From the NCBI GenBank assembly GCA_905221615.1, contig CAJNDT010000515.1, positions 62,001 to 126,000 of the forward strand: DNA of 64,000 nucleotides, written 5' to 3'. This DNA is from Symbiodinium sp. CCMP2592. Taxonomy: Eukaryota > Sar > Dinophyceae > Suessiales > Symbiodiniaceae. Position numbers and translations under genes: made by a program. The notes under the pieces were generated by a model that did not search any database, had not been told where the DNA came from, and saw only the letters and a list, made by a program, of their open reading frames with translations. Positions 1 through 64,000 of the stretch are shown here, piece by piece; position 1 is the first letter of the stretch; the number at the start of each line of letters is the position of its first letter.

Positions 1-1830
<1,830 letters not shown>

Positions 1831-4800
1831 CTGAGCTCAGGGCCTTTACGCTTTAGAACTTTAAACGCTAAGATAGTTTGGGGCTGAGATGCACCAACAG
1901 AATTGTACAAAGACCCACCACTCGGTGCAGCAGTGAAGCGGAATAGACATCATCCAGTTTGTTTGGGTTTTCAGCACAGAACCTTGTGCAGCCAGGCAGA
2001 AAGCCAGTGGCCCAAAACCTTCTTTACATCACACAGAGACAAAGCCGGATCTGAGGCCAAGGCGTGTGTGAAAACGTCGTTGTTGTTGCGCTGAGCAACT
2101 TTTTTGGCGCCATGCTCGCCAACTTATGATGTCTAGATTTCTGTTTATGGCGAGCCTACTTATATAGGTCGACTGTAAGTCTTGCGGCAAGACTTTCCAT
2201 GCGAGCTTCGGAAGAGGCATAAAAACCTAGTTCATGTCCACTCTAAAGCACCCCGACCTGCACAGAGCAAGCTATCATTGCTTCGTTCGTGCCCTCCATG
2301 CACAACTTAAAGCTTTCAATGCTCTACGTAGGCTGTTGAGACGAGCACCGACCGCGGTCAAAAAAATTTCGGCTACCATGACTGACCAAATTCAGCCACA
2401 CAGCACTTCCCCCGGCCTGCAGATTCTACTCGTGGCTGGGCTGGAAATGCAAATCGCACAGCGATACCGCATACACCTGCCAGTCGGCCACGATAGCCGA
2501 TACTTTCATTGCACGTGCATCTCACTGCGACGCCTACTGCCGCGAGCAGCAGGGCCGAGACCTGGACTGATGCCCCTCGCTGACACGTGATAAATATGGA
2601 CGTCATGCGATAAGCTTATGCCACTCTGCCCGCTCATGAAATAACATGTACAACAGAACCGATCTGAGGATGTAACTCTGAGAACCAGCGCCGGCCAGCT
2701 TCTCTGTGCCATTGTCATCTCTGAAACGATAGTGCACTGTCACAACAACACGAGAAAAATCCTTCTGCTGGACTGAGTGGGTTTCCGCTTCGGCATACAT
2801 GCTCGCTGATTCTCTCTCCAACACCATGCTTCTCGGATGCCACATCGCGCAAATAGAAACCTAAAAGCATGACACCAAGCGAGTAAACATCCAAATTGGC
2901 AAAAGCATGGACAGCTTTGAATTTGAAACCATCTACATTTTGGCGTCTCGTTTGTACTTGCGTTGGTTATGGTTGATTGACCTCATCTCGCGACAAAACG
3001 TGGGCCAAACTTGTCAAAATGCAAACCCTATTGCCCGTACGGCACCTTGGCTCCACTGTTCAATTTCTCTTGCTAGTCGGACATGCAGGACAAACGGATG
3101 CTGGTATCCTTGTTTTCATCACGGTCTGCTCGGAAATGTGTGCTTAGCATGTACTGGTGGCTTGTTGCCGTGTCCTGCATGCTTGGGACACAAACGCAAA
3201 TTTGTGCAAACGCTTTGCTGAATTTGCGCAGAAAACCAGGCCGGGCTTGCCGAGTGAATGCTGTTGGTGAATGCGCATGGAGGTTTAGCTAACGGAATAA
3301 CTGTCACGGTCTGCTCGGAATGCCTGCTTGGCAAGCCGAAGTGGCGCTTTGCCGTGCTCTGCATACTTACGACAAAAACCCCAGTTTGGCTCTGAGCAAA
3401 CAGCTGTCGACGCTTGCGCCCCTCTGCACGGAGTGTGGCCACAGAAAAGACAATCCACACAAGACCAATGACCAAAACAGACGGGCCGCCGAATGCAGTC
3501 CAGACATAGGACTCGTCTTGTATGCGTAGTGCCACTTGGAGATTGTCGGCTGCAAGTGCAAGCCCGCAATTGCCGTTAGATTGTGATTCACTCATGTCAA
3601 AAACGTCGAACACGTGAGGACCCCACGGTTTCGATTGTAGCGGAGGAATCCTAGGAAGGCTAAGGAGGTAAACATGACAGCGTCGCTTCGGGATCAGGCT
3701 GGTGGGCATAAAGCAGGCTGGGCCTGATGGTAAGCCGGTCCAAGCGCATTAAGCTAACACCTGCAGCCTAGCTGACCCGGTGCGGGCTTCTTGCACGCAG
3801 GGACGGTCACATTTACCGGGGATTGTTTTGCTTCTTTGGGTCACTTCAGCGACAGGTTTGGTGCGCGCAGTTTGTCTATCCAGGTGTCAAGCGCGTTGCA
3901 TTGCGAATGCTATTGAGCTGTCGACGTTGTTTGAGATTTCGGTGTATGTGTGCACGCATAGCTTGTGTATCAAGTTGGACTGTGTCCATCACATCCCTGA
4001 CGCTGCCTTTTCTTTCATGGAGTCTCACTGTCTGTGAACGTCATGCACATCTGAGAAGATTTTGTGACTCGAATTCAAAGGATTTGCAGCCACCAGCAGT
4101 CGAACCTGTAGAAGCACTCAAGCTTTGCAATGTCCACAAGGCTTGTAGTGCCTGTCCAACGCCCATGTCTTGAGCACTCGCTTGGTAGTTTCATCCCTTC
4201 TTTCTAAAATTTTCACGATGGCAAGCTTTGCCACTGCCAACAATCCAAACATGAGGATTTTCCTCACGTTCTTCACGGTCCAGCCACGCAGTTAGCAACT
4301 CGGCAGCAAGTTCACGATGTTCATCCATGATCGATCAACCGACGCGAGTTGCCAATGCCGCTGTCTCGATACAATCGATGTTGACGCACAACCCTTGGGA
4401 GTCTCTGGTCCAAGGATATTCTCGTCAGGCAAAAGCCTTAAGTTTGAGCTGCCTGCACGTTGGGACTTTTTTCAATCTTCCAATATGTCTTGTGAAAACA
4501 TGCGATGTGTGCCGAGCAGCAAAGCAGCTCTTCCGAATAATCTGGACCAGTGTTTTCGGCATTCTTGGCATGTCTGGAACAGTGCCTGCTAACCCTTCGG
4601 AAAACAGCAAGGCCGTGTGCAGCAGATCCAGGTCTCCCATTCTCCCACTAGAAGGTAAAAACCTCGGGCAATCACAGAAGTTGGAACCAGCTTTGTTGTT
4701 TTTGGTCTCAGCCGGAGCAACTTGAACAAAACTTCTCTGTTCACACTTTGGGGAGAAGCATGGACTTAGCGACAACTTGACAACCTTCCCACGCTCTTAG

Positions 4801-5684
4801 CAGCAGGTCTGAAGCAAAGACATTTGACAGAATTCCAGCACGAAAGAAGACCACATAAAAAATGATTTCTCTCAAGAAGCGAAAAAAAATCAACAAGCAC
4901 AGACCAGTTCCAAAAAACAAAAAAATTTCGAAGCTGATGGAAACTGACGAATCTAGCAATGGGTTTTTAAGATGGCTGCTTTGTCTTTCAAGAGCCTGCA
5001 ATAATTGCTCTTGCGATGCTTTTTTTTTCTAGACGCTGGACAGAACGCTTCTGCCTCTTCCTTGCACGCGATGGGTGCTCCAACGTTTCTGGCGGATGCG
5101 AAAGTATGCAATTGTGCTTTTCCATCTGTAGAATGCTTCTAAGCGGCAAACACAAACAATTCTTGTGGTTCTAAAAACAGCATAACAACGCATCTTGACG
5201 CAAACAAGACTTGAACCAGCCTTGTTTTCCACCAAACTAGAACTGGAAAACTGCTGAAAACCTCCTGCAAAGTGCGCAGTCGCACTTCCAGCTGCCAGAG
5301 CTCTCAAGCTTGAAAGTTTTTTTTTGGGCATGAACGGGCCTCGTCAAAACATGGCGGCCAATCAACAGAGGTCAATAACTACCTTTCCAGAGCTGTTCCA
5401 CAACAAGTGGAGTCCAAGTCAAGTTCTGGCCGCAAGTCCACAGCCGACAACCAACGATGCCAGAAAAAACTCTTTTGCACAACTGGCGCAACTGGCACTT
5501 GTCATATAATGTCTTGGCGGTACAAACCGGACTGGAGCGTGTCTGTGGCATAAAGATGCCGCATAAGCTGTAATGAACGGAATAAATGTCCGAACCAGCT
5601 ACCCTGCTCCATAAAAGTATGAGCCGCTGCTTGCAGCTGTTTCTGCTCGTGGCCAGCCGAGCATAGGTTTTTGGAGTGTTCCGG
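1831..5684. other. Interval without an assignable gene
   Basis: This stretch may hold the 5' exons and promoter of the minus-strand kinase, but none could be joined to it with confidence. A minus-strand open frame at 3119-3709 (196 codons) includes a hydrophobic run (VLVIGLVWIVFSVATL) followed by basic residues, as expected of one membrane segment. It overlaps a degenerate duplication and resembles no family I recognise, so I do not call it a gene. T-rich and A-rich runs occur around 4840-5030 and 5310-5325. No start codon, splice chain or RNA gene could be supported. Confidence 0.4.
3118..3402. repeat. Diverged direct duplication of ~95-100 bp
   Basis: Two copies start with ACGGTCTGCTCGGAA (3118-3212 and 3303-3402). 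Both continue through a similar series: TGC-TTG-C, TTGCCGTG, CTGCAT-CTT, GACAAA and a terminal GCAAAC. Identity decays along the copies, with several indels. The spacing of about 185 bp and the shared order of words point to an old tandem duplication and not to chance. No coding frame is conserved between the copies. Confidence 0.55.
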
Positions 5685-7075
5685 AACCCAGGGTTCGAAC
5701 TCCCGGGGGGCCCGGGGGGGGGGGGAGAACATATAATATAACTCCGGAACTCAGGGTTGAACCCTGGGTTCGAACTTCTCGAACCCAGGTTGAACCTGGA
5801 GTTTGAACTCTATGTTCAAACCCTGGGTTCGGGAACTCTATGTTCGAACCCGGGGTTCGGGAACTCTATGTTCGAACCCTGGGTTCGGGAACTCTATGTT
5901 CGAACCCGGGGTTTGGAGAACTCCACGTTCGAACCCCGGGTTCGGGAACTCCTCCCCCTTCCCAGAGAGTCCGAACCCTGGGTTCGGAACTCCATGCCCG
6001 AACCTGGGGTTTGGGGAACTCTATACCGGAACCCCGGGTTCCGGAACCCCCCCCGTCCCCCAGGGAGTTCGAACCCTGGGTTCGGGAACTCTATGTTGGA
6101 ACCCGGTGTTTGGGGAACTCTGTGTTGGAACCTCGGGTTCTGGAATTCGCCCCCCCCCTGGCGAGTTCGGGAACTCCACGTTTGGGGGGGGGCTGCGCCC
6201 CCCCCCAACCCCCCCGCTGTTTTTAGAAGCTTGCCGAAAACAAAGAAAAAGACTACCAATGACCAGTCCCTGCCACAAAAGAAGAAGAAGCCACACGAAA
6301 CCACTTTATCGGGGGTTTTGGCGAAGAAATAAAAGAAAGACAAAACAAAGAAAAAGATTGTCAATGACGAGGAGTCTTTCTTCTCAAGGGGGCTTCAGAA
6401 GGACATGAAGTCTCCTACGAGAATGCTAAAGGCGCGAACAAATGAACCGCCCAACCCCAGGTTCTAGACTCCCCCCAGAGTTCGAACGGGGTTCGAACAG
6501 AACACCAACAATCACCAAACAAAAGGAAAAGAAGCCACATAGAATCGCTTTGTGGGGGGTTTTGCGAATAAAATTACTGAGAGCACACTACAATGAGAAA
6601 CCACAAACTCAACCCTTAAGCACAAGCAAAAGAGAAGAAGACACACGAAATCGCTAATCGGGTTTTTGCAAAAAAAAAATAAAATGAGAGAACAAGAAGC
6701 AATGAGACAAGAGTTCGAACTCTGGGTTCGGAAACTCCATGTTCGAACTCTGGGTTCGGAAACTCAATGTTCGAAACCTGGGGACTCAACTCTTGAGGAC
6801 CGCCAGAGTTCGAACTCTGGGTTCGGAAACTCTATGTTCAAACCCTGGGTTCAAACTCTTCGCCTTTCAGAGTTCAACTCCAGATTCAACTCCAGTTCAA
6901 AGAAGTTCGGAGTTGAGTTCAACTTGGAGTTCAACTCAAAGTTCGAACCCAGGGTTCGGAGGGAACTTCGATGTTCGAACCCTGGGTTCGAGGCTCCGAA
7001 CTCTCAGTTCGGAGTTCCAGAACCCTGGGTTCGGAACTCTAAGTTCCAAACCTTGGGTTCGAACACCCCCCCAAA
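5685..7075. repeat. Array built on the GAACCC-N-GGGTTC palindrome
   Basis: Roughly 1.4 kb is made of interspersed and partly tandem copies of a unit near 28 bp, whose core is GAACCC(T/G)GGGTTC followed by GGGAACTCTATG. At 5806-5930 the unit repeats almost perfectly; elsewhere it is diluted by poly-C or poly-G runs (5708-5724, 6050-6060, 6148-6160, 6184-6210) and by a variant GAGTTCAACTC series (6870-6945). The core is self-complementary, so either strand can fold. All open frames through it (191, 201, 170 codons and others) are repeats in three frames with no amino-acid conservation pattern and are not genes. Confidence 0.9.
6277..6684. repeat. Three copies of a ~57-bp AAGAAG...GGGGTTTT repeat inside the array
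   Basis: Copies lie at about 6277-6334, 6521-6574 and 6628-6684. Each reads AAGAAG-CCACACGAAA-TC-CTTT followed by a run of G, then TTTTGGCGAA and AATAAAA. The sequence is unlike the palindromic unit around it. The spacing is uneven (about 244 and 107 bp), and segments of the palindromic array separate the copies, so the two repeat types are amplified together or one was carried into the other. Copy 3 is shortened in the G run and lengthened in the A run. Confidence 0.75.
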
Positions 7076-8364
7076 AACCTATGTTGTGGCCAGCCGGACC
7101 GTGGCAATGTGCCACTTAGCACAAATTGATGCCAGTACACTTGGCTTTGCAATTGCGTCGTCTGGTGGTGACCTTTAAGGCAGATTGGATGATCTCCGAC
7201 TGAAAAAGATCCTTTCTTGTGGAAGGTTCTTCCTCTGAGCGACTTCTGCTCCAGGTCAAATGGAATTTTCACAACTTGGCCCGGCACATGGTCGCTGTCG
7301 TCGCGAGAGTCATGGCGCTATGCACCACTGTTTGAGTTGTGAAGAACAAAACCGTCGATTCTCGGCGTGTGAACAGAGGCGACAGCATCACCAGTCACCC
7401 CCAGGTGGCCGGGCAAGCATGTAGACCGTGGGAAAAACTTTGTACTTTTTGGATTTTGGTGTGCGAATCGTGACGGAACAAAACACGGACTGTCCGTTGT
7501 GCAAGACTAGACCGCTGCAAGAGCTTGGGGTCTTGACTCTACCTGTTGTTTTCAGTTGCTCCGCATCGGTCGCTGAGGCTCCGTAGTTGTGCTGAACGGC
7601 TAACACCGGCAAAGCCTGTGCGCCAGCTCTTTGTTTCTCGCCGCTTTGTCGTGTTTTTGCTTGTCTGGCACCACAGGCGCCTCTCAAAACAGCTTGCGGA
7701 AACCTGCCACGGGAGTCAGCATTGGGCACAATAGACGAAAGGCAGTTGGGAAAGGATGTCCAGGAGGTAGAAGAAGGACTGAGAAGTGGAACGTAGCTGT
7801 CAATTTTAAAAAGTCGTTGCCTCGCGCCGTTTTCAAGCACTTTGGCCCAGATTGCAAGTCCGACGGCCAGCTCTTGAATCAACAGTTCTGCAAGTTCCGA
7901 ATTCTGCCTTTCAAAACCTGGTCTGGAACAAAAGACTTCTACTCACTTTTTTATTTGATTTATCGTTTGTTTTGGTTGGAGTAAAACCAAGTTTAACGCA
8001 GGTTGGAACGAATTAAGAATTTTGTTAAAATTTGAATCTTTGAGCAGGTTGCAGTTTTTTGGTTTTGGTTGTTTCGAAGAATTTCCGAATGCAGACAACA
8101 GATGCAGGTGTTCTGGGTCTTGCAAAAAGAAGAAACTGAAAGTTGTAAAGCTTCAAATGCGCCTGCAAAGGCCGCAAAACGTCCTCCAATGTGGCTTGGG
8201 CCTGCTTGGCTCAAAGCGCAGCGTGGCACCAGCTGAAAGATTGGGTTGCGTGAAAAAAAGAAACGAGTTTGTGGAATTCACACATGATTGTTGTGATTAT
8301 GGCTATGAAATGGAGCGCGTGAATCTTGTCCTATCTACAATCAGTTTACAAGCGCACTATCTAT
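7076..8364. other. Interval without an assignable gene
   Basis: Ordinary base composition. Open frames of 117 (7631-7984, plus) and 164 codons (7388-7882, minus) overlap each other and show no recognised motif. The right end grades into AT-rich sequence near 8365. I see no RNA gene, repeat or regulatory signal that can be supported here. Confidence 0.4.
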
Positions 8365-9170
8365 GAGAGTTATGATGTCGCAGCATGTCATAACAGGCGA
8401 TAACACAGATAAAGAATGAACAAATGATCGAGACAATAAACCCTAGATTCCCTAGATGCCTTAGATATAGAAATACGAGAATAGTAAGAGTATCTTGTAA
8501 CTAATGCAGATAGTTGTACGTGAGTTATTGTTTCAGGAATTATAGTTCCACTTCTCAAGAAGTACTGTATTGAGGTCGGTCTTCATCATCAACATGAACA
8601 TTGAAAGCAATATGAATATGAAAAATAGTGACATTCCGATTGCCTTATGTATTGGTAGTAATATATATGTTAAAATACGAAAGTTGTTAAAAATCGTCAT
8701 ACGAATCTACATATACATAGACCTATTTTGAGTTATATCAGTGCTAATAAGATTCGCAATAAATATTCATATTGATCTTTGTGCTGTTGTGTTTAATTCT
8801 TTGAGAATAAATATAGAAATTGTGATTATGAAGATAGCTTTTTTAAGAAAAAAATATTAACAAAAATAAACAATAATATGTAACATGTATACAATACTAA
8901 TACTAGTGCCAATACAAATTAGTATTAATAGCTTTATTAATGCCAATACTTGTTTTACTTTTAAAGCCCATATGTGGATTAATACTATTAACAGTATTAA
9001 TATTGTTCTTATAATCATTTGTAATACTATAGTATTGGAAGATGGATGTCCTGCCTGCATTTTGATTGCATGATGATTGCATTTTATTTGCCGGCTGAAA
9101 TCCAGGAGTCCATTTTTCGTGCCCATTCAAGTTGCATTTTTTTGCATATTTAATTAATGGCCTTCCCCCA
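8365..9170. other. AT-rich compositional island
   Basis: About 800 bp switch abruptly from the mixed composition of the window to strongly AT-rich sequence. The right half (8880-9040) is full of related words: AATACTA, TAGTATTA, TTAATACTATTAA and ACAGTATTAAT, which are partly self-complementary. The small open frames (89 codons minus, 62 codons plus) only reflect AT-rich codons and are not credible genes. It could be an organelle-derived insert (dinoflagellate mitochondrial DNA is AT-rich), an AT-rich mobile element or a matrix-attachment-type sequence; nothing in it is recognisable as cox or cob coding sequence by eye. Confidence 0.7.
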
Positions 9171-9211
9171 GAGACAGGCCCAACGTCCACCACACCAAGC
9201 TAGGCCCATGA

Positions 9212-9826
9212 TGCATTTCTGGCGTGCTGCGGAGCGCCGCTTCAAGTATCCCTGCGGGGGTAGGTTTAGGTTGGTTTGTCACCAACGGGGCGGTTACTGG
9301 TGATGGTCATTCGGTTTGGGTGCTAAATCTACTGATGGCCGCCTGGGCCCGCTTTGAAAAAGCAAATCAGCCGCAATCACAGCCGCGGGCTTTTGCAGAT
9401 GACTCTGGAGTGCTTTTGCAAGTTCGTGAAGACCCTGCTGCTAACTTAGGTCCCTGGGTCCCTGAGGAGCTTGGAAAGGTTGCTGAAAAGCGGGTACTCG
9501 AGCTGGTGCGTGACACTTGGCAGCGATTTGATGATTTTGCAGATTGCATTGGCTTAGCGGTTCATGCACACAAATCCGCGGTGCTTGCAACCACTGCTGG
9601 TCTTCGTGCTGCGCTGGGGCAGCGCCTGTACCCAGTAACGCTACACGTGAGGGATCTTGGCACGCACTTGTCTGGACCGAGACGTGGCTGCGCAGGCACT
9701 GTGAATGACAGGGCACTCGGTGTTTGCAAGTACGTGCAGGCCATCAGTGGGCTTCCGGCTTCGGCTGCTGACAAAGAACGTTTGGTTGCAAGTATAAGGC
9801 TCTGTCTGCGGCGCTTTTTGGAGTAG
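9212..9826 (+). pseudogene. LINE reverse transcriptase, motif B to thumb
   Basis: A fragment AERRFKYP at 9230-9255 shifts frame into WFVTNGAVTGD, which matches the region before and at RT motif B (TNG...QGD in relatives). It is followed by LNLLMAAWAR and then the catalytic motif C as FADDSGVLL near 9390-9415. Both aspartates of the RT active site in this motif are kept. A later KSAVL and LGTHLS match the motif D/E region. The start at 9224 is only the first ATG of the open frame and not a real start, because the upstream RT is missing. The frame ends at a stop at 9824-9826 and homologous sequence continues in another frame. Confidence 0.75.
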
Positions 9827-10004
9827 CCATGGCTAAAGTCAACGCTCATGTCATGGAGACTCTCCGGGGCTGTGTCAATGTCTCTTCGGCGATGCTGGCC
9901 GGCATGTAGCCAGCCCTGAGATAGTTTTTACTCTGATCCACCGCGGGTTCCGGGTTGACCGTTTTCAGGCTGAAGCGGTTCACCGCCTTCATGGTGCGAG
10001 GCGC

Positions 10005-10790
10005 ATGCTCGCTATTCTGCCTGCCTGTCAGGCTTTGTGGCGGCAGGTTTGGGCTCACTACCATGAGCTTGCGGGACGGCCGGCTGCCGATGAGCTTCGC
10101 CGCGAGTCTGCGCTGTCTAAGGTCCACGTGCCGGGGCCTGTCGCGCTAGCCCAGCAAACGCTGCACAAGTTCGGATGGGACGCTCGTGATCCGATGCACT
10201 GGCGCATTCGCAAGGAGCCGGGTGTTGCCGAGCAAAACGTGCCTGAGGTTCATGTGCTTGACACGCCGCTGCAGGTGTGGCTGCATTGGTTGCGTGAAGG
10301 TGCTCGCCGTTGGAGGTGGACCGTCGCGGGTCCAAACCGCAAGCATGACTTAGCCGGTTTGAGGGTTGTTGACAGGGGTGCCACTGGCGCTTTGGCCAAG
10401 ATTCTTACGGCGAGGCAGCGTGGCATTCTCCACACCATCTGGGGCGGTGCCGACGCAGGACCTGCTTTTTCGTCAAAAGACCGCTGCGAGATCGAGCTGT
10501 CCTCGCTGCCAAGGGGATGTTGCTGAGACAAATGAGCATCGACACTGGCACTGCCCTGCCTGGGCGTCCATTCGTCGTGCACATGGCTTCAGGCCCTTCA
10601 GGCCTGACGAGGCGGACGTGCAAGCCTTGCCTCTGTGTCTGCGCACGTGTGGCGTGTGCCCGCAGTCTAAGGATGCGGATCGTGTTGCTACCCTGCCGGT
10701 CCAGCGTGACGTGGACCCGGACATGCCTCACATTGATGATGTCTGGTTGACCGTGTACACTGACGGTGCGGCCCCGGGCCAAGCCTGACA
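10005..10790 (+). pseudogene. LINE connecting region, zinc knuckle and start of RNase H
   Basis: Open frames at 10005-10526 and 10366-10788 overlap and hand over by a frameshift near 10490. The first has a tryptophan-rich stretch (WLHWLREGARRWRW) and HTIWGGA. The second continues with CPRC...ETNEHRHWHC at about 10499-10557, a C-X2-C-X-H-type knuckle typical of the region between RT and RNase H in LINE proteins. It then reads DVWLTVYTDGA at 10741-10770, the first catalytic strand of RNase H. A stop follows directly, so the rest of RNase H is in other frames. Confidence 0.7.
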
Positions 10791-11342
10791 GCCCTGAGGC
10801 CCAGCGGGCCGGGTACGCCATGGTCAATGACACGTTGGGCACCACAGCTGTGGCGCCTCTTGCCGTGGAGGGCCAAACTGCGCAGAGGGCGGAGTTGCGT
10901 GGCATCCTGCGTGCACTTTTTGAAGCAGCCTGGTCGGGTTGACATCTTCAGTGATAGTAGTAGTTACGGTGTGTGTACAGTCACACGTCTTCTTACTGAA
11001 GATCCTCCTCGCCCGCTTCCCCTTCTGAAGAACAATTATTGGTTGTGGCGCTTGGCAGTCGAATTGTGCAGCCGGCCGCCGGACAGTGTACGCATTCAAC
11101 ACGTCAAAGGTCATGCTACGGCTACGGCTGTGGACGTGGCCACAGGTCGCACAACAGCTGCTCACAGGCTGGGCAATCAAGCTGCAGACCAAGCTGCTGG
11201 CCGGGCTCTGGCACAACAATCGAGGACTTCCTACAAGGTGCGCAAAGCAGACTGCAACTTACCTGGAGAGTGCAGCCGGCAACAGATGTTCCTCGCCATC
11301 GCATCGCGGAGGCTGTTGGCTTTGATCGTTCCGATCGGATGA
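10741..11342 (+). pseudogene. LINE RNase H domain split over three frames
   Basis: All four acidic positions expected of a type I RNase H can be placed: D in YTDGA (codon 10762), E in AELRGILRAL (codon 10892), D in FSDSSSYG (codon 10953) and D in GNQAAD (codon 11187). IQHVKGHA precedes the last. The first three sit in three different reading frames; the last two share one. The domain therefore descends from a full enzyme but cannot be translated as one here unless the genome assembly carries indel errors. Confidence 0.75.
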
Positions 11343-11601
11343 GCCCAGTGACTGCGGTGCCGGCGGCTGAGGAGGCCGCTCCTGCATGTGCTCATGTTGG
11401 ACGCCGTCTTGGGTTGTGGATGCCCTGGGCAGCGGATGCGAAGTTTTCGTGGCCGAAGTGGCCACACCTGACAGTCGATCAGGCTCGGCATTGTCCTTCT
11501 GCGGCTGCTGGTGCGCATCTCGGCTCGCCAACTGTATGGCAGCAGCTTCGCATCTTCACTGATGCTGTGCGTGTCCTTGGCCAATTCTGCGGCGAACCCT
11601 T

Positions 11602-12159
11602 GTGGAATGGGCGAGAGTCAGAAGGGCGCCCTGGCTATATCAACTTGGGCTCGCTGGCTGGGCTGACCGCCTGACCGCCCGTCCGCGGCTTCGTTGTCCT
11701 CAAGTGGGTTTTCGTTGGCTGCAACAGCTCGAGAGGCTGGGTAGGGGCACTCAATCGAGTTTGGATCTCAAGATGCCCCTTGTGCTTCCGACTACTGCTC
11801 GGCTGCACTTGACGGATGTCAAAGAGCGTCAGCTGGTCCAGAAGCAAGGGCGGGCGGAGCACAACCGCTACATCAGTGATCCGGCATCGGTTGAAGCTCG
11901 TCAAGAGGCCGAACGATGTCTCGCTCGAAAGATGCATGAGGAGGGCCACGCGCAGCCACTTCATGTTGTCATCAACCTAGGAAGCAATAAATTCCAGTGC
12001 GAGGTCTGTGGCTGGATTGCTACCGGCAATCGCTGCAAGTTCGTCAAGAGAGTTTGCTACCCGGGACGTGAGCAGCGTGGAAATGCCAGTGCAGCAGTTC
12101 GGAGGCGCCCGGCAGCGGCTCCGTCGGCTCCGTCCTCCGCTGACTCCAGAGTTCGCTGA
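11602..12159 (+). pseudogene. C-terminal tail of the LINE polyprotein
   Basis: A 185-codon frame with a charged, helix-prone middle (EARQEAERCLARKMHEE) and a C-terminal cysteine cluster CEVCGW...RCKFVKRVC at about 11998-12055, then an alanine/proline/arginine-rich end. It follows the RNase H in the same strand. A cysteine-rich tail after RNase H occurs in related dinoflagellate LINE proteins; its role is not known to me. It could bind nucleic acid. The frame is open but is out of phase with the domains before it. Confidence 0.5.
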
Positions 12160-12340
12160 AGTTGCTGTCGTCTCAAGGCTGGTGACTTCAGTTTGGGCCT
12201 GTGCAAGCCTGTTGTGGCCTGGCAAGTCTTATGCTGTCAAAGGAGGACTCCTCGCAAGAGCTTCGTGTCTGTGCATCTGATGCCAATCTGGTTGCCTTGA
12301 TCGTTTTTTCGTTTCGGTTGGGTTCCTCGGTTTTAGTTTA

Positions 12341-13500
12341 GTGTTGTCGGCCGGACGCTGTCCGGCACAGAGCTCCCGTCATGGACATCACGCTGATCGC
12401 CATGGCGTGTTGGAGGAAGAACAAGAGTTTGTTCCACCCCAACGATCAGGGAACCTTGCTTTTTTTCGGACAGGTGACGCACTGTACTACAAAGTCTGCC
12501 ATTTCGAAGCACGTCTCTCTGCAGCTACCAACGTACAGAAAGCCTTTTACTGCGCTGCATGCACGCATTGCTTTGGACCATCCGCATCGAGTCGAGCATG
12601 GCTTTATGTGGATAACCTTCTAGCACTGCTACGCACGGCAGACAAAGACATGCCGCGGCACTTACAGTGGCACTGCTCTCCGCTTTATAGCCAGTTGGAA
12701 GACAGCACAGTTCGCGCAAGAAGTCACCTGGTATGGCTGCACGCTCCGCACGGATGCGGAGACCCTTGAGCTCCAGCAAAGTGTAACGCAAAGAACTCGA
12801 AGAAGTTTTTGGACTTCTGAACTGGCTACGTCCTTAAGTAAACATATGCGCCCCTTTATGGCCCCGCTGTACGAAGACCTGCACAGCTCTAAGGGTGCGC
12901 TGCACAGCATAGCACCTACATGTGGGGTGCATTTCTTGACAGCTTCACAAAGAAGCAAAACTCACGCGTGCACTACTGGGCAAAACTTGGCTTCCTCGCA
13001 ACGCACAGCTGTTGGAAGTTGGAAGCCTCAAAATTTCCCAAAAAGTGGATGTCCCCTTGGTTCCGCCTTCGCATAAGCACTAGTGGGTCTCACTGGCAGA
13101 TCCGCATCGCGTTGAGGTCCACCTGCGTCAAGAAAGTAAATTTGTTTTGGCATGGCTTCAGCACTGTTTCTTGCATGAGCAGCCACGCTCGCTGCGCACT
13201 GCACCTCGCATGCATTGCTACAGCGCGGTAGACGCTTTTAAAGACATTCATCGCATGGGCATAGGGGGTCGGGGTTGGCCAGCACATTCAACTCAAGGCA
13301 GCCTACAGTCGTATATGGGCTATTTTGAAGCACTAGCACAACTAGCGCTTGCGCAATGCTCTTGGAAGCTTATGCGCAGCAAGAATGTCTGGGCCGACAA
13401 GCTAAGCAGAGGCTGGACAGCTTTCTTACAGTATCGCACTGCTGATAAAGTGGAGATCACGCTTGCGCAGCTCGCGTCGCAGCACATTGTGTGACCCTAC
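12341..13500 (+). pseudogene. Second decayed RT-RNase H element
   Basis: Frame pieces on the plus strand fit a retroelement polymerase. AWLYVDNLLALL near 12595-12635 is an RT motif C with one aspartate replaced by asparagine. FAQEVTWYGC near 12712-12745 is the strand after motif D, and MRPFMAPLYEDL at 12846-12885 is the thumb. YSAVDAFKDI...GIGG (13215-13275), FEALAQLAL (13327-13355) and KNVWADKLSRG (13382-13414) fit the RNase H strands carrying D, E and N..AD. Frames change several times and stops intervene. The RNase H E motif resembles that of the element at 27.1-28.65 kb more than that of the LINE just upstream. Confidence 0.6.
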
Positions 13501-13698
13501 ACGATCTCTCTTTGGAATGGCCGCAACTGCTCCAGGACGCACAGCGCGCCATGCTGAAGTTAAAAAAGAGTGGAACGCTTCTCTCCTGTTTGTTTCGACT
13601 TGCGCACTTACAGCAGTCTCTTGCTCCGCTCCGCCAGGTACAGCTTCTCGCGACGGTGAGGGGCTTTTTGAACAGGCAGAGATTGCAGGATGCGCCTC

Positions 13699-14103
13699 TT
13701 TTTTCTTCCTCGCGAGCAATGCCTCGCTAAGCATTGCATCTACAAGCAATCTCTGCGGAAAAAAGATGTAGTTCTGCATGCGCTGCACCACACTTCTTTG
13801 AAATAGAAAACGCCAAATGTGTGTTTTTCTTTTGGTCAACTGTGTTTTCTAACAAGTGTCGAAAGAAGTAGCACTGCATTTCGGCACAAGATAACACAAC
13901 TAGCGTTATCATACATGCAACGCTTGCAAGCAAATAGTAAAGTTTTCACCCACCCTCCACGCCCTGGAGGAACGCTCGGTATCGGCCTTTTTCCTTCCTC
14001 GCGAGCAATGCCTCGCTAAGCACTGCATCTACAAGCAATCTCTGTGGAAAAAAATGTAGTTCTGCATGCGCTGCACTACACTTCTTTGAAACAGAATAGA
14101 AAA
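13699..14103. repeat. ~115-bp direct repeat downstream of the RT-RNase H remnant
   Basis: Copies at about 13699-13811 and 13987-14103 share CTTCCTCGCGAGCAATGCC, then GCATCTACAAGCAATCTCTG, ATGTAGTTCTGCATGCGCTG and CACTTCTTTGAAA, with only a few substitutions and short indels. About 175 bp separate them. They lie directly after the RNase H remnant, the same relative position as the B1 and B2 repeats of the 18.7-22.2 kb element, with which they share no sequence. They could be the B1 and B2 of a second split-direct-repeat element, or a simple duplication. Confidence 0.8.
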
Positions 14104-17100
14104 CTTAGGGGCGTGTCTTGTAACTTCAGACTGAATCTTGTCTTAAGCGCACTGTTAGCACTGCCAAAACTTAAACGTGCGAAGAAACCAAGAGCGCTTT
14201 TTGTTTTAACCAAGGTTATTCATAATTTTTGCACAAATGAACTTGTTCTTGCAACACATACAGACAGATTTATCGTTCTTGCCCAGCCTTAAAGAAAATT
14301 TGGCAACAGCAGAACGACAACTTGCCAAAACAGCTCCAACTTTGGCGTCACTTCACGACTTGTTGCGACCACAGACTTAAAGACGCCAGGGGAGGGTGCG
14401 AAGCACTTCGCCGTGTGCTGTGTTGCCTTTTGTCCCAAAGGACAAACACAAGTTTGAATTGCAGTTCGTCGGAAAGAAAGTGTCTTTAGAAGTTTCAGAT
14501 CCGTTGAAATTCGTCTAGCCATGCCAATTTTCGTTTGTGTTTTTTGAGCTTGGACTGTGCTTTCTCTCCCAAGTGTCGCCGTCCAGGGGTATTGCAAGCA
14601 ACACGGCAACATTCTTGATTAATGTCCTGTTTGTGTGCGTTGCATACAGCATTGATGTTTGACATGAAGAAATTCAGTGAGCATTTTGCGCATCTTCGCT
14701 ACAAGCCGGAGTGATTGGGTGTGGTGGTTGATTGCCTCTCATGCTTGGTAGCATGTTGTAGCAGATTGTTAGTTTGTACATGGAGTTGTGATATGCCATG
14801 GGGCCAAGCCCGTCGACACGGCCGGAATCGGCAGGCGATATCTCTGCTCTGCACTGCTTTCGAAGATGTTGGTAGCTTTACTCACCGTTTGTTGAACCAT
14901 GAATTCCCTTCTCTTCCAGAACACTTTGGAAGCTGGGTTCAGGTGTGTGAAATCGGTCTGGTAGAGATTGATTTTGCCCGTTTTGCCTGCAGAAGTCTAA
15001 CTTGCATGCACGTTGGTCATGTAAAGTAGCCAAGAAGAGAAATGTGTCAGTTGACAATTGCATTGTACTGCGAGCCTGTGAGTTCAGGCGGCGAAGACCT
15101 CCGACAACTTCGCGCCATTGTCTGCACCCCAGTCGTTCACATCATGTCAGGATGTATCTCCACGTCGATGCAGGCTGCCATCTGTGTCCGGCAGTCGCGA
15201 AACGGCCAGCGCTACAGCATCAGAAGCATGGTACACGTGTGCCTGCACATGGCACATGAGCTTGCTCACCAGGTCTCCGGTGGTCGAGGTGTGCGGTCCC
15301 GGTGGTTAGCAGGTGGAAGGAACAACGATGTGGATTGTTGGAATCTGAGGCGCTCCGGGTTTGCGCGACTTCGCATCGACGCAGGACATGCCGAATGCTT
15401 CAGGCGAAGGCAGAAGATGGTGAACATGCTATAACATGCTCAATCTCCCGATACTTTGCACCACAGTTGCTTGGATCAGATCGTCCAGCGGCAGGGTCGC
15501 TCTTGTGACGAACCCTCGACCGACTTCGTTGCTGCTGCAACCGTTGTAATCGAGACACGATGCCATTCGTTACGATCAGACTCCTGTCCTTTTGTGGGCA
15601 AAAGGAAAAACTATGTACAGAACCCGAAACAAGGAAGGAGAAGAAGGGCAGCAAGAACGCAAGAAGGGAAATGAGGTTTTCAGCCGAAACGGACCGGCGC
15701 CCTGGTCCTTGCCCCGCGCTTTGTTTCGGTCGGGGAAAGATAGCCACCGTTGCGATGTACGTCATGCGATTAGGACGGTATTGCACGCTGCGACCATCGT
15801 CAAATCGTCGGAGCCCGTTTTCTTTCCACTTCTCGCGCTCATTAGCGGGGCTCTGCTGCCGCAGGTTGGCCCCCAGCCACATCCTGGGCGGCCCAGTAGC
15901 GGCAGGCTGGTGGCCCTGCGCCTCTGACTCTAGCTGCTCGATGGCCTCTCTTGACATAGCGACCAGCTCTTGTAGCAGCGGCTAGCGGCAGGCCCTCTGC
16001 GCATTCTGAGGGCCGAAAGCGTAGCGCCCTCCGAAAGCTGCGGAGGATGTCGGGAACATCAAATTCCCCAGCGGGGCCATCGCCCGTAGCCGGGGCATCT
16101 GCCCCCTTGCCTTTGCCAGTAGCGGTGGGGTCCTCTTTCCCCTTCACGCCCATAGCGTCAGCCCAAGGCTGGGATCAGGTGAAACACTATCTCGGGCTAG
16201 CTACCAAGGTAGCGAAGCCCAGGCTGCCGGGGCAGAGGTTTAGCTGCAGAAGCGTGCTCCTGTGCCTGGCTCCTAGCAGGCCCAGCGGTTTCGTAGCGCC
16301 TTTTGCCGCCACATGATGCCCGACCGTTGACGTTTGCGGTTTCATCCAACAGAACCGCGATCCCGGCTTAGTGTCTGCTGCCTTGATCTCTGCGGCGTGC
16401 CGAGGCTGTCCAGCCTTTTCGTTCCGTGCAAAAGCTTTTCGCCACAACTCGCCGCCAAGACCGTGAATTTGTCTTTGCCACCATGCGAATGTCTCTCCAA
16501 GTTTGGTTTTTCGCCCCACCCGCGAGTCGTTGGGGTGTACATACCGTGGCATTCGTATTTGCAAGATTGGAACACGTTGCGAATGCGTCCTTTATGTCTT
16601 GGAACAGTGTTTCAATCAATGCCGGAAGTTCTCACAGACTGCCCGTGAAAAACTCGGTCAGCCGGCCAGCAAACCGTAGCAGGCGTCACCGTCGAGGTCA
16701 AGCCCACAACGTTGCGGCCCCAACCCAGGGTGCGACTCGACGCTTTTGCTTGGGCAAAACCAGGACGACTGGCAGTTGTGCCAACATCGTTGAGCGGGCG
16801 TCGGGCCGGACCAAAAAAACGGCCGCCGCTCAAGTCCAGACAGCGCCGCAGCCGCAGCCGGGCTTCTTACGTTGAGCCGCATGTAGTTCCTTCCGCCACC
16901 ACGTCCACTTCCGAGCCCAGCGTCGGGATCACTGGACTCCGTTGTTTGAGCTGTCTGCGCCTGTGTGCCTGACAAGTGTCATGCGAATTCGATGGTGACC
17001 TGGACCGGACGGGCAACTCAGATACAACCCGGAAGGTGAAAGAATGCTGACATGTGGCTGTACGCTTTGTCCATCTTTGTCCATGTTTCGAAAGGATGTT

Positions 17101-18723
17101 GATGTAAAGCCGTGGTTACCCACGAGTGCAGGCTAGCTTATCGTCCACCAGCCATGATCGTTTCGCATCCGTGTGTGACATTGTTTGACTGAATCGTGCC
17201 TGGATGGCAGCATGTCGTTGAGGGCTAATATGTGCAAATCCAATTGCACCAGGCGTCACGATGTCACGACACAAATTTCTTGCGAAATTTGTTGGAAAAC
17301 ATGATGAAACATGATGCTGATCATGACGATGGTTTCATTTCTGACTGTGTCTCACGGTCGTTCAAGGACATCTCTCTCAATGTCCATGCCGGTACGGTTC
17401 GATGATGGAATTCAACCACGTGCCTCGAAGCAAATCAGGCACACATGCACACTCAGTTGCAGCCTGGCCTATGCCAACCGGTGTGCAATACAATCAATTC
17501 CATAAAAAATAAGTTCCTCGCCCACGCTCGTGTCATTTGCATACCATAGGCGTGCCACTTGTTTATAAATCCGTTTCACGAATGTGCACTTGCGAGCTCA
17601 CGAGAGCGCATCACGTTGTTCGAAGCCATGCAGGTCGACTGATCTGGGGGGGCCCAGGATGCATGAAGTTGATGTGTCCCGCGTCGAGCATCTGGATTGA
17701 CGGGGATCAGTAGCAGCTCGTTTCAATTGCCCTCAAGCACCACTCTTGATGTGCCAGAACAGAAATCCCACCAGATGAAGAGCGGCGCTCGCGCTCGCAC
17801 TTGCGCTTGCTTGCTTTCATTTCGTTTCAGGGCTTGTAACCCGGGCGACTTCGCCGCGATGGAAACAAGCACGCAGTGCGCTGCCCGCATCGGATGCTTG
17901 TGTTGCCGGAACAATACATGCAGGTGAGCAGATGCGCACCGTGCATTCCGGCGTAACGCACTCGACACTCGTCGGCAGGTTAATGCGCAACGTGCTCCAA
18001 CCGGATGATGAGGACACGATGGCAGCCTGCAAGAAAGCATGCTTCGAACATCTTCGCACACCTCGTGCACTTTCTTCTAAAAACAACCGCTTTTCCCATC
18101 CCGTTTGTACGGCCAAGGCGTTGTCCACAGTTGGCTCCGTCCTCGTTTCTTTTTTTTCGTTTTTCTTCCACGGACCTTTTTACCACCGTCCAAAGCAGCT
18201 CGGTCCCTGTGCAAAGCCCAAAGCCAACAGTCTACAGCAAAGAGCGGCAGGCGGCGCACGCAAAGCGCAGTCACACCACACGGCTGGCGAGCGGGGGTTG
18301 GGAAGGCGAGTCGGCGAGGATGTCGCTCAGAGGTGGGAGCCCCCCGTCAACATTTGCTGTGCCGGTAAGGCTTGCAGTGAGCAAGCCATCTCCGGCAGTA
18401 CGGCCACCAGCCCCGCGCCGTAGTGCTGTCCTTTCGCGGTTTGGGCGCCGTGGACGCGGCGGTCGGAGGAGTATGTCCGCTCCTTGCAAACATCGCGTCA
18501 GGCATCGCATGCGAAGCGCTTGTATGTGTGTAGTGGGACCGGGCCCCTCAACTCCCTCGCAACACGAGCACCGACCCCCCAGGAGTTGTCAAACACACGA
18601 ATTGCCAGTATCCGCGGCAGCCACGAAGCCAACCCTCGGTCTGTGTACCTGCTCCTCGGGTGCAGGAAAGTACTAGCTGTGGTTCGCTCCTGAAGCGGTG
18701 GGCCAATTGGGGCGCTGTCCCAC
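14104..18723. other. 4.6-kb interval without an assignable gene
   Basis: Several medium open frames occur on both strands. Minus 14289-14612 has 107 codons. Minus 15400-15957 has 185 codons with a basic stretch and a hydrophobic run LISLLAFLLPFFSFLV. Minus 15842-16153 has 103 codons, and 16187-16564 has 125. Plus 16426-16875 and 18005-18676 are also open. They overlap, lack recognised motifs and show no splice-consistent joins. The minus frames at 15.4-16.5 kb could be a decayed gag-like ORF, but this is a guess. No repeat or RNA gene stood out. Confidence 0.35.
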
Positions 18724-18882
18724 ATGAACAGGTATTGCTGCTTAGGCGTTCAAAACCCAGGTCATTTTTCCTGTAGTGGGCTGAGGTGCATGACGTATGC
18801 ACGCGCAGCTGTATCTCCTGTAGGCCTGCTGGCCCGAAACGCCCCAGCAAACAGTTGTAAAGTCTCTTGCTTGGGATGCCCC
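18724..18882 (+). repeat. A1, left repeat of the split-direct-repeat element
   Basis: 159 bp beginning ATGAACAGGTATTGCTGC and ending TTGGGATGCCCC. It matches A2 at 21795-21952 except for a T/C change and one extra T near 18763-18768. It carries the left element end and the first codons of the long frame. Confidence 0.9.
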
Positions 18883-21425
18883 CGCTGTGGTGGTGGCTTT
18901 CCTGTATCTGTGGGAGTGCAGCCTGGTTGCATGCTGTTGGCCGCCCTTTGGGAGAGGATAAGATGGCATGTTGCAGTGCAGGCTTTCAAGGGGATTGTGG
19001 AAGATCTTCACCGGCTCGGGTCTTCAGAAACCGACATAGGGCTCTTCGGCACAAGTTGTGTTCGAAGCTTCGAGCTGTCTTGGATTCCAGTTGCAATACG
19101 AAAGGTTGCCACACAGTTGCCCATGAAGCGGGAGTTCGCTGTGAAGAAACTCCTTTTGCTGAGGGTTACGCAGGATTCCTCACGACCTTCGTTGAGAAGT
19201 CCAAGCTTCCTTTCGCGAAAGCTGCGGCTTCAGGCGAGTCGAGGGGGCAAAGGCCGACGCGCCGCGACCTGTTCCCTTTGCCCCGCCTGCGGAGTTGGCC
19301 AGCTCACATTGCTGATGGAAAGCAGAGCCGCAATGGTCTTTTGGCTTGTGCGGACTTGTGCTGTGCAGCATTGAATCACTTGAGCGATGGCATGCCAGAA
19401 ACTTCGTGCTCTCGGCTGGGACAAGGCTGCACAGCTGCCCAGCGGGCTGTGCAAGAGCATGTCTGTCAGCGAGTGGTCCGGTTTTGCACCCGCCTCAACT
19501 CCATCAGTGACGGGCCGTTCTCCCACAAGGGATCGCTGCAGACTTTTGGGCGAAACAGCGCAGGCTACGAACGCATCCGTGGTGGCGACGTGGACCTGCC
19601 GACTCGCGCAGCTACGTGTGACCCTGGAAACCTCGTGGATCCTGGACTGTGGGCAACTATTTGTAGGCCAGGAGCTATCTTTGAAGAGCCTCAGTCTTTC
19701 CAGCAGTGTTTGGGCTTCACCAAGACTTTCGGCATGGAGAGAAAGGAGTATATTGATCTTACTTGCAGAGAGCTGCGGTGCAAGAAGCTCCGCCTACGCA
19801 CGCAGGTGTTTGGTGTTGCTGGGGTTTTTGCAGCGGCAAAGAGCACCAAAGGCCGTCAGCGGAAAATCTGGGACGGCTCGGTCCTCTCGGAATTTGCTGC
19901 TCAGCCTCCTAAGCCTTATCGGCTGGCAAATCCAAGCTCTTTTCTCGACATCGTGGTCCGTCGTGGTGAACGCTTGTACATGTCAAAGCGAGATGCCGCT
20001 ACTTACTTTGATTTGCTTGCGGCCCCCTCAGATCTGCAGCCTTGGTTTGGCCAGGAGCCTGTAGCACTGCACGAGCTTTTATCACAAGGAAGATTCGCAC
20101 TGGCGGAAGTCATTGGCTTTGTTGACGACCTTGCTCAGGGAGAAGGCTTGTTAGCGCAGACGCTGCTTTTTCCTGTGCATGCTGCTTGGCCCATGGGTTT
20201 CAGCTGGTCCTCCTGCGTGGCGCAGTCGAACACCATCGGCTTGTTGACGGATGCTGGCGTCGATCCTCGTTGCATCCTCAGCCTGGACCACGCGTTGCCT
20301 GGCTCTCAGAAGGAACTGTGTGCCGTGGCCACTGACGACACCTTGTTCTTTCATCGCTGCCCGGCTAGGGGGCGTCGTACATTGTCTAAGCTGGACAAAG
20401 TGTTTGACAAGAGCGGTGTCGCCAGGAACGTCAACAAAGACATCTCGCTTGCAGCTGAAATGACTGCGCTCGGATGTGACATCTCAGCTGAGCCGCCTTT
20501 GGTGGAGCCGTGCAAGCAGAAACTGGCCAAGTTTGTGGCCGCTGTGTGTGACTTACTGGAGGCCCCCGCTGCCAGCCCTGCGGCGGTTAACAGCGTCTTG
20601 GGTACAGCTCAGTGGTTTTGTCTACTGCAACGCAGCTTGTTCAGCATCTTCAATGCAATCTACAGGTTCGTGCAGATGGAGCCCTCATGGAAGCCAGCTC
20701 TTCTGCCTGCCGCTGTGAAAAACGAGCTGCTCGTGTGCTTGGTACTTTCGCCGTTGCTCCCTGCAGCTTTGGACAGGCCCTTTCTCCCTGAGCTCTTGGC
20801 CTGTGACGCTGCGCCGCAGTACGGCTTTGGTGTGTGTTCACTCGCATGTGGGCGCAAGCTCGTTGAAGAAGTGGGTCGCTACTCTGAGCGGCGAGGTGAC
20901 TACGTGCGTTTGCAAGCTGCAGAAGGGGACGAGCCTGAAGTGCCCAGGCTTGGAGTTCCACGGAAGCTGCCGTTTTGCAAGGGCGACTTCAAGCCTCTCA
21001 TTTCCACTCCGGCCAAGTGGCCCGCCCACTCCGGAGTTCTGGAGTGCCATGGAGTACTGCTTACGGTGAAGTGGGTGTGCCGCAGTCGCGCACGACAGGG
21101 CCATCGGGTCGTCGTTCTTGTGGATGCCAAAGCTGCCATCGGCAGCATCAGCAAAGGCCGAAGCTCAGCAAACAGCTTGCGACGGGTGCTTCGCAGCATA
21201 GCTGCGCACTCCCTGGCCTGCAATCTTTTGTTGCGGCTCGTGTACATCCCTTCGGAATCAAATCCGGCGGATGGCCCATCCCGAGGAAAAAGAGCTGTTT
21301 ATCCTGTGAAGAGAAACTTCCTCAAAACATCCAGAAGGCCCATGCGGGTTCAATTAGTTTTCATCAAAGTCAGAGACTTCTGCCGCTGTCGCTCTCCTTT
21401 AGGGCACCGGGCTCTTCGCGAGTGA
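18867..21425 (+). CDS. Reverse transcriptase-RNase H protein of the split-direct-repeat element (852 aa)
   Basis: A single long open frame whose ATG lies inside A1; the true start may be elsewhere. Residues 1 to about 250 are unrecognised. The RT follows: motif A as KRDAATYFDLL (D376), motif B as WPMGFSWSSCVAQ (about residues 440-452), motif C as ATDDTLFF (D490, D491) and motif D as MTALGCDIS. RNase H follows with D647 (LACDAAPQYGFG), E726 (LECHG), D753 (LVDAKAA) and D802 (NPADGPSRG). All expected catalytic acids are present and no stop interrupts the frame, in contrast to the other retroelements of the window. It would copy the element RNA into DNA and remove the RNA. No gag, methyltransferase or tyrosine recombinase domain is seen in it. 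The frame stops 221 bp before B1. Confidence 0.85.
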   Translation: MLGMPPLWWWLSCICGSAAWLHAVGRPLGEDKMACCSAGFQGDCGRSSPARVFRNRHRALRHKLCSKLRAVLDSSCNTKGCHTVAHEAGVRCEETPFAEGYAGFLTTFVEKSKLPFAKAAASGESRGQRPTRRDLFPLPRLRSWPAHIADGKQSRNGLLACADLCCAALNHLSDGMPETSCSRLGQGCTAAQRAVQEHVCQRVVRFCTRLNSISDGPFSHKGSLQTFGRNSAGYERIRGGDVDLPTRAATCDPGNLVDPGLWATICRPGAIFEEPQSFQQCLGFTKTFGMERKEYIDLTCRELRCKKLRLRTQVFGVAGVFAAAKSTKGRQRKIWDGSVLSEFAAQPPKPYRLANPSSFLDIVVRRGERLYMSKRDAATYFDLLAAPSDLQPWFGQEPVALHELLSQGRFALAEVIGFVDDLAQGEGLLAQTLLFPVHAAWPMGFSWSSCVAQSNTIGLLTDAGVDPRCILSLDHALPGSQKELCAVATDDTLFFHRCPARGRRTLSKLDKVFDKSGVARNVNKDISLAAEMTALGCDISAEPPLVEPCKQKLAKFVAAVCDLLEAPAASPAAVNSVLGTAQWFCLLQRSLFSIFNAIYRFVQMEPSWKPALLPAAVKNELLVCLVLSPLLPAALDRPFLPELLACDAAPQYGFGVCSLACGRKLVEEVGRYSERRGDYVRLQAAEGDEPEVPRLGVPRKLPFCKGDFKPLISTPAKWPAHSGVLECHGVLLTVKWVCRSRARQGHRVVVLVDAKAAIGSISKGRSSANSLRRVLRSIAAHSLACNLLLRLVYIPSESNPADGPSRGKRAVYPVKRNFLKTSRRPMRVQLVFIKVRDFCRCRSPLGHRALRE

Positions 21426-21646
21426 GGCTTGGGACCTGCTCAAGTTTTGCCTTCGACTGGCAGTGGGCGATGCCAGGAGCTGTGCTCTGGAGGGTGGGCT
21501 CACGATCTGCGCCCATTCGTGATCACTCCTTTTCTGTCGAAGTGTATAGACACTTCTGTGTATCTGACTGCGCACCATTTGAGGGTGCATAAGTTTTGTG
21601 GGGTTTTTCCGGCCGCTTAGAGGTGTTGCGTCCAGTGCGGGGTGTT

Positions 21647-21797
21647 GGGCTTTTTGGAAGCACTGAAGCCTTAAAGGCCTGTGCTTGCTCGCACTCTGTG
21701 GAACACGTCTCTAAATCCCAGCGGCACGAAGTCCCAAAACAGTCTGCATTGTCGTCTTAGACGTCAGCAAGTGCAGGAGAGCCGCTTTGCAGCAATG
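21647..21797 (+). repeat. B1, internal repeat of the split-direct-repeat element
   Basis: 151 bp from GGGCTTTTTGGAAGCACTG to GCTTTGCAGCAATG, identical to B2 by eye. Its last ATG is also the first ATG of A2, so B1 and A2 overlap by three bases. The B1-A2 unit equals the junction a circular intermediate would have. Confidence 0.9.
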
Positions 21798-21952
21798 AAC
21801 AGGTATTGCTGCTTAGGCGTTCAAAACCCAGGTCACTTTCCTGTAGTGGGCTGAGGTGCATGACGTATGCACGCGCAGCTGTATCTCCTGTAGGCCTGCT
21901 GGCCCGAAACGCCCCAGCAAACAGTTGTAAAGTCTCTTGCTTGGGATGCCCC
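21795..21952 (+). repeat. A2, internal repeat of the split-direct-repeat element
   Basis: 158-bp copy of A1 directly joined to B1. A 51-bp pyrimidine-rich spacer (21953-22003, beginning TCCCTTTTTTCCCTCCC) separates it from B2. The spacer is not found next to A1 or B1. Confidence 0.9.
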
Positions 21953-22003
21953 TCCCTTTTTTCCCTCCCTTTTCGCATCCCTAGCAGGTTCCTCGTTTGC
22001 AGG

Positions 22004-22154
22004 GGGCTTTTTGGAAGCACTGAAGCCTTAAAGGCCTGTGCTTGCTCGCACTCTGTGGAACACGTCTCTAAATCCCAGCGGCACGAAGTCCCAAAACAGT
22101 CTGCATTGTCGTCTTAGACGTCAGCAAGTGCAGGAGAGCCGCTTTGCAGCAATG
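22004..22154 (+). repeat. B2, right repeat of the split-direct-repeat element
   Basis: Second 151-bp B copy and the right end of the element. It ends in CAGCAATG and is followed by TTGTATCCAGGG of the flank. The terminal ATG is shared with the position where A1 starts on the left. Confidence 0.9.
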
Positions 22155-22979
22155 TTGTATCCAGGGCAGGGCCTGCAGCTGCCGCAGACCTCAATGACGG
22201 CATTGCTGCTGTGTTAGCAGCTGCCAGCACACGTGCGCATCGTGGTGCAGTATCCAGTCGGGAGCCCAATATGCCAGCCAGAGAACGCGCCGCAGGCGGA
22301 CCTTGCCTGCTGCCTGGTACGTAGCTTCGGCCTGCATTAAATAATAACCTAGATCGACACAAATTCTGGGGTTTATGGCAGGCGCTATCGACGATCCGGG
22401 CAGACCCCCACCCGCTCAAACTTGCAATGTCCGCCATATGGCCGCAGCCGCCTTCAAGCCCGCGGGACAGTGCATACAGCATGCCATGCTCGCGAGCTCG
22501 TGTAAGATGGTTGTTTGCTGCGGCCGGGATCGTTCGGACTTGTGCTTGTGTCGCAATGCAATTTTTGGCAAATGCAAAAAAATTGCAGCGTCAGTGTTTG
22601 TAGTGCTTGAATTAACTGCGGCTTTCTTCCCTTGGTGAGGGTCTTCCTTTGCCACTCGGACCGCGCACCTGCAGGTACCGCCGCAACCCTGCTGCCTTCG
22701 GACGGCCCCGACACGCCCTCTGCCTTTGGAACCTGCCTTGGCCCGTTCCTCGCAAAAGGCCCACATTTCCAAGCGATGCTGCTGAAGAGCCTGTTCCACG
22801 CGGGTTTCGTGATCTCAGGCCGAAGGCCATGCGGATCCATCCCATAATGGATCGAAGGTGGTAGCAAAATATTGAATTTTTGTAGTGCTTACCGTGCACT
22901 TTGACTTCTGGGACAAAGTGCTTTCTTCATGGTGGGTTTTTGTCAGGGCATTGTATTGTCCTAGTATTGTCTTCTTGTC
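22155..22979. other. Interval right of the element, no assignable gene
   Basis: Minus-strand frames of 122 (22114-22482, partly inside B2) and 137 codons (22454-22867) are open. They lack recognised motifs, and the first runs into the mobile element. The stretch MDPHGLRPEITKPAW at about 22800-22845 (minus) has a protein-like look but no homologue I can name. A possible exon cannot be excluded. Confidence 0.3.
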
Positions 22980-23494
22980 TCATGCCATCTAGTCCGTCCG
23001 TATATTCAACGAATCGGACCCGTTTCAGTGATTCCCGATTGGAGAGCCTTAGCGCAGATATTCCCGATTCAAGGGCTTGAAAGCGGTCCGGGCAAGATGC
23101 CCGCAGCAATAAATCCTTGCAAAATCCCCGCCGCCTTTGCGAGCCTCCGCAGCCCAAGGCTGGGCACGCCGCTGGTGGAGTGTGCTGTCGGTAGCCCTGC
23201 AGCGAGCCGTCGCCAGCTTTGCGCTTGGAGTCTGGTCCATGCCGCCGCTGCCTGGTGCGCCTGACGTGCTTCCACTTGGCGACGTACTTGAACTTGCGGA
23301 TGCGGCGCCCCCAGTTGGCTGCCGCTCCGATAGTGCGACGCTCTAGAGACGGCGGTAGCTTAGACGGCGTTGGGACAGTTCGCGCAGACGCAAAAAGGCG
23401 CGGAAAAAAAAAAATAATCCTTGCAAAATCCCGATAGAAAGGTTTTGAGGCGGTGCAGGCAGACTGCGCGCAGCATCCCGAGTCCTGCTGCTGC

Positions 23495-23533
<39 letters not shown>

Positions 23534-24820
23534 ATGCAGCAGTGAATGCACCCAAGATTCACGATCGGAGGCTTTCAGGTGGGCAGGTTGCCCATGCTGC
23601 CCGCACAAGTGACCGCATCTGAAATTGCAGGTAGCTTACTCACAGCATTGAATTTTGTTAATATTCCGCATTGGGGGGCCTCAGGGCGGCGTGGGCAGGC
23701 TGCGCGCAAAGACCCTCTAATCGAGAATGCTGGGCGCGTTCACTGCTGCAGGCAACTTGCCGGAACCATTGTTAGGCGGAAGGACGCAAACCGGCTCACA
23801 GGGGATTCCAGTCAACCAAGCGCTGGCCTTGTGGAGGCGAACCAAGGTGGCAGCTTCCTTAGCCCAACGTCCGCCGACCTCGAGTCCGAAAACGACAAGG
23901 CGACAGCGTCGGCTGCGGTCGAAACACTCCTGTGCGCGTTCACTGCTGCGGGCAGCGTGCGTGCAACGTTTTTCAATGTTTTTCATTCCTCCATCCACTC
24001 GGGATTCTTGGGTGCACTCACTGCTGCGGGCAATTTGCCCGCACTGCCCAAGGCCCTCTAATCGGGAATGTTGGGTGCATCCATGGCAAGCCGAGCACAC
24101 CGCTTCAAGGCGCTTGCAATCAAGCGATACCGGGTGCATTCACTGTCCGCACCCCCGAAGGGCCCTCCAATTGGAAATCTTCATTCAGTGTACAAAGTAC
24201 CGCATTAACGCCCTCCAATCGAGAGTCTTGGGTGCATATACTGCTGCGGGCAGCGTGCCCGCACCCCCGTACAGTAGGGCCCTCCACTCGGGAATCTTGG
24301 GTGCATTCACAGCTCGGCAGCCTTCCCACCGCCGGCACCGCCTTAAGGCCCTTCAATCGAGAATCTTAGGTGCATCACTGTTGCGGGCAATTTGCCCGCA
24401 CCGCCAGAGGACCCTCCAATCGGGAATCTTGGATGCATTCACTGCTGCGGAAATCCCTCCCGCGCCGCCTTAGGGCCCTCGAATCGGGAAATATCGGGAA
24501 TCTTGGGCGCCAGCCCGTAAACCTTCAAATCGATGCATTCACTGCTGCGGCCTGCCGCACCCCCGATTCGCTGCGTGCTGCGGGTAGCCTGCCCGCACCC
24601 CACCCTCCAATCGGGTATCTTGGTACATTCACTGTTGGGAAGAACCCTTCAATCGGGAACGTTGGGTACATTCACTGCTGCGGGCGTCCTGCCCGCATCT
24701 ATGTAGGGCCCTCCAATAGGGAATCTCGTGCTACGGGCAGCCTGTCCACACTCCCGTGCAACCCTCCAGTCGGGAATCTTGGGTGCATTCACTGGCCGGG
24801 GCACGGGGAACAGCGTGAAG
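22980..24820. repeat. Head-to-head array of a ~75-80-bp repeat with a CTG run
   Basis: The forward unit reads about TTCACTGCTGCGGGCA, TTGCCCGCACC, GGGCCCTCCAATCGGGAA and TCTTGGGTGCA. Around a dozen or more forward copies run from about 23713 to 24800 with variable truncation. Between about 23020 and 23565 the same words occur as reverse complements (for example GCCCGCAGCAATAAATCC near 23098 and GCAGTGAATGCACCC near 23541). A pure CTG run lies at about 23496-23533, next to the inverted CACTGCTGC word. Long open frames here (up to 248 codons) are translations of the repeat and are not genes. Confidence 0.85.
23496..23533. repeat. CTG/CAG trinucleotide run
   Basis: About 12 to 13 uninterrupted CTG triplets, preceded by a broken CTGCTGCTGCCGCTG. 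On the complementary strand this is CAG. It abuts the inverted repeat word GCAGTGAATGCACCC, so it most likely grew from the CTGCTG already present in the array unit. Confidence 0.9.
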
Positions 24821-27099
24821 GCCCGGGCCGCATCAGGTCCCGCTTGCCAGAGCCCGCTTGCCAGAGCCATGGGCTTTCAGTCAAATTGAGTGGGTGGTGG
24901 GCATAGGTACTGTAGCATACTGTAGCCGTCCGCGACGGGGATAAGCGCATCGGGGAGTGTCGACGGCGTGTCACACCAAAACAGCGTCTGCGGTCAAAAT
25001 GCGCGGTTGCGTCGTTTTCGTTTTATTCGCATGCTCGCGAGGCTGCCTGGTTCCATGCCTGCCGCGTTCCTCGCCCCATCGCCGCAACCCGTCGAACCAC
25101 ACTCTCGAATTTGCTTGCCGCTCGCACCGCCCATCACCGCCCTGCAACTTGTTCACTTTGCTCATGAACGCAACGCTCGCGAACATCCATTCGGTGGAGT
25201 CAGACCCGTCGAACTTATCTCCGGGGGCCATGCTGACCTTCGTACCGAAATTGCTGCAGTGTTTGTTGAGGATCGTGCTGGGTGGGCGCAAGAGTTAGGG
25301 CGTGAACATTTCGTGCGGCGAGCACGTCTAGCACGAGTGGTGTGTGTAGCGTTGGAAGATGTGCAGGACACGTGGTCCAGAGGATTTCACCCTCGTGCCG
25401 CTGTCGTGTTGCGCTTGGGTGATCGAGATGTCAAACACTGGTCTTTCACAGCTTCGTTTTCCACTGCATTGTGCGGTAGTCATGTGTACCGAAAGGTCTC
25501 GGGCCGGGTTAGAGATAAAATGGAGTGATGCACGGATGTCGAGGGGTTGCATTCATCGACTTCCACAGCAACCTTGCGGTCGCAAGTTTCTGCCACCAAA
25601 ACGCATCGCAAAAGATTGCTTCTGCCAGGGCCCCAGAAGGGTATGTAGCAATGTGCCTTCCTGATTCATGCCATTTTGCTTGTTGCAGGCCAGGGTTGCC
25701 AGCACAAGTTCGCGAGCTTCGGGACAGTGCGTTCGTCCGTTGTGGTTACCTACGTAGACTTAGTCTGGTTGCAGCATGCAAGCCGTCGTCAAGAGGATGC
25801 TTATAGCACCGTGGACAGCCATGTTGCCGAGAGCCTTGAACGCGAGTTGAAAGTCTTAGTTTGGCGCCGAGACGTGCAGACTCGGATTGAATTTGAAACG
25901 TCACATACGTCTTGTCAGCCCAGCGCATCCTTGGCCCAGGCTTTAGAACATGAAGGCATCGCAGCTGAGAGCTGAGATGTTGGTTGGAGGTTCGGGCAGA
26001 CATTTAGAGCAAGCTCAGGTTGAAGAAGCCAAGGGTATGTATGCTGTCGTCGAGCATTGTCACAGTTGTCGGGTCCATCATGGTTTGTCAACCCGTCGTG
26101 GCCTTGGCTTCTCACGTGGGCTTCATTTGTACACGCGGTTTTTTCAGTGCATCTTGTCGGTCAGGACATGACGAAGAAGAATATCTAAAGCGGGCCGCAT
26201 CGATCCTTGAGCGGGGCTCTTGCCGTGATGCATGTTTGCGACGCCCAGTAGGGCTGAACGTATATTTTTTGATTGAGGCTCATTTTGCAGGATCTATCCG
26301 ACGTTGTTCTTGGTAGCATGAAGCTTCCGTGCAAGCTGGAGGCAAGCCTTTGATAAAGAAAGGGGAGCGAGCAGGCAGGTAACCCCCCCGATTGAGAGGT
26401 GGAGCCTCGTTGCCTGTCCAGCTCCTATGCTCGCGGCTGAGTCATGTCTTTTTGTGAATATCTGATGCCGCGAAACTCTTGGTTGATTGATACCCCCAGA
26501 GGAGCTCGGGCAAGACATTTGGCATCATGGTTCCCGTGTAGGCGCATTCGAGGCGTGACAAGAGATGGGCTAGTCTATCCTGGCTGTGACTTCTTGGCAT
26601 CTGAAATCCAAACGGCCCGCCCCTTCCTCGTAATGCTGTTGTAGGCACCAAAAACGCGAATATAGAGCCTAGATACTGGTAGACCCTAAAACAGAAAGAG
26701 GCAAGCACAGGGTCGGGCCACATGACACTTATGCGGCATTGCATCCTTCTGACGACGATCACCGACCATGTCTTCAATGCCAAGCACAGGGATCACAGCT
26801 GCTTCTTGAGGAGAAGCTCATCCAAGTCGCACCCTTCACGAACGCGGGTGGATAAGCATGAGCATCATCAAGCGGCGCGCCAAGAATGCAATGATTTGTT
26901 CAAGCTCAATAGGCCAGAAATGCCTAACAGTAATGTCTCGACAACAAGGCGATTTGTGGTGCAGATGTGCCAACAACTTGGACCTAAGAGCAAATTTCGT
27001 TTGGCAACAACATAATGTGTTGGAACCGCCTTCATAGAAGCGCCACTTAGTGCTCATGCCATGCATTTTGCTAGTATGGCCGCCAATTGCCGTGTAGGG
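24821..27099. other. Interval with short open frames, unassigned
   Basis: Plus frames 24968-25528 (186 codons, including LEDVQDTWSRGFHPRAAVVL), 25676-25975 (99 codons, including VVVTYVDLVWLQHASRR) and 25950-26316 are open and follow each other on the strand of the retroelement at 27.1 kb. They may be its decayed upstream region or host exons; no domain was recognised. Nothing else could be supported. Confidence 0.3.
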
Positions 27100-28650
27100 T
27101 AGTCTGCACCAGGTCGAACCCTCGCTCGACCTGTATGCAGTCGTGCTTATACCTGTCAGGTCGCAGCATCTAGTCTGTTCAGGTACGGCACATTTTCACA
27201 GCTTCATCTGCTGAATGTGCCTGCGTGGGGGGGCACCTTGTTGCGAAAGTTGAGAGTCTTGGATGGAGCGAATTTCTATGTGGAGCTTGATTCCACGTTT
27301 GCTGGGCACATGTGACCGAAGCTGCGTCGTCCCTTCTTTTGCGTGACGATGAGGTCCAAGTTCTTCGGCATGACTTGGTATCCTTTCTGAGAGCACGGGG
27401 GGGTGCACTGCTGGCGTTGCAACGGGTCAGCCTTTTACCGGGAGTTATGAAGTGCATTGCTGGGCAACTTGGAAGATTGTGATGCAGCCCTTACCGTGAC
27501 ACTCACTGAGGGTGTACCCACTGGCATTCAGTCGGACATTCTGCCGTAGGGTGTGTGGCGCCCAGTCGAGCGCCCTGAGTGACTGTGCCTTGGAGTTGTC
27601 GGTGCAGTGGTCATCTTCTGTCCCGGCATGAGGAAATGCAGCGGATTGTTTTTTCGTTGGATGTGGCCAAAGAGCACAAGGGCAGCAAGATCCGCCCGGA
27701 AGAGCGCGGGTATTCCATCTTCATTGCTGTCGGTCCACAGGGCCCAAAGCGCTGAGTTGCGAAAAAACAAAACACTGCGCACGCATTTTGGAGCATCGTG
27801 GGCGGGCTATTGGTGGGCACAAAGCAGCTGCGGCGCACGTTCTCACTCATGGCAGCCACTCATGATTTATGAGCTCTGTTCCCGCGACATGAAGCACCTA
27901 TTTTGGCATGCTGGTGTGATATGTTGGCAGTGGCTATGGGAATCCCTGTTTCGTGGCGCAAGCGCAGCTTGTGGATTCGTTGCGATGGACAGGATGGGTA
28001 ATCTGCCTGACTAGGCGTCCTGTTGCCGTTTTGCCTGACCAGAAGCGTGCTGCTCTGCTGAGTCCGGGCTTGTGGTGCTAAAAACGGAGGAGTCACGTGT
28101 TGCTGCATTCTTTTCTGAGGTTGTGGAAGCGAGGGTGTGTTGTGGCTCCAGAGGCATTCGCCAAGGGCGACCGTGAGGGTTTAGGGAATTGTGGATAGCG
28201 CCTGGTGCTAGCAACGTTGCATCCGCGGAACATCCATACTTTGTCATACTGATTCAGCGGCGCGACATGCCTGCTTGGTTCCTCAAATCATTGGACAACG
28301 TGCATCCTGACCTTCAATCATTGATTGTCGTGTTCGAAGCAGTGGCGCAGCTGGTCTTATTGGAATGCCACTGTGACTCACTGACCGGGACGGGCGATGT
28401 TGGCTGGTTGGCTTTGCCACAAGAGTGTGATAATTTTAGGTGTTGTCGTGGCAAGAGCCAAAACATTGTCCCTCGAGGAGCGGTTGGTTTCAGTGGTGCA
28501 GTCAGCAAGGCCACAATGAGTGCGTCTGTGGATTCAGGTTTCCCATCCACACATTGTGTGGGCTATGTGTGTTTGAGGCGGCGTGGGCGGTGGCTGTGCA
28601 TGGATGCTTGTGGATGCCAGCACTCTTATTGGATTCTGAGATGAGACCCC
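27100..28650 (+). pseudogene. Third decayed RT-RNase H retroelement
   Basis: The order of pieces matches a polymerase protein common in dinoflagellate genomes. They are a region before the RT (LTEGVPTGIQSDILP at about 27508-27552, then a stop), RT motif A (FSLDVAKEHKGSKIRPEERG at about 27651-27710), motif B (THFGASWAGYWWAQ at 27781-27822), a motif D/E-like piece (MGIPVSWRKRSLW near 27939-27977), and RNase H pieces (FEAVAQLVLLECH, then CDNFR near 28335-28440). At least four frame changes and several stops separate them. Motif C with its aspartate pair was not found. The element would have been RT-RNase H type but cannot make a protein now. The E motif EAVAQLVL is close to EALAQLAL in the remnant at 12.3-13.5 kb. 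Confidence 0.65.
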
Positions 28651-31600
28651 TGACAGCAGTCATAACCTAGATGGCGCGTGGAAGCACAAAAAGAGTGAGA
28701 AAGGGGCAGTCACCGTCACTAGGGGCTGGCTGGATTAGCATCTGAGGCGGCGGCTCGTGCAACTATACCGCCTCCCCACCGTAAAAATTAAAAACTGATC
28801 CCCATTGCTGGACAGTTTTTGAGAGATAAGCAATATCAGAACGCAATTCCCGTAACTGCACAGCGAAAGACGAATGCTGATGCGCGCGTCGGTCACAGCC
28901 CGAGGGCCCCGGCGGAGATTTCTTTGACAGGGACGGACAGGGGGCATGTGCCCCCATTTCCATAGTAACGGATGAATTTGCAGCCAAAGCAGTCCGCCAT
29001 CCCTCATGGTTCCAGGTGTGCACTACAGGTGAATTGAGGGTTCTACGAAAGGCGTGCGAGCACATCGTGCGCACAAAGTCCGAAGATTCGTCAACAACGA
29101 CAGCGGCTTCGTAGCTGCCAAGCGTCCGACCATCACAAGCGTGGGTTGCAATGGCCCTATCTCTGGCCTTCGCAATAGAGAGTCCTTGCTTTTTGGAAGC
29201 CTCGAAAAGCGAGAATTGTTCAACAAAGTTCAACTGGGCAGCCCACTCAAGATCACGACGAAACGAGCCTGTCCGAGACATGTGATGCCTAATCGCCATC
29301 ATGGATCGCAGGAGTGGGTGTTTTTGCTTTGCCAGTCTGAACTACCGAATTGGCGGCCAGGTTTACCTCTTGGTCCCGCCAGTCGGGCTCAAGCTGCCGA
29401 AGCCTTGTGCGCATGTGCGAGAGTTGGCATATCGAACCGCGGGAGTGAAGCCCGTCTACAAGCAGGTCTCGTGAACGACTTCGATTTCCAGGCTTTTGCG
29501 TGTGTTCAATATTCGCGCACGCCATGTCGCAAATATTGTGCGGAATCTTGCGACAGTGCGCGTGTTGAGGCGATGTCGGCACTTCAGAATGCTTGGACCT
29601 GAAAGCAGGGGAACGTTTTTGCATGCTGATTGTTGCGTTGATGTGCGTTGTGAGAATGTTTTCTTGCTCTGCTAAGGGAGCCCAACATGTGGAGTGAGAC
29701 ACTCAGCCTGTTGGCTGGTAGGAGCTGTTGACGAGGATTCTCCGTTCCTGCCACCATGCAAGCAGTAGATCCGTGGACCACGACGCCTTTCACAACACCC
29801 CGGCGCAACATACCAATGCTGTTTTCGTGATTACTGAACTGTGTGCTTTGGTTGACCGTGACCCAAGGCTTGCAAGAATGTGAAACTCACAGAATTTATT
29901 CGCAGATGCATGTCGTTTACGACGTGTCAAGCAAGCAGGCGACGTTGGAGCTACCTTGTGGGTACAGTGTTGTGCTCGACGCTCATTACACGCTGCGGAA
30001 AAGTCGGCTTCCTGGCTGATTCGTTAAGAGCAGGTTGTTGCACTCCAAGTTGGCTTCCAATGCTTGGCTGGCACCTTGGGCACCCTAGCATAGGAGCCTC
30101 GTCACTTGATTGTTGGACAACGACAGCCTCGGATGGAGCCAGGTTGACTCAAGACATGCTCCCCAGAAGATTAGCGGAATTGCGTGGGCCTGTCAATCCC
30201 TGCTTGTACTGATGCCATCGTCCAGACTTGGGCTACCAAGGGTGCCACGTGGCATTGTGGAAATACAGGCACGGAAGTCAGTTGCAATGGCATGATTATC
30301 GCCTCAGCTCCATTGCACAGGTGGTTCTTGCTGGTGGTCAGCTTTTGCCCGACTTTGATGTTGAAATGCGCCGTATTCTCAGCTTCTGTTAATATCACTG
30401 TCAGGTCAAATGCAATGCTGGATCATATTGCGACAGGCTTCAAGCCTCCGCCGAGCAGGTTCGCATCCGCATATTTGCAGCCTGCTGTCGGCATGTCTTG
30501 CAAAATGCCGTATGATGCCCTTAGACAAAGGTCGGTGCTAACGAAAGTTGTGCGATGTGGCAACATAGGTGTCTTCGAACCTTCATTTTGCCGTCCGCAC
30601 AGATGTCACAGGAATTCCGATGGCAGTGTTGGAGAAACTGTGGTGGGCCTGGAACGACACCCGTTTCGAAATGAATCTGTGAAGCGTGTGATGAACTCAG
30701 GCGATGCACTTCTGCGCACAGGATGGCCTTTGCCAAGTTGAAGGTGTCCCGACCTTGGTCGATGCCAGCTTCCAGCATGCAAACATGATCCCTGTCCGTC
30801 TGAGACAACCACATGTGGATCCCACCTTGTGAATCGAGTTCTGATGTTGTCCCACTTCCAGGTGCCGCTAAAGGCAGAGATGCGCATCACCGTGAAGCAC
30901 CCGGTGATGGAAACTCAGGCTTGCACTTTGTGTGCGTGGAAGTCCATGATACCTGTAAGCATTGCGGAATACCTGGCAGGTCCTCAGGCTAGTCCTTGCG
31001 CGTCGCACCGCTCGGATTGTTCTTGCCGGCGATGCTGCCACACGCTTGGCAGCTGTGTGCAACATTTGCCAGCCCCTGAGATTGATTTGCTATCAAGGTC
31101 GTGCGCCTTTGGTGCATAGATCGCCCTGGTGGCACTGCCGCAGTGGGCTCACTTGCTGGTGCAGGAGCGGCTCAGCAGATGCCAAGTGTAGAACAGGTCG
31201 TCATGGCCGACTACGTGCAACAAAACAACGGCGTACCCTCGTCAGCGCGGCCCTTGCGAGGACAGGCGGGCGTGCACGAGAGCAGATCCGCGAGCTGTCT
31301 CAAGTCAGCTCCCGGCCAGGTGGAGCAGGCAAGCGGAGAGAACGTTCAAATTGATGGCCGAAACCCTACTTGCGGTGTTGTAGGCAGTGCTCGATGCTCG
31401 AGCAATGTCACCTTAAAAGCAGAATGGTCAGGTGTCTTCCGCTTGCCTTGGCGAGGGGCGATGCATCAGTTCGAGGGCGTCCAGGCGGCAACATCATCGA
31501 CAACTATGGTGTGCTTGATCACGTTTGTCTGGAGGTAGAGGTTTTTTATGGTCTCTGCTGGTTTCACAAGCAGAAGATTGGATTCTGCAGTAACATGAAA

Positions 31601-34600
31601 TGGGCCTGGAGTTCGGAGCCTTGAGGCTTTGAGGCTGGCATCCACAGATCCAGCCACCCGTGGCCCAAGACCCCACTCTCCACTGGCCTCCACAGCTCTA
31701 CAAACCTACCCCCTTTTGAAGTAAAGTTTGTGTTCTGAAGCTACGCCGGGTTTCCGCGGAGGTGTAGGCGAGGCCAAGCTGAGTGTCAGAACATGCGGCT
31801 GTGACCTGCACGTGTGACAGGCTCCAGAATACACTTGCCGTCTGGCAAAGGGGTTTTCTAAAATGAATCTATCGAGAAATTGGACGATTGTTGCATACCA
31901 TCGTCAGTTGTGCAGGTGCTGCCAGCTCACGGGCGCGACACTGAGCCAAAAAAATCCCTCGTGGCCGATCTATGGCACCTCGAAGCGTTCAGGACAAATC
32001 CGCAGGACCGGAGCACACACTTTGTCAACTTGCTCAGAGAGATGCCGCGGAATAATCAATGAGTGTCGATGTCGATTCTGCTAACAGGCCTCGCTGATTT
32101 TTGGTCACAATGTGACCAATGCTCTACTCTTTCAGATTCCGGCATCTGGAATGGTGAGGTGCAGGGTAGAGCTGCCACACGCAAGTGGGGAGCTTCGGGA
32201 ACTGCAGGAGTTGGATGCCAGTGAAGCCTGTGCAGCCCGAGGAGGCTCGACATCGCGTGTTCAGGCCGTCACGTTAGGTCTGCCGTGAGAGGTGTTGTTT
32301 TCAAAGCCCTGTGGTGTGATCCTCGCGGCCCTGCGCGATGTCATCCTGAAAATGGAGACGAACTTCCGAGATACGGAAGGCTCACAACAAAAGGATGCAT
32401 TTGGCTCGCTACAGTTGCTCCGTCGAGTCCGGCAGGCGTCTCTGAGCCACCGGGAGAGCCAGAGCCGGAGCAAGAGATGGATCCCACAGGCCAGGGTCCA
32501 GTGGAGGTGCAACAAAGTGTTGATGAGGTCTTGAGGCGAGAGTTTGTCATGCAGGTGACTGTGAACGCTTCGGGCAGCTGCTAGAGCAGGGAGCTGGCCT
32601 TGTCAGCACCTTTATCAGAACAGCGAGCCAGATCTGGAAGGCCCGGAGGTACTGTCGCCAGCGGCGAATTATTGAAGACAGACCGTGACATGGGCGAACA
32701 TGTTCGAAGTGTTCGAAGGTTGACCTCTCCGAACAGACACGGTTTGAGGCTGGTCTTGCCAATCTTGCATGGACGTGGCCGTCTCGTAGCCTGTTGTTTT
32801 TTCGGATCAGGCCGAAGATGTCAAAGTCTTGGCTGCTGCCATGGATGACCCATGTTATGAGGAGCTCGTCCAGTTCTTAACACGCAGGAGAATGTCAGGT
32901 CTTGGCAAGAGTCTGCGCTTATAGCACAGCTGAAGGTCAGAATCTGTGAGTCGGTGTCTGGTTCCTTGACGACGCAGCGGCTCTCCCAGGAGTCAGGTCC
33001 TCAAGTTTCGGACCGTCCAGCTACATCCCACGAACCTATGCCGATGTAGAGGCTTCGCCAGTCAGGGGCGACGAGTGCACGGGACTCCTTGGCCAAGGCG
33101 GGTTGGAACATAAGACGGACAGTAGAGCTGACGAGGACTCTGTGTGGTTTGATACGCCTTGATGCTGCGATGAGAACCACTCCACCACAAATTGTTGTGG
33201 CAGTCGGTTGCTGCTGCATACATCCGAGCTGCGCAAATGAAGCTGCAGTCTCAGCCCTGCTCACTGAACGCTGCGTCGGTATGTATTTATGTATGTATGT
33301 GTTGACATGCATATTCATTTTACACACACCTGCCTACATACATGCATGCGTAAATCAATGCCACAGACAGACACAGATAGGTAGATAGGTAGGTATGTGG
33401 GAAAGATAGGTATATAGACAGATAGATGGTTATATGCATTGATGCATGCGTGCGTGCATACATACAGAAGCTTCGCCAAGGCCATGGTTTGAGACATTTT
33501 GCCGGCAGGTGGCCAGCATCCGAGCTGGTCGAGTTATGCCCGTCCTAATCTTTTTTGTGTTTGTGCTGCACAGGTCGGTGCCACTGGTGCCGAGGTTGAT
33601 GAGGCATTGGAAAGCTGCGCTGTGTCAAGGGCTGATAGAGAAACTGCCAAGGCCAGACTGGTGGGTGCATGTGGCTCCACTCGCATGCTGCAAAAGATGG
33701 TCTTGTCTCCCGAGTGTGCATCTCGCTGTGTGACTGTTGGAGATCGCATTCTGAGTGACGTGAAGGATTCACTGTCCTGAGGCTGAGCCCCGGCAGTGGG
33801 ATTTTGTCGTGCTGTGTCAGGTGCCAAAGCATGGAGGACGGGTGCGATGCCCTAGAATGAGGGACACATTGCGAACCAAGAGCTCGTGGACAGGAGGTGA
33901 CACAGGTCGTCTCGAACATCTGCGAGAAGCTGGAGGGTCGTGCGGACAGCGGGGTGTCTGCAATCGCTGCCCATTTTCTGGACGAGGCCTTCTTTGCAAC
34001 ATTTTGAAACTACTGCAGCTGTGAGCCCACTAAGTGAAAGGATGGCCAGATTCGCTCAGACTCCGAACTGAGCGACGTCGGCTCGGTGGTCGTGGAAATT
34101 GCATGGAGAGGGAGGCCATCAGATCCTTTATCGACGGCTGAGGTCCGGGGCCTGTTTGTGTCACATTGCAGTTGCCCGTGGTATCAGTGTGCGAGGTGCG
34201 CGTGGTGAATTTGATTCTACAGAAGTCACTGAGCTTGACGGTGTTCCATGCATGTTTGCAAGAGGAAGAACGTCCTGCCTGTTTTGGGCTTTGTGCCGCC
34301 CGGAGCCAGCCAGGCCAACATTGCGCCCAACTATTTGGTGGAGCTTCAAGACCGGTTTGGGGAAAATGGCATAGGAAGCTCGGGCGATTTCCCTGACGTT
34401 CTACCGATAGCCGCCATGCGTCGCCGGCCGAGAGAGAGAGATCGCTCCAGACACTAGTGCCGATACTGCCATGGAGTGCTGGAGTGCTGGAGCAGAGGTC
34501 GAATTACGGTGAAGGGCTATCACCCCGCAGTTCCGCACCACCACCTCCAGAGTCGGAACATGAAGGCACTCAGCTCGAAGTCAGTCGCTTTCGATTGGGC

Positions 34601-34700
34601 GGGTCAGCAAAGCCTGCTGCAGGATATCTTGGTTCGAGGAAGCTTTGAGATTGCGATGCTGTGTGCGCCTGAGGCGCAGCTTCAGGCGGGCCGGCCGCAA
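28651..34700. other. 6-kb interval with unassigned open frames on both strands
   Basis: On the minus strand, 28763-29302 (179 codons; contains FRRDLEWAAQLNFVEQFSLF and a lysine/arginine-rich helix) and 29289-29702 (137 codons) are long for random sequence and overlap by a few bases in different frames. They may be one decayed ORF. On the plus strand, 30184-30741 (185 codons), 31101-31538 (145), 32285-32584 (99) and 33499-33780 (93) are open. Several sit between AG acceptors and could be exons of the plus-strand gene that is clearer after 34.7 kb. None carries a motif I can name. Confidence 0.3.
33276..33470. repeat. Tetranucleotide-like microsatellite region
   Basis: Runs of TATGTATGTATG, GTAGATAGGTAGGTATG, GATAGATGG and GCATGCGTGCGTGCATACATACAG, with short interruptions, occupy about 195 bp. 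The units are ATGT, GATA and TGCA/TGCG variants. No gene is seen inside. Confidence 0.75.
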
Positions 34701-34726
34701 CTTTATCTTCTTGGCTGCGGGTTGAG

Positions 34727-35400
34727 ATGGATACGCAGGTGGTCATGCCAGAGAGCAAGATCCCGCTGGCAGCCGTCAAGGTGGAGAGTATTGACAGACG
34801 CCAGGCCAGGCGGGAGCGAGAGGAGAGGAAAACAGGTCGCGTACTCTTGCGTAGAGGTGCACACATCACGGGCTGGCTGGTGTACACTGGCTTTGCGGAC
34901 TCTCGTCAGCTTTGCACATGTTGCATTCTGGCACTTTGGAACAATGGTTCATGGTGATTGCCGCTGAGGCCTGGGGAGCAGGCAAGGCATGGGAGGGCAT
35001 GCCTGGTACTTGATGGTGAAAAATGTTTACGGGTACCGAAGCTGGCGCTGTTGTGTTTCGAATTGCTGGGGCCGGAGCCTTTGTTTCGTTCGACAGTGGC
35101 AAAGACCAGGCGGTTTCAGGGCTCCAGGGCTCGGCCATAGAAAGGACTGAGCGACCGCTGATTCGATACCGGCTCTTCTACCCAAGTCTATCGAGTCTGG
35201 GTCTGGGGGCTGCTGAAGGGAAAGCCAAAGCAAAGGTTTGTTAGCGGAGCACATCTCACTAGGTTGCAGACCCTGAGGACGGGCAGTACTGCTTTCGTCC
35301 GAGGCACCCACGCATAAATCCTGAGATCCAAAGCGAATTTACAGCACATGAACTTGAGAAGTGGATCCTTGACGATCACGAACCATTACCTCCAAGGTGA
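34727..35400 (+). CDS. Candidate exons of the beta-sandwich-module protein
   Basis: At 34727-34870 the plus strand reads VVMPESKIPLAAVKVESIDR, then a charged loop and TGRVLLRRG. This has the spacing of the module seen clearly at 43-50 kb: hydrophobic strand, PL..V.VE, a T..G turn, then a strand. Further exon-like frames follow at 35023-35244 (AGAVVFRIAGAGAFVSFDSG) and 35256-35398 (VADPEDGQYCFRPRHP, then a helix EFTAHELEKWILDDHEPLPP). They are separated by AG acceptors and may belong to the same gene as the later modules. The link is inferred from spacing and strand only; joins were not determined. Confidence 0.35.
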
Positions 35401-36100
35401 AGCTGTGCAGAGGGTTCGTGACGTCTACGAAAGAATCTAGCGCTAGACGAGAACGACAAAGACGGGGGTGCAACGAAATCCCAGCGCGACACACGTGTGG
35501 TGCCTAAGTGTTGTAGCATTACGCATTGCTGCACAGAGACTGCAAGTGTTGTTGGTCTGGGCTATAGTAGGATTAGTTTGTTACCTGGCTGGTCTCATGG
35601 CATCCTTTCCGGCAGAAGCTTCGTTTGCGGCACGATTTCCTCGGCACCTGGACAGAGCAGTCGCCCGGAAGAAGTTTTGGCATTTGGCTCCAGGCAGCCT
35701 GAAGATGAACATGTTCGACTGAGGTCAATAAACGTTTCGTCTTTGACGCCGTCTTTTCAGATTCCAATGGAGATGGAGTTTGCTGTCTGGATGACCCCGG
35801 TGACAGTGATGGGGCAGGTGCGAGCCTCAAAGATGGTGTAGCGCAAAAAGCCTTGCGAACCTCACCTGCTCAGGTGCAAGCTTGGGAGTATTGGATTGGA
35901 GGATGTGGGAAGAAGCCTCGCCAGGACGGAGCGACAGCACACGCAGAATTCGGTGCAGCTGCACAGCCGGAATCGTAGGCATCGCAAGTTGAGCTCTTGG
36001 CCTCATGCCAAGCATTTCGCGCTGTTCGTCACATGGTCTCGGCTTTAGCACGGGTTCACAAAAAGAAGTGTAGCGTACCTGGTTTGTTATAACCCAGGGT
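35400..36100. other. Interval with exon-like plus frames, unassigned
   Basis: Plus frames at 35468-35722 (84 codons, one hydrophobic run VWAIVGLVCYLAGLMA) and 35497-35841 (including SFQIPMEMEFAVWMTPVTVM) are open. The second fits a continuing exon series. The first could be a membrane segment or intron sequence. No family is recognised. Confidence 0.3.
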
Positions 36101-36149
36101 GGGACAACAGAGGTGGGGCTTGACATGCCCCTGCCTTAAGCCTGGGAGA

Positions 36150-36186
<37 letters not shown>

Positions 36187-39100
36187 CAAGTACTGCGCCT
36201 TTGCTTGGAGGCCTGTCCCGCCTCCTTGCATCGGGGGGGAGGTGTGGGGTTGACCCAAGGCTGTTCACCTTGGGGGAGCCTTCACACCTTTCCCAGCGGT
36301 GCTTGAGCACCATATCCGCCGCCACTTTGCTTCAGAGGCCCTGACAGGGCTAGATACGCAGGAGCCATACCCAAGGAGGGCACGTTCGAACTTCTACCTC
36401 CTTGTGGGGGACCTAGCAAGTGCAAGAACCTCTTCCACACCGCTTTGTAGCAGAACGGGGAACAGACCTTCACCGTCGACCCCTGCCACCTCCACTGACA
36501 CGGCGACCACATCGTGCTTCCTCACTGGACGGGGGAGTATATCACCGTAACGATCGTGACTGTGGCAAGGACGGGGGGGTAGTGAAGTTCACCAACGACC
36601 CGGGCGATGGCGACAGCTCCGCTCACAGTCTGCGAGCTTTGCCGTTACGCAGAGAGGACCCGCAGAACCAGCGGGGGAACCACCACAGCACCTACGACGA
36701 CGAGCTCCGCCACACGCACGATCTCCCACAGAGGGGGAACATCTAAGGGCACAGCCGGGGAACGCCATCGACCTCCGGCCGAACACAAGGTGGCGTGCTG
36801 TCCAAAGGATTCAGACACACATGGCCCGATTTCGCTAAGATCCACATGAGGATGAGTGAGCGGGGGGAGCGACAGTGAGCGGCAAAATTCTCCAGGTTTA
36901 CTTTCAGTTTCGCTTGCAAAGCCAAGCCTAATTATGACGGGCCGCTGGAGCCAGAAACACTAACTACCGACGGGGAGCCATAAGCCCCCACCTCTCTGCA
37001 TTTGTTGCAAAACACTCGGCACCCAGACAGAGTCTTGCCGCTAGTTCGGTTCTTTTAACAGGAAATTTGAAAGGGGCTTCATACCAACAACGCATGGGGG
37101 GACCAGCGTCTTTTCACCACTTGCCTCTACACTACTAAGCTGGTATACCCGCTTTTTTCCCAAAGCAGCCCACCACACCGAACTTTGCCTTTTCGTTCTG
37201 GTACTGTGATCTGGCATCGTATGGCACTCAGTTGGTTTTGCAGTGAAAAAGTGGGGGCTGCTAGCAGTACAGTAACTTACGTGGGGGTGTTGTTCGGCGA
37301 GGACCTAAGGATTCAGCCAAAGAGGGCGCGGGGACGAGGCCGGGATGCGGGATAGAGTACAGGGTTTCAGGGGGTCCAGACCGAACAAACACTACACGTT
37401 ACAAAAGCCTCGGGGAACAGCCCCGTCCTCTGACCCCAAAGCCGCTCTTCCACCACTTTTACAGGAAGGGGGGGGCCTCGGCCCGGGTTTGTCTAGCGGA
37501 CCTTTCCCCAGCAGCGAGCGAGCGAGCAAGAGTACAGGGAGGGGGTGTGCAGCTGAGAAGTTCGAAGCAAACTGTGTAACAAGTACAGCGGTCGGTGACA
37601 CCCCAAAGCCGTCCACTCAATAAGCCACTGGGTGGACGGGCGGGCTGAAAGCCTGAGGGTCACGACGGTGACCCCTAAGCCCGGCAGAAAGAAAGAAAGA
37701 GAGAGAGAGAGTACACCCTAGCCCTGGCGAAAGAAAGAGAGAGAGAGAGAGAGCCCCACGAACATCGGGGGGGGCTACAAGGCCGAGGGGTCTCGCACTC
37801 CCCTCATGCCCCGGAGAAAAAGAGAGAGCCCCTGCCTCAAACCCCGAGCAAAGCAAAGCAAAGAGAGAGAGAGAGAGAAAGACCAGTGCGCTCCCGCGCG
37901 CGGGGAAGGGTGTCCGCCCTTCTCTTGGCTGAGTGCAAGCAAGAGAGAGAGAGAGCTGTGTTGCTGTGTTGTGGCGGGGTCGACAGTCAGTCACATTTGG
38001 GGAACGTGGGCATCGCTCAACCCCGAAAGGGGCCTTGAAGACCGACAGTCGCGAACCTTTGTCAAGGGGCCCTCGGGCCAGGGTCGCCCTGGATACCCAC
38101 ACCTCTTAGCAAGCAAGCAAGCAAGAGACAAAGAGAGCCTTCACTTAGCCCCGTGTACCCTGGGCCCGTGTTTTCCTTGGTTTGCGGGACCCAATGCCGG
38201 CACAGCACACATCCACCAAAGCAGCCACATAACCAGTGTTAAGTGGCTCCACTGAAGTTTACTGGTATCGCAGTATTACTGTCGCATTTGTTTCTTTACG
38301 AAAGCCCCCAAAGCTCTGGCGCCCGCCAACAAACCCGAAGTCAGGGAGCACAAGGCGGAAAAGTAAAGCGCAACGAGTGGCGGTCAGAGCAAACGAGCTG
38401 GACTAGGCCGGGACTTGTAACTGTGTGCAAGGACACCCGCCGAGCTAACGAAAGGGGGTAGGTGCAGGTAAGGCTTGCCGGGGGTCGTTCGTGCAAAGGC
38501 GGTGTGTCAGGGGTCCACTTTTTCTTACTGTACAGCCGAGCAGAACAGAGCTCATCGAACATATTTTAATCTATGCACTGTAAGCCCGAGTCGTTTCATG
38601 CCATATTGTTTTGTATTCTTCATACTTCAAGCTCTCCATGCTCCCCATTTGCCGGGCACTCAGAGTGCTCGCCGGGGGCTACAAAAAGCCGAAAAGCCCG
38701 GAGCAAACAAAAGGAGGGGTTCCTTGGTTTAGTTTAAGTCTAAGTGTTTTCCTTAGTGCACTGCTCTCCGACTCTCCGGTCTGACTGTCTCTTTCACGCG
38801 CTCGCCGTAGATGCCTCAACCCAGTGGACGCTTGCGTGCGGGGGGGGGTATTGACGCTACCTCCGCGTTCCCCCCGATGTGTTACCCTTCCCACAAGAAA
38901 GAAAACCCTTGCTAAACCATGACCTTGAATAACTGAATAACTGTCAGGCTCCATTCGGGTCATCCGCTGTCACCTTACCGGTCAGAGTGGAGGCTCTGTG
39001 CTGTGGCCGAAAGCATAAGAACAGCCCCGAAACGAACTACAGAAAACACCCGGGACACTGTCCAACCCATGTACCGGCAAGGCCGCACTGAGCCCCCGAC

Positions 39101-39288
39101 TGAATCAATGTGCCGAACTGGGCTTTCGGCAAAACGCAGAAGTTTTGTGGCCCCCTGGACCTTTTTATGTGCCAGAAAAACTGAACTTGGTACAGGCAGA
39201 CGTCTTTCTACGTCCCCTGTAAAAGTTTGCATGAGGTCGTTTCTCCACGGTTCTTGGATTGAAAGGAGTGAAACGAATGCACTTCGTC

Positions 39289-39525
39289 AGCTTTCTCTAC
39301 TTCCCCCCCGCCGGAAGTTTGCCTTCTCGGTGGCGCCGAAAAAGTGTTATGCTCACCTCCGATGCAGTGTAGGTCAGGCTCTCCATCCCCGCGCCTGACA
39401 TCGTTCAAGAGAACCTGACCTACAAAGGGAGATTCAGTAATCGGCGGGAGTGAGCGTAACACTAGTGTAACACTTTTTCGGTGCAACGAGAATGCAAACT
39501 TCCGGCGGGGGAAGTGGAGAAAGCT
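39289..39525. repeat. Nested inverted repeat (foldback) of 237 bp
   Basis: The left arm (about 39289-39361) starts AGCTTTCTCTACTTCC and includes GCCGGAAGTTTGC, TTCTCGGTG and CCGAAAAAGTGTTA. The right arm (about 39441-39525) is its imperfect reverse complement, ending GAAGTGGAGAAAGCT. The right arm carries a ~10-bp insertion (ACTAGTGTA region). Inside, TGTAGGTCAGG (39368-39378) and CCTGACCTACA (39414-39424) form a second perfect 11-bp pair. The whole can fold into one long hairpin. It may be a small foldback or MITE-like element, or a transcribed hairpin. Confidence 0.8.
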
Positions 39526-39671
39526 CGTTAGTGTAGAGGGTTGGGCACTCACACGAATCCGTCCAAACGATCCCAAAGCCCTTTTCCACCGAAGAAAGGG
39601 AAGGGGGGGGCCTGGGCCCGGGTCCGCCTGCGCGGACTGATCCCCCGGTGAAGTGAAGTGAAGAGGTGTTC

Positions 39672-39792
39672 GGGTGTTGTGGTTGGCAGCACAGACCTGG
39701 TCTCGTGTCCGACTGAGTTTCTCGGCACGTTATTTCCTCAGTGCGCGAAATCGCGCGGGGTGTCGGCGCATGCTGACTGTGCTGAGGAGGAG

Positions 39793-39823
<31 letters not shown>

Positions 39824-41050
39824 CGTCCCTCCCGCAGTACATGCCAGCAATGTGGTGGCACTGGAAGATGGTGGAGAGGAACAAACTGGGGGGCTCCCCC
39901 CACTCACCAGACTGAAGTACTACTTGAAGGAGTTGGGGGCCCTTCTGCCGTTCCTGACCACAAATGAGGGGGAGCCCACACGAAAGCTTCTGGGGCAGCT
40001 GTTACAGTGGCTCCAAGGGCAGGAGCGCAGTACCCTGATGATAGACAGCCAGGGGAACGCGGAGACCCAAGAGACCGATGCTCCGCCAAGCCTGTTCGGG
40101 GGTCCTCTCGAACAAGTAGGCCCAGATGCTGGAGGCTCGGGGGACACACTGCCTGCTGCGTCCCAGAGCCTGCAAATGATAGTGAATGGGGACCCAGCCG
40201 ACACCCTGCTGCTGGGCAACCACAGTGAAGGGGAGACTCCAAGCAGCGGAATGGACAGCCAGGAACATGTCCCAACCCAGCCAGTGTTCTGGGGGCTACG
40301 CCGCGAGATGGCAGAGCTGGACGTGCTTTCGTCAGCTGAGAGAGACGCTGAGACGGAGGGGGAGCCCGGCCATGACAGCGGCCCAACAGCGACCGAAATA
40401 GCAGAGTCGCATTACCTCCAGGAGCAACTGGAGGCGGAAGCCGAAGCGTTTCCGATAGGAGCACGGCGTAGGCTGCTGGACCCACCGGGGAGCCGCCGTA
40501 GGGCCCCTGCTAGCTACCGAACGGATAATTCCGACTAGGCTTCACGGGGGGAGCCAGCAGCCAATGAGGGGGGCAGTCAAGATGTTTTTATCCTACTGTG
40601 CAGTTGTTTGCTAGAGTGTTGTATGCCCTGTTGCTTCAGCCGTTTCCGAAGTAATGTCGCCCGAGCCTCAGCCGTGTACAGAGTGTTTGCACTGTCGTGT
40701 ATGCTCCTGCTGCCAAGTCGCACACACCTGCAACCAGAACATGTCCTGTGAGTGTTGGCCTTGATGTAATGTGCGTGCTACCAAAGCTAAGCGGTGTGAC
40801 AAGCCCCAAAACGGGGCAGCGACTGCCGGGGGCCAAGCTCGAGAGGGAGAGCCGTAGCAGGTGGTAGGGGGGTCCCGCACTTAGCCTACGAGGCGGGTTG
40901 GGGTTTAGTGTTACGGGTGTTGTGGTTGGGGGACCGGTGCTCCGTTTTGTGGAAACTCTCGGGCAGTCTTTTGTTCCTTCACCTGTCCCAGTGCGCGGAA
41001 ACGCGCGGAGGGCAGTGCGACCAGACGCGGTGCCCTTTTGACTGTGCTGA

Positions 41051-41098
<48 letters not shown>
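39672..41098. repeat. Diverged ~150-185-bp block duplicated 1.24 kb apart, each ending in a GA run
   Basis: Blocks at 39672-39823 and 40915-41098 share, in order, GGGTGTTGTGGTTGG, a central CAGTGCGCG-AA-CGCGCGG-G, then GACTGTGCTGA-GA-GAGA leading into (GA)n. The sequence between these words is diverged. The 228-codon ORF lies between the copies. The pair could be degenerate terminal repeats of an element or an old segmental duplication. Confidence 0.65.
39852..40538 (+). CDS. Hypothetical acidic protein (228 aa)
   Basis: An open frame of 228 codons with a biased but non-repetitive composition. Its N-terminal third contains an amphipathic leucine-rich stretch (RLKYYLKELGALLPFL, LLGQLLQWLQ), a middle is rich in D, E, S, G and P, and a C-terminal helix (ESHYLQEQLEAEAEAF) precedes a basic tail (RRRLLDPPGSRRR). 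The length is well above what surrounding frames reach and the amino-acid pattern looks protein-like. The start is uncertain because the frame opens just before. It resembles no family I can name; an accessory ORF of a mobile element bounded by the duplicated blocks at 39672 and 40915 is one possibility. Expression is not shown. Confidence 0.4.
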   Translation: MVALEDGGEEQTGGLPPLTRLKYYLKELGALLPFLTTNEGEPTRKLLGQLLQWLQGQERSTLMIDSQGNAETQETDAPPSLFGGPLEQVGPDAGGSGDTLPAASQSLQMIVNGDPADTLLLGNHSEGETPSSGMDSQEHVPTQPVFWGLRREMAELDVLSSAERDAETEGEPGHDSGPTATEIAESHYLQEQLEAEAEAFPIGARRRLLDPPGSRRRAPASYRTDNSD

Positions 41099-41102
<4 letters not shown>

Positions 41103-41130
41103 AAAAACAAGAGAGAGAGAGAGAGAGTGC

Positions 41131-42900
41131 AAGCAAGCAAGGTATTGGCTCCAAGCCCGTAATCAGGTATTTTGCTGCGCCGGGGCTACAACGAGCCACA
41201 CGTTGGCGAGATGCCCGTGAAACAACCATGGCATGTAGAACAGACACCAGCATGCTGGACAGGGTCGGGATAGTGGAGGCAAACTCATGGCTGAGCATCG
41301 GGTTGCTACAGGACCAGCATGCTTGTACCCAGTTTCACACCGGACACGAACCACGGCGTAGCGCTCGCGTGCAGGGGTTATGGGGTTCGACCCTATGCCC
41401 CAAACGCCCTACAAGCAAGCAAGCAAGAGGACCCCGACGGGCTGCTCCCGCGGGGGCATGCCTTCAAGCCTGGGGAAAGGACCTTGATGTTTCCTTCTTT
41501 CTAGGACCCTAGGAACAGAACGGAAGGGGTGCAAGGATCCTAGGAACAGAACCGAAGGGGTGCACCCTTTTCCTCTACAGCCTTGGGCCCGGTGCCCCTC
41601 ACTAAGGTGGCTTGTGCCTGGCCCGTAGATTTTTCCTCGTTCCATCGAAACACCTGCTGCTTTTGCACCTTTCCTTGTTGCTCAACTTCGGGGCACGGGC
41701 GACCGCACCCAGTCCCAAGATCTTGCAGGACGGTTCCGAACCGTTCTGCGGCAAAGTTCGGTTCAACGGCCGGAAGCTCCTCGGCAACTGTCGCCTGTTG
41801 TGAACACCTTTTCTTCTTGATGGCTCCAAGGTTGGATGTCGACAATGGCCCGGTGCTGTCGGTTTTAGCGGATTTTAGCGGTGCGTCACTCTGTTGTGGC
41901 GGGAACCGAGGTGTGCTGCTCCTTCGTTCGGAGCCTGTTTGCGAGCTGCACGAGCCGAAGCTTGAGGACTCGCCCGGCACCGAAGAGGACATTCCGCTGC
42001 TTTCCTTGCAAGAGGGTTAATCCTGGCATTGCTTTGAGTGAAGGACCCTCTGCTGGGTTTCGATCTAGAGCCACCGTTTGCAAGAATGGCATCGCAAACA
42101 AGTCAGCGTCCGTGACTCGGCTGCTTAGAGTCAACGCCATTGAGAAAGCAGCTGCTTTTTCGAGTGTTTTTTCATTTTGGCTGGCTTGCCGGCTTCCTAA
42201 CTTCTCCGTGTTTGGCTTTGGCGAGTTCTTGACGCCTTTTACAGTTGACTGGCTTCTCGGCTTTTTGGCTTTCTGTAGAGGGTGTTAGTCCCCCTGATTT
42301 TCTCGAGGAAAATAGCTTGTTTGGTTGTGTGTTCTTACAGTCGGCAGTCTTTCACTACTGTAGTTGCTGTGCATGGAAGGGGGAGCAAGCCGCCCCATTC
42401 CGCGCCATCCCGTATGTCAGCGGAAGCCAAGCTACGAACCATTTCAAAGACTGTCCGCCTTTGGGTTGGTGCCCTGTTGGGCCTGGAGGCGTGCCTAGGC
42501 ACAAAGGTTGAGGAGGGAGTTGTTTGAAACACCGTCGACCTCCCTTCTCTCACACACGCACACACGCACACACAAAACACACAAACACCCCGACCCTTCA
42601 CGCCAACGTCAAACTCAAGCCCAAAAGCCAACACAATCGAACTCTGAGCCCAAACTGGGAAATCACAACCCCAAACTGGCCGTTCCAGACAAGGAGGAGT
42701 CAAGGACGACATCTCTTCAATTCTCATCGTACTAAGTCTTCGCTAGCAGGTGTGCGGGATCCGAGCCAGCTAAACTTCCATGTGCCCAACCTACGGCAGC
42801 ACAGCTCTGGAAGAGAGGAAAATCTGTGCAACTGCTAGCTAAAGTGTCCAAAATCTACGCAAGGTATAAACACTCGAAGGCAGCAATAAGAAACATAGAG
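41131..42900. other. Interval without a confident gene; AC-rich microsatellite at 42549-42588
   Basis: Plus frames at 41583-42020 (145 codons; ends in an acidic segment) and 41881-42288 (135 codons) overlap in different frames, and a minus frame of 150 codons opposes them. None has a recognised motif. At 42549-42588 a run of CACACACGCACAC type is present. Potential 5' exons of the gene starting near 43.0 kb may lie here but were not resolved. Confidence 0.35.
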
Positions 42901-43013
42901 GAAAAGGATATCCAGGTTAAGTCTGAGGCCTGACACAGCTGAGGCAGACATGGGATCCACACCTTCTCGGTGTTCGGCCGGCTGCACCGTTTCCCGCAAA
43001 AGCCGGCACGGCC

Positions 43014-44373
43014 TTGGTTGTTAAGGCATGTACGATTTGCTGCGGCCAGCCGGTGGTGGGGATCCAAATAGATGTTGATGAGCAAGCACAGTCTTTCACC
43101 GACCGGACGGGTGTTTGCATGTTGCGTGACGTACGTGATTCTGAACCAGAGATGAAGGCTTTTGCAAGTCACGCTGCCTTTGAGAGTGGATGCTGCCAAT
43201 ATACCGTCACTTCACATCCCAAGTCGGTCGCGGAGCTACCGATTTTTCTTCAGCCACTGGTCAGGCTTTTCACTGTGCCGGGCCCGAGAGGTCAGCTGGC
43301 TTTGCAGATTCTGGCGGGTGATGGTGACTCTGTGCTGATTCCGGTCGATGCAGAACCCTTTCCTGGCACTATCCGCAACGGGCGTGGCGAAGACATGCTC
43401 TCATCAAGCACTGAAAATCCGGAGGCAATTCCGCTATCACAGGTGAGAATTGCCCCAGAAGTGGAGGAGTGCCCGATCTTTTGCTTGGCGAACTCCGAAG
43501 TGGAGTTGGGAGGGTATGAGTGGCTCCCTTCTACAGCGCTTTGTGGCTGCAAATGCCGAGCAGAATCAGCAGCGTAATGTTTGGTGGTGCTGTTCTTTTC
43601 GAGCATGTTTTGTTTTCTTTTGTGCCGGCTTTTAGCTTGTGGTGTGGCAGCCTTGGCAAGGTTCCCAGCAGCAGGCAGCTGCACGTATGAGGAGCTTCTA
43701 CGGCTGCGGGAGCCACGCACACTAGGCCCGGGAACAAGCTTCAAAAACGTGACCTGTTGTTTGACGAGCGTTGTCAATGTTGCTTGTGAAGTCATGCGCA
43801 GGACATCTTCGGCCTGTGGTGCATGTAAAAGACATTGACGACAAGACTCTGAAGCTGGCCCTGGAAGATTGTGCTACCGTCGACGACGCGGCCGTGCTGT
43901 TGGGACAACGACTTCACGTTGACCAGAGCATAAATCTAGCTTTGGCTGCCGAATCTTCTGTGCCGGAGACCTGTGTGGACAGATACGCGTGCGGAGCATC
44001 GCTTCTGAAAGGATCCGTCAAGTTGTGGGCTGGGCAGCAGCTAAAGATCATGGCACGACTGCTCATCAATGTGACCTTCGGCAACACGACGCTGGGTGCC
44101 CCTAACGTGCAGGTGGCGCTTCGGGATTCAAACGAAGCTGCGACGACCGACAGCTCGGGTGTTTGTGAGCTATTTGTCCCTGCCGGGCGTCACCACGTGC
44201 GGATTGACCACGCCATGTCAAACGAAGGCAGCGACGAAATGGAAATCGACGTCACCGAAGTAGAAACACGCGTGGAGGTTTCTGTGCCGGCCTGTTTGTT
44301 TGTCTACTTACAAGCGCCGGACTCCGAGAAAGGTGCCAATGCTCCCACCAACGTGCCTGAGCTGAGACTGTAA
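43014..44373 (+). CDS. Multidomain protein with beta-sandwich (Cna-B/carboxypeptidase-regulatory-like) modules
   Basis: Two exon-like frames, 43014-43577 and 43771-44373, carry two copies of one module. Copy 1 reads ICCGQPVVGIQIDV, then TDRTGVCML at about 43044-43125. Copy 2 reads LLINVTFGNTTLGAPNVQVAL, then TDSSGVCELFVPAGRHHVRI at about 44062-44210. The pattern of a strand, G or P-PL/AP.V.V, a TD..G.C turn and a return strand is that of Cna-B or carboxypeptidase-regulatory-like beta-sandwich domains, known as structural or adhesive modules. Copy 2 is preceded by about 80 residues (VHVKDIDDKTLKLAL, TVDDAAVLLGQRL, LWAGQQLKI) that look like a ubiquitin-type beta-grasp domain, and is followed by LFVYLQAPDSE. 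The fold assignment is inferred from pattern only. The bounds are frame ends and not proven exon ends; cellular location is unknown. Confidence 0.5.
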
Positions 44374-44439
44374 GGAGCTTTTCATGCCTTGTGGCCTTTG
44401 CTTCTGATGACTGGGTCCGGCGATTGTCGGACCTACAGT

Positions 44440-44656
44440 AGCTAAGGTGTGGCTGTGTGCTCACCAGGAACATCTTCCATTGACAGCCTGGCCGGTCGCA
44501 GGAACGGTGCTACTGTCTGATCAGTCCGGCACATTGGAAGCTCCGCTTGACGGGGAGATGCTGAGGCTCGAGGGCGGAGGGGGCAAAGGAACAGCAGAGC
44601 ATAGATGTATGGGACGAGGCAGGGCCCAACAGATCGCGAGTGCAGGACCCAATTGA
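44440..44656 (+). CDS. Weak further module copy
   Basis: A plus frame reads GTVLLSDQSGTLEAPLDGEMLRLEGG, with LSDQSGTL in place of the TD..G.C turn and a return strand after it. It is a fainter copy of the module in the exons just upstream and is probably another exon of the same gene. The preceding AG at about 44500 could be its acceptor. Confidence is limited by its shortness and by the absence of the first strand. Confidence 0.3.
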
Positions 44657-47600
44657 GGAAAACACCAAGGCCCTGAGTGCCTACGCCCCGAACGCCATGC
44701 TCTGGAAGACCACGACAATGAGTGCAGCTTCAGGGGCAAAACGAAACAAACAAAGGATCGCATATAAAAGGATGATCCAAACATGATATGAAGCCGGTGA
44801 TGGGGCTGCCACGGATGCTTATGCTAATGGAGGTGCTCAGGTGAGACTGACTCGGACAGTGATGGCGGTGACATGCAGACAGCGAACTCTGTCCTCGCAT
44901 TCGCATAGTCAAGAGCGAAGCCGAAGAGTAGAGACTTTTGCGGACATTTTTGTCGACCGAGATTCGACACTTCAGGTCTCGCATGTAGAACTTCCGCTCA
45001 CACTCATGCGGTTCCTCATGCGAGGCCGCATTTGTCACATCCTGGCTCGAGGTCCGTTGAGCTGTCCAACGCACTCGAGGGCAAGCGCAAGCCTCTTACA
45101 TTGAGCAGCTTGTCCGGCACTGGAAAACAACGATGTTGCGTAGCCTTGCTTACATGCTGCCGAGCATACTGGGATGCCCCCAGGCCTTGCCCTGGACTTG
45201 TCGGAGACCGGATATGTGTGGCGGCAGAAAGGCGAAAGCTTGCTTGGAACGCAATCTTCTTGGAAACGGCTTCTGGAGAAGCCCATGTCGGTGGGGCGGT
45301 ATCTTGGCGACACCTTGTGATGGGAAGTGCTTGAGAAGGGAAGCACTGAGATCCATCCGAAGCGAGGCTGTTTCCTCCAGTCACGGTGCGTGCTCACTTC
45401 TCTCAGAAGAGCACTTGCACCATGCAAGTGGCGGCGTTCGACTGCCGAACTGCCGGAAAGCTTTGCGAGGCCTGCGATGCCTCTGCAAGTGGACCTCTGG
45501 GACTGCCGACTGCCTCCATGTCTTTCTGCCTTTGCCTTCAGGTGATGGCAAAGAGATTCCGCAAAGCCGCTAGCTCGTACTTTGCTCGGAGACTTCTGGG
45601 GGTCATTTTCTTCGAGAACATGGCCCCTTGCGATTTCGTCTGTGCTATGCCGAAGCCCAGCAGCGAGGTTGGGAGTCTTTTCTGATCAGAAGCGAATCAG
45701 TGATGACAACGAGGTGCGAAAGGTGTTGCTTGTCACCCGGTCTGCTATTGCAATGCGCACTGTTGTAACGTGAAACACTGTGTTGCGGCACGTTGTCTCC
45801 GTCCCAATACGGACATTCTTCCTCACTCTGTGCTGCTATCACCACCCCTACATAATCGAGTTGTGCAGGTGCCAGCATGGACGAGCGTTGACGTAAGGGT
45901 CCCCGGTGTACTGTCCGCTTGGACGGAGCACCTGTGCCTGCTGTGGACCGGAACTGTCGTTCTAGGTATGGGCTCTTACTCAAAGCACCGTGGTGCTGCG
46001 AGCGCCTTGTTGCCAAGACCCCAGGTCCGGCCAATTGCGGCCACCGGCCTCTTGAAAAAGCGGGGCAGCTGGTGACACCGAGGCTCGAGAGGCTTGAGCG
46101 GTGCCACAGTCTGCGCTTACTTTGACATGGAGAGCGACTGGCCGTTGACTGAGCTTTTGAGATGCTCTCTGGATTCTACGCTGGGAAGCAGCATGCATCA
46201 ATGCAGGCACGGGGACGTTCAAAGACAAATGGATGCGAGCTATGTTCCAGGCATGTGTGGGTACCAAGAGGTTCGCCAATCCGGTGGCAGATGCAGCCGC
46301 TAGTTGTGAAGGATCTCCTTGGGCAGAGGGGTCCACAGGCCACAGAACCTGACAACTTGTAGACTTGGGTCGCATCACCGGTCTGTGGCACAGGTGGAGA
46401 CGGAAGGTGTGAGCTGATGGTTCCTGACGAAGTCCACCGGATTGAAGTTTGTCACCCATTGCTGGGTCTGCCCCCAAGAAATCCAAGAAGCTCAGCCTAG
46501 CAGTTGCGATCTTGCGCTCGAGCTTCGTATCAGGTCGGCGAGAGATTACGGTGGACCCAAGAGGTCCGTGCTGCCGGAGAGTGGGTGTTGATCGGAACAT
46601 GAATCAAACGCACCGCCTCAGGTGCAGAGGGGGAATCTGTGCTGGAGTACGCCTCAGCGCAAGTGTGCAAGCATCTTTACTTCTGCCAGCTCCGCATGTG
46701 TGCAATGCTCGCCTTCGAACTATCAGGAAGTTTTGGCAGAGCCTCGCGTGAGAGTCTACTCAATGCCACCCCCAGATCAGGCCGCGATGGCACGGACTAA
46801 CTAGCCAACTAGCGTTTGGTCGCAACACAAGTGGTACGCTTTGGAGGCAGGCACGGGCATTGTACACGACACCGATGGTCAGGAAGAGGCTGTGACCTCA
46901 GTAGATCGCCCTTTTCTTGAACATGCTTGAACCACGGGAGTAAGGTCTGGCTGTCGGTAACGGAGCCGCCTCCCGAAGCCAGGGTTTGACTCCAAGGTTG
47001 CAAAGACGGTGACAGCCTTCGTTTCCGGTAGCAGTTTGAATTTCTTTGGCCCCTAGGGATCGGAGCTGCACGGCACGCTCGCGGTTGACGGCATGGATGG
47101 AGCTGTTCGACTTCCGGATGCTTCACCGGCTACGTTGCCCTGGCACAACTCCAGAATGGGAGACCAATGCCCCTTGCAGAGGCTTCGGGTTGATACCGGT
47201 GACTTGCCCGCGTGCCTTTGGGTTCTCAAGACAGTTTCCATACACGTAATGCAGTTGTCCCCCTGCATGCAACTTGACCGGAAGCGAAGGCACGTCGAAG
47301 CCTGGCCCAGTGCTGGCTTTCAGCAGGAGACCCTCCAAGGGGTCGAGCCGGTCCATGGCATGTGTGCTGGACAGCCTCGTGGCTGGCCCGGTCTGTGCTG
47401 CCTGGCTGCAGTTTACCGAAGTCTCTCGAAGCGGACAGCAGAGTAACAGCAATATATTTCGACACGCATGACTTATCTCATGCCCCATGCCATTTCTAGG
47501 AGGTCTTGCTGCTGTCTTGCGAAGGCTCCATCAACACGTCGTAATTCCTTTCCTATGAAGCGACTCGTGAAGGTCCTTCTTGAGCTTGGGTGTGCCAGAC

Positions 47601-48160
47601 CCATATGCCTGCAATGCACGAGTCATCGATGGCCCAAAGTCTTGCACCTACTGTCAAGCCCAGCGTGTGCCACGACCAATCTCATGCCACGCCCGGTGCT
47701 TGCGATTGATTCAGGGGAGTGTTGATTGTTGGGCTCACTAGGATGCGGGGTGGAGTTGTCCATTGAATTGTCAGGTTGGCGCTTTGCTGCCAGCTGTGTT
47801 GGTGCATATGCAAGCTGTCGGGGGAAAGAAGGGCTGGCAGCAGTTGCCTGCTCCTTTAGCCGAATGTCCGACCACTCTGGAACTTCGCAAATGGTTGGGA
47901 AGCCGCTTTTCCCGTGATCTCGACGAGCCTTCGACAAATGAGCCTGACTTGTGGGATGCAGGTGTGGGATTCTTGTGCATACTGCGACAGTGCCGAGGAT
48001 GTGGGACTGTACGACTTGTCGAAGACGGGTGGACTTGGGACGGTTCTTGCCGACGATACGGTGCTGACTGCAGACCTGGAGCTGGCGGCAGCGTTTCTAT
48101 CCCCCCTGAAAGTGCAGGCATACCTGGCGAGTCTGCGGATAGACTGTACAACCCCTCCCT
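44657..48160. other. Interval of probable introns and unplaced exons
   Basis: Many short plus frames end at AG/GC-type junctions, as expected of an intron-rich gene, but no domain is clear. Candidates are 44841-45104, 45133-45573, 45386-45685, 46449-46751, 47093-47446 and 47763-48281. The minus frame 45980-46600 (206 codons) is long but has no motif and opposes these. I cannot choose between exon and intron here. Confidence 0.3.
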
Positions 48161-48164
48161 GTCC

Positions 48165-48690
48165 ATGTTCAGGTTCTGCTGCCTGACACGCAAGAAGAGC
48201 AAGGCCTCAGTGGTGTCGCTGTGGAAGTCGACGATACGAGCTACGGGTCTACTGATGCGGAACCTTAGCGGATTATCGTAATCGGGTGTCTGTCGGAATG
48301 GCAGTCCACATGCATAAGGACGGCTACATCCAGCTGATGCTGCCTCATGGCAAGCGCTCTGCTTACTTGCGGCTCCGAGCTCAGCAAAAAAGCATGTCGA
48401 CATCGCCTGTCTTGGGCTGAACCTGCCATGGAACATAAACTTGAGCACCCTTGGCAGGCATCCAAGCTTCGGAGATGGAAGAAGTCACAACTTCATGATA
48501 CCCAGCCAAGATGACTGCTGCATCACATTTGCTGATGCAGGGCGCTGAGAGTGAGAAGCCGTCTCAATTCTGGAAAGATTGCTGACCTTGGCGGCACGAA
48601 TTACAGCAAGGTTCGATTGTACGTCTTCGCGACAGACCCGGAGGCAGATGCGGATGACGAGGTCCGACTGGGCATACATCGAGTCAGCGT
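48165..48690 (+). CDS. Module copy split by a short intron, with C-terminal ATDPE strand
   Basis: At 48168-48240 the plus strand reads VLLPDTQEEQGLSGVAVEVD, then DTSYGSTDA. The reading resumes after about 65 bp (ending in an AG at 48327-48328) with DGYIQLMLPHGKRSAYLRL at 48329-48385. Joined, this restores the module turn TD.DG and its return strand. At 48608-48650 follows KVRLYVFATDPEADADDEVRL, which matches KPRLFVYATDPE at 50431-50466 and LFVYLQAPDSE at 44298-44330. The three copies share the order module, then (L/Y)FVY/VF.tDPE, so they are repeats within one protein. Splice sites were placed by frame alone. Confidence 0.5.
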
Positions 48691-49694
48691 GGGTTGAACC
48701 GTGGCACGATTTGTGATACCGAATGGGAGGATGCAGGATGCCAGCCATCCTTGGTCTGGATCTGTGCATCAGCAGAGATTCTGCTCAAAGTGAGTCCGCA
48801 CTTAGCCATGCTGCACGCCCGACCAATCAACACCGATTGAAAATCCTGGACACATCTCAGGAGCAGATTCCGCCTGACGCTCTAGGGATCGCTGGAAGCG
48901 TGCGATGCCTTGTCGGTGGCAAGGAAGTCGGAGGGGGCTGTTTCACTCGGATGGCTGTGATTTGTGCATGGTGAGGACATCTCCGCTTCTCTAAGTCCAT
49001 CGCGGCCTACCGAATTCGTTGTACTGTGTCTCGGCCGCGGTCCGTCAAGAGTGGCAGTTTCTATTTTGTTTTGTTTTCATCCGGCGCAGAGAGACAGCAT
49101 TTGTCAGCGTGCCTTCGTACTGAAAAGCCCTGTGTGCCCAGGTCCGGCGAGCAAATCTCAAGACCTCCCGCCTGCAGCGTCTCGGCTTCAGCTTTGCAAT
49201 TGCAGGGATTGGCAGGGTCCTAGCTCCTGTGTTCACCCAAAAAAAGAGAGTGACATCCGTCGTGTTGTTGCTTGCCTTCTGCTTGCATCACCTCGGCGAT
49301 CTCGCAGGCCTGGCAGACCTTCAAATTACAGCCTCACGCACTGGATTCGAGTGGCAGCCGAAAGAGCCATCTCCCCTGGCCGAACGGCTCGAGGAGTTCT
49401 CGCTGATCTCTGTGTAAGGAGTGAAGTTCATGTCGGACACAGGAGCTTGGTGGTTCTGAATATCTACGACTCTTGAACTGTCCAGTGGCCATGGGGTACC
49501 TGAAGCCAACTGCACTCGTGCGACTGGACTGCTGTTTGTGGGGCATGTGCAAGTTTTGGCTGACGTCAGCTGCCCTTAGCAGTAGCACAGCTTGGACATT
49601 GCGCAGGATTCTAGTACCACCATCAGCATCTCTATAGCGGATCATCCTACCGCGGAAGTGCTGCGGGACGCTTGCCCGCAGAGCCGCAGAGCTG

Positions 49695-50740
49695 GGTTTG
49701 TGCACGTCCGATATGCGCATTAGCCAGCTTTTAGCACTCAGATCTGCCAAGGATGTGGTCGCCGAGAAGCTAGGCATACTTTCGGCAACATCGATACAGC
49801 TGCGACTGCTACCACCTTCATCCGACGATTCTGAACGACTTCTGGATGATGGAGAGAGTATCCGACCGGGTTGGATGATTCGTGCCCATCGCATGGTGCG
49901 GCTCCACGTTTCCGTCGCGACTTTGCTCCGCTTAGAACTCGTAAAGAGGGTAATCTTTCTTCTTTTGTGGCTTTCGATCTGTTTCGCTGGACTGCATCTC
50001 CTCAGGTCACAGCTTGCTGTGGTGAGCCCTTGGAGGATGTCAGTGTGACGGCTGAGAGCATCACCTGCCGCACGGACGCCTCGGGCACCTGCCAGCTGTG
50101 CCTTGCCAAGTCTTGCGTCTGCGACGGGGTACTGAATTTTATTGCCTCAGAAACAAATCCTGCGAGTCTGACTGAAGAACACTAGCCTGAGGATGCTGCC
50201 CATTGGGGATTGCCACGTGCATTTGCAGCATGCATCGTTTGGCGAGATGAGGCAATTGCCACTAAAGGCGGCGTCAAAAAGGGAGCTACACGCTAGTGCT
50301 CTTGTAGAGCATGAGTCGACATGGGTCACCTTGCAGGTCTCGAACGTGGAGGACCGGAAGGACCGTGTCCTAGTGCTTGCTGCAGTGGACCCGCGAGGGA
50401 GTCAGCCACTCCCAAGGTGTGCTACCGCATGAAGCCGCGGCTTTTCGTTTACGCGACTGATCCCGAAGAGCAGGAGGAGGAGGCGGCTTCAGTTTGTAGT
50501 ACAGAAGGACAAGCCCAGGATGAGCAAGTCCGCGCTGAAAGGAAGATCCGGATTCGGTTGAAGATGTCGGGTGCGATGCCGACGTTTGTCTGCGTATGGC
50601 TTCGTGGCATCACCGCAGACCAAGCGCAAGCCAGGCCATCGTGGGATCCCAGTTGTGTTTGGTTGGCTGCAGACGAAGGCCCAATGCTGGTACATTTATC
50701 TTTTCGCATGTCCAAAGTCCAATGCTACGTTTTTTGATCA
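49695..50740 (+). CDS. Beta-grasp-like plus beta-sandwich module copy
   Basis: 49695-49930 reads DMRISQLLALRSAKDVVAEK, SIQLRLLPPSSDD, LLDDGESIRPGWMIRAH and RLHVSVAT, which aligns in spacing with the beta-grasp-like segment before the module at 44062. An apparent ~75-bp GC-AG intron (about 49928-50005, ending CTCCTCAG) leads into VTACCGEPLEDVSVTAESIT, then CRTDASGTCQLCLA (50006-50115), the clearest TD.SG.C copy. After further gaps, MKPRLFVYATDPEEQEEEAA follows at 50428-50490 and AERKIRIRLKMSG near 50536-50575. The order grasp, sandwich and ATDPE strand repeats that of 43.8-44.4 kb. This supports a large protein made of tandem units. Biochemical role is unknown. Confidence 0.5.
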
Positions 50741-53700
50741 ATGTTTTTGGAGGGCAGATTCCAGAGGATGCGATTGGAATTGGCGGCAGCCAAGCCCTCG
50801 AGCATGCACAAGGGACTCGACTGCTGGATGTGTTTTCGCAGCTCTCGTTGCAGGGTCGCGTTTGTTGGCATCCAGCAAGCCCTTCTGATCTTCAACAAAG
50901 GTACCACCTGCTTGTGGCCAAGTTCGGCGATTAGGCTTCGAGCACACCTCCGTGTGAAGCCGAGATGCCGCGATTGATTGATTAGCTCGTCGTTGGCTTC
51001 GGGCACTGAGGTGCCGATCAGCTTGCAGGATTTGATCTTGGCCCGATTGGCCGCTGCCCCGACGCTTGCGCATGTTCAGGGTGCAGCAGCATGCGACTAG
51101 ACAATCTGCCGAGGCTCTGAGTTTTCCGCCGCACAGTCTGTAGCTTTTCGACCCTACAAACATCTACAGAACTAACCCTTGCGATACATGCTGTCCCTGG
51201 TTTGTTACTTTCGCTTCATGCTGGGCGAGAGAGGTGTGGCAGAGCAATCTGGGTCGTCGGAAGCTCGGACTGACGAGTTGGAAGTGCAAATGTGCAGTCT
51301 TGCCACTTTCTTAGTCACCCTGCCGGTTCCCATGTTTGCAGCTGTTGCGGCTCTTTGCATGGAATTGACCAATGTAGAGCAGTTTTTATCGCAGTTTTGA
51401 GCCGCTTGTCTATGCATTCAGAATTGCTGTTGCGCGGTCTGCTGCTGTGCTTCTTGAGGTGTGCAGTGTGCATCGTTCTTGCTGGATTTCTTTCCGTGAC
51501 TGACTAGCTCAGGCATGGCTAGATTGCTTGATGCAGACGGCCAGGAAGCAACCGTTGGCAAGAGCCAGGCAGGCCAAGCTTGCTGCGCCGAATGTGTTCC
51601 ACTCCATGCCGACCAGGGATATTGGTTGGACAGTGACGATTTTGTGTCCACTGCGGACCTAGATGCCGAGCACCTTGGAAAGGCTTCTCAGCACACGGTG
51701 TATGCTACGTCTGCCACGTCTGCCTTTTGTGCCAACCTGTCCTGTTTCCGGACAGGTTGGATTTCCGAGAGATTGGCCCGGTGTTTATGGCTCCAGCAAG
51801 GCGCTGAAGCAATTAGTTGGCAAGAAGGGGAAGTGTGCAGGAAAGAAGGCTCCTTGGTTGCAGCGAATTCACAAAAGAGGTAGTGCGAACGTGATTTCCA
51901 TATCGAACTGCAAGGTTGGAGTGGTTCCAGGCCTGCCGTGACTGAAAGCAATCTTTGCACTGGCTTTAGCAGTCCGATGCGACTTTGAAGCACACTCGGC
52001 TGGCGAAGCGCGCCAGGCCCTGATGCCTCGCAGCTGTCTATGGTCAAGGCAGGTGAATTAATGGCTGTCCTTGCGAGTGACTGCGGCCACTCGTGCTCTG
52101 TTCAACAGGGTCTGAAGTTTTACCCGCTTCAAAGCTTCTCGAACGCGGAACGTGCTGCTAAGGCCAGCTCATCTTAAATGCTATTGGCAGACTGATTCCG
52201 CGCTTGGTGCAGGCCGCTGGCATGGATGTCGTCCGCGGTTGGGCAGTGTGGCAGTCCAAGCTTCTGACATTGTCTTTCAAGGCACAAATATCTTGGCACC
52301 TGCACCGAGGTACGAGCATTTGGACAAAGGTGTCAGCGAGGCATTCGTGGCAGAGCGATTTTGGTGGAATTCTCTGCCCGTAGCTGCCTCAGGGCATGAG
52401 GCACGAGTGTGCATTGTATCCTTCTCCAGTCGGACTCCGGACTGAGGACGGCACATGGATAGACTTCACTCCGAGGCCTCCGGCCTAGTAAGCCTCGGCC
52501 GAGTCAGCTGTCTCTGGATGCGGAGGTGGGGCCCCCAGGGTATTGCGAGCCAGGCCTGACGTGCTGCCGGAGATACTACTCGCTGAAGCAGTCGACGGAG
52601 CGCCCAAGGCCTGGTATGCGACTCTGCCCGAACAAAGGGCCCCGCAGTACAACTGTCGCAGGCCACGGATGTCTTGAGCAGCCGGCAGCATTCCATCATG
52701 CTCAGTCTGCTTGCACAGCGTTTTCCAGGCAGGGTGCATGGCACATCGGCAATTTTCGGTTGTGTGCTTGTCGCGCTTCGAGGTCATGCGGTGGCATCCG
52801 AGAAACCAAAGGCAGCCTGTGCCTCGGGGTTCATGACTGATGCGTGGCCACTTGCCGAGGATGTGCCTTGCCTTTGGCATAGAATGTCTCAGGACACCAA
52901 GACCGGAGCATCAGCTGCTTCCTCGACCAAGGCTTGGTTTTGGACGTTTGCCAAGCTGGGCCAAGTCCTGTCTGCTTCCCATCGGCCCGTGCAAAAGTCC
53001 GACCCGTGCGGAGGTCACGACGAAAATTCAGCAGCCTGCCAAGGCGGTGGTCGGCCTCGGCCCGACACTTCTCCCTTTGCAGCTGTCGCATGCGGAGAGG
53101 CTTCGCCGAAGCCAGCTGGCCCAGCGCCGGCATCTCTGCAAGAGCTCGCGAGGCGGCACAAGAGACGAGAAGAGCGGAGTGCCGCCTGGTTGTAGCGCTT
53201 AAAATCAGATCCTGAGCCTCTCAGCTTGGCTCAGGCGGATCCAGTCCGGCGACCTGGAGGCTTTCAGCGTCCAACGAAAACGAACCAACAGAAAGTTCAC
53301 GGAGCTCGGACCGCAAAGTGCAGGCTGTGAAGCAGATGGAAGAGAAGCTGCGCGGTGAAGACGAGCCACGCACTTGTGAGTTTTAGTTTTTTGCTGTCTA
53401 CACGGGATGCTCAAGCGGCGCTGTTGTCGTGGCTCACAAATCATGCGGACGGACTTTCTCTTTCGCACCTGGATCATAGAACCGGGACTTGTGTTTGACA
53501 TGTTAAAGATCTCAGCATCTCCGCGAAGTCGTTCGAGCGAAGTGAGAGCGTGAATCAGCACAAGGGCGGAAAGAGTTTTTTTCGGGATGTGTTGGCCCAC
53601 TGGTGTAGACATGTGCAGAGCTTTTCGTGTCCAACGTTCGACGGCGCAGATGCACTATGCAATCCCTCGGCGAAGCATCTGAGAAGAATGTCGAGGTGAA

Positions 53701-54079
53701 GAGTCCTTCTGGTGCCGCGAGCATCAATCGATGTTCGTAGAATTTCGTAGATTAGGGTGCATGGTGTCTTCAGCTCCCATATTGGCACATAGTTTCTATG
53801 CTGGCTCCGTCGAGCATTCGATGTGCTTTGGTCTGCATAATATGTTCACACTGCAAATGCGCCCAGATGCTACATCCCAGTTCAGTCCGCTCTGGTATGT
53901 TTCTCACGTGTCCGTATGTCTCATGTGCTGTAGAGATCTGTAGAGCATACGAATAGGCTCTCGAGATGTGAGGTTGAAATTGCAATGATGTCAATTGCAC
54001 AGTCCCCGGTCATAAGTTCCCCAGCAACAGGAAGAGAAGTGTGAAGACAAGAACGCCCACATGGTATCGTGACGGCTTC
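50741..54079. other. Interval with exon-like plus frames, unassigned
   Basis: Open plus frames are 51515-51883 (122 codons), 52152-52445 (97 codons; VAVQASDIVFQGTNIL and FWWNSLPVAASGHEARVCIV look protein-like) and 52674-53195 (173 codons; begins with a helix, ends LQELARRHKRREERSAAWL). A further piece AVKQMEEKLRGEDEPRTC is readable near 53328-53380. They probably include the 3' exons of the module protein. No domain was identified and no stop codon can be assigned to the gene. Confidence 0.3.
51732..51760. repeat. Perfect 11-bp hairpin
   Basis: CCAACCTGTCC, a 7-base loop TGTTTCC, and GGACAGGTTGG. It lies inside the plus frame at 51515-51883. No T run follows and the context gives no function. 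Confidence 0.8.
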
Positions 54080-57000
54080 GTCTTTCGCTAGGATTCGTTT
54101 ACCAAGCGCACAAGACTGGTCAACTTCAGCAGGAGTTTGTCAACCATGCTATAATCAAGAATCCGACTTGGGCTCGACAAGATGTTGCGGAGGCTGTCGC
54201 AACATTTCCGAAAGAGGTGTGGCAAAAAGTTGGTTTTAGTCTGCAGTCGTGGGTCTTCCCGGCTGGCTGTGGACCGCATGTCAGTGTAATATTTTTCCCT
54301 TATGTGGATTTGAGTCGCAGTATCAAACACCACAAACTGCAATTTGCGAGCCGTACGTCGAGTTCCTGCGTAGCAGTAGCACTGAAGGCATCACAGAGAG
54401 AATTTGTTCACAGACCCTTGCGCATCACCACAGGCTGTGCATTCAAGTTGCAAACGAAGGACTGGTGCAAGCCTTAGGCTGCTGTTCGTCGCAATTTGGC
54501 CTGAGATGTTCATGACTGAGGCCACGCCCTTGTCAAAGATGTTGTCGGACAGCAAGACACAGGCCGTCCTGGCATTCTCCGAAGTTGTTGGAAGTTCGGA
54601 TCACGGTCAGGAAGCCGCCCTGAAGCTGATGCTGATGCTAACCGATGCCGGGGTTTCCCAGCCTGGCTCAGACATCGGCACTGAGGCACCGCGCCAGCAG
54701 CGGTGTGTCGTGTGTAGCCCAAACACATCATGCCAGATGATCGCTGGCGGAGCAGTGCCGAGTCTACGGGAGTTATTGTCAAGCTCAAACTCAGCGCTCC
54801 AGGCAAAGCAGCTACTAGCAATGCTGCGCAGATTTGCAAAGGGCCTATTTTCGCTGTTGCCGACAGGAGATGTCGGCAGCTGTCCTGGGCAACCTGTGTG
54901 CGCAGCTTTGTGGTTTGCTGATTTTGGTCGTAAGTTTGGGTACTCGGCGAAGCTGTGCACGTATCGTGCCCAGGTCACGAAAGCCCCGAAAATCAAGAAA
55001 AACTTGCGGAGGTGCACTTCAGCTTCGCGAATTTCGGGGTGCGTGTGTTTTCGGTACACCTGATACGGTTTCCCAGAGGTAGTGCCCTTACCATGAAGCC
55101 TCGCTTGCTGGTGACACTGGGTCTAGTTCGACCCATTACATGCACGGATGGGAAGTAGGAGTTGCAAGAAGTGAGCACCAAGCACCAGCATTATTGGCTG
55201 TTGATACTTGGCCTTGTGCAAGAAACTGACAAAGAATTTTCGAGACAGGTCGCGAGACAGAAACAGAAGGTCTCCATTCCTGACGACGCGCTCGCAGCAT
55301 TGCGGTGTTGCAGTCCGCCACCGGTCCCGCCCAAGAATTAGTGCACGCGAAGGCGGTGCGTCCTTGCTCGCGTGGACTATTCACACATGGTTGCCGGAGC
55401 GCACCGTTCTGCACCTGAAAGGGGGGAAGCGAGGGAATTTGTGCCAGATGGAGTAATGTGCACTTGCTATCAATAAACCTCCCCCCCTTCCATTGATTGC
55501 AGGTCCCGGGCAGGGTAGATTGACTGTTGAGGGGGGTCGTTGTCGTAGTACAGAGGTAGTACAGTAGTACAGCAGTACTTTCAGAATAGTGCCGTAGTAG
55601 TACAGTAGTACAGCTGAAAGCGGTCGTAGTAGTTGCAGGTTCTCTCTTCTCTCTGCACACTGAAGCGGTCGTAGTAGCGCAGTTTCTCCATCTCTCTCTG
55701 CACAGCTGAAGCGGTCGTAGTAGCTGCAGTCTCTCTCTCTCTCTCTCTCTCTCTCTGCTTACAAAACGAACAACACAGAAGAAGTACCCAAAAAATTGCG
55801 GCCAGAGACTTGATGCTCGCTTGCAGGCGGGCATTTTCGGGAAGCTGGTGGACCTGCTCTCCAGTGGCGCAGCATCCCTTGTGAAGGCGGAGCTCTTGGC
55901 AGTCGATCACCGGAGAATCCGCCGAGGCGACACCGGCGCAGGAAGCGGCCTACGCCATCTGGAACCTCACAGTCGGCCACGAGAAGAACAGCGCCGGCTC
56001 CTTAAACTGACGTGGGATTCAGTCATCTGGATTCCTAACGAGCCGACGCATACCTTCCTCATTATCAGTAAAGAGGAAAGGGTCACGAAGGCTGGGCCTT
56101 GACCTGTCACATGCTCAGGATGCAATCGCCCGCATCGGCGCAGTGCCAAAGCTTGCAGAGCTTCTGAAGAACACCTCAGACATCGCACAAGAAAATGCAG
56201 CAGGCCGAGCCTGGGAAGAATCATTGCTCCTGGCCTTGCTAAGTATTGCTAGCTCTGTTGTCAGGTCGTGCGGCAGTCCCGGACATGAGGTTTAGACTTT
56301 GTAGTTGCCGCAGGTGCCTTGATGCACATCACGATGTCTACAGAAGCTCGAGCTGCTAGCGCCTTACTCACTCTCTCCCTCTCTCCCACTCTCTCTGCGC
56401 TTGAAGTACTGACGACGGAGTATTGGTGCAGGCGATTAGCAAATGCAATGCCATCCCTAAGCTCTGCGAGCTTCTTCAGCCCAGCTATGAGCCGGAGGCA
56501 GCGTCATATTCCAAGCGACATCCACAAGCCTCATGTCTGTCCGCAGGTAAGTACGCAAGCCGCTGGTGCCTTGCTGAACCTCGCAAGCGATTGCACTGAG
56601 TATGCCAAGGCCCGGGTCTCGAATGTCTCTGACCGTGTGTATCACCGGGTGTGCGACAGGAGATTGTGTCAAACGACGCAATCGGCCCGTTGATCAATTT
56701 GGTCAAGGCAGGTGGAAGTCGCTTGCGGCTGAGTTGTGTTTAAATCAAGACCGGAAGTATGTTCTATGACCCGTCGAGGATGGTCCAGACCTCGCGCGGG
56801 AGTATGCCGCCGGGGCGCTGATGAATCTCATGCGTGGGGACAGGTGTTTGCAGGTAGCTGTCAGCTTCTGCTGTAGCCCAATTCCATCCCACTTTGCGGC
56901 ATGTGGTTATCAGCCCGGAAAGAGGAGATGGAGGTGGCCACTGCGGCTGCGAAGCTCAGTGCCATCCCTGTGCTTGCCGGTTTGTTGTCCCGATCCTCGG

Positions 57001-60000
57001 GCCACTCGGAGGAGCGAGAGCCGAGCTTGGGAAATTTCTAGAGTTCCTCTGCGATGCACCCGAAAGAGGCCCTGGGAGCTTTGGCGAACTTGGCAAGTGG
57101 AAGCGCAGATCGTCAAATCCAGATCTACAAGGCGGCATGGTAGCGAGCGACTGGAACTGGGCCTTCTCTCGGCGTTTTGATGCATGTAAGCCAGGCACAG
57201 GTGACCCGCAAAACGGTCTCACTACTCAGCGATCCTGACATTGACGTACGGCGAAGTGTGGGGGCCTCTGGCTGGTTGCAGACACAATGCTTCCGAAGTC
57301 AGTTTCCCATGCGAGGCCGCCGCCCTTCTCATGAATCTTGCCCCACATGGCAAGATCAAGGTCCCTACATCTCCTGAGCCTGCAGCGTGTCGTGCAGCAC
57401 AGCATCAGGAGCGAATCGTGGAAGCTGGTGCGCTGAAGCCGTTGGCGAAGGCCTTAAAAGACGACGATGAAATCCTGAAGGACTCCGTGTGAAAAGCGGC
57501 ATGGAGAGAGTGAGACTAGCTATTACTAGCTAAGTCAAGCGTCATGCCAGCGTCGCATCGTCCTTGAATCTTCCTTTCGTTGCCCTTGCAGCCTTGGCGC
57601 CTTCGAGCCAACAGGCATGTCCGCTGGGTTTTGGCTAGCAGTCCGCACATCGGCATGGCCTTCAGCTGAAGGCATGCATTCAGCCATCCTTCAGATTTGC
57701 GCAGAACACGCGAACATGGCTTGGGCTGGTAGACCTTATGCATTAGCGCGAACACCATTTTTGGAACTTTTGGCCGCCCGTATCCCAGTCCCGGGCCTTG
57801 ATCTTTTGTCCTTGCTGGCTAGGAGCGTGCTGCCGGGGCGCTGGCGAATCTCTTCAACGACCACAGCGCAAACGTGCATCAGGGCTTCCAGCAGGCGCCG
57901 TCTACAAAACCACGAAGCTGCAAGCTGCAAGGCCTAGGTCCCTAGATACAGTGAAGAGGTGTCAAACGTGCATCGTGCCTGCAGTTCCGAAGTCCTGCCC
58001 CAGGCGAGTGAGATGATCCCGTCCCTCGTGGCACTGATCCAAGAAGCTGGTCTCTCCGAAGACGCCAAGCGACAGGCTGCTCATGCGCTTGCGATGCTGG
58101 CTGCCGAGGACAAGCTATTACACAGCTTGTCTTCCATTTTGCAACAGAGGCTTCTGTGACCGTGAAATTCGTAATCTTCCGATCTGCGCCAGGACGGACC
58201 ATGTGATGCCGTCTGGCAGGCAAAAGCTGGTCCTCCTCTGATTTCCCTCCTCAAGGCGTGGATCTCTGCAGATTTCGGAGTTCTCCGCCTGTGTTCTGCA
58301 AGCTGTTGTTTGGGCCTTTCTGCAGGACATGATTGGAGAGGCTGCCTTGGGCATCATGTGAGGGGCCTGGCTGAAGTTCGCCTTCCCACCTGGTCCCCTC
58401 GTCCTCGGAATCTCTCCAGGAACTTGTCCTGGAGATGGCCGGAGGTGAAGGCGGAGTTGGCAAAAGCTGGAACCCTGGAGTACCTCATGGACATGCTGAG
58501 GCAGGGACTGTGTGAGCTCATGCAAGCAGGCTGACGTCCCAAAGAGCCTCATACGTCTTACTGGTAGCACCTCGTGGCAGTTTGCCTTGCATCCTTCCTT
58601 GCAAGCTGGGCACTTGGGGGCCAAGCAGGCTTGGAGATGCCATGGCCAAAGAGTGACCAACTTGTTTTCATGCTTCAAAGTCGTCTTCTGCACATGTGAC
58701 ATGGCAAGAGCATGTAAAAGGAGACTGCTTGGAGGTACGCAGCGGGTGCCTTGATGAACATGACAGCGGGTTCACCTGACAGCGCTGAGAAGGTGACGCC
58801 GGCGGCGTGCACCTCAGAGCGACGGCAGACTGTAGTACATGCCGGCACGACTGTATCTGGCAGGTCAAGGATTTAGCAGATCTTTTGAAGGCCGATGCCA
58901 TTCAAGTCGGGATCTCAATTACAAGTTATGTCGCTGTGTTTAGCATGTCGGTGGCAACAGCTCCGACTTGCATCCAAGCGTTGCCTACGAAGGCGGCGGA
59001 GTGGGCCGCGGGTGCTTTGGCAAATATCGTCAGCCAGCGGCTCAACACATTCCTGGACAGCTTCGTAGCTGACAGCCAGGCCGTGGTTTCTTGCCACAGT
59101 TTTGCCTTGAGGATCAGGGCCTGCAGCGCAGGAAACGGCAGCTGCACAGGCTTGTTTGTCATGGCATGTACTGTTATTTTGTGGCGGCTGATGATCTTGC
59201 ACTCGTAGCTAAAATTCATGGTCAGGGAGCAGCAACTTCTTTGGCAGCTTTGCTGCCCAAGGTGTGGCACTTACGCCAGAACAAGACGACTTGGCAGTCT
59301 GCAACACGGGAGAAAGTTTCATTTAACAGCGAACTCCACTTGATGGAAACATTGCTGCGCAACCGCAGGTTCATGTGCATTCAACGACAGGTCGCCGTTT
59401 GTATGGCAGTACATGTAACGGAACTTCTATATTTCATAGTCTCAAAGCATCCCATGCCATATAGCTCAAAGCAGTGGCTGAGCGAGTTGTGACAGAACCT
59501 TGTTGTAGTAAGCAGCCTGGTTGGTGAACCGGTAAGGGGAAAATCGATTTGGGTCTGAGGTAGGGCAGCAGGTCAACAAGTATCGTTGGGCACACTGTCG
59601 ACGCTCCCACTCCATCTCCCCTCGCATTGTCTTATTTGTACCCCCCAGGAAGTAACATGAAGATGCATGCATGCACATACCGAGGAAGTAACATGAACAT
59701 GCATGCATGCACATGCATGCGAGTGCATCTGCTGCTCGTACGTCTGCAGACATATATAGACACTGGTTATCTTGCAGCAGGCATGCACATAGCACATAGC
59801 GGCATGTGTACTTGTACATAAGTTTGTGGTTTATATCGCAAGCTGTCTCATGCTTGCCATGACTATCATGGTCCCGGCTATCTCGCATTACCTGGGTTTT
59901 GTTTCGACACACGGGTAGCACGTTATAAACACCCAATCATCTTATCAAGCCTTATGTCTCTGCTGTCAAGGTCTTCGGCATCTGCAACACACACACACAC

Positions 60001-63000
60001 ACTTGTATTTGTTAGTCTTTGTGTATGGCGTGCTTGCACCTTCGCCGAGTGCCTATGCACCTGTGTGTATGCTTGCATGTATGTGCGTGTTGTGTGTGTA
60101 TGTTGTGCATCCGGAATACCGTGTGTGCTTGCCTTGTGCACCTGCAGACGAGTGCTGCTTGTCCCGTGGTGATCTGCTTATCAAAATGTGCATAGCTGAG
60201 CAATGGTCGAGAAACGCAGCGGAGTAGTGAAGGTGCGTTATGAGTGCGCACGTGTGCATCCGTGTGGGCGGGCATGTTTGTTGTTGAAAGAAAACAGATA
60301 CACCTCCTCACATTTTGCTTGCGTGGGGCTCGCGTTTGCTCAACCCAACTCTTCGCCGCCCCTGTATTCCAGGTTTTCGGGAAAATGTCGAAGCATTGTT
60401 TCATGCCGAGGTCCGACCTGGGGCAGAACACTATGTAAGGAAGTTGCGTGAATCAGACTACACCGTGAACCGAGTGCTTGCAATCGCTGACCTAGGACTA
60501 CACCAACTGCCAGCGTCCGCGGGCAAATGCAATGATGCAGTAAACTAGCGTCTTCCGGCACTGGTGTGTATTCTCACCCAGCTGATGTGAGATAACCTCA
60601 CCGCTAGTCTAGTAGTTCTCCTGGCATGTTGAGAGTACGCGGCTTTGCATGATGTACATAGACACTCAGCAGCAGCCATGCATAGGACATGAGTCGGAAT
60701 TCCATAACAATGCAGGCCAGACGCAAACATGCCATGGTGAGGTCACCGCCAACGGCATGTCACTCGTCGTTCTGGCTTTGACATCGCTTGCAGAGACGCA
60801 AGCAGCTGCAGTGCTCGGCTCGTTTGTTCGCGTAGATTCAACACGGCCTCAATTTCACAGGTCGCTCACTTTGGCATTTCAGGTGACAAGAGCACTGGGA
60901 CCGAAGGAGAAAGCAAAGCTCCGTGACTTCAGGGACCCGGCTGTGTCTCTGCCTAGATGGAGGCATCTGTTGACCGCTCTTTACTTTTTGGTCATGCCGT
61001 CGGCAGGATAGCAGCAATCCGGACTTGCAAGACTACACGAAGGCAGCTCGAGAACAGATGCAAGCATGTTGTGAGATGCCGACTGGCATCGACTGGCCAG
61101 GCACTCGTGGACAAGCTTGGCCCAGGCTTTTCTATCTGAGAGGCTGCCCGACCTCGGCAATGGTGCTCCCCGAAGAGAGGATGTCACTGTGCCGTATTTG
61201 GCGCTGAAACTCAGTGTAGCTCCTAAGTGTCCTGCCGTGAGACTTTGCCATGAATTTCCATGGCATGCCGCGAAGCGAAGCTCCGCAGCACAGCTGCCGT
61301 GAAAGCGAAGCAGCGAGGACCAAGTAAGGCAGTGGCCGCAGTGGCCCGATGATCCGATGAGGATCAGCCAGAAGACCCGGACGACGCATGGCACTGCTTG
61401 GTTGCTGCGAGAAGACCGAGACTCCTACGATGTGGTCAATGCAAGCTTGGAAAGCAGCCTTCCCAGGCACGAGGGAGGCATATGCCCTGTTGCGTCCTTC
61501 AGAGTGAGCCTCTTCCTGAGTTCCTGGCGAGTGCAAGACCAAGAAAGTCTAGTCGGGTCGGCGACTCTGCTCAGGTTGTGCACGGCGAGGGTATAGTTGG
61601 CAGCCAAAGGCCGCTTGCTGCCATAAATTCGCAACCGTTCCGGGGATCTTGGACACTTCTAGCGACGTAGCGACGGCTTGCTATTTGGAATCGGGAGGAT
61701 CCTTCTCCGCTGGCTGAACGGACGAATGAGATTGGAGGTTGCGAGGCGTCCCTTGACTGTACCGGTTGAAATCAAGTTCTGGCGGTGTGATGTTGCAGAG
61801 TCTATGACGCTATGATTTTCCCTTGCAGAAAGCCTGAGGTTACGGCTGCTGGCTTGCGGCTTTGCTTAACTGCTGTTGCTCTAATTGATGTTTCTACCTT
61901 CAGAACCAATCGCAAGTCAGCTCGCATTCTGCTGTCATGGTCCACTGTGCTGCCCAAGGTCCCGTCGTCCTGGGCTTTCTACTTCCACGTGTCACGGTCA
62001 TTTTCTCAGCCTGCAGGTGGTCCGGTGTCCTCGGGCTTGTTTCCAGCCGAGGTCCATTTTGCGAACCGGCCGTCGATGCCATTCTCCTTGAGCACGCACC
62101 CAGAGGCCGCCTCGCGGCCTCACCTCGCGGCCTCGCCTTCGCGACCGCGTCTGATGCTCTCCTGATGGCCTGATGGCTAGCGGCTAAGCGGCTAGGCAGA
62201 CGACGTGCGGGCCATCCTCGCAGAGGAGGTGGTGCTGACACTTTGAAGTGATTGCAGTGTGCATCTGCTTGCAGCAGGTGGGTGAAAACTTCGTCCTGCG
62301 AACTGTGCAGCGAAATCAGCCAATAAGCTGCCGGCACCCTGGTTATTGTGCTTGAAGTATGTGGGGTTAGTTGGCCTCAGACCTGCTGAAGGCCGTTTCC
62401 TCTCCCACTGTGACCTGCTGTGTGCAAAACCTGATGATATGGCAGCAGCACTGGCCTCCGCGAGGTGGTGGCCCCAGTGAAGCACTTGAGTGATGCAGCT
62501 GTCAAGTCATCTTCCCTAAAAAGGCAGCAGTCACGGAGAAAAGCAGTGCTAGAAGGCGTTTCGACGAGACCAAGTCGACGGCTGACCCAGAAGAACCAGG
62601 CAAGATCGCATTAGTGGCAGGAAGGCGGATTTGGATTCAACTCATCTTCAGTGCTGTGGACAGGTTCTTCGGCTACCACTCTCCCAGTTCTGGACTTGAA
62701 ACCGTTCCTTGTTCGGCGAACAGAGTAGCGCACGTCTCGTGGCGGTCGAGTGTGTACACAACCTTCCCTGCCGGAACAAGTTAAACTTACTCCGGCTCAA
62801 CGTAGTCATAAAGCTAATCCGATTTGTAGCGTTGGATTTTCTTGCGTCATGCTGAGCAGGCGCAGTCCCCAGTCTTGGCAGGCCAAAGTTGCTGTCACGA
62901 TCCCGGTGCGAAAGCAGCCTGGGAAAGTGCTTTGTGCTAGAGCCTGCTAGAGGGTGGTAACTCGGTGTCTCCAGAGGCTGCAAGTATTTCTTACGCATTT

Positions 63001-64000
63001 GTGTCGGTTGCGCAGCGTTGTGGGCTTGCTGGCTGCGTAGCGGATGCATGCATTTCAGCAAGTACTCATGCCGAGAACAAATCGGGACTTTTTCACTTCG
63101 ATTTCATTTTTTGGCTGAGACTTGATTCGACAACTTTGCCTTTGCCGCCTACGTGTTTGGACGACCCAGTTACTTAATCACGACCAAACCTGGGCCGGAA
63201 GTCGTTATGTCAAAAGAAGTGACCGAATCGGAAGCGACAACATGCGGAGAACTGGCGAGGTAACATCTTGCAGCATGAAGGCAAGCGCCCACATACCATT
63301 CTACACTTTGCCACTCTTGTTGAGCCTGGGCGACAAAAGATCGAATGCTGATGCTGCTGATGGCGACTTTCGATCTGGGTTGAGAGAAGCCAGGCAGTGG
63401 GTTGCATGTTTCGTTTCTTGATTCTGTTGCGCCAGAAATAGGCTTCATGGCCTGGTGGCTGACGGTCAGCATCTACGATGGCTCTCGTAAGTCTTACTCA
63501 GGGTGATGCCGACTGTCTGAGGCCAGCGCAACACTACTTCAGGCTCTTGAAGCTTCGCTGCAGCGAGCTGAGACACGTTTGCCAGTGCGAGTGTCCTGGT
63601 TGCCTTATTGTAGGTGGCGGCGCAAAGCTCGTGGCAGATTTGGGGAACGGAGGTTTCCCGTGCGCCATAGAGAGCAACAAACAGCGAATCCAACCTCGTA
63701 CGCAGCTGCCAGGTTTTTGCTGAATTTCTGGAATCAGCCGGGTGCGAACAGTGCAGCTACTTGATCTCGGAGCCGACCCAGCAGGTGCAGTGTTTTGCCG
63801 GATTGTGTGGGAAGGCCGGCTTAATAGATTCCAGGCGCGATTCGAAGTGTCCAGCAACATCTTTGGATGTGCGGATATCGACGTGCTGCTTCCATCGATT
63901 CATTGGCTCTACCAGGTAGGCGATAGCCACGACATGGCTTTCTCAGATGTGTTTTCCACCTCATAGGCAGCGCGGCAGCGTAATGCTGGCATCCCTCCCG
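54080..64000 (+). CDS. Armadillo-repeat protein, at least about 20 exon pieces, probably continues past the window
   Basis: Helical armadillo signatures recur on the plus strand, each in a short exon-like frame: GGAVPSLRELLSSSNSALQ (54733-54790), EMSAAVLGNLCA (54868-54905), AGIFGKLVDLLSSGA (55824-55870), AQEAAYAIWNLTVGHEKNSA (55938-55996), IGAVPKLAELLKNTSDIAQE (56133-56193), NAIPKLCELLQPS (56448-56487), STQAAGALLNLASDCTEYAK (56550-56610), NDAIGPLINLVKAGG (56669-56714), EYAAGALMNLMRGD (56793-56835), AAKLSAIPVLAGLLSRSS (56945-56998), KEALGALANLASGSADRQIQ (57063-57122), AALLMNLAPHGKIKV (57324-57365), VEAGALKPLAKAL (57418-57456), AAGALANLFNDHSANVHQ (57831-57885), MIPSLVALIQEAG (58013-58050), AKAGTLEYLMDML (58461-58499), AAGALMNMTAGSP (58738-58778) and EWAAGALANIVS (58999-59035). 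Fainter pieces continue to about 63.9 kb. Armadillo repeats form superhelices that bind partner proteins; the partner is unknown. Frames change as expected of introns; one change at 55885-55930 looks too short for an intron. A leading segment FVYQAHKTGQLQQEFVNHAI near 54099-54160 may be a separate N-terminal domain. Confidence 0.75.
54097..54250 (+). CDS. Exon-like segment before the armadillo repeats
   Basis: A continuous plus frame reads FVYQAHKTGQLQQEFVNHAI, then IKNPTWARQDVAEAVATFPK and EVWQKVGF. The composition (amphipathic helices, conserved-looking aromatic positions) and the flanking AG and GT/GC-type ends suggest a real exon. It could be the N-terminal domain of the armadillo protein or the last exon of the gene upstream. 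I do not recognise the domain. Confidence 0.4.
55535..55765. repeat. Tandem GGTCGTAGTAG unit with CT microsatellite, in an intron of the armadillo gene
   Basis: Three units of about 46-50 bp start at about 55612, 55660 and 55706 with TGAAGCGGTCGTAGTAG, then GCAG and a CT-rich tail ending CTCTGCACA. The last tail has expanded into a run of about 14 CT. Upstream, GTAGTACAG words repeat from about 55544 to 55611 (GTAGTACAGTAGTACAGC). The region separates armadillo exons and carries no gene. Confidence 0.85.
59640..60120. repeat. Tandem 36-bp duplication and TG/TGCA microsatellites in an intron
   Basis: Two tandem copies at 59648-59683 and 59684-59722 begin GGAAGTAACATGAA and contain GATGCATGCATGCACAT or its one-base variant. 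A CA run lies at about 59985-60002, and TGTGTATG/TGCATGTATGTG words fill 60061-60110. Open frames here follow the repeat and are not genes. Confidence 0.8.

Follow-up and report, generated by a model that had tools for sequence, protein, structure and literature searches.

Organization of the window element

The window (the whole stretch of 64,000 nucleotides that was analysed) contains, on the forward strand, a retroelement in the order A1-ORF-B1-A2-B2, as the initial annotation had described. The left terminal repeat A1 (18725-18882) starts at a core T (18725) and includes the start of a single long ORF (18867-21425; 852 codons from a TTG, first ATG at 18876), which is the sole long stop-free frame between A1 and B1. 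The ORF comprises an N-terminal region (19005-19781, residues 47-305) that is all-helical in a structural model, a reverse transcriptase (RT) domain (19779-20666, about residues 305-600) and an RNase H domain (20784-21302, about residues 640-812). B1 (21647-21796) ends in the internal core T and is joined there to A2 (21796-21952), the direct-repeat copy of A1. A 51-nt pyrimidine-rich stretch (21953-22003; the corresponding interval is 32 nt in copy L010) separates A2 from the right terminal repeat B2 (22004-22153), the last base of which is the core T 22153. Over 18724-18882 and 21795-21952 the A copies differ by one substitution and one 1-nt indel, and over 21647-21797 and 22004-22154 the B copies are identical, again as first noted; given their length and identity, these direct repeats are beyond chance. 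Because of comparison with other copies, the general edges of the element are placed at T18725 and T22153, and A18724 and G22154 are read as flanking bases that match by coincidence.

Family members in the same genome

The search for further A and B copies that had been proposed at the outset returned three more near-identical copies of the window element, with differing flanks, and a diverse family in the same genome. The full A1-ORF-B1-A2-B2 order was found in 24 of 30 loci tested; the remaining six were L025, L034, L035, L039, L040 and L042, with L039 and L042 being two pieces of one place. Full-length LTRs, which the initial annotation had named as evidence against its reading, were not seen. 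Family elements are 3.0-3.9 kb long, contain no separate gag ORF and include lineages that have precise ends at 39-52% identity to the window protein. Across eight lineage pairs, codon positions 1, 2 and 3 differ at about 0.40, 0.30 and 0.64, respectively; seven close copy pairs have no consistent excess at third positions, and in three of the four close copies a stop or a premature end of the frame falls late in Pol. The lineage is diverse and apparently recently active. Exact spliced-leader matches numbered 429 (control, 0), which identifies the host as a dinoflagellate. Scanning of viral contigs found no relatives, and the one Rfam match (E 3.3) lay far under the cut-off.

Analysis of the encoded protein

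In a 17-row alignment of family proteins, D376 and D490-D491 of the RT and D647, E726 and D753 of the RNase H are invariant, and an NPAD motif is present in 15 of the 17 rows. RVT_1 was matched in 3/17 members at E<=1 (best 0.00063) and PF00336 in 15/17 at the same threshold (best 0.0005); DNA methylase and integrase families were matched in none of the 17 at E<=1. By fold, the RT/RNase H belongs with those of LTR retroelements and pararetroviruses, and the best 50 listed Foldseek matches are CaMV and retroviral RTs. An HMM built from the family recovered two DIRS-type Pols of the same genome that are accompanied by a tyrosine recombinase (YR), at E 1.7e-38 and 1.6e-34, and on this sequence comparison the family Pol is related to them. 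When modelled alone, the N-terminal region gave a pLDDT of 70.2 and a pTM of 0.53, with no solved-structure or fold match at E<=0.001.

Search for a tyrosine recombinase

The DIRS order, to which the window element had at first been assigned, is defined by its tyrosine recombinase. The kinship of the element's RT and RNase H to DIRS-type Pols supports that assignment in part; the recombinase itself was not found. PF00589 was matched in 0/17 members at E<=1, and YR queries run against 2331 stop-free frames, taken in all six frames from 24 elements and two controls, gave no match to the elements at E<=1. The two DIRS-type YRs used as positive controls recovered each other at E about 1e-17; the reach of the YR queries L044 and L050, which recovered neither control, is uncertain. 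The YR and coiled-coil ORF pair at L044 and L050 was considered as a trans donor and set aside, its ends not being locatable because the second copy, L054, repeats the entire surrounding region at 99.9%.

That a recombinase is present but unrecognised, in the N-terminal region of the ORF or in longer family members, is quite improbable. About 250 conserved residues do precede the RT, and the censuses are partial, with 53 of 1302 first-look Pol candidates and 145 of 267 PF00589 candidates scored; however, the modelled helical region has no fold match at the threshold given above, and its invariant residues do not fit the YR catalytic pattern R...HxxR...Y. By our own reading of the match lists, moreover, no Pol match (0/57) has one of the 66 PF00589 matches closer than 16 kb. 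A decayed family member in L050, outside these lists, is separated by about 4.6 kb (our own conversion) from a YR ORF that belongs to another gene family.

Junctions and element ends

The B-A junction expected of a circular form is supported as a sequence arrangement. The trinucleotide ATG, proposed as the shared junction sequence and crossover core, is present at three junctions of the window copy but is not general: of four close copies, only two show ATG at each end, and the other pair combine a left TTG or CTG with a right ATT. Since the four read NTG at the left and ATN at the right, their common base is one T, and a single T is also all that is common to the 24 elements, a core equally readable as a one-base target duplication. 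Exceptions are L032, with A at the right core, and L024, with A at the internal core.

The B1|A2 junction of the window element (21789-21812, crossover at T21796) is an inverted repeat, GCAGCAAT-GAACAGGT-ATTGCTGC, and across the family it covaries, with arms of 5-8 nt and a spacer of 8-9 nt. Arm positions pair in 128 of 144 cells over 18 distinct junctions (shuffles: mean 110, maximum 122, 0/2000 reaching 128), and pairing extends over 6-8 of 8 positions at the internal junction versus 1-6 at the element ends. The crossover position is the 5' edge of the loop in the junction hairpin. The spacer is kept at the left end in 24/24 elements, and right ends carry target sequence. The junction-like sequence CAGCAATGATTACAGGATTGCTG, which by our own count made up 19 of 48 pattern matches, was rejected: in the two loci read, the repeats that contain it have no Pol ORF.

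As comparators, two elements of this genome that carry a YR were read, in one copy each. L048+L046 has 6-nt junction arms (TGAACT/AGTTCA) and a 9-nt spacer, as read by eye. The crossover position of the family differs from both comparators, one having a mid-spacer TT crossover and the other no visible common core.

Target and empty sites

With the core T taken as position 0 (22153 in the right target flank of the window element, 22153-22161, where the +7 T is 22160), the target has T at 0 in 23/24 insertions and T at +7 in 24/24. AGGG adjoins the target in 10/24 and CCCT in 0/24; TTTAGGG-type telomere-like repeats are used as targets in one orientation, and insertions also occur outside such repeats. 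The joined flanks were folded for 22 of the 24 insertions, and a target hairpin was rejected as a general signal (z scores against mononucleotide shuffles: L027, -5.5; L011, -3.0; the rest, -2.4 to +1.5).

The empty site predicted for the window copy is absent elsewhere in the genome, where only its own two halves were found; paralogous empty sites were found for relatives (5 of 11 elements tested). The site for L041 is exact around the join, and those for L021, L024, L027 and L033 are more diverged: the L021 match, which has a 5-nt gap close to the join, extends just about 15 nt beyond it, and in the paralogous sites of L033 an indel lies at a distance of about 5 nt. In empty site L061 the core position is occupied by C. 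Insertion took place at one T with no visible loss and no longer duplication. The earlier statement that no target-site duplication is left accordingly holds beyond one base, a 1-base duplication being possible.

It is hardly credible that the element is just an LTR retrotransposon of the usual kind or a tandem in decay, although the type of the RT/RNase H fold could be cited in favour: there are no full LTRs, no integrase domain was found, no 4-6 bp duplication is present, the empty sites contradict it, and the same split order recurs in 24/30 loci.

Proposed route of integration

With a chance put at slightly better than even, these elements represent a DIRS-related lineage that has no recombinase of its own and relies on one supplied in trans, acting at a recombinase-like site. 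The element RNA would be copied by its own RT and RNase H, with B1A2 serving as the template for joining the cDNA ends into a circle. A recombinase from another element or gene would then bind both junction arms, cut beside the left-arm T and join the circle to a target T; a cut at that position would therefore leave element spacer at the left end and target sequence at the right. This reading is favoured by the near-identical copies with different flanks, the 24/30 loci with full order, the covarying arms, the paralogous empty sites for 5/11 elements, the lack of any YR match at E<=1, the HMM link to DIRS-type Pols, the codon-position differences, and the arms and spacer at the junction of the YR-bearing L048+L046. 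Against it, the enzyme partner is purely putative, the junctions of both comparators differ, and a one-base core is indistinguishable from a one-base target duplication. A full double-stranded YR reaction should also leave the spacer at either end, yet it is at the left in 24/24.

Retention of the spacer at the left, with target sequence at the right, would be expected if a single-stranded cDNA circle folded the B|A hairpin and a trans recombinase joined the top strand only, at T, into T-N6-T (for example, in TTTAGGG repeats), with replication resolving the product. Integron cassette insertion is such a single-strand exchange of a folded hairpin, resolved by replication. By this analogy the crossover at the 5' loop edge and the covarying stem would also be explained, and by our own count from Table 3 of PMC3266345, the junction is retained at the start in 7 of the 8 DIRS1-like elements whose end trinucleotides are unequal and whose junction is 3 nt long. 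The arms and 8-9 bp spacer, however, equally suit a double-stranded site, and biased mismatch repair would yield the same ends; single-strand exchange is thus judged improbable.

Somewhat less improbable, though still unlikely, is that no tyrosine recombinase is used, and that targets at T-N6-T are opened by a host nuclease, a repair pathway or Pol itself, the cDNA then being attached through an overlap or duplication of 1 base. The single common base, the failure to find a recombinase in the element and the conserved N-terminal helical region without assigned function are compatible with this, but precise ends in lineages only 39-52% identical, and a conserved internal-junction T with covarying arms around it, are more easily reconciled with a site-specific recombinase than with repair.

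Were the lineage truly YR-less, the split-repeat replication cycle would be separable from the enzyme that integrates the copy. Integration of split-repeat retroelements becomes directly testable through the covarying junction, the one-base crossover and the T-N6-T target, and such a target would account for many copies in telomere-type repeats of a dinoflagellate genome.

Comparison with described elements

No YR-less split-repeat retroelement was found in the literature at title and abstract level, where subscription papers are thinly covered. The features presented here as new are a main ORF of RT and RNase H with no YR found, the covarying B1|A2 junction, the targets with T at 0 and +7 and AGGG but not CCCT adjoining, and the spacer at the left in 24/24. 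Set beside the family by their published descriptions, circle junctions aside, Ngaro, PAT and VIPER share the A1-ORFs-B1A2B2 order and an RT with RNase H, but are described as YR elements (PMC8547959, PMC6681497). DIRS1-like elements, in the portions of the source available, have inverted terminal repeats with an ICR, a mostly 3-bp junction and an encoded YR, whereas the family has split direct repeats, a one-base core and no YR found; the published model has a circle intermediate with a short junction and no target duplication, and by our own count 10 of the 28 elements in the published table have unequal ends (PMC3266345). SART1Bm is similar in its preference for telomere-type repeats, but according to the available text it is a non-LTR element, unlike the family with its LTR-type RT/RNase H, split repeats and targets beyond telomere repeats (PMC7265360). 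SymbioDIRS-Dnmt3 of Symbiodinium, as far as its published description was available, resembles the family in its A-coding-B-A-B order, divergent DIRS-type RT/RNase H and dinoflagellate host, and differs in that it carries a DNMT as well as an ORF for a tyrosine recombinase; in the family neither was found (PMC5890265). The second comparator, L049+L047+L045 (RT, DNMT and YR), is probably of this type; it spans about 7.4 kb, with a further long frame at the gag position and a junction unlike that of the family.

Structure and coding capacity of the window element

The genome searched was the 1.098 Gb assembly (5383 contigs) that contains the window. The spliced-leader motif of dinoflagellates, used as a search string, gave 429 exact genome matches against 0 for the backward control, identifying the host as a dinoflagellate. 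Repeat comparison confirmed the split direct repeats at the positions assigned in the initial annotation (A1, 18724-18882; B1, 21647-21797; A2, 21795-21952; B2, 22004-22154), with a single open frame at 18867-21425 between A1 and B1. Against Pfam, this ORF gave a sub-threshold match only (PF00336, E 0.0005); in a scan at E ≤ 1, PF00336 was matched by 15 of 17 family members (best E 0.0005) and RVT_1 by 3 of 17 (best E 0.00063). The AlphaFold model of the ORF (pLDDT 80.7, pTM 0.77) had cauliflower mosaic virus RT-RNase H as its best solved-structure match (E 3.2e-11), and its best 50 structure matches were viral and retroviral RTs. The N-terminal 260 residues, modelled as all-helical, gave no fold match among solved structures at E ≤ 0.001.

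Other repeats in the window comprise ~28 bp tandem and interspersed repeats of the GAACTCTATGTTCGAACCCTGGGTTCGG type (5791-7061), direct repeat pairs 94-96% identical and 288-289 bp apart (13698-14096), and 44-83 nt repeats with a ACTGCTGC core, spaced mostly 200-230 bp (23730-24723).

Close copies and the wider family

The B repeat was matched at nine genome places: four elements contain two each, and the ninth belongs to a B-A fragment on contig C4974. Compared with the window copy, the three other elements showed identities of 98.9, 99.4 and 99.5%. ATG had been proposed as the shared junction core. It occurs at the left, right and internal junctions of the window copy and of one of these three, L010, and at the internal junctions of the other two, L009 (left TTG, right ATT) and L011 (left CTG, right ATT). 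Since the left and right trinucleotides vary among these copies, the common base is a single T; the trinucleotide core thus falls, as the annotation itself had allowed, and the split-repeat reading is untouched.

Of the 1302 first-look candidates from a protein search of the genome, 53 were scored, and these gave at least 57 matches. Repeat order was examined in 30 loci (the four close copies and L018-L043), and A1-ORF-B1-A2-B2 was found in 24 and absent in 6. The 24 full-order elements were 3.0-3.9 kb long, and the plus strand of 19 contains a frame of 777 codons or more. Both repeat pairs were at least 97% identical in 21 of the 24, by which measure many insertions look young. Across eight lineage pairs, codon positions 1, 2 and 3 differed at 0.37-0.43, 0.28-0.31 and 0.62-0.66, a pattern such as would arise under purifying selection; seven close pairs of copies showed no consistent third-position excess. 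One element, L029 (contig C46), carries an iterated B-A unit with a 316-bp period and three hairpin junctions.

Junction sequence and inverted arms

The internal junction read AA-T-GA in 23 of 24 elements (A replaces T in L024), and T was present at the left end in 24/24 and at the right end in 23/24 (A in L032). In 23 of the 24, this T is flanked by inverted arms 5-8 nt long, which are separated by an 8- or 9-nt spacer. Across 18 distinct junctions, pairing was seen in 128 of the 144 arm cells, and none of 2000 right-arm shuffles, through which the kinship of these mutually related junction rows persists, reached this value (mean 110, maximum 122). The arms switch jointly (GCAAT/ATTGC, AGAAT/ATTCT, GGAAT/ATTCC). 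When the most frequent arm types were turned into a search pattern, the genome gave 48 matches versus 3 for the reversed control; by our count, 22 fall in family members and 19 in another repeat, with 7 unassigned. Every one of the 24 elements has its spacer at the left end and target DNA directly after the right end.

CAGCAATGATTACAGGATTGCTG, found in a repeat at L051 (2 matches), L052 (1) and 16 further pattern matches, resembles the junction grammar of the family in its arms, 9-nt spacer and T-GA; no Pol ORF lay beside it in the two loci read.

Paralogous empty sites and target preference

The empty site predicted for the window copy was not recovered, as its joined flank (both target flanks minus the element) matched only its own two halves. 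Joined flanks of ten other elements were searched together against the genome, and for five (L041, L021, L027, L033 and L024) paralogous stretches, nine of which were fetched, spanned the join. At L041 the empty site matches perfectly across the join, over 65 nt on its left side and 15 nt on its right (overall 95%); the other four were more diverged, still in register. The L021 match extends only ~15 nt beyond the join, with a 5-nt gap close by, an indel lies ~5 nt from the join in the L033 paralogues, and the L027 join fits its paralogues by eye with the left-edge position corrected by one base. The empty-site core has one T where the filled site has two, locus L061, with C, being the exception. 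L027 (contig C5231) is inserted in the middle of a palindrome, and this palindromic repeat has more genome copies (L057-L059).

Among the 24 joined flanks, T was present at 0 in 23, +7 in 24, +6 in 20, +8 in 19 and -8 in 18. Within a stretch reaching from 7 nt left of the core to 8 nt on its right, AGGG occurred in 10/24 and CCCT in 0/24 (background for each, about 0.09 per 16-nt window); TTTAGGG-type repeats are therefore preferred targets in a single orientation, yet dispensable, since the window copy sits in none. In the wider flanks, such repeats occur in both orientations. All 14 targets without nearby AGGG have T at +7 (background T 0.26), as do all ten left after also removing four that are TTTAGGG-like by eye (L018, L028, L041 and L043).

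Comparison with recombinase-bearing elements and search for a recombinase

Tyrosine recombinases (YRs) act at core sites such as those of Cre, Xer and lambda. The family's junction resembles such a site in its arms of ~7-8 nt, its 8-9 nt spacer and the position of the crossover, at the edge of an arm. As comparators from this genome, two elements that carry a YR (one RT+DNMT+YR, one RT+YR) were read; both are larger than the family members, have an extra long frame where a gag would be expected, and possess their own split repeats, with junctions unlike those of the family. The RT+YR element has 6-nt inverted arms and a 9-nt spacer, like the family, and crosses over mid-spacer at TT, unlike it. 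Table 3 of PMC3266345 offers a parallel to the one-sided spacer placement, in that, by our count from that table, 10 of its 28 DIRS1-like elements have unequal ends, eight of these ten have a 3-nt junction, and in seven of the eight the start is the junction complement.

Complete two-strand exchange followed by replication would not be expected to give a constant left-end spacer, which suggests that the outcome of one strand is favoured, via single-strand exchange or biased repair.

At least 66 genome matches to PF00589 were obtained (145 scored of 267), none within 16 kb of a Pol match among the 66 and 57 matches listed. Four genome YRs as queries against six frames of the 24 elements gave nothing at E ≤ 1; the two DIRS-type controls match each other (E about 1e-17), and the other two queries matched neither. 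The second longest plus-strand frame was at most 238 codons, except for a 304-codon frame in L043 that is likely to be the second fragment of its broken Pol, and the longest antisense frame was 291 codons. Lacking a detectable YR, the family is outside DIRS by definition and works as a split-repeat DIRS element minus the enzyme, for which a recombinase would be supplied in trans. The family may already be in Repbase under another name.

A family of YR ORFs of 270-290 aa (L044, L050, L054), apparently with many near-identical copies judging by equal scores, is a possible recombinase source or a multicopy host gene. A coiled-coil-like ORF lies on the strand opposite to that of the YR ORF in both distinct loci read (in L044, YR on the minus and coiled-coil-like on the plus strand). 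Five phage-integrase matches (best three E 3e-44 to 7e-26) fall on contig C5051, perhaps a bacterial contaminant.
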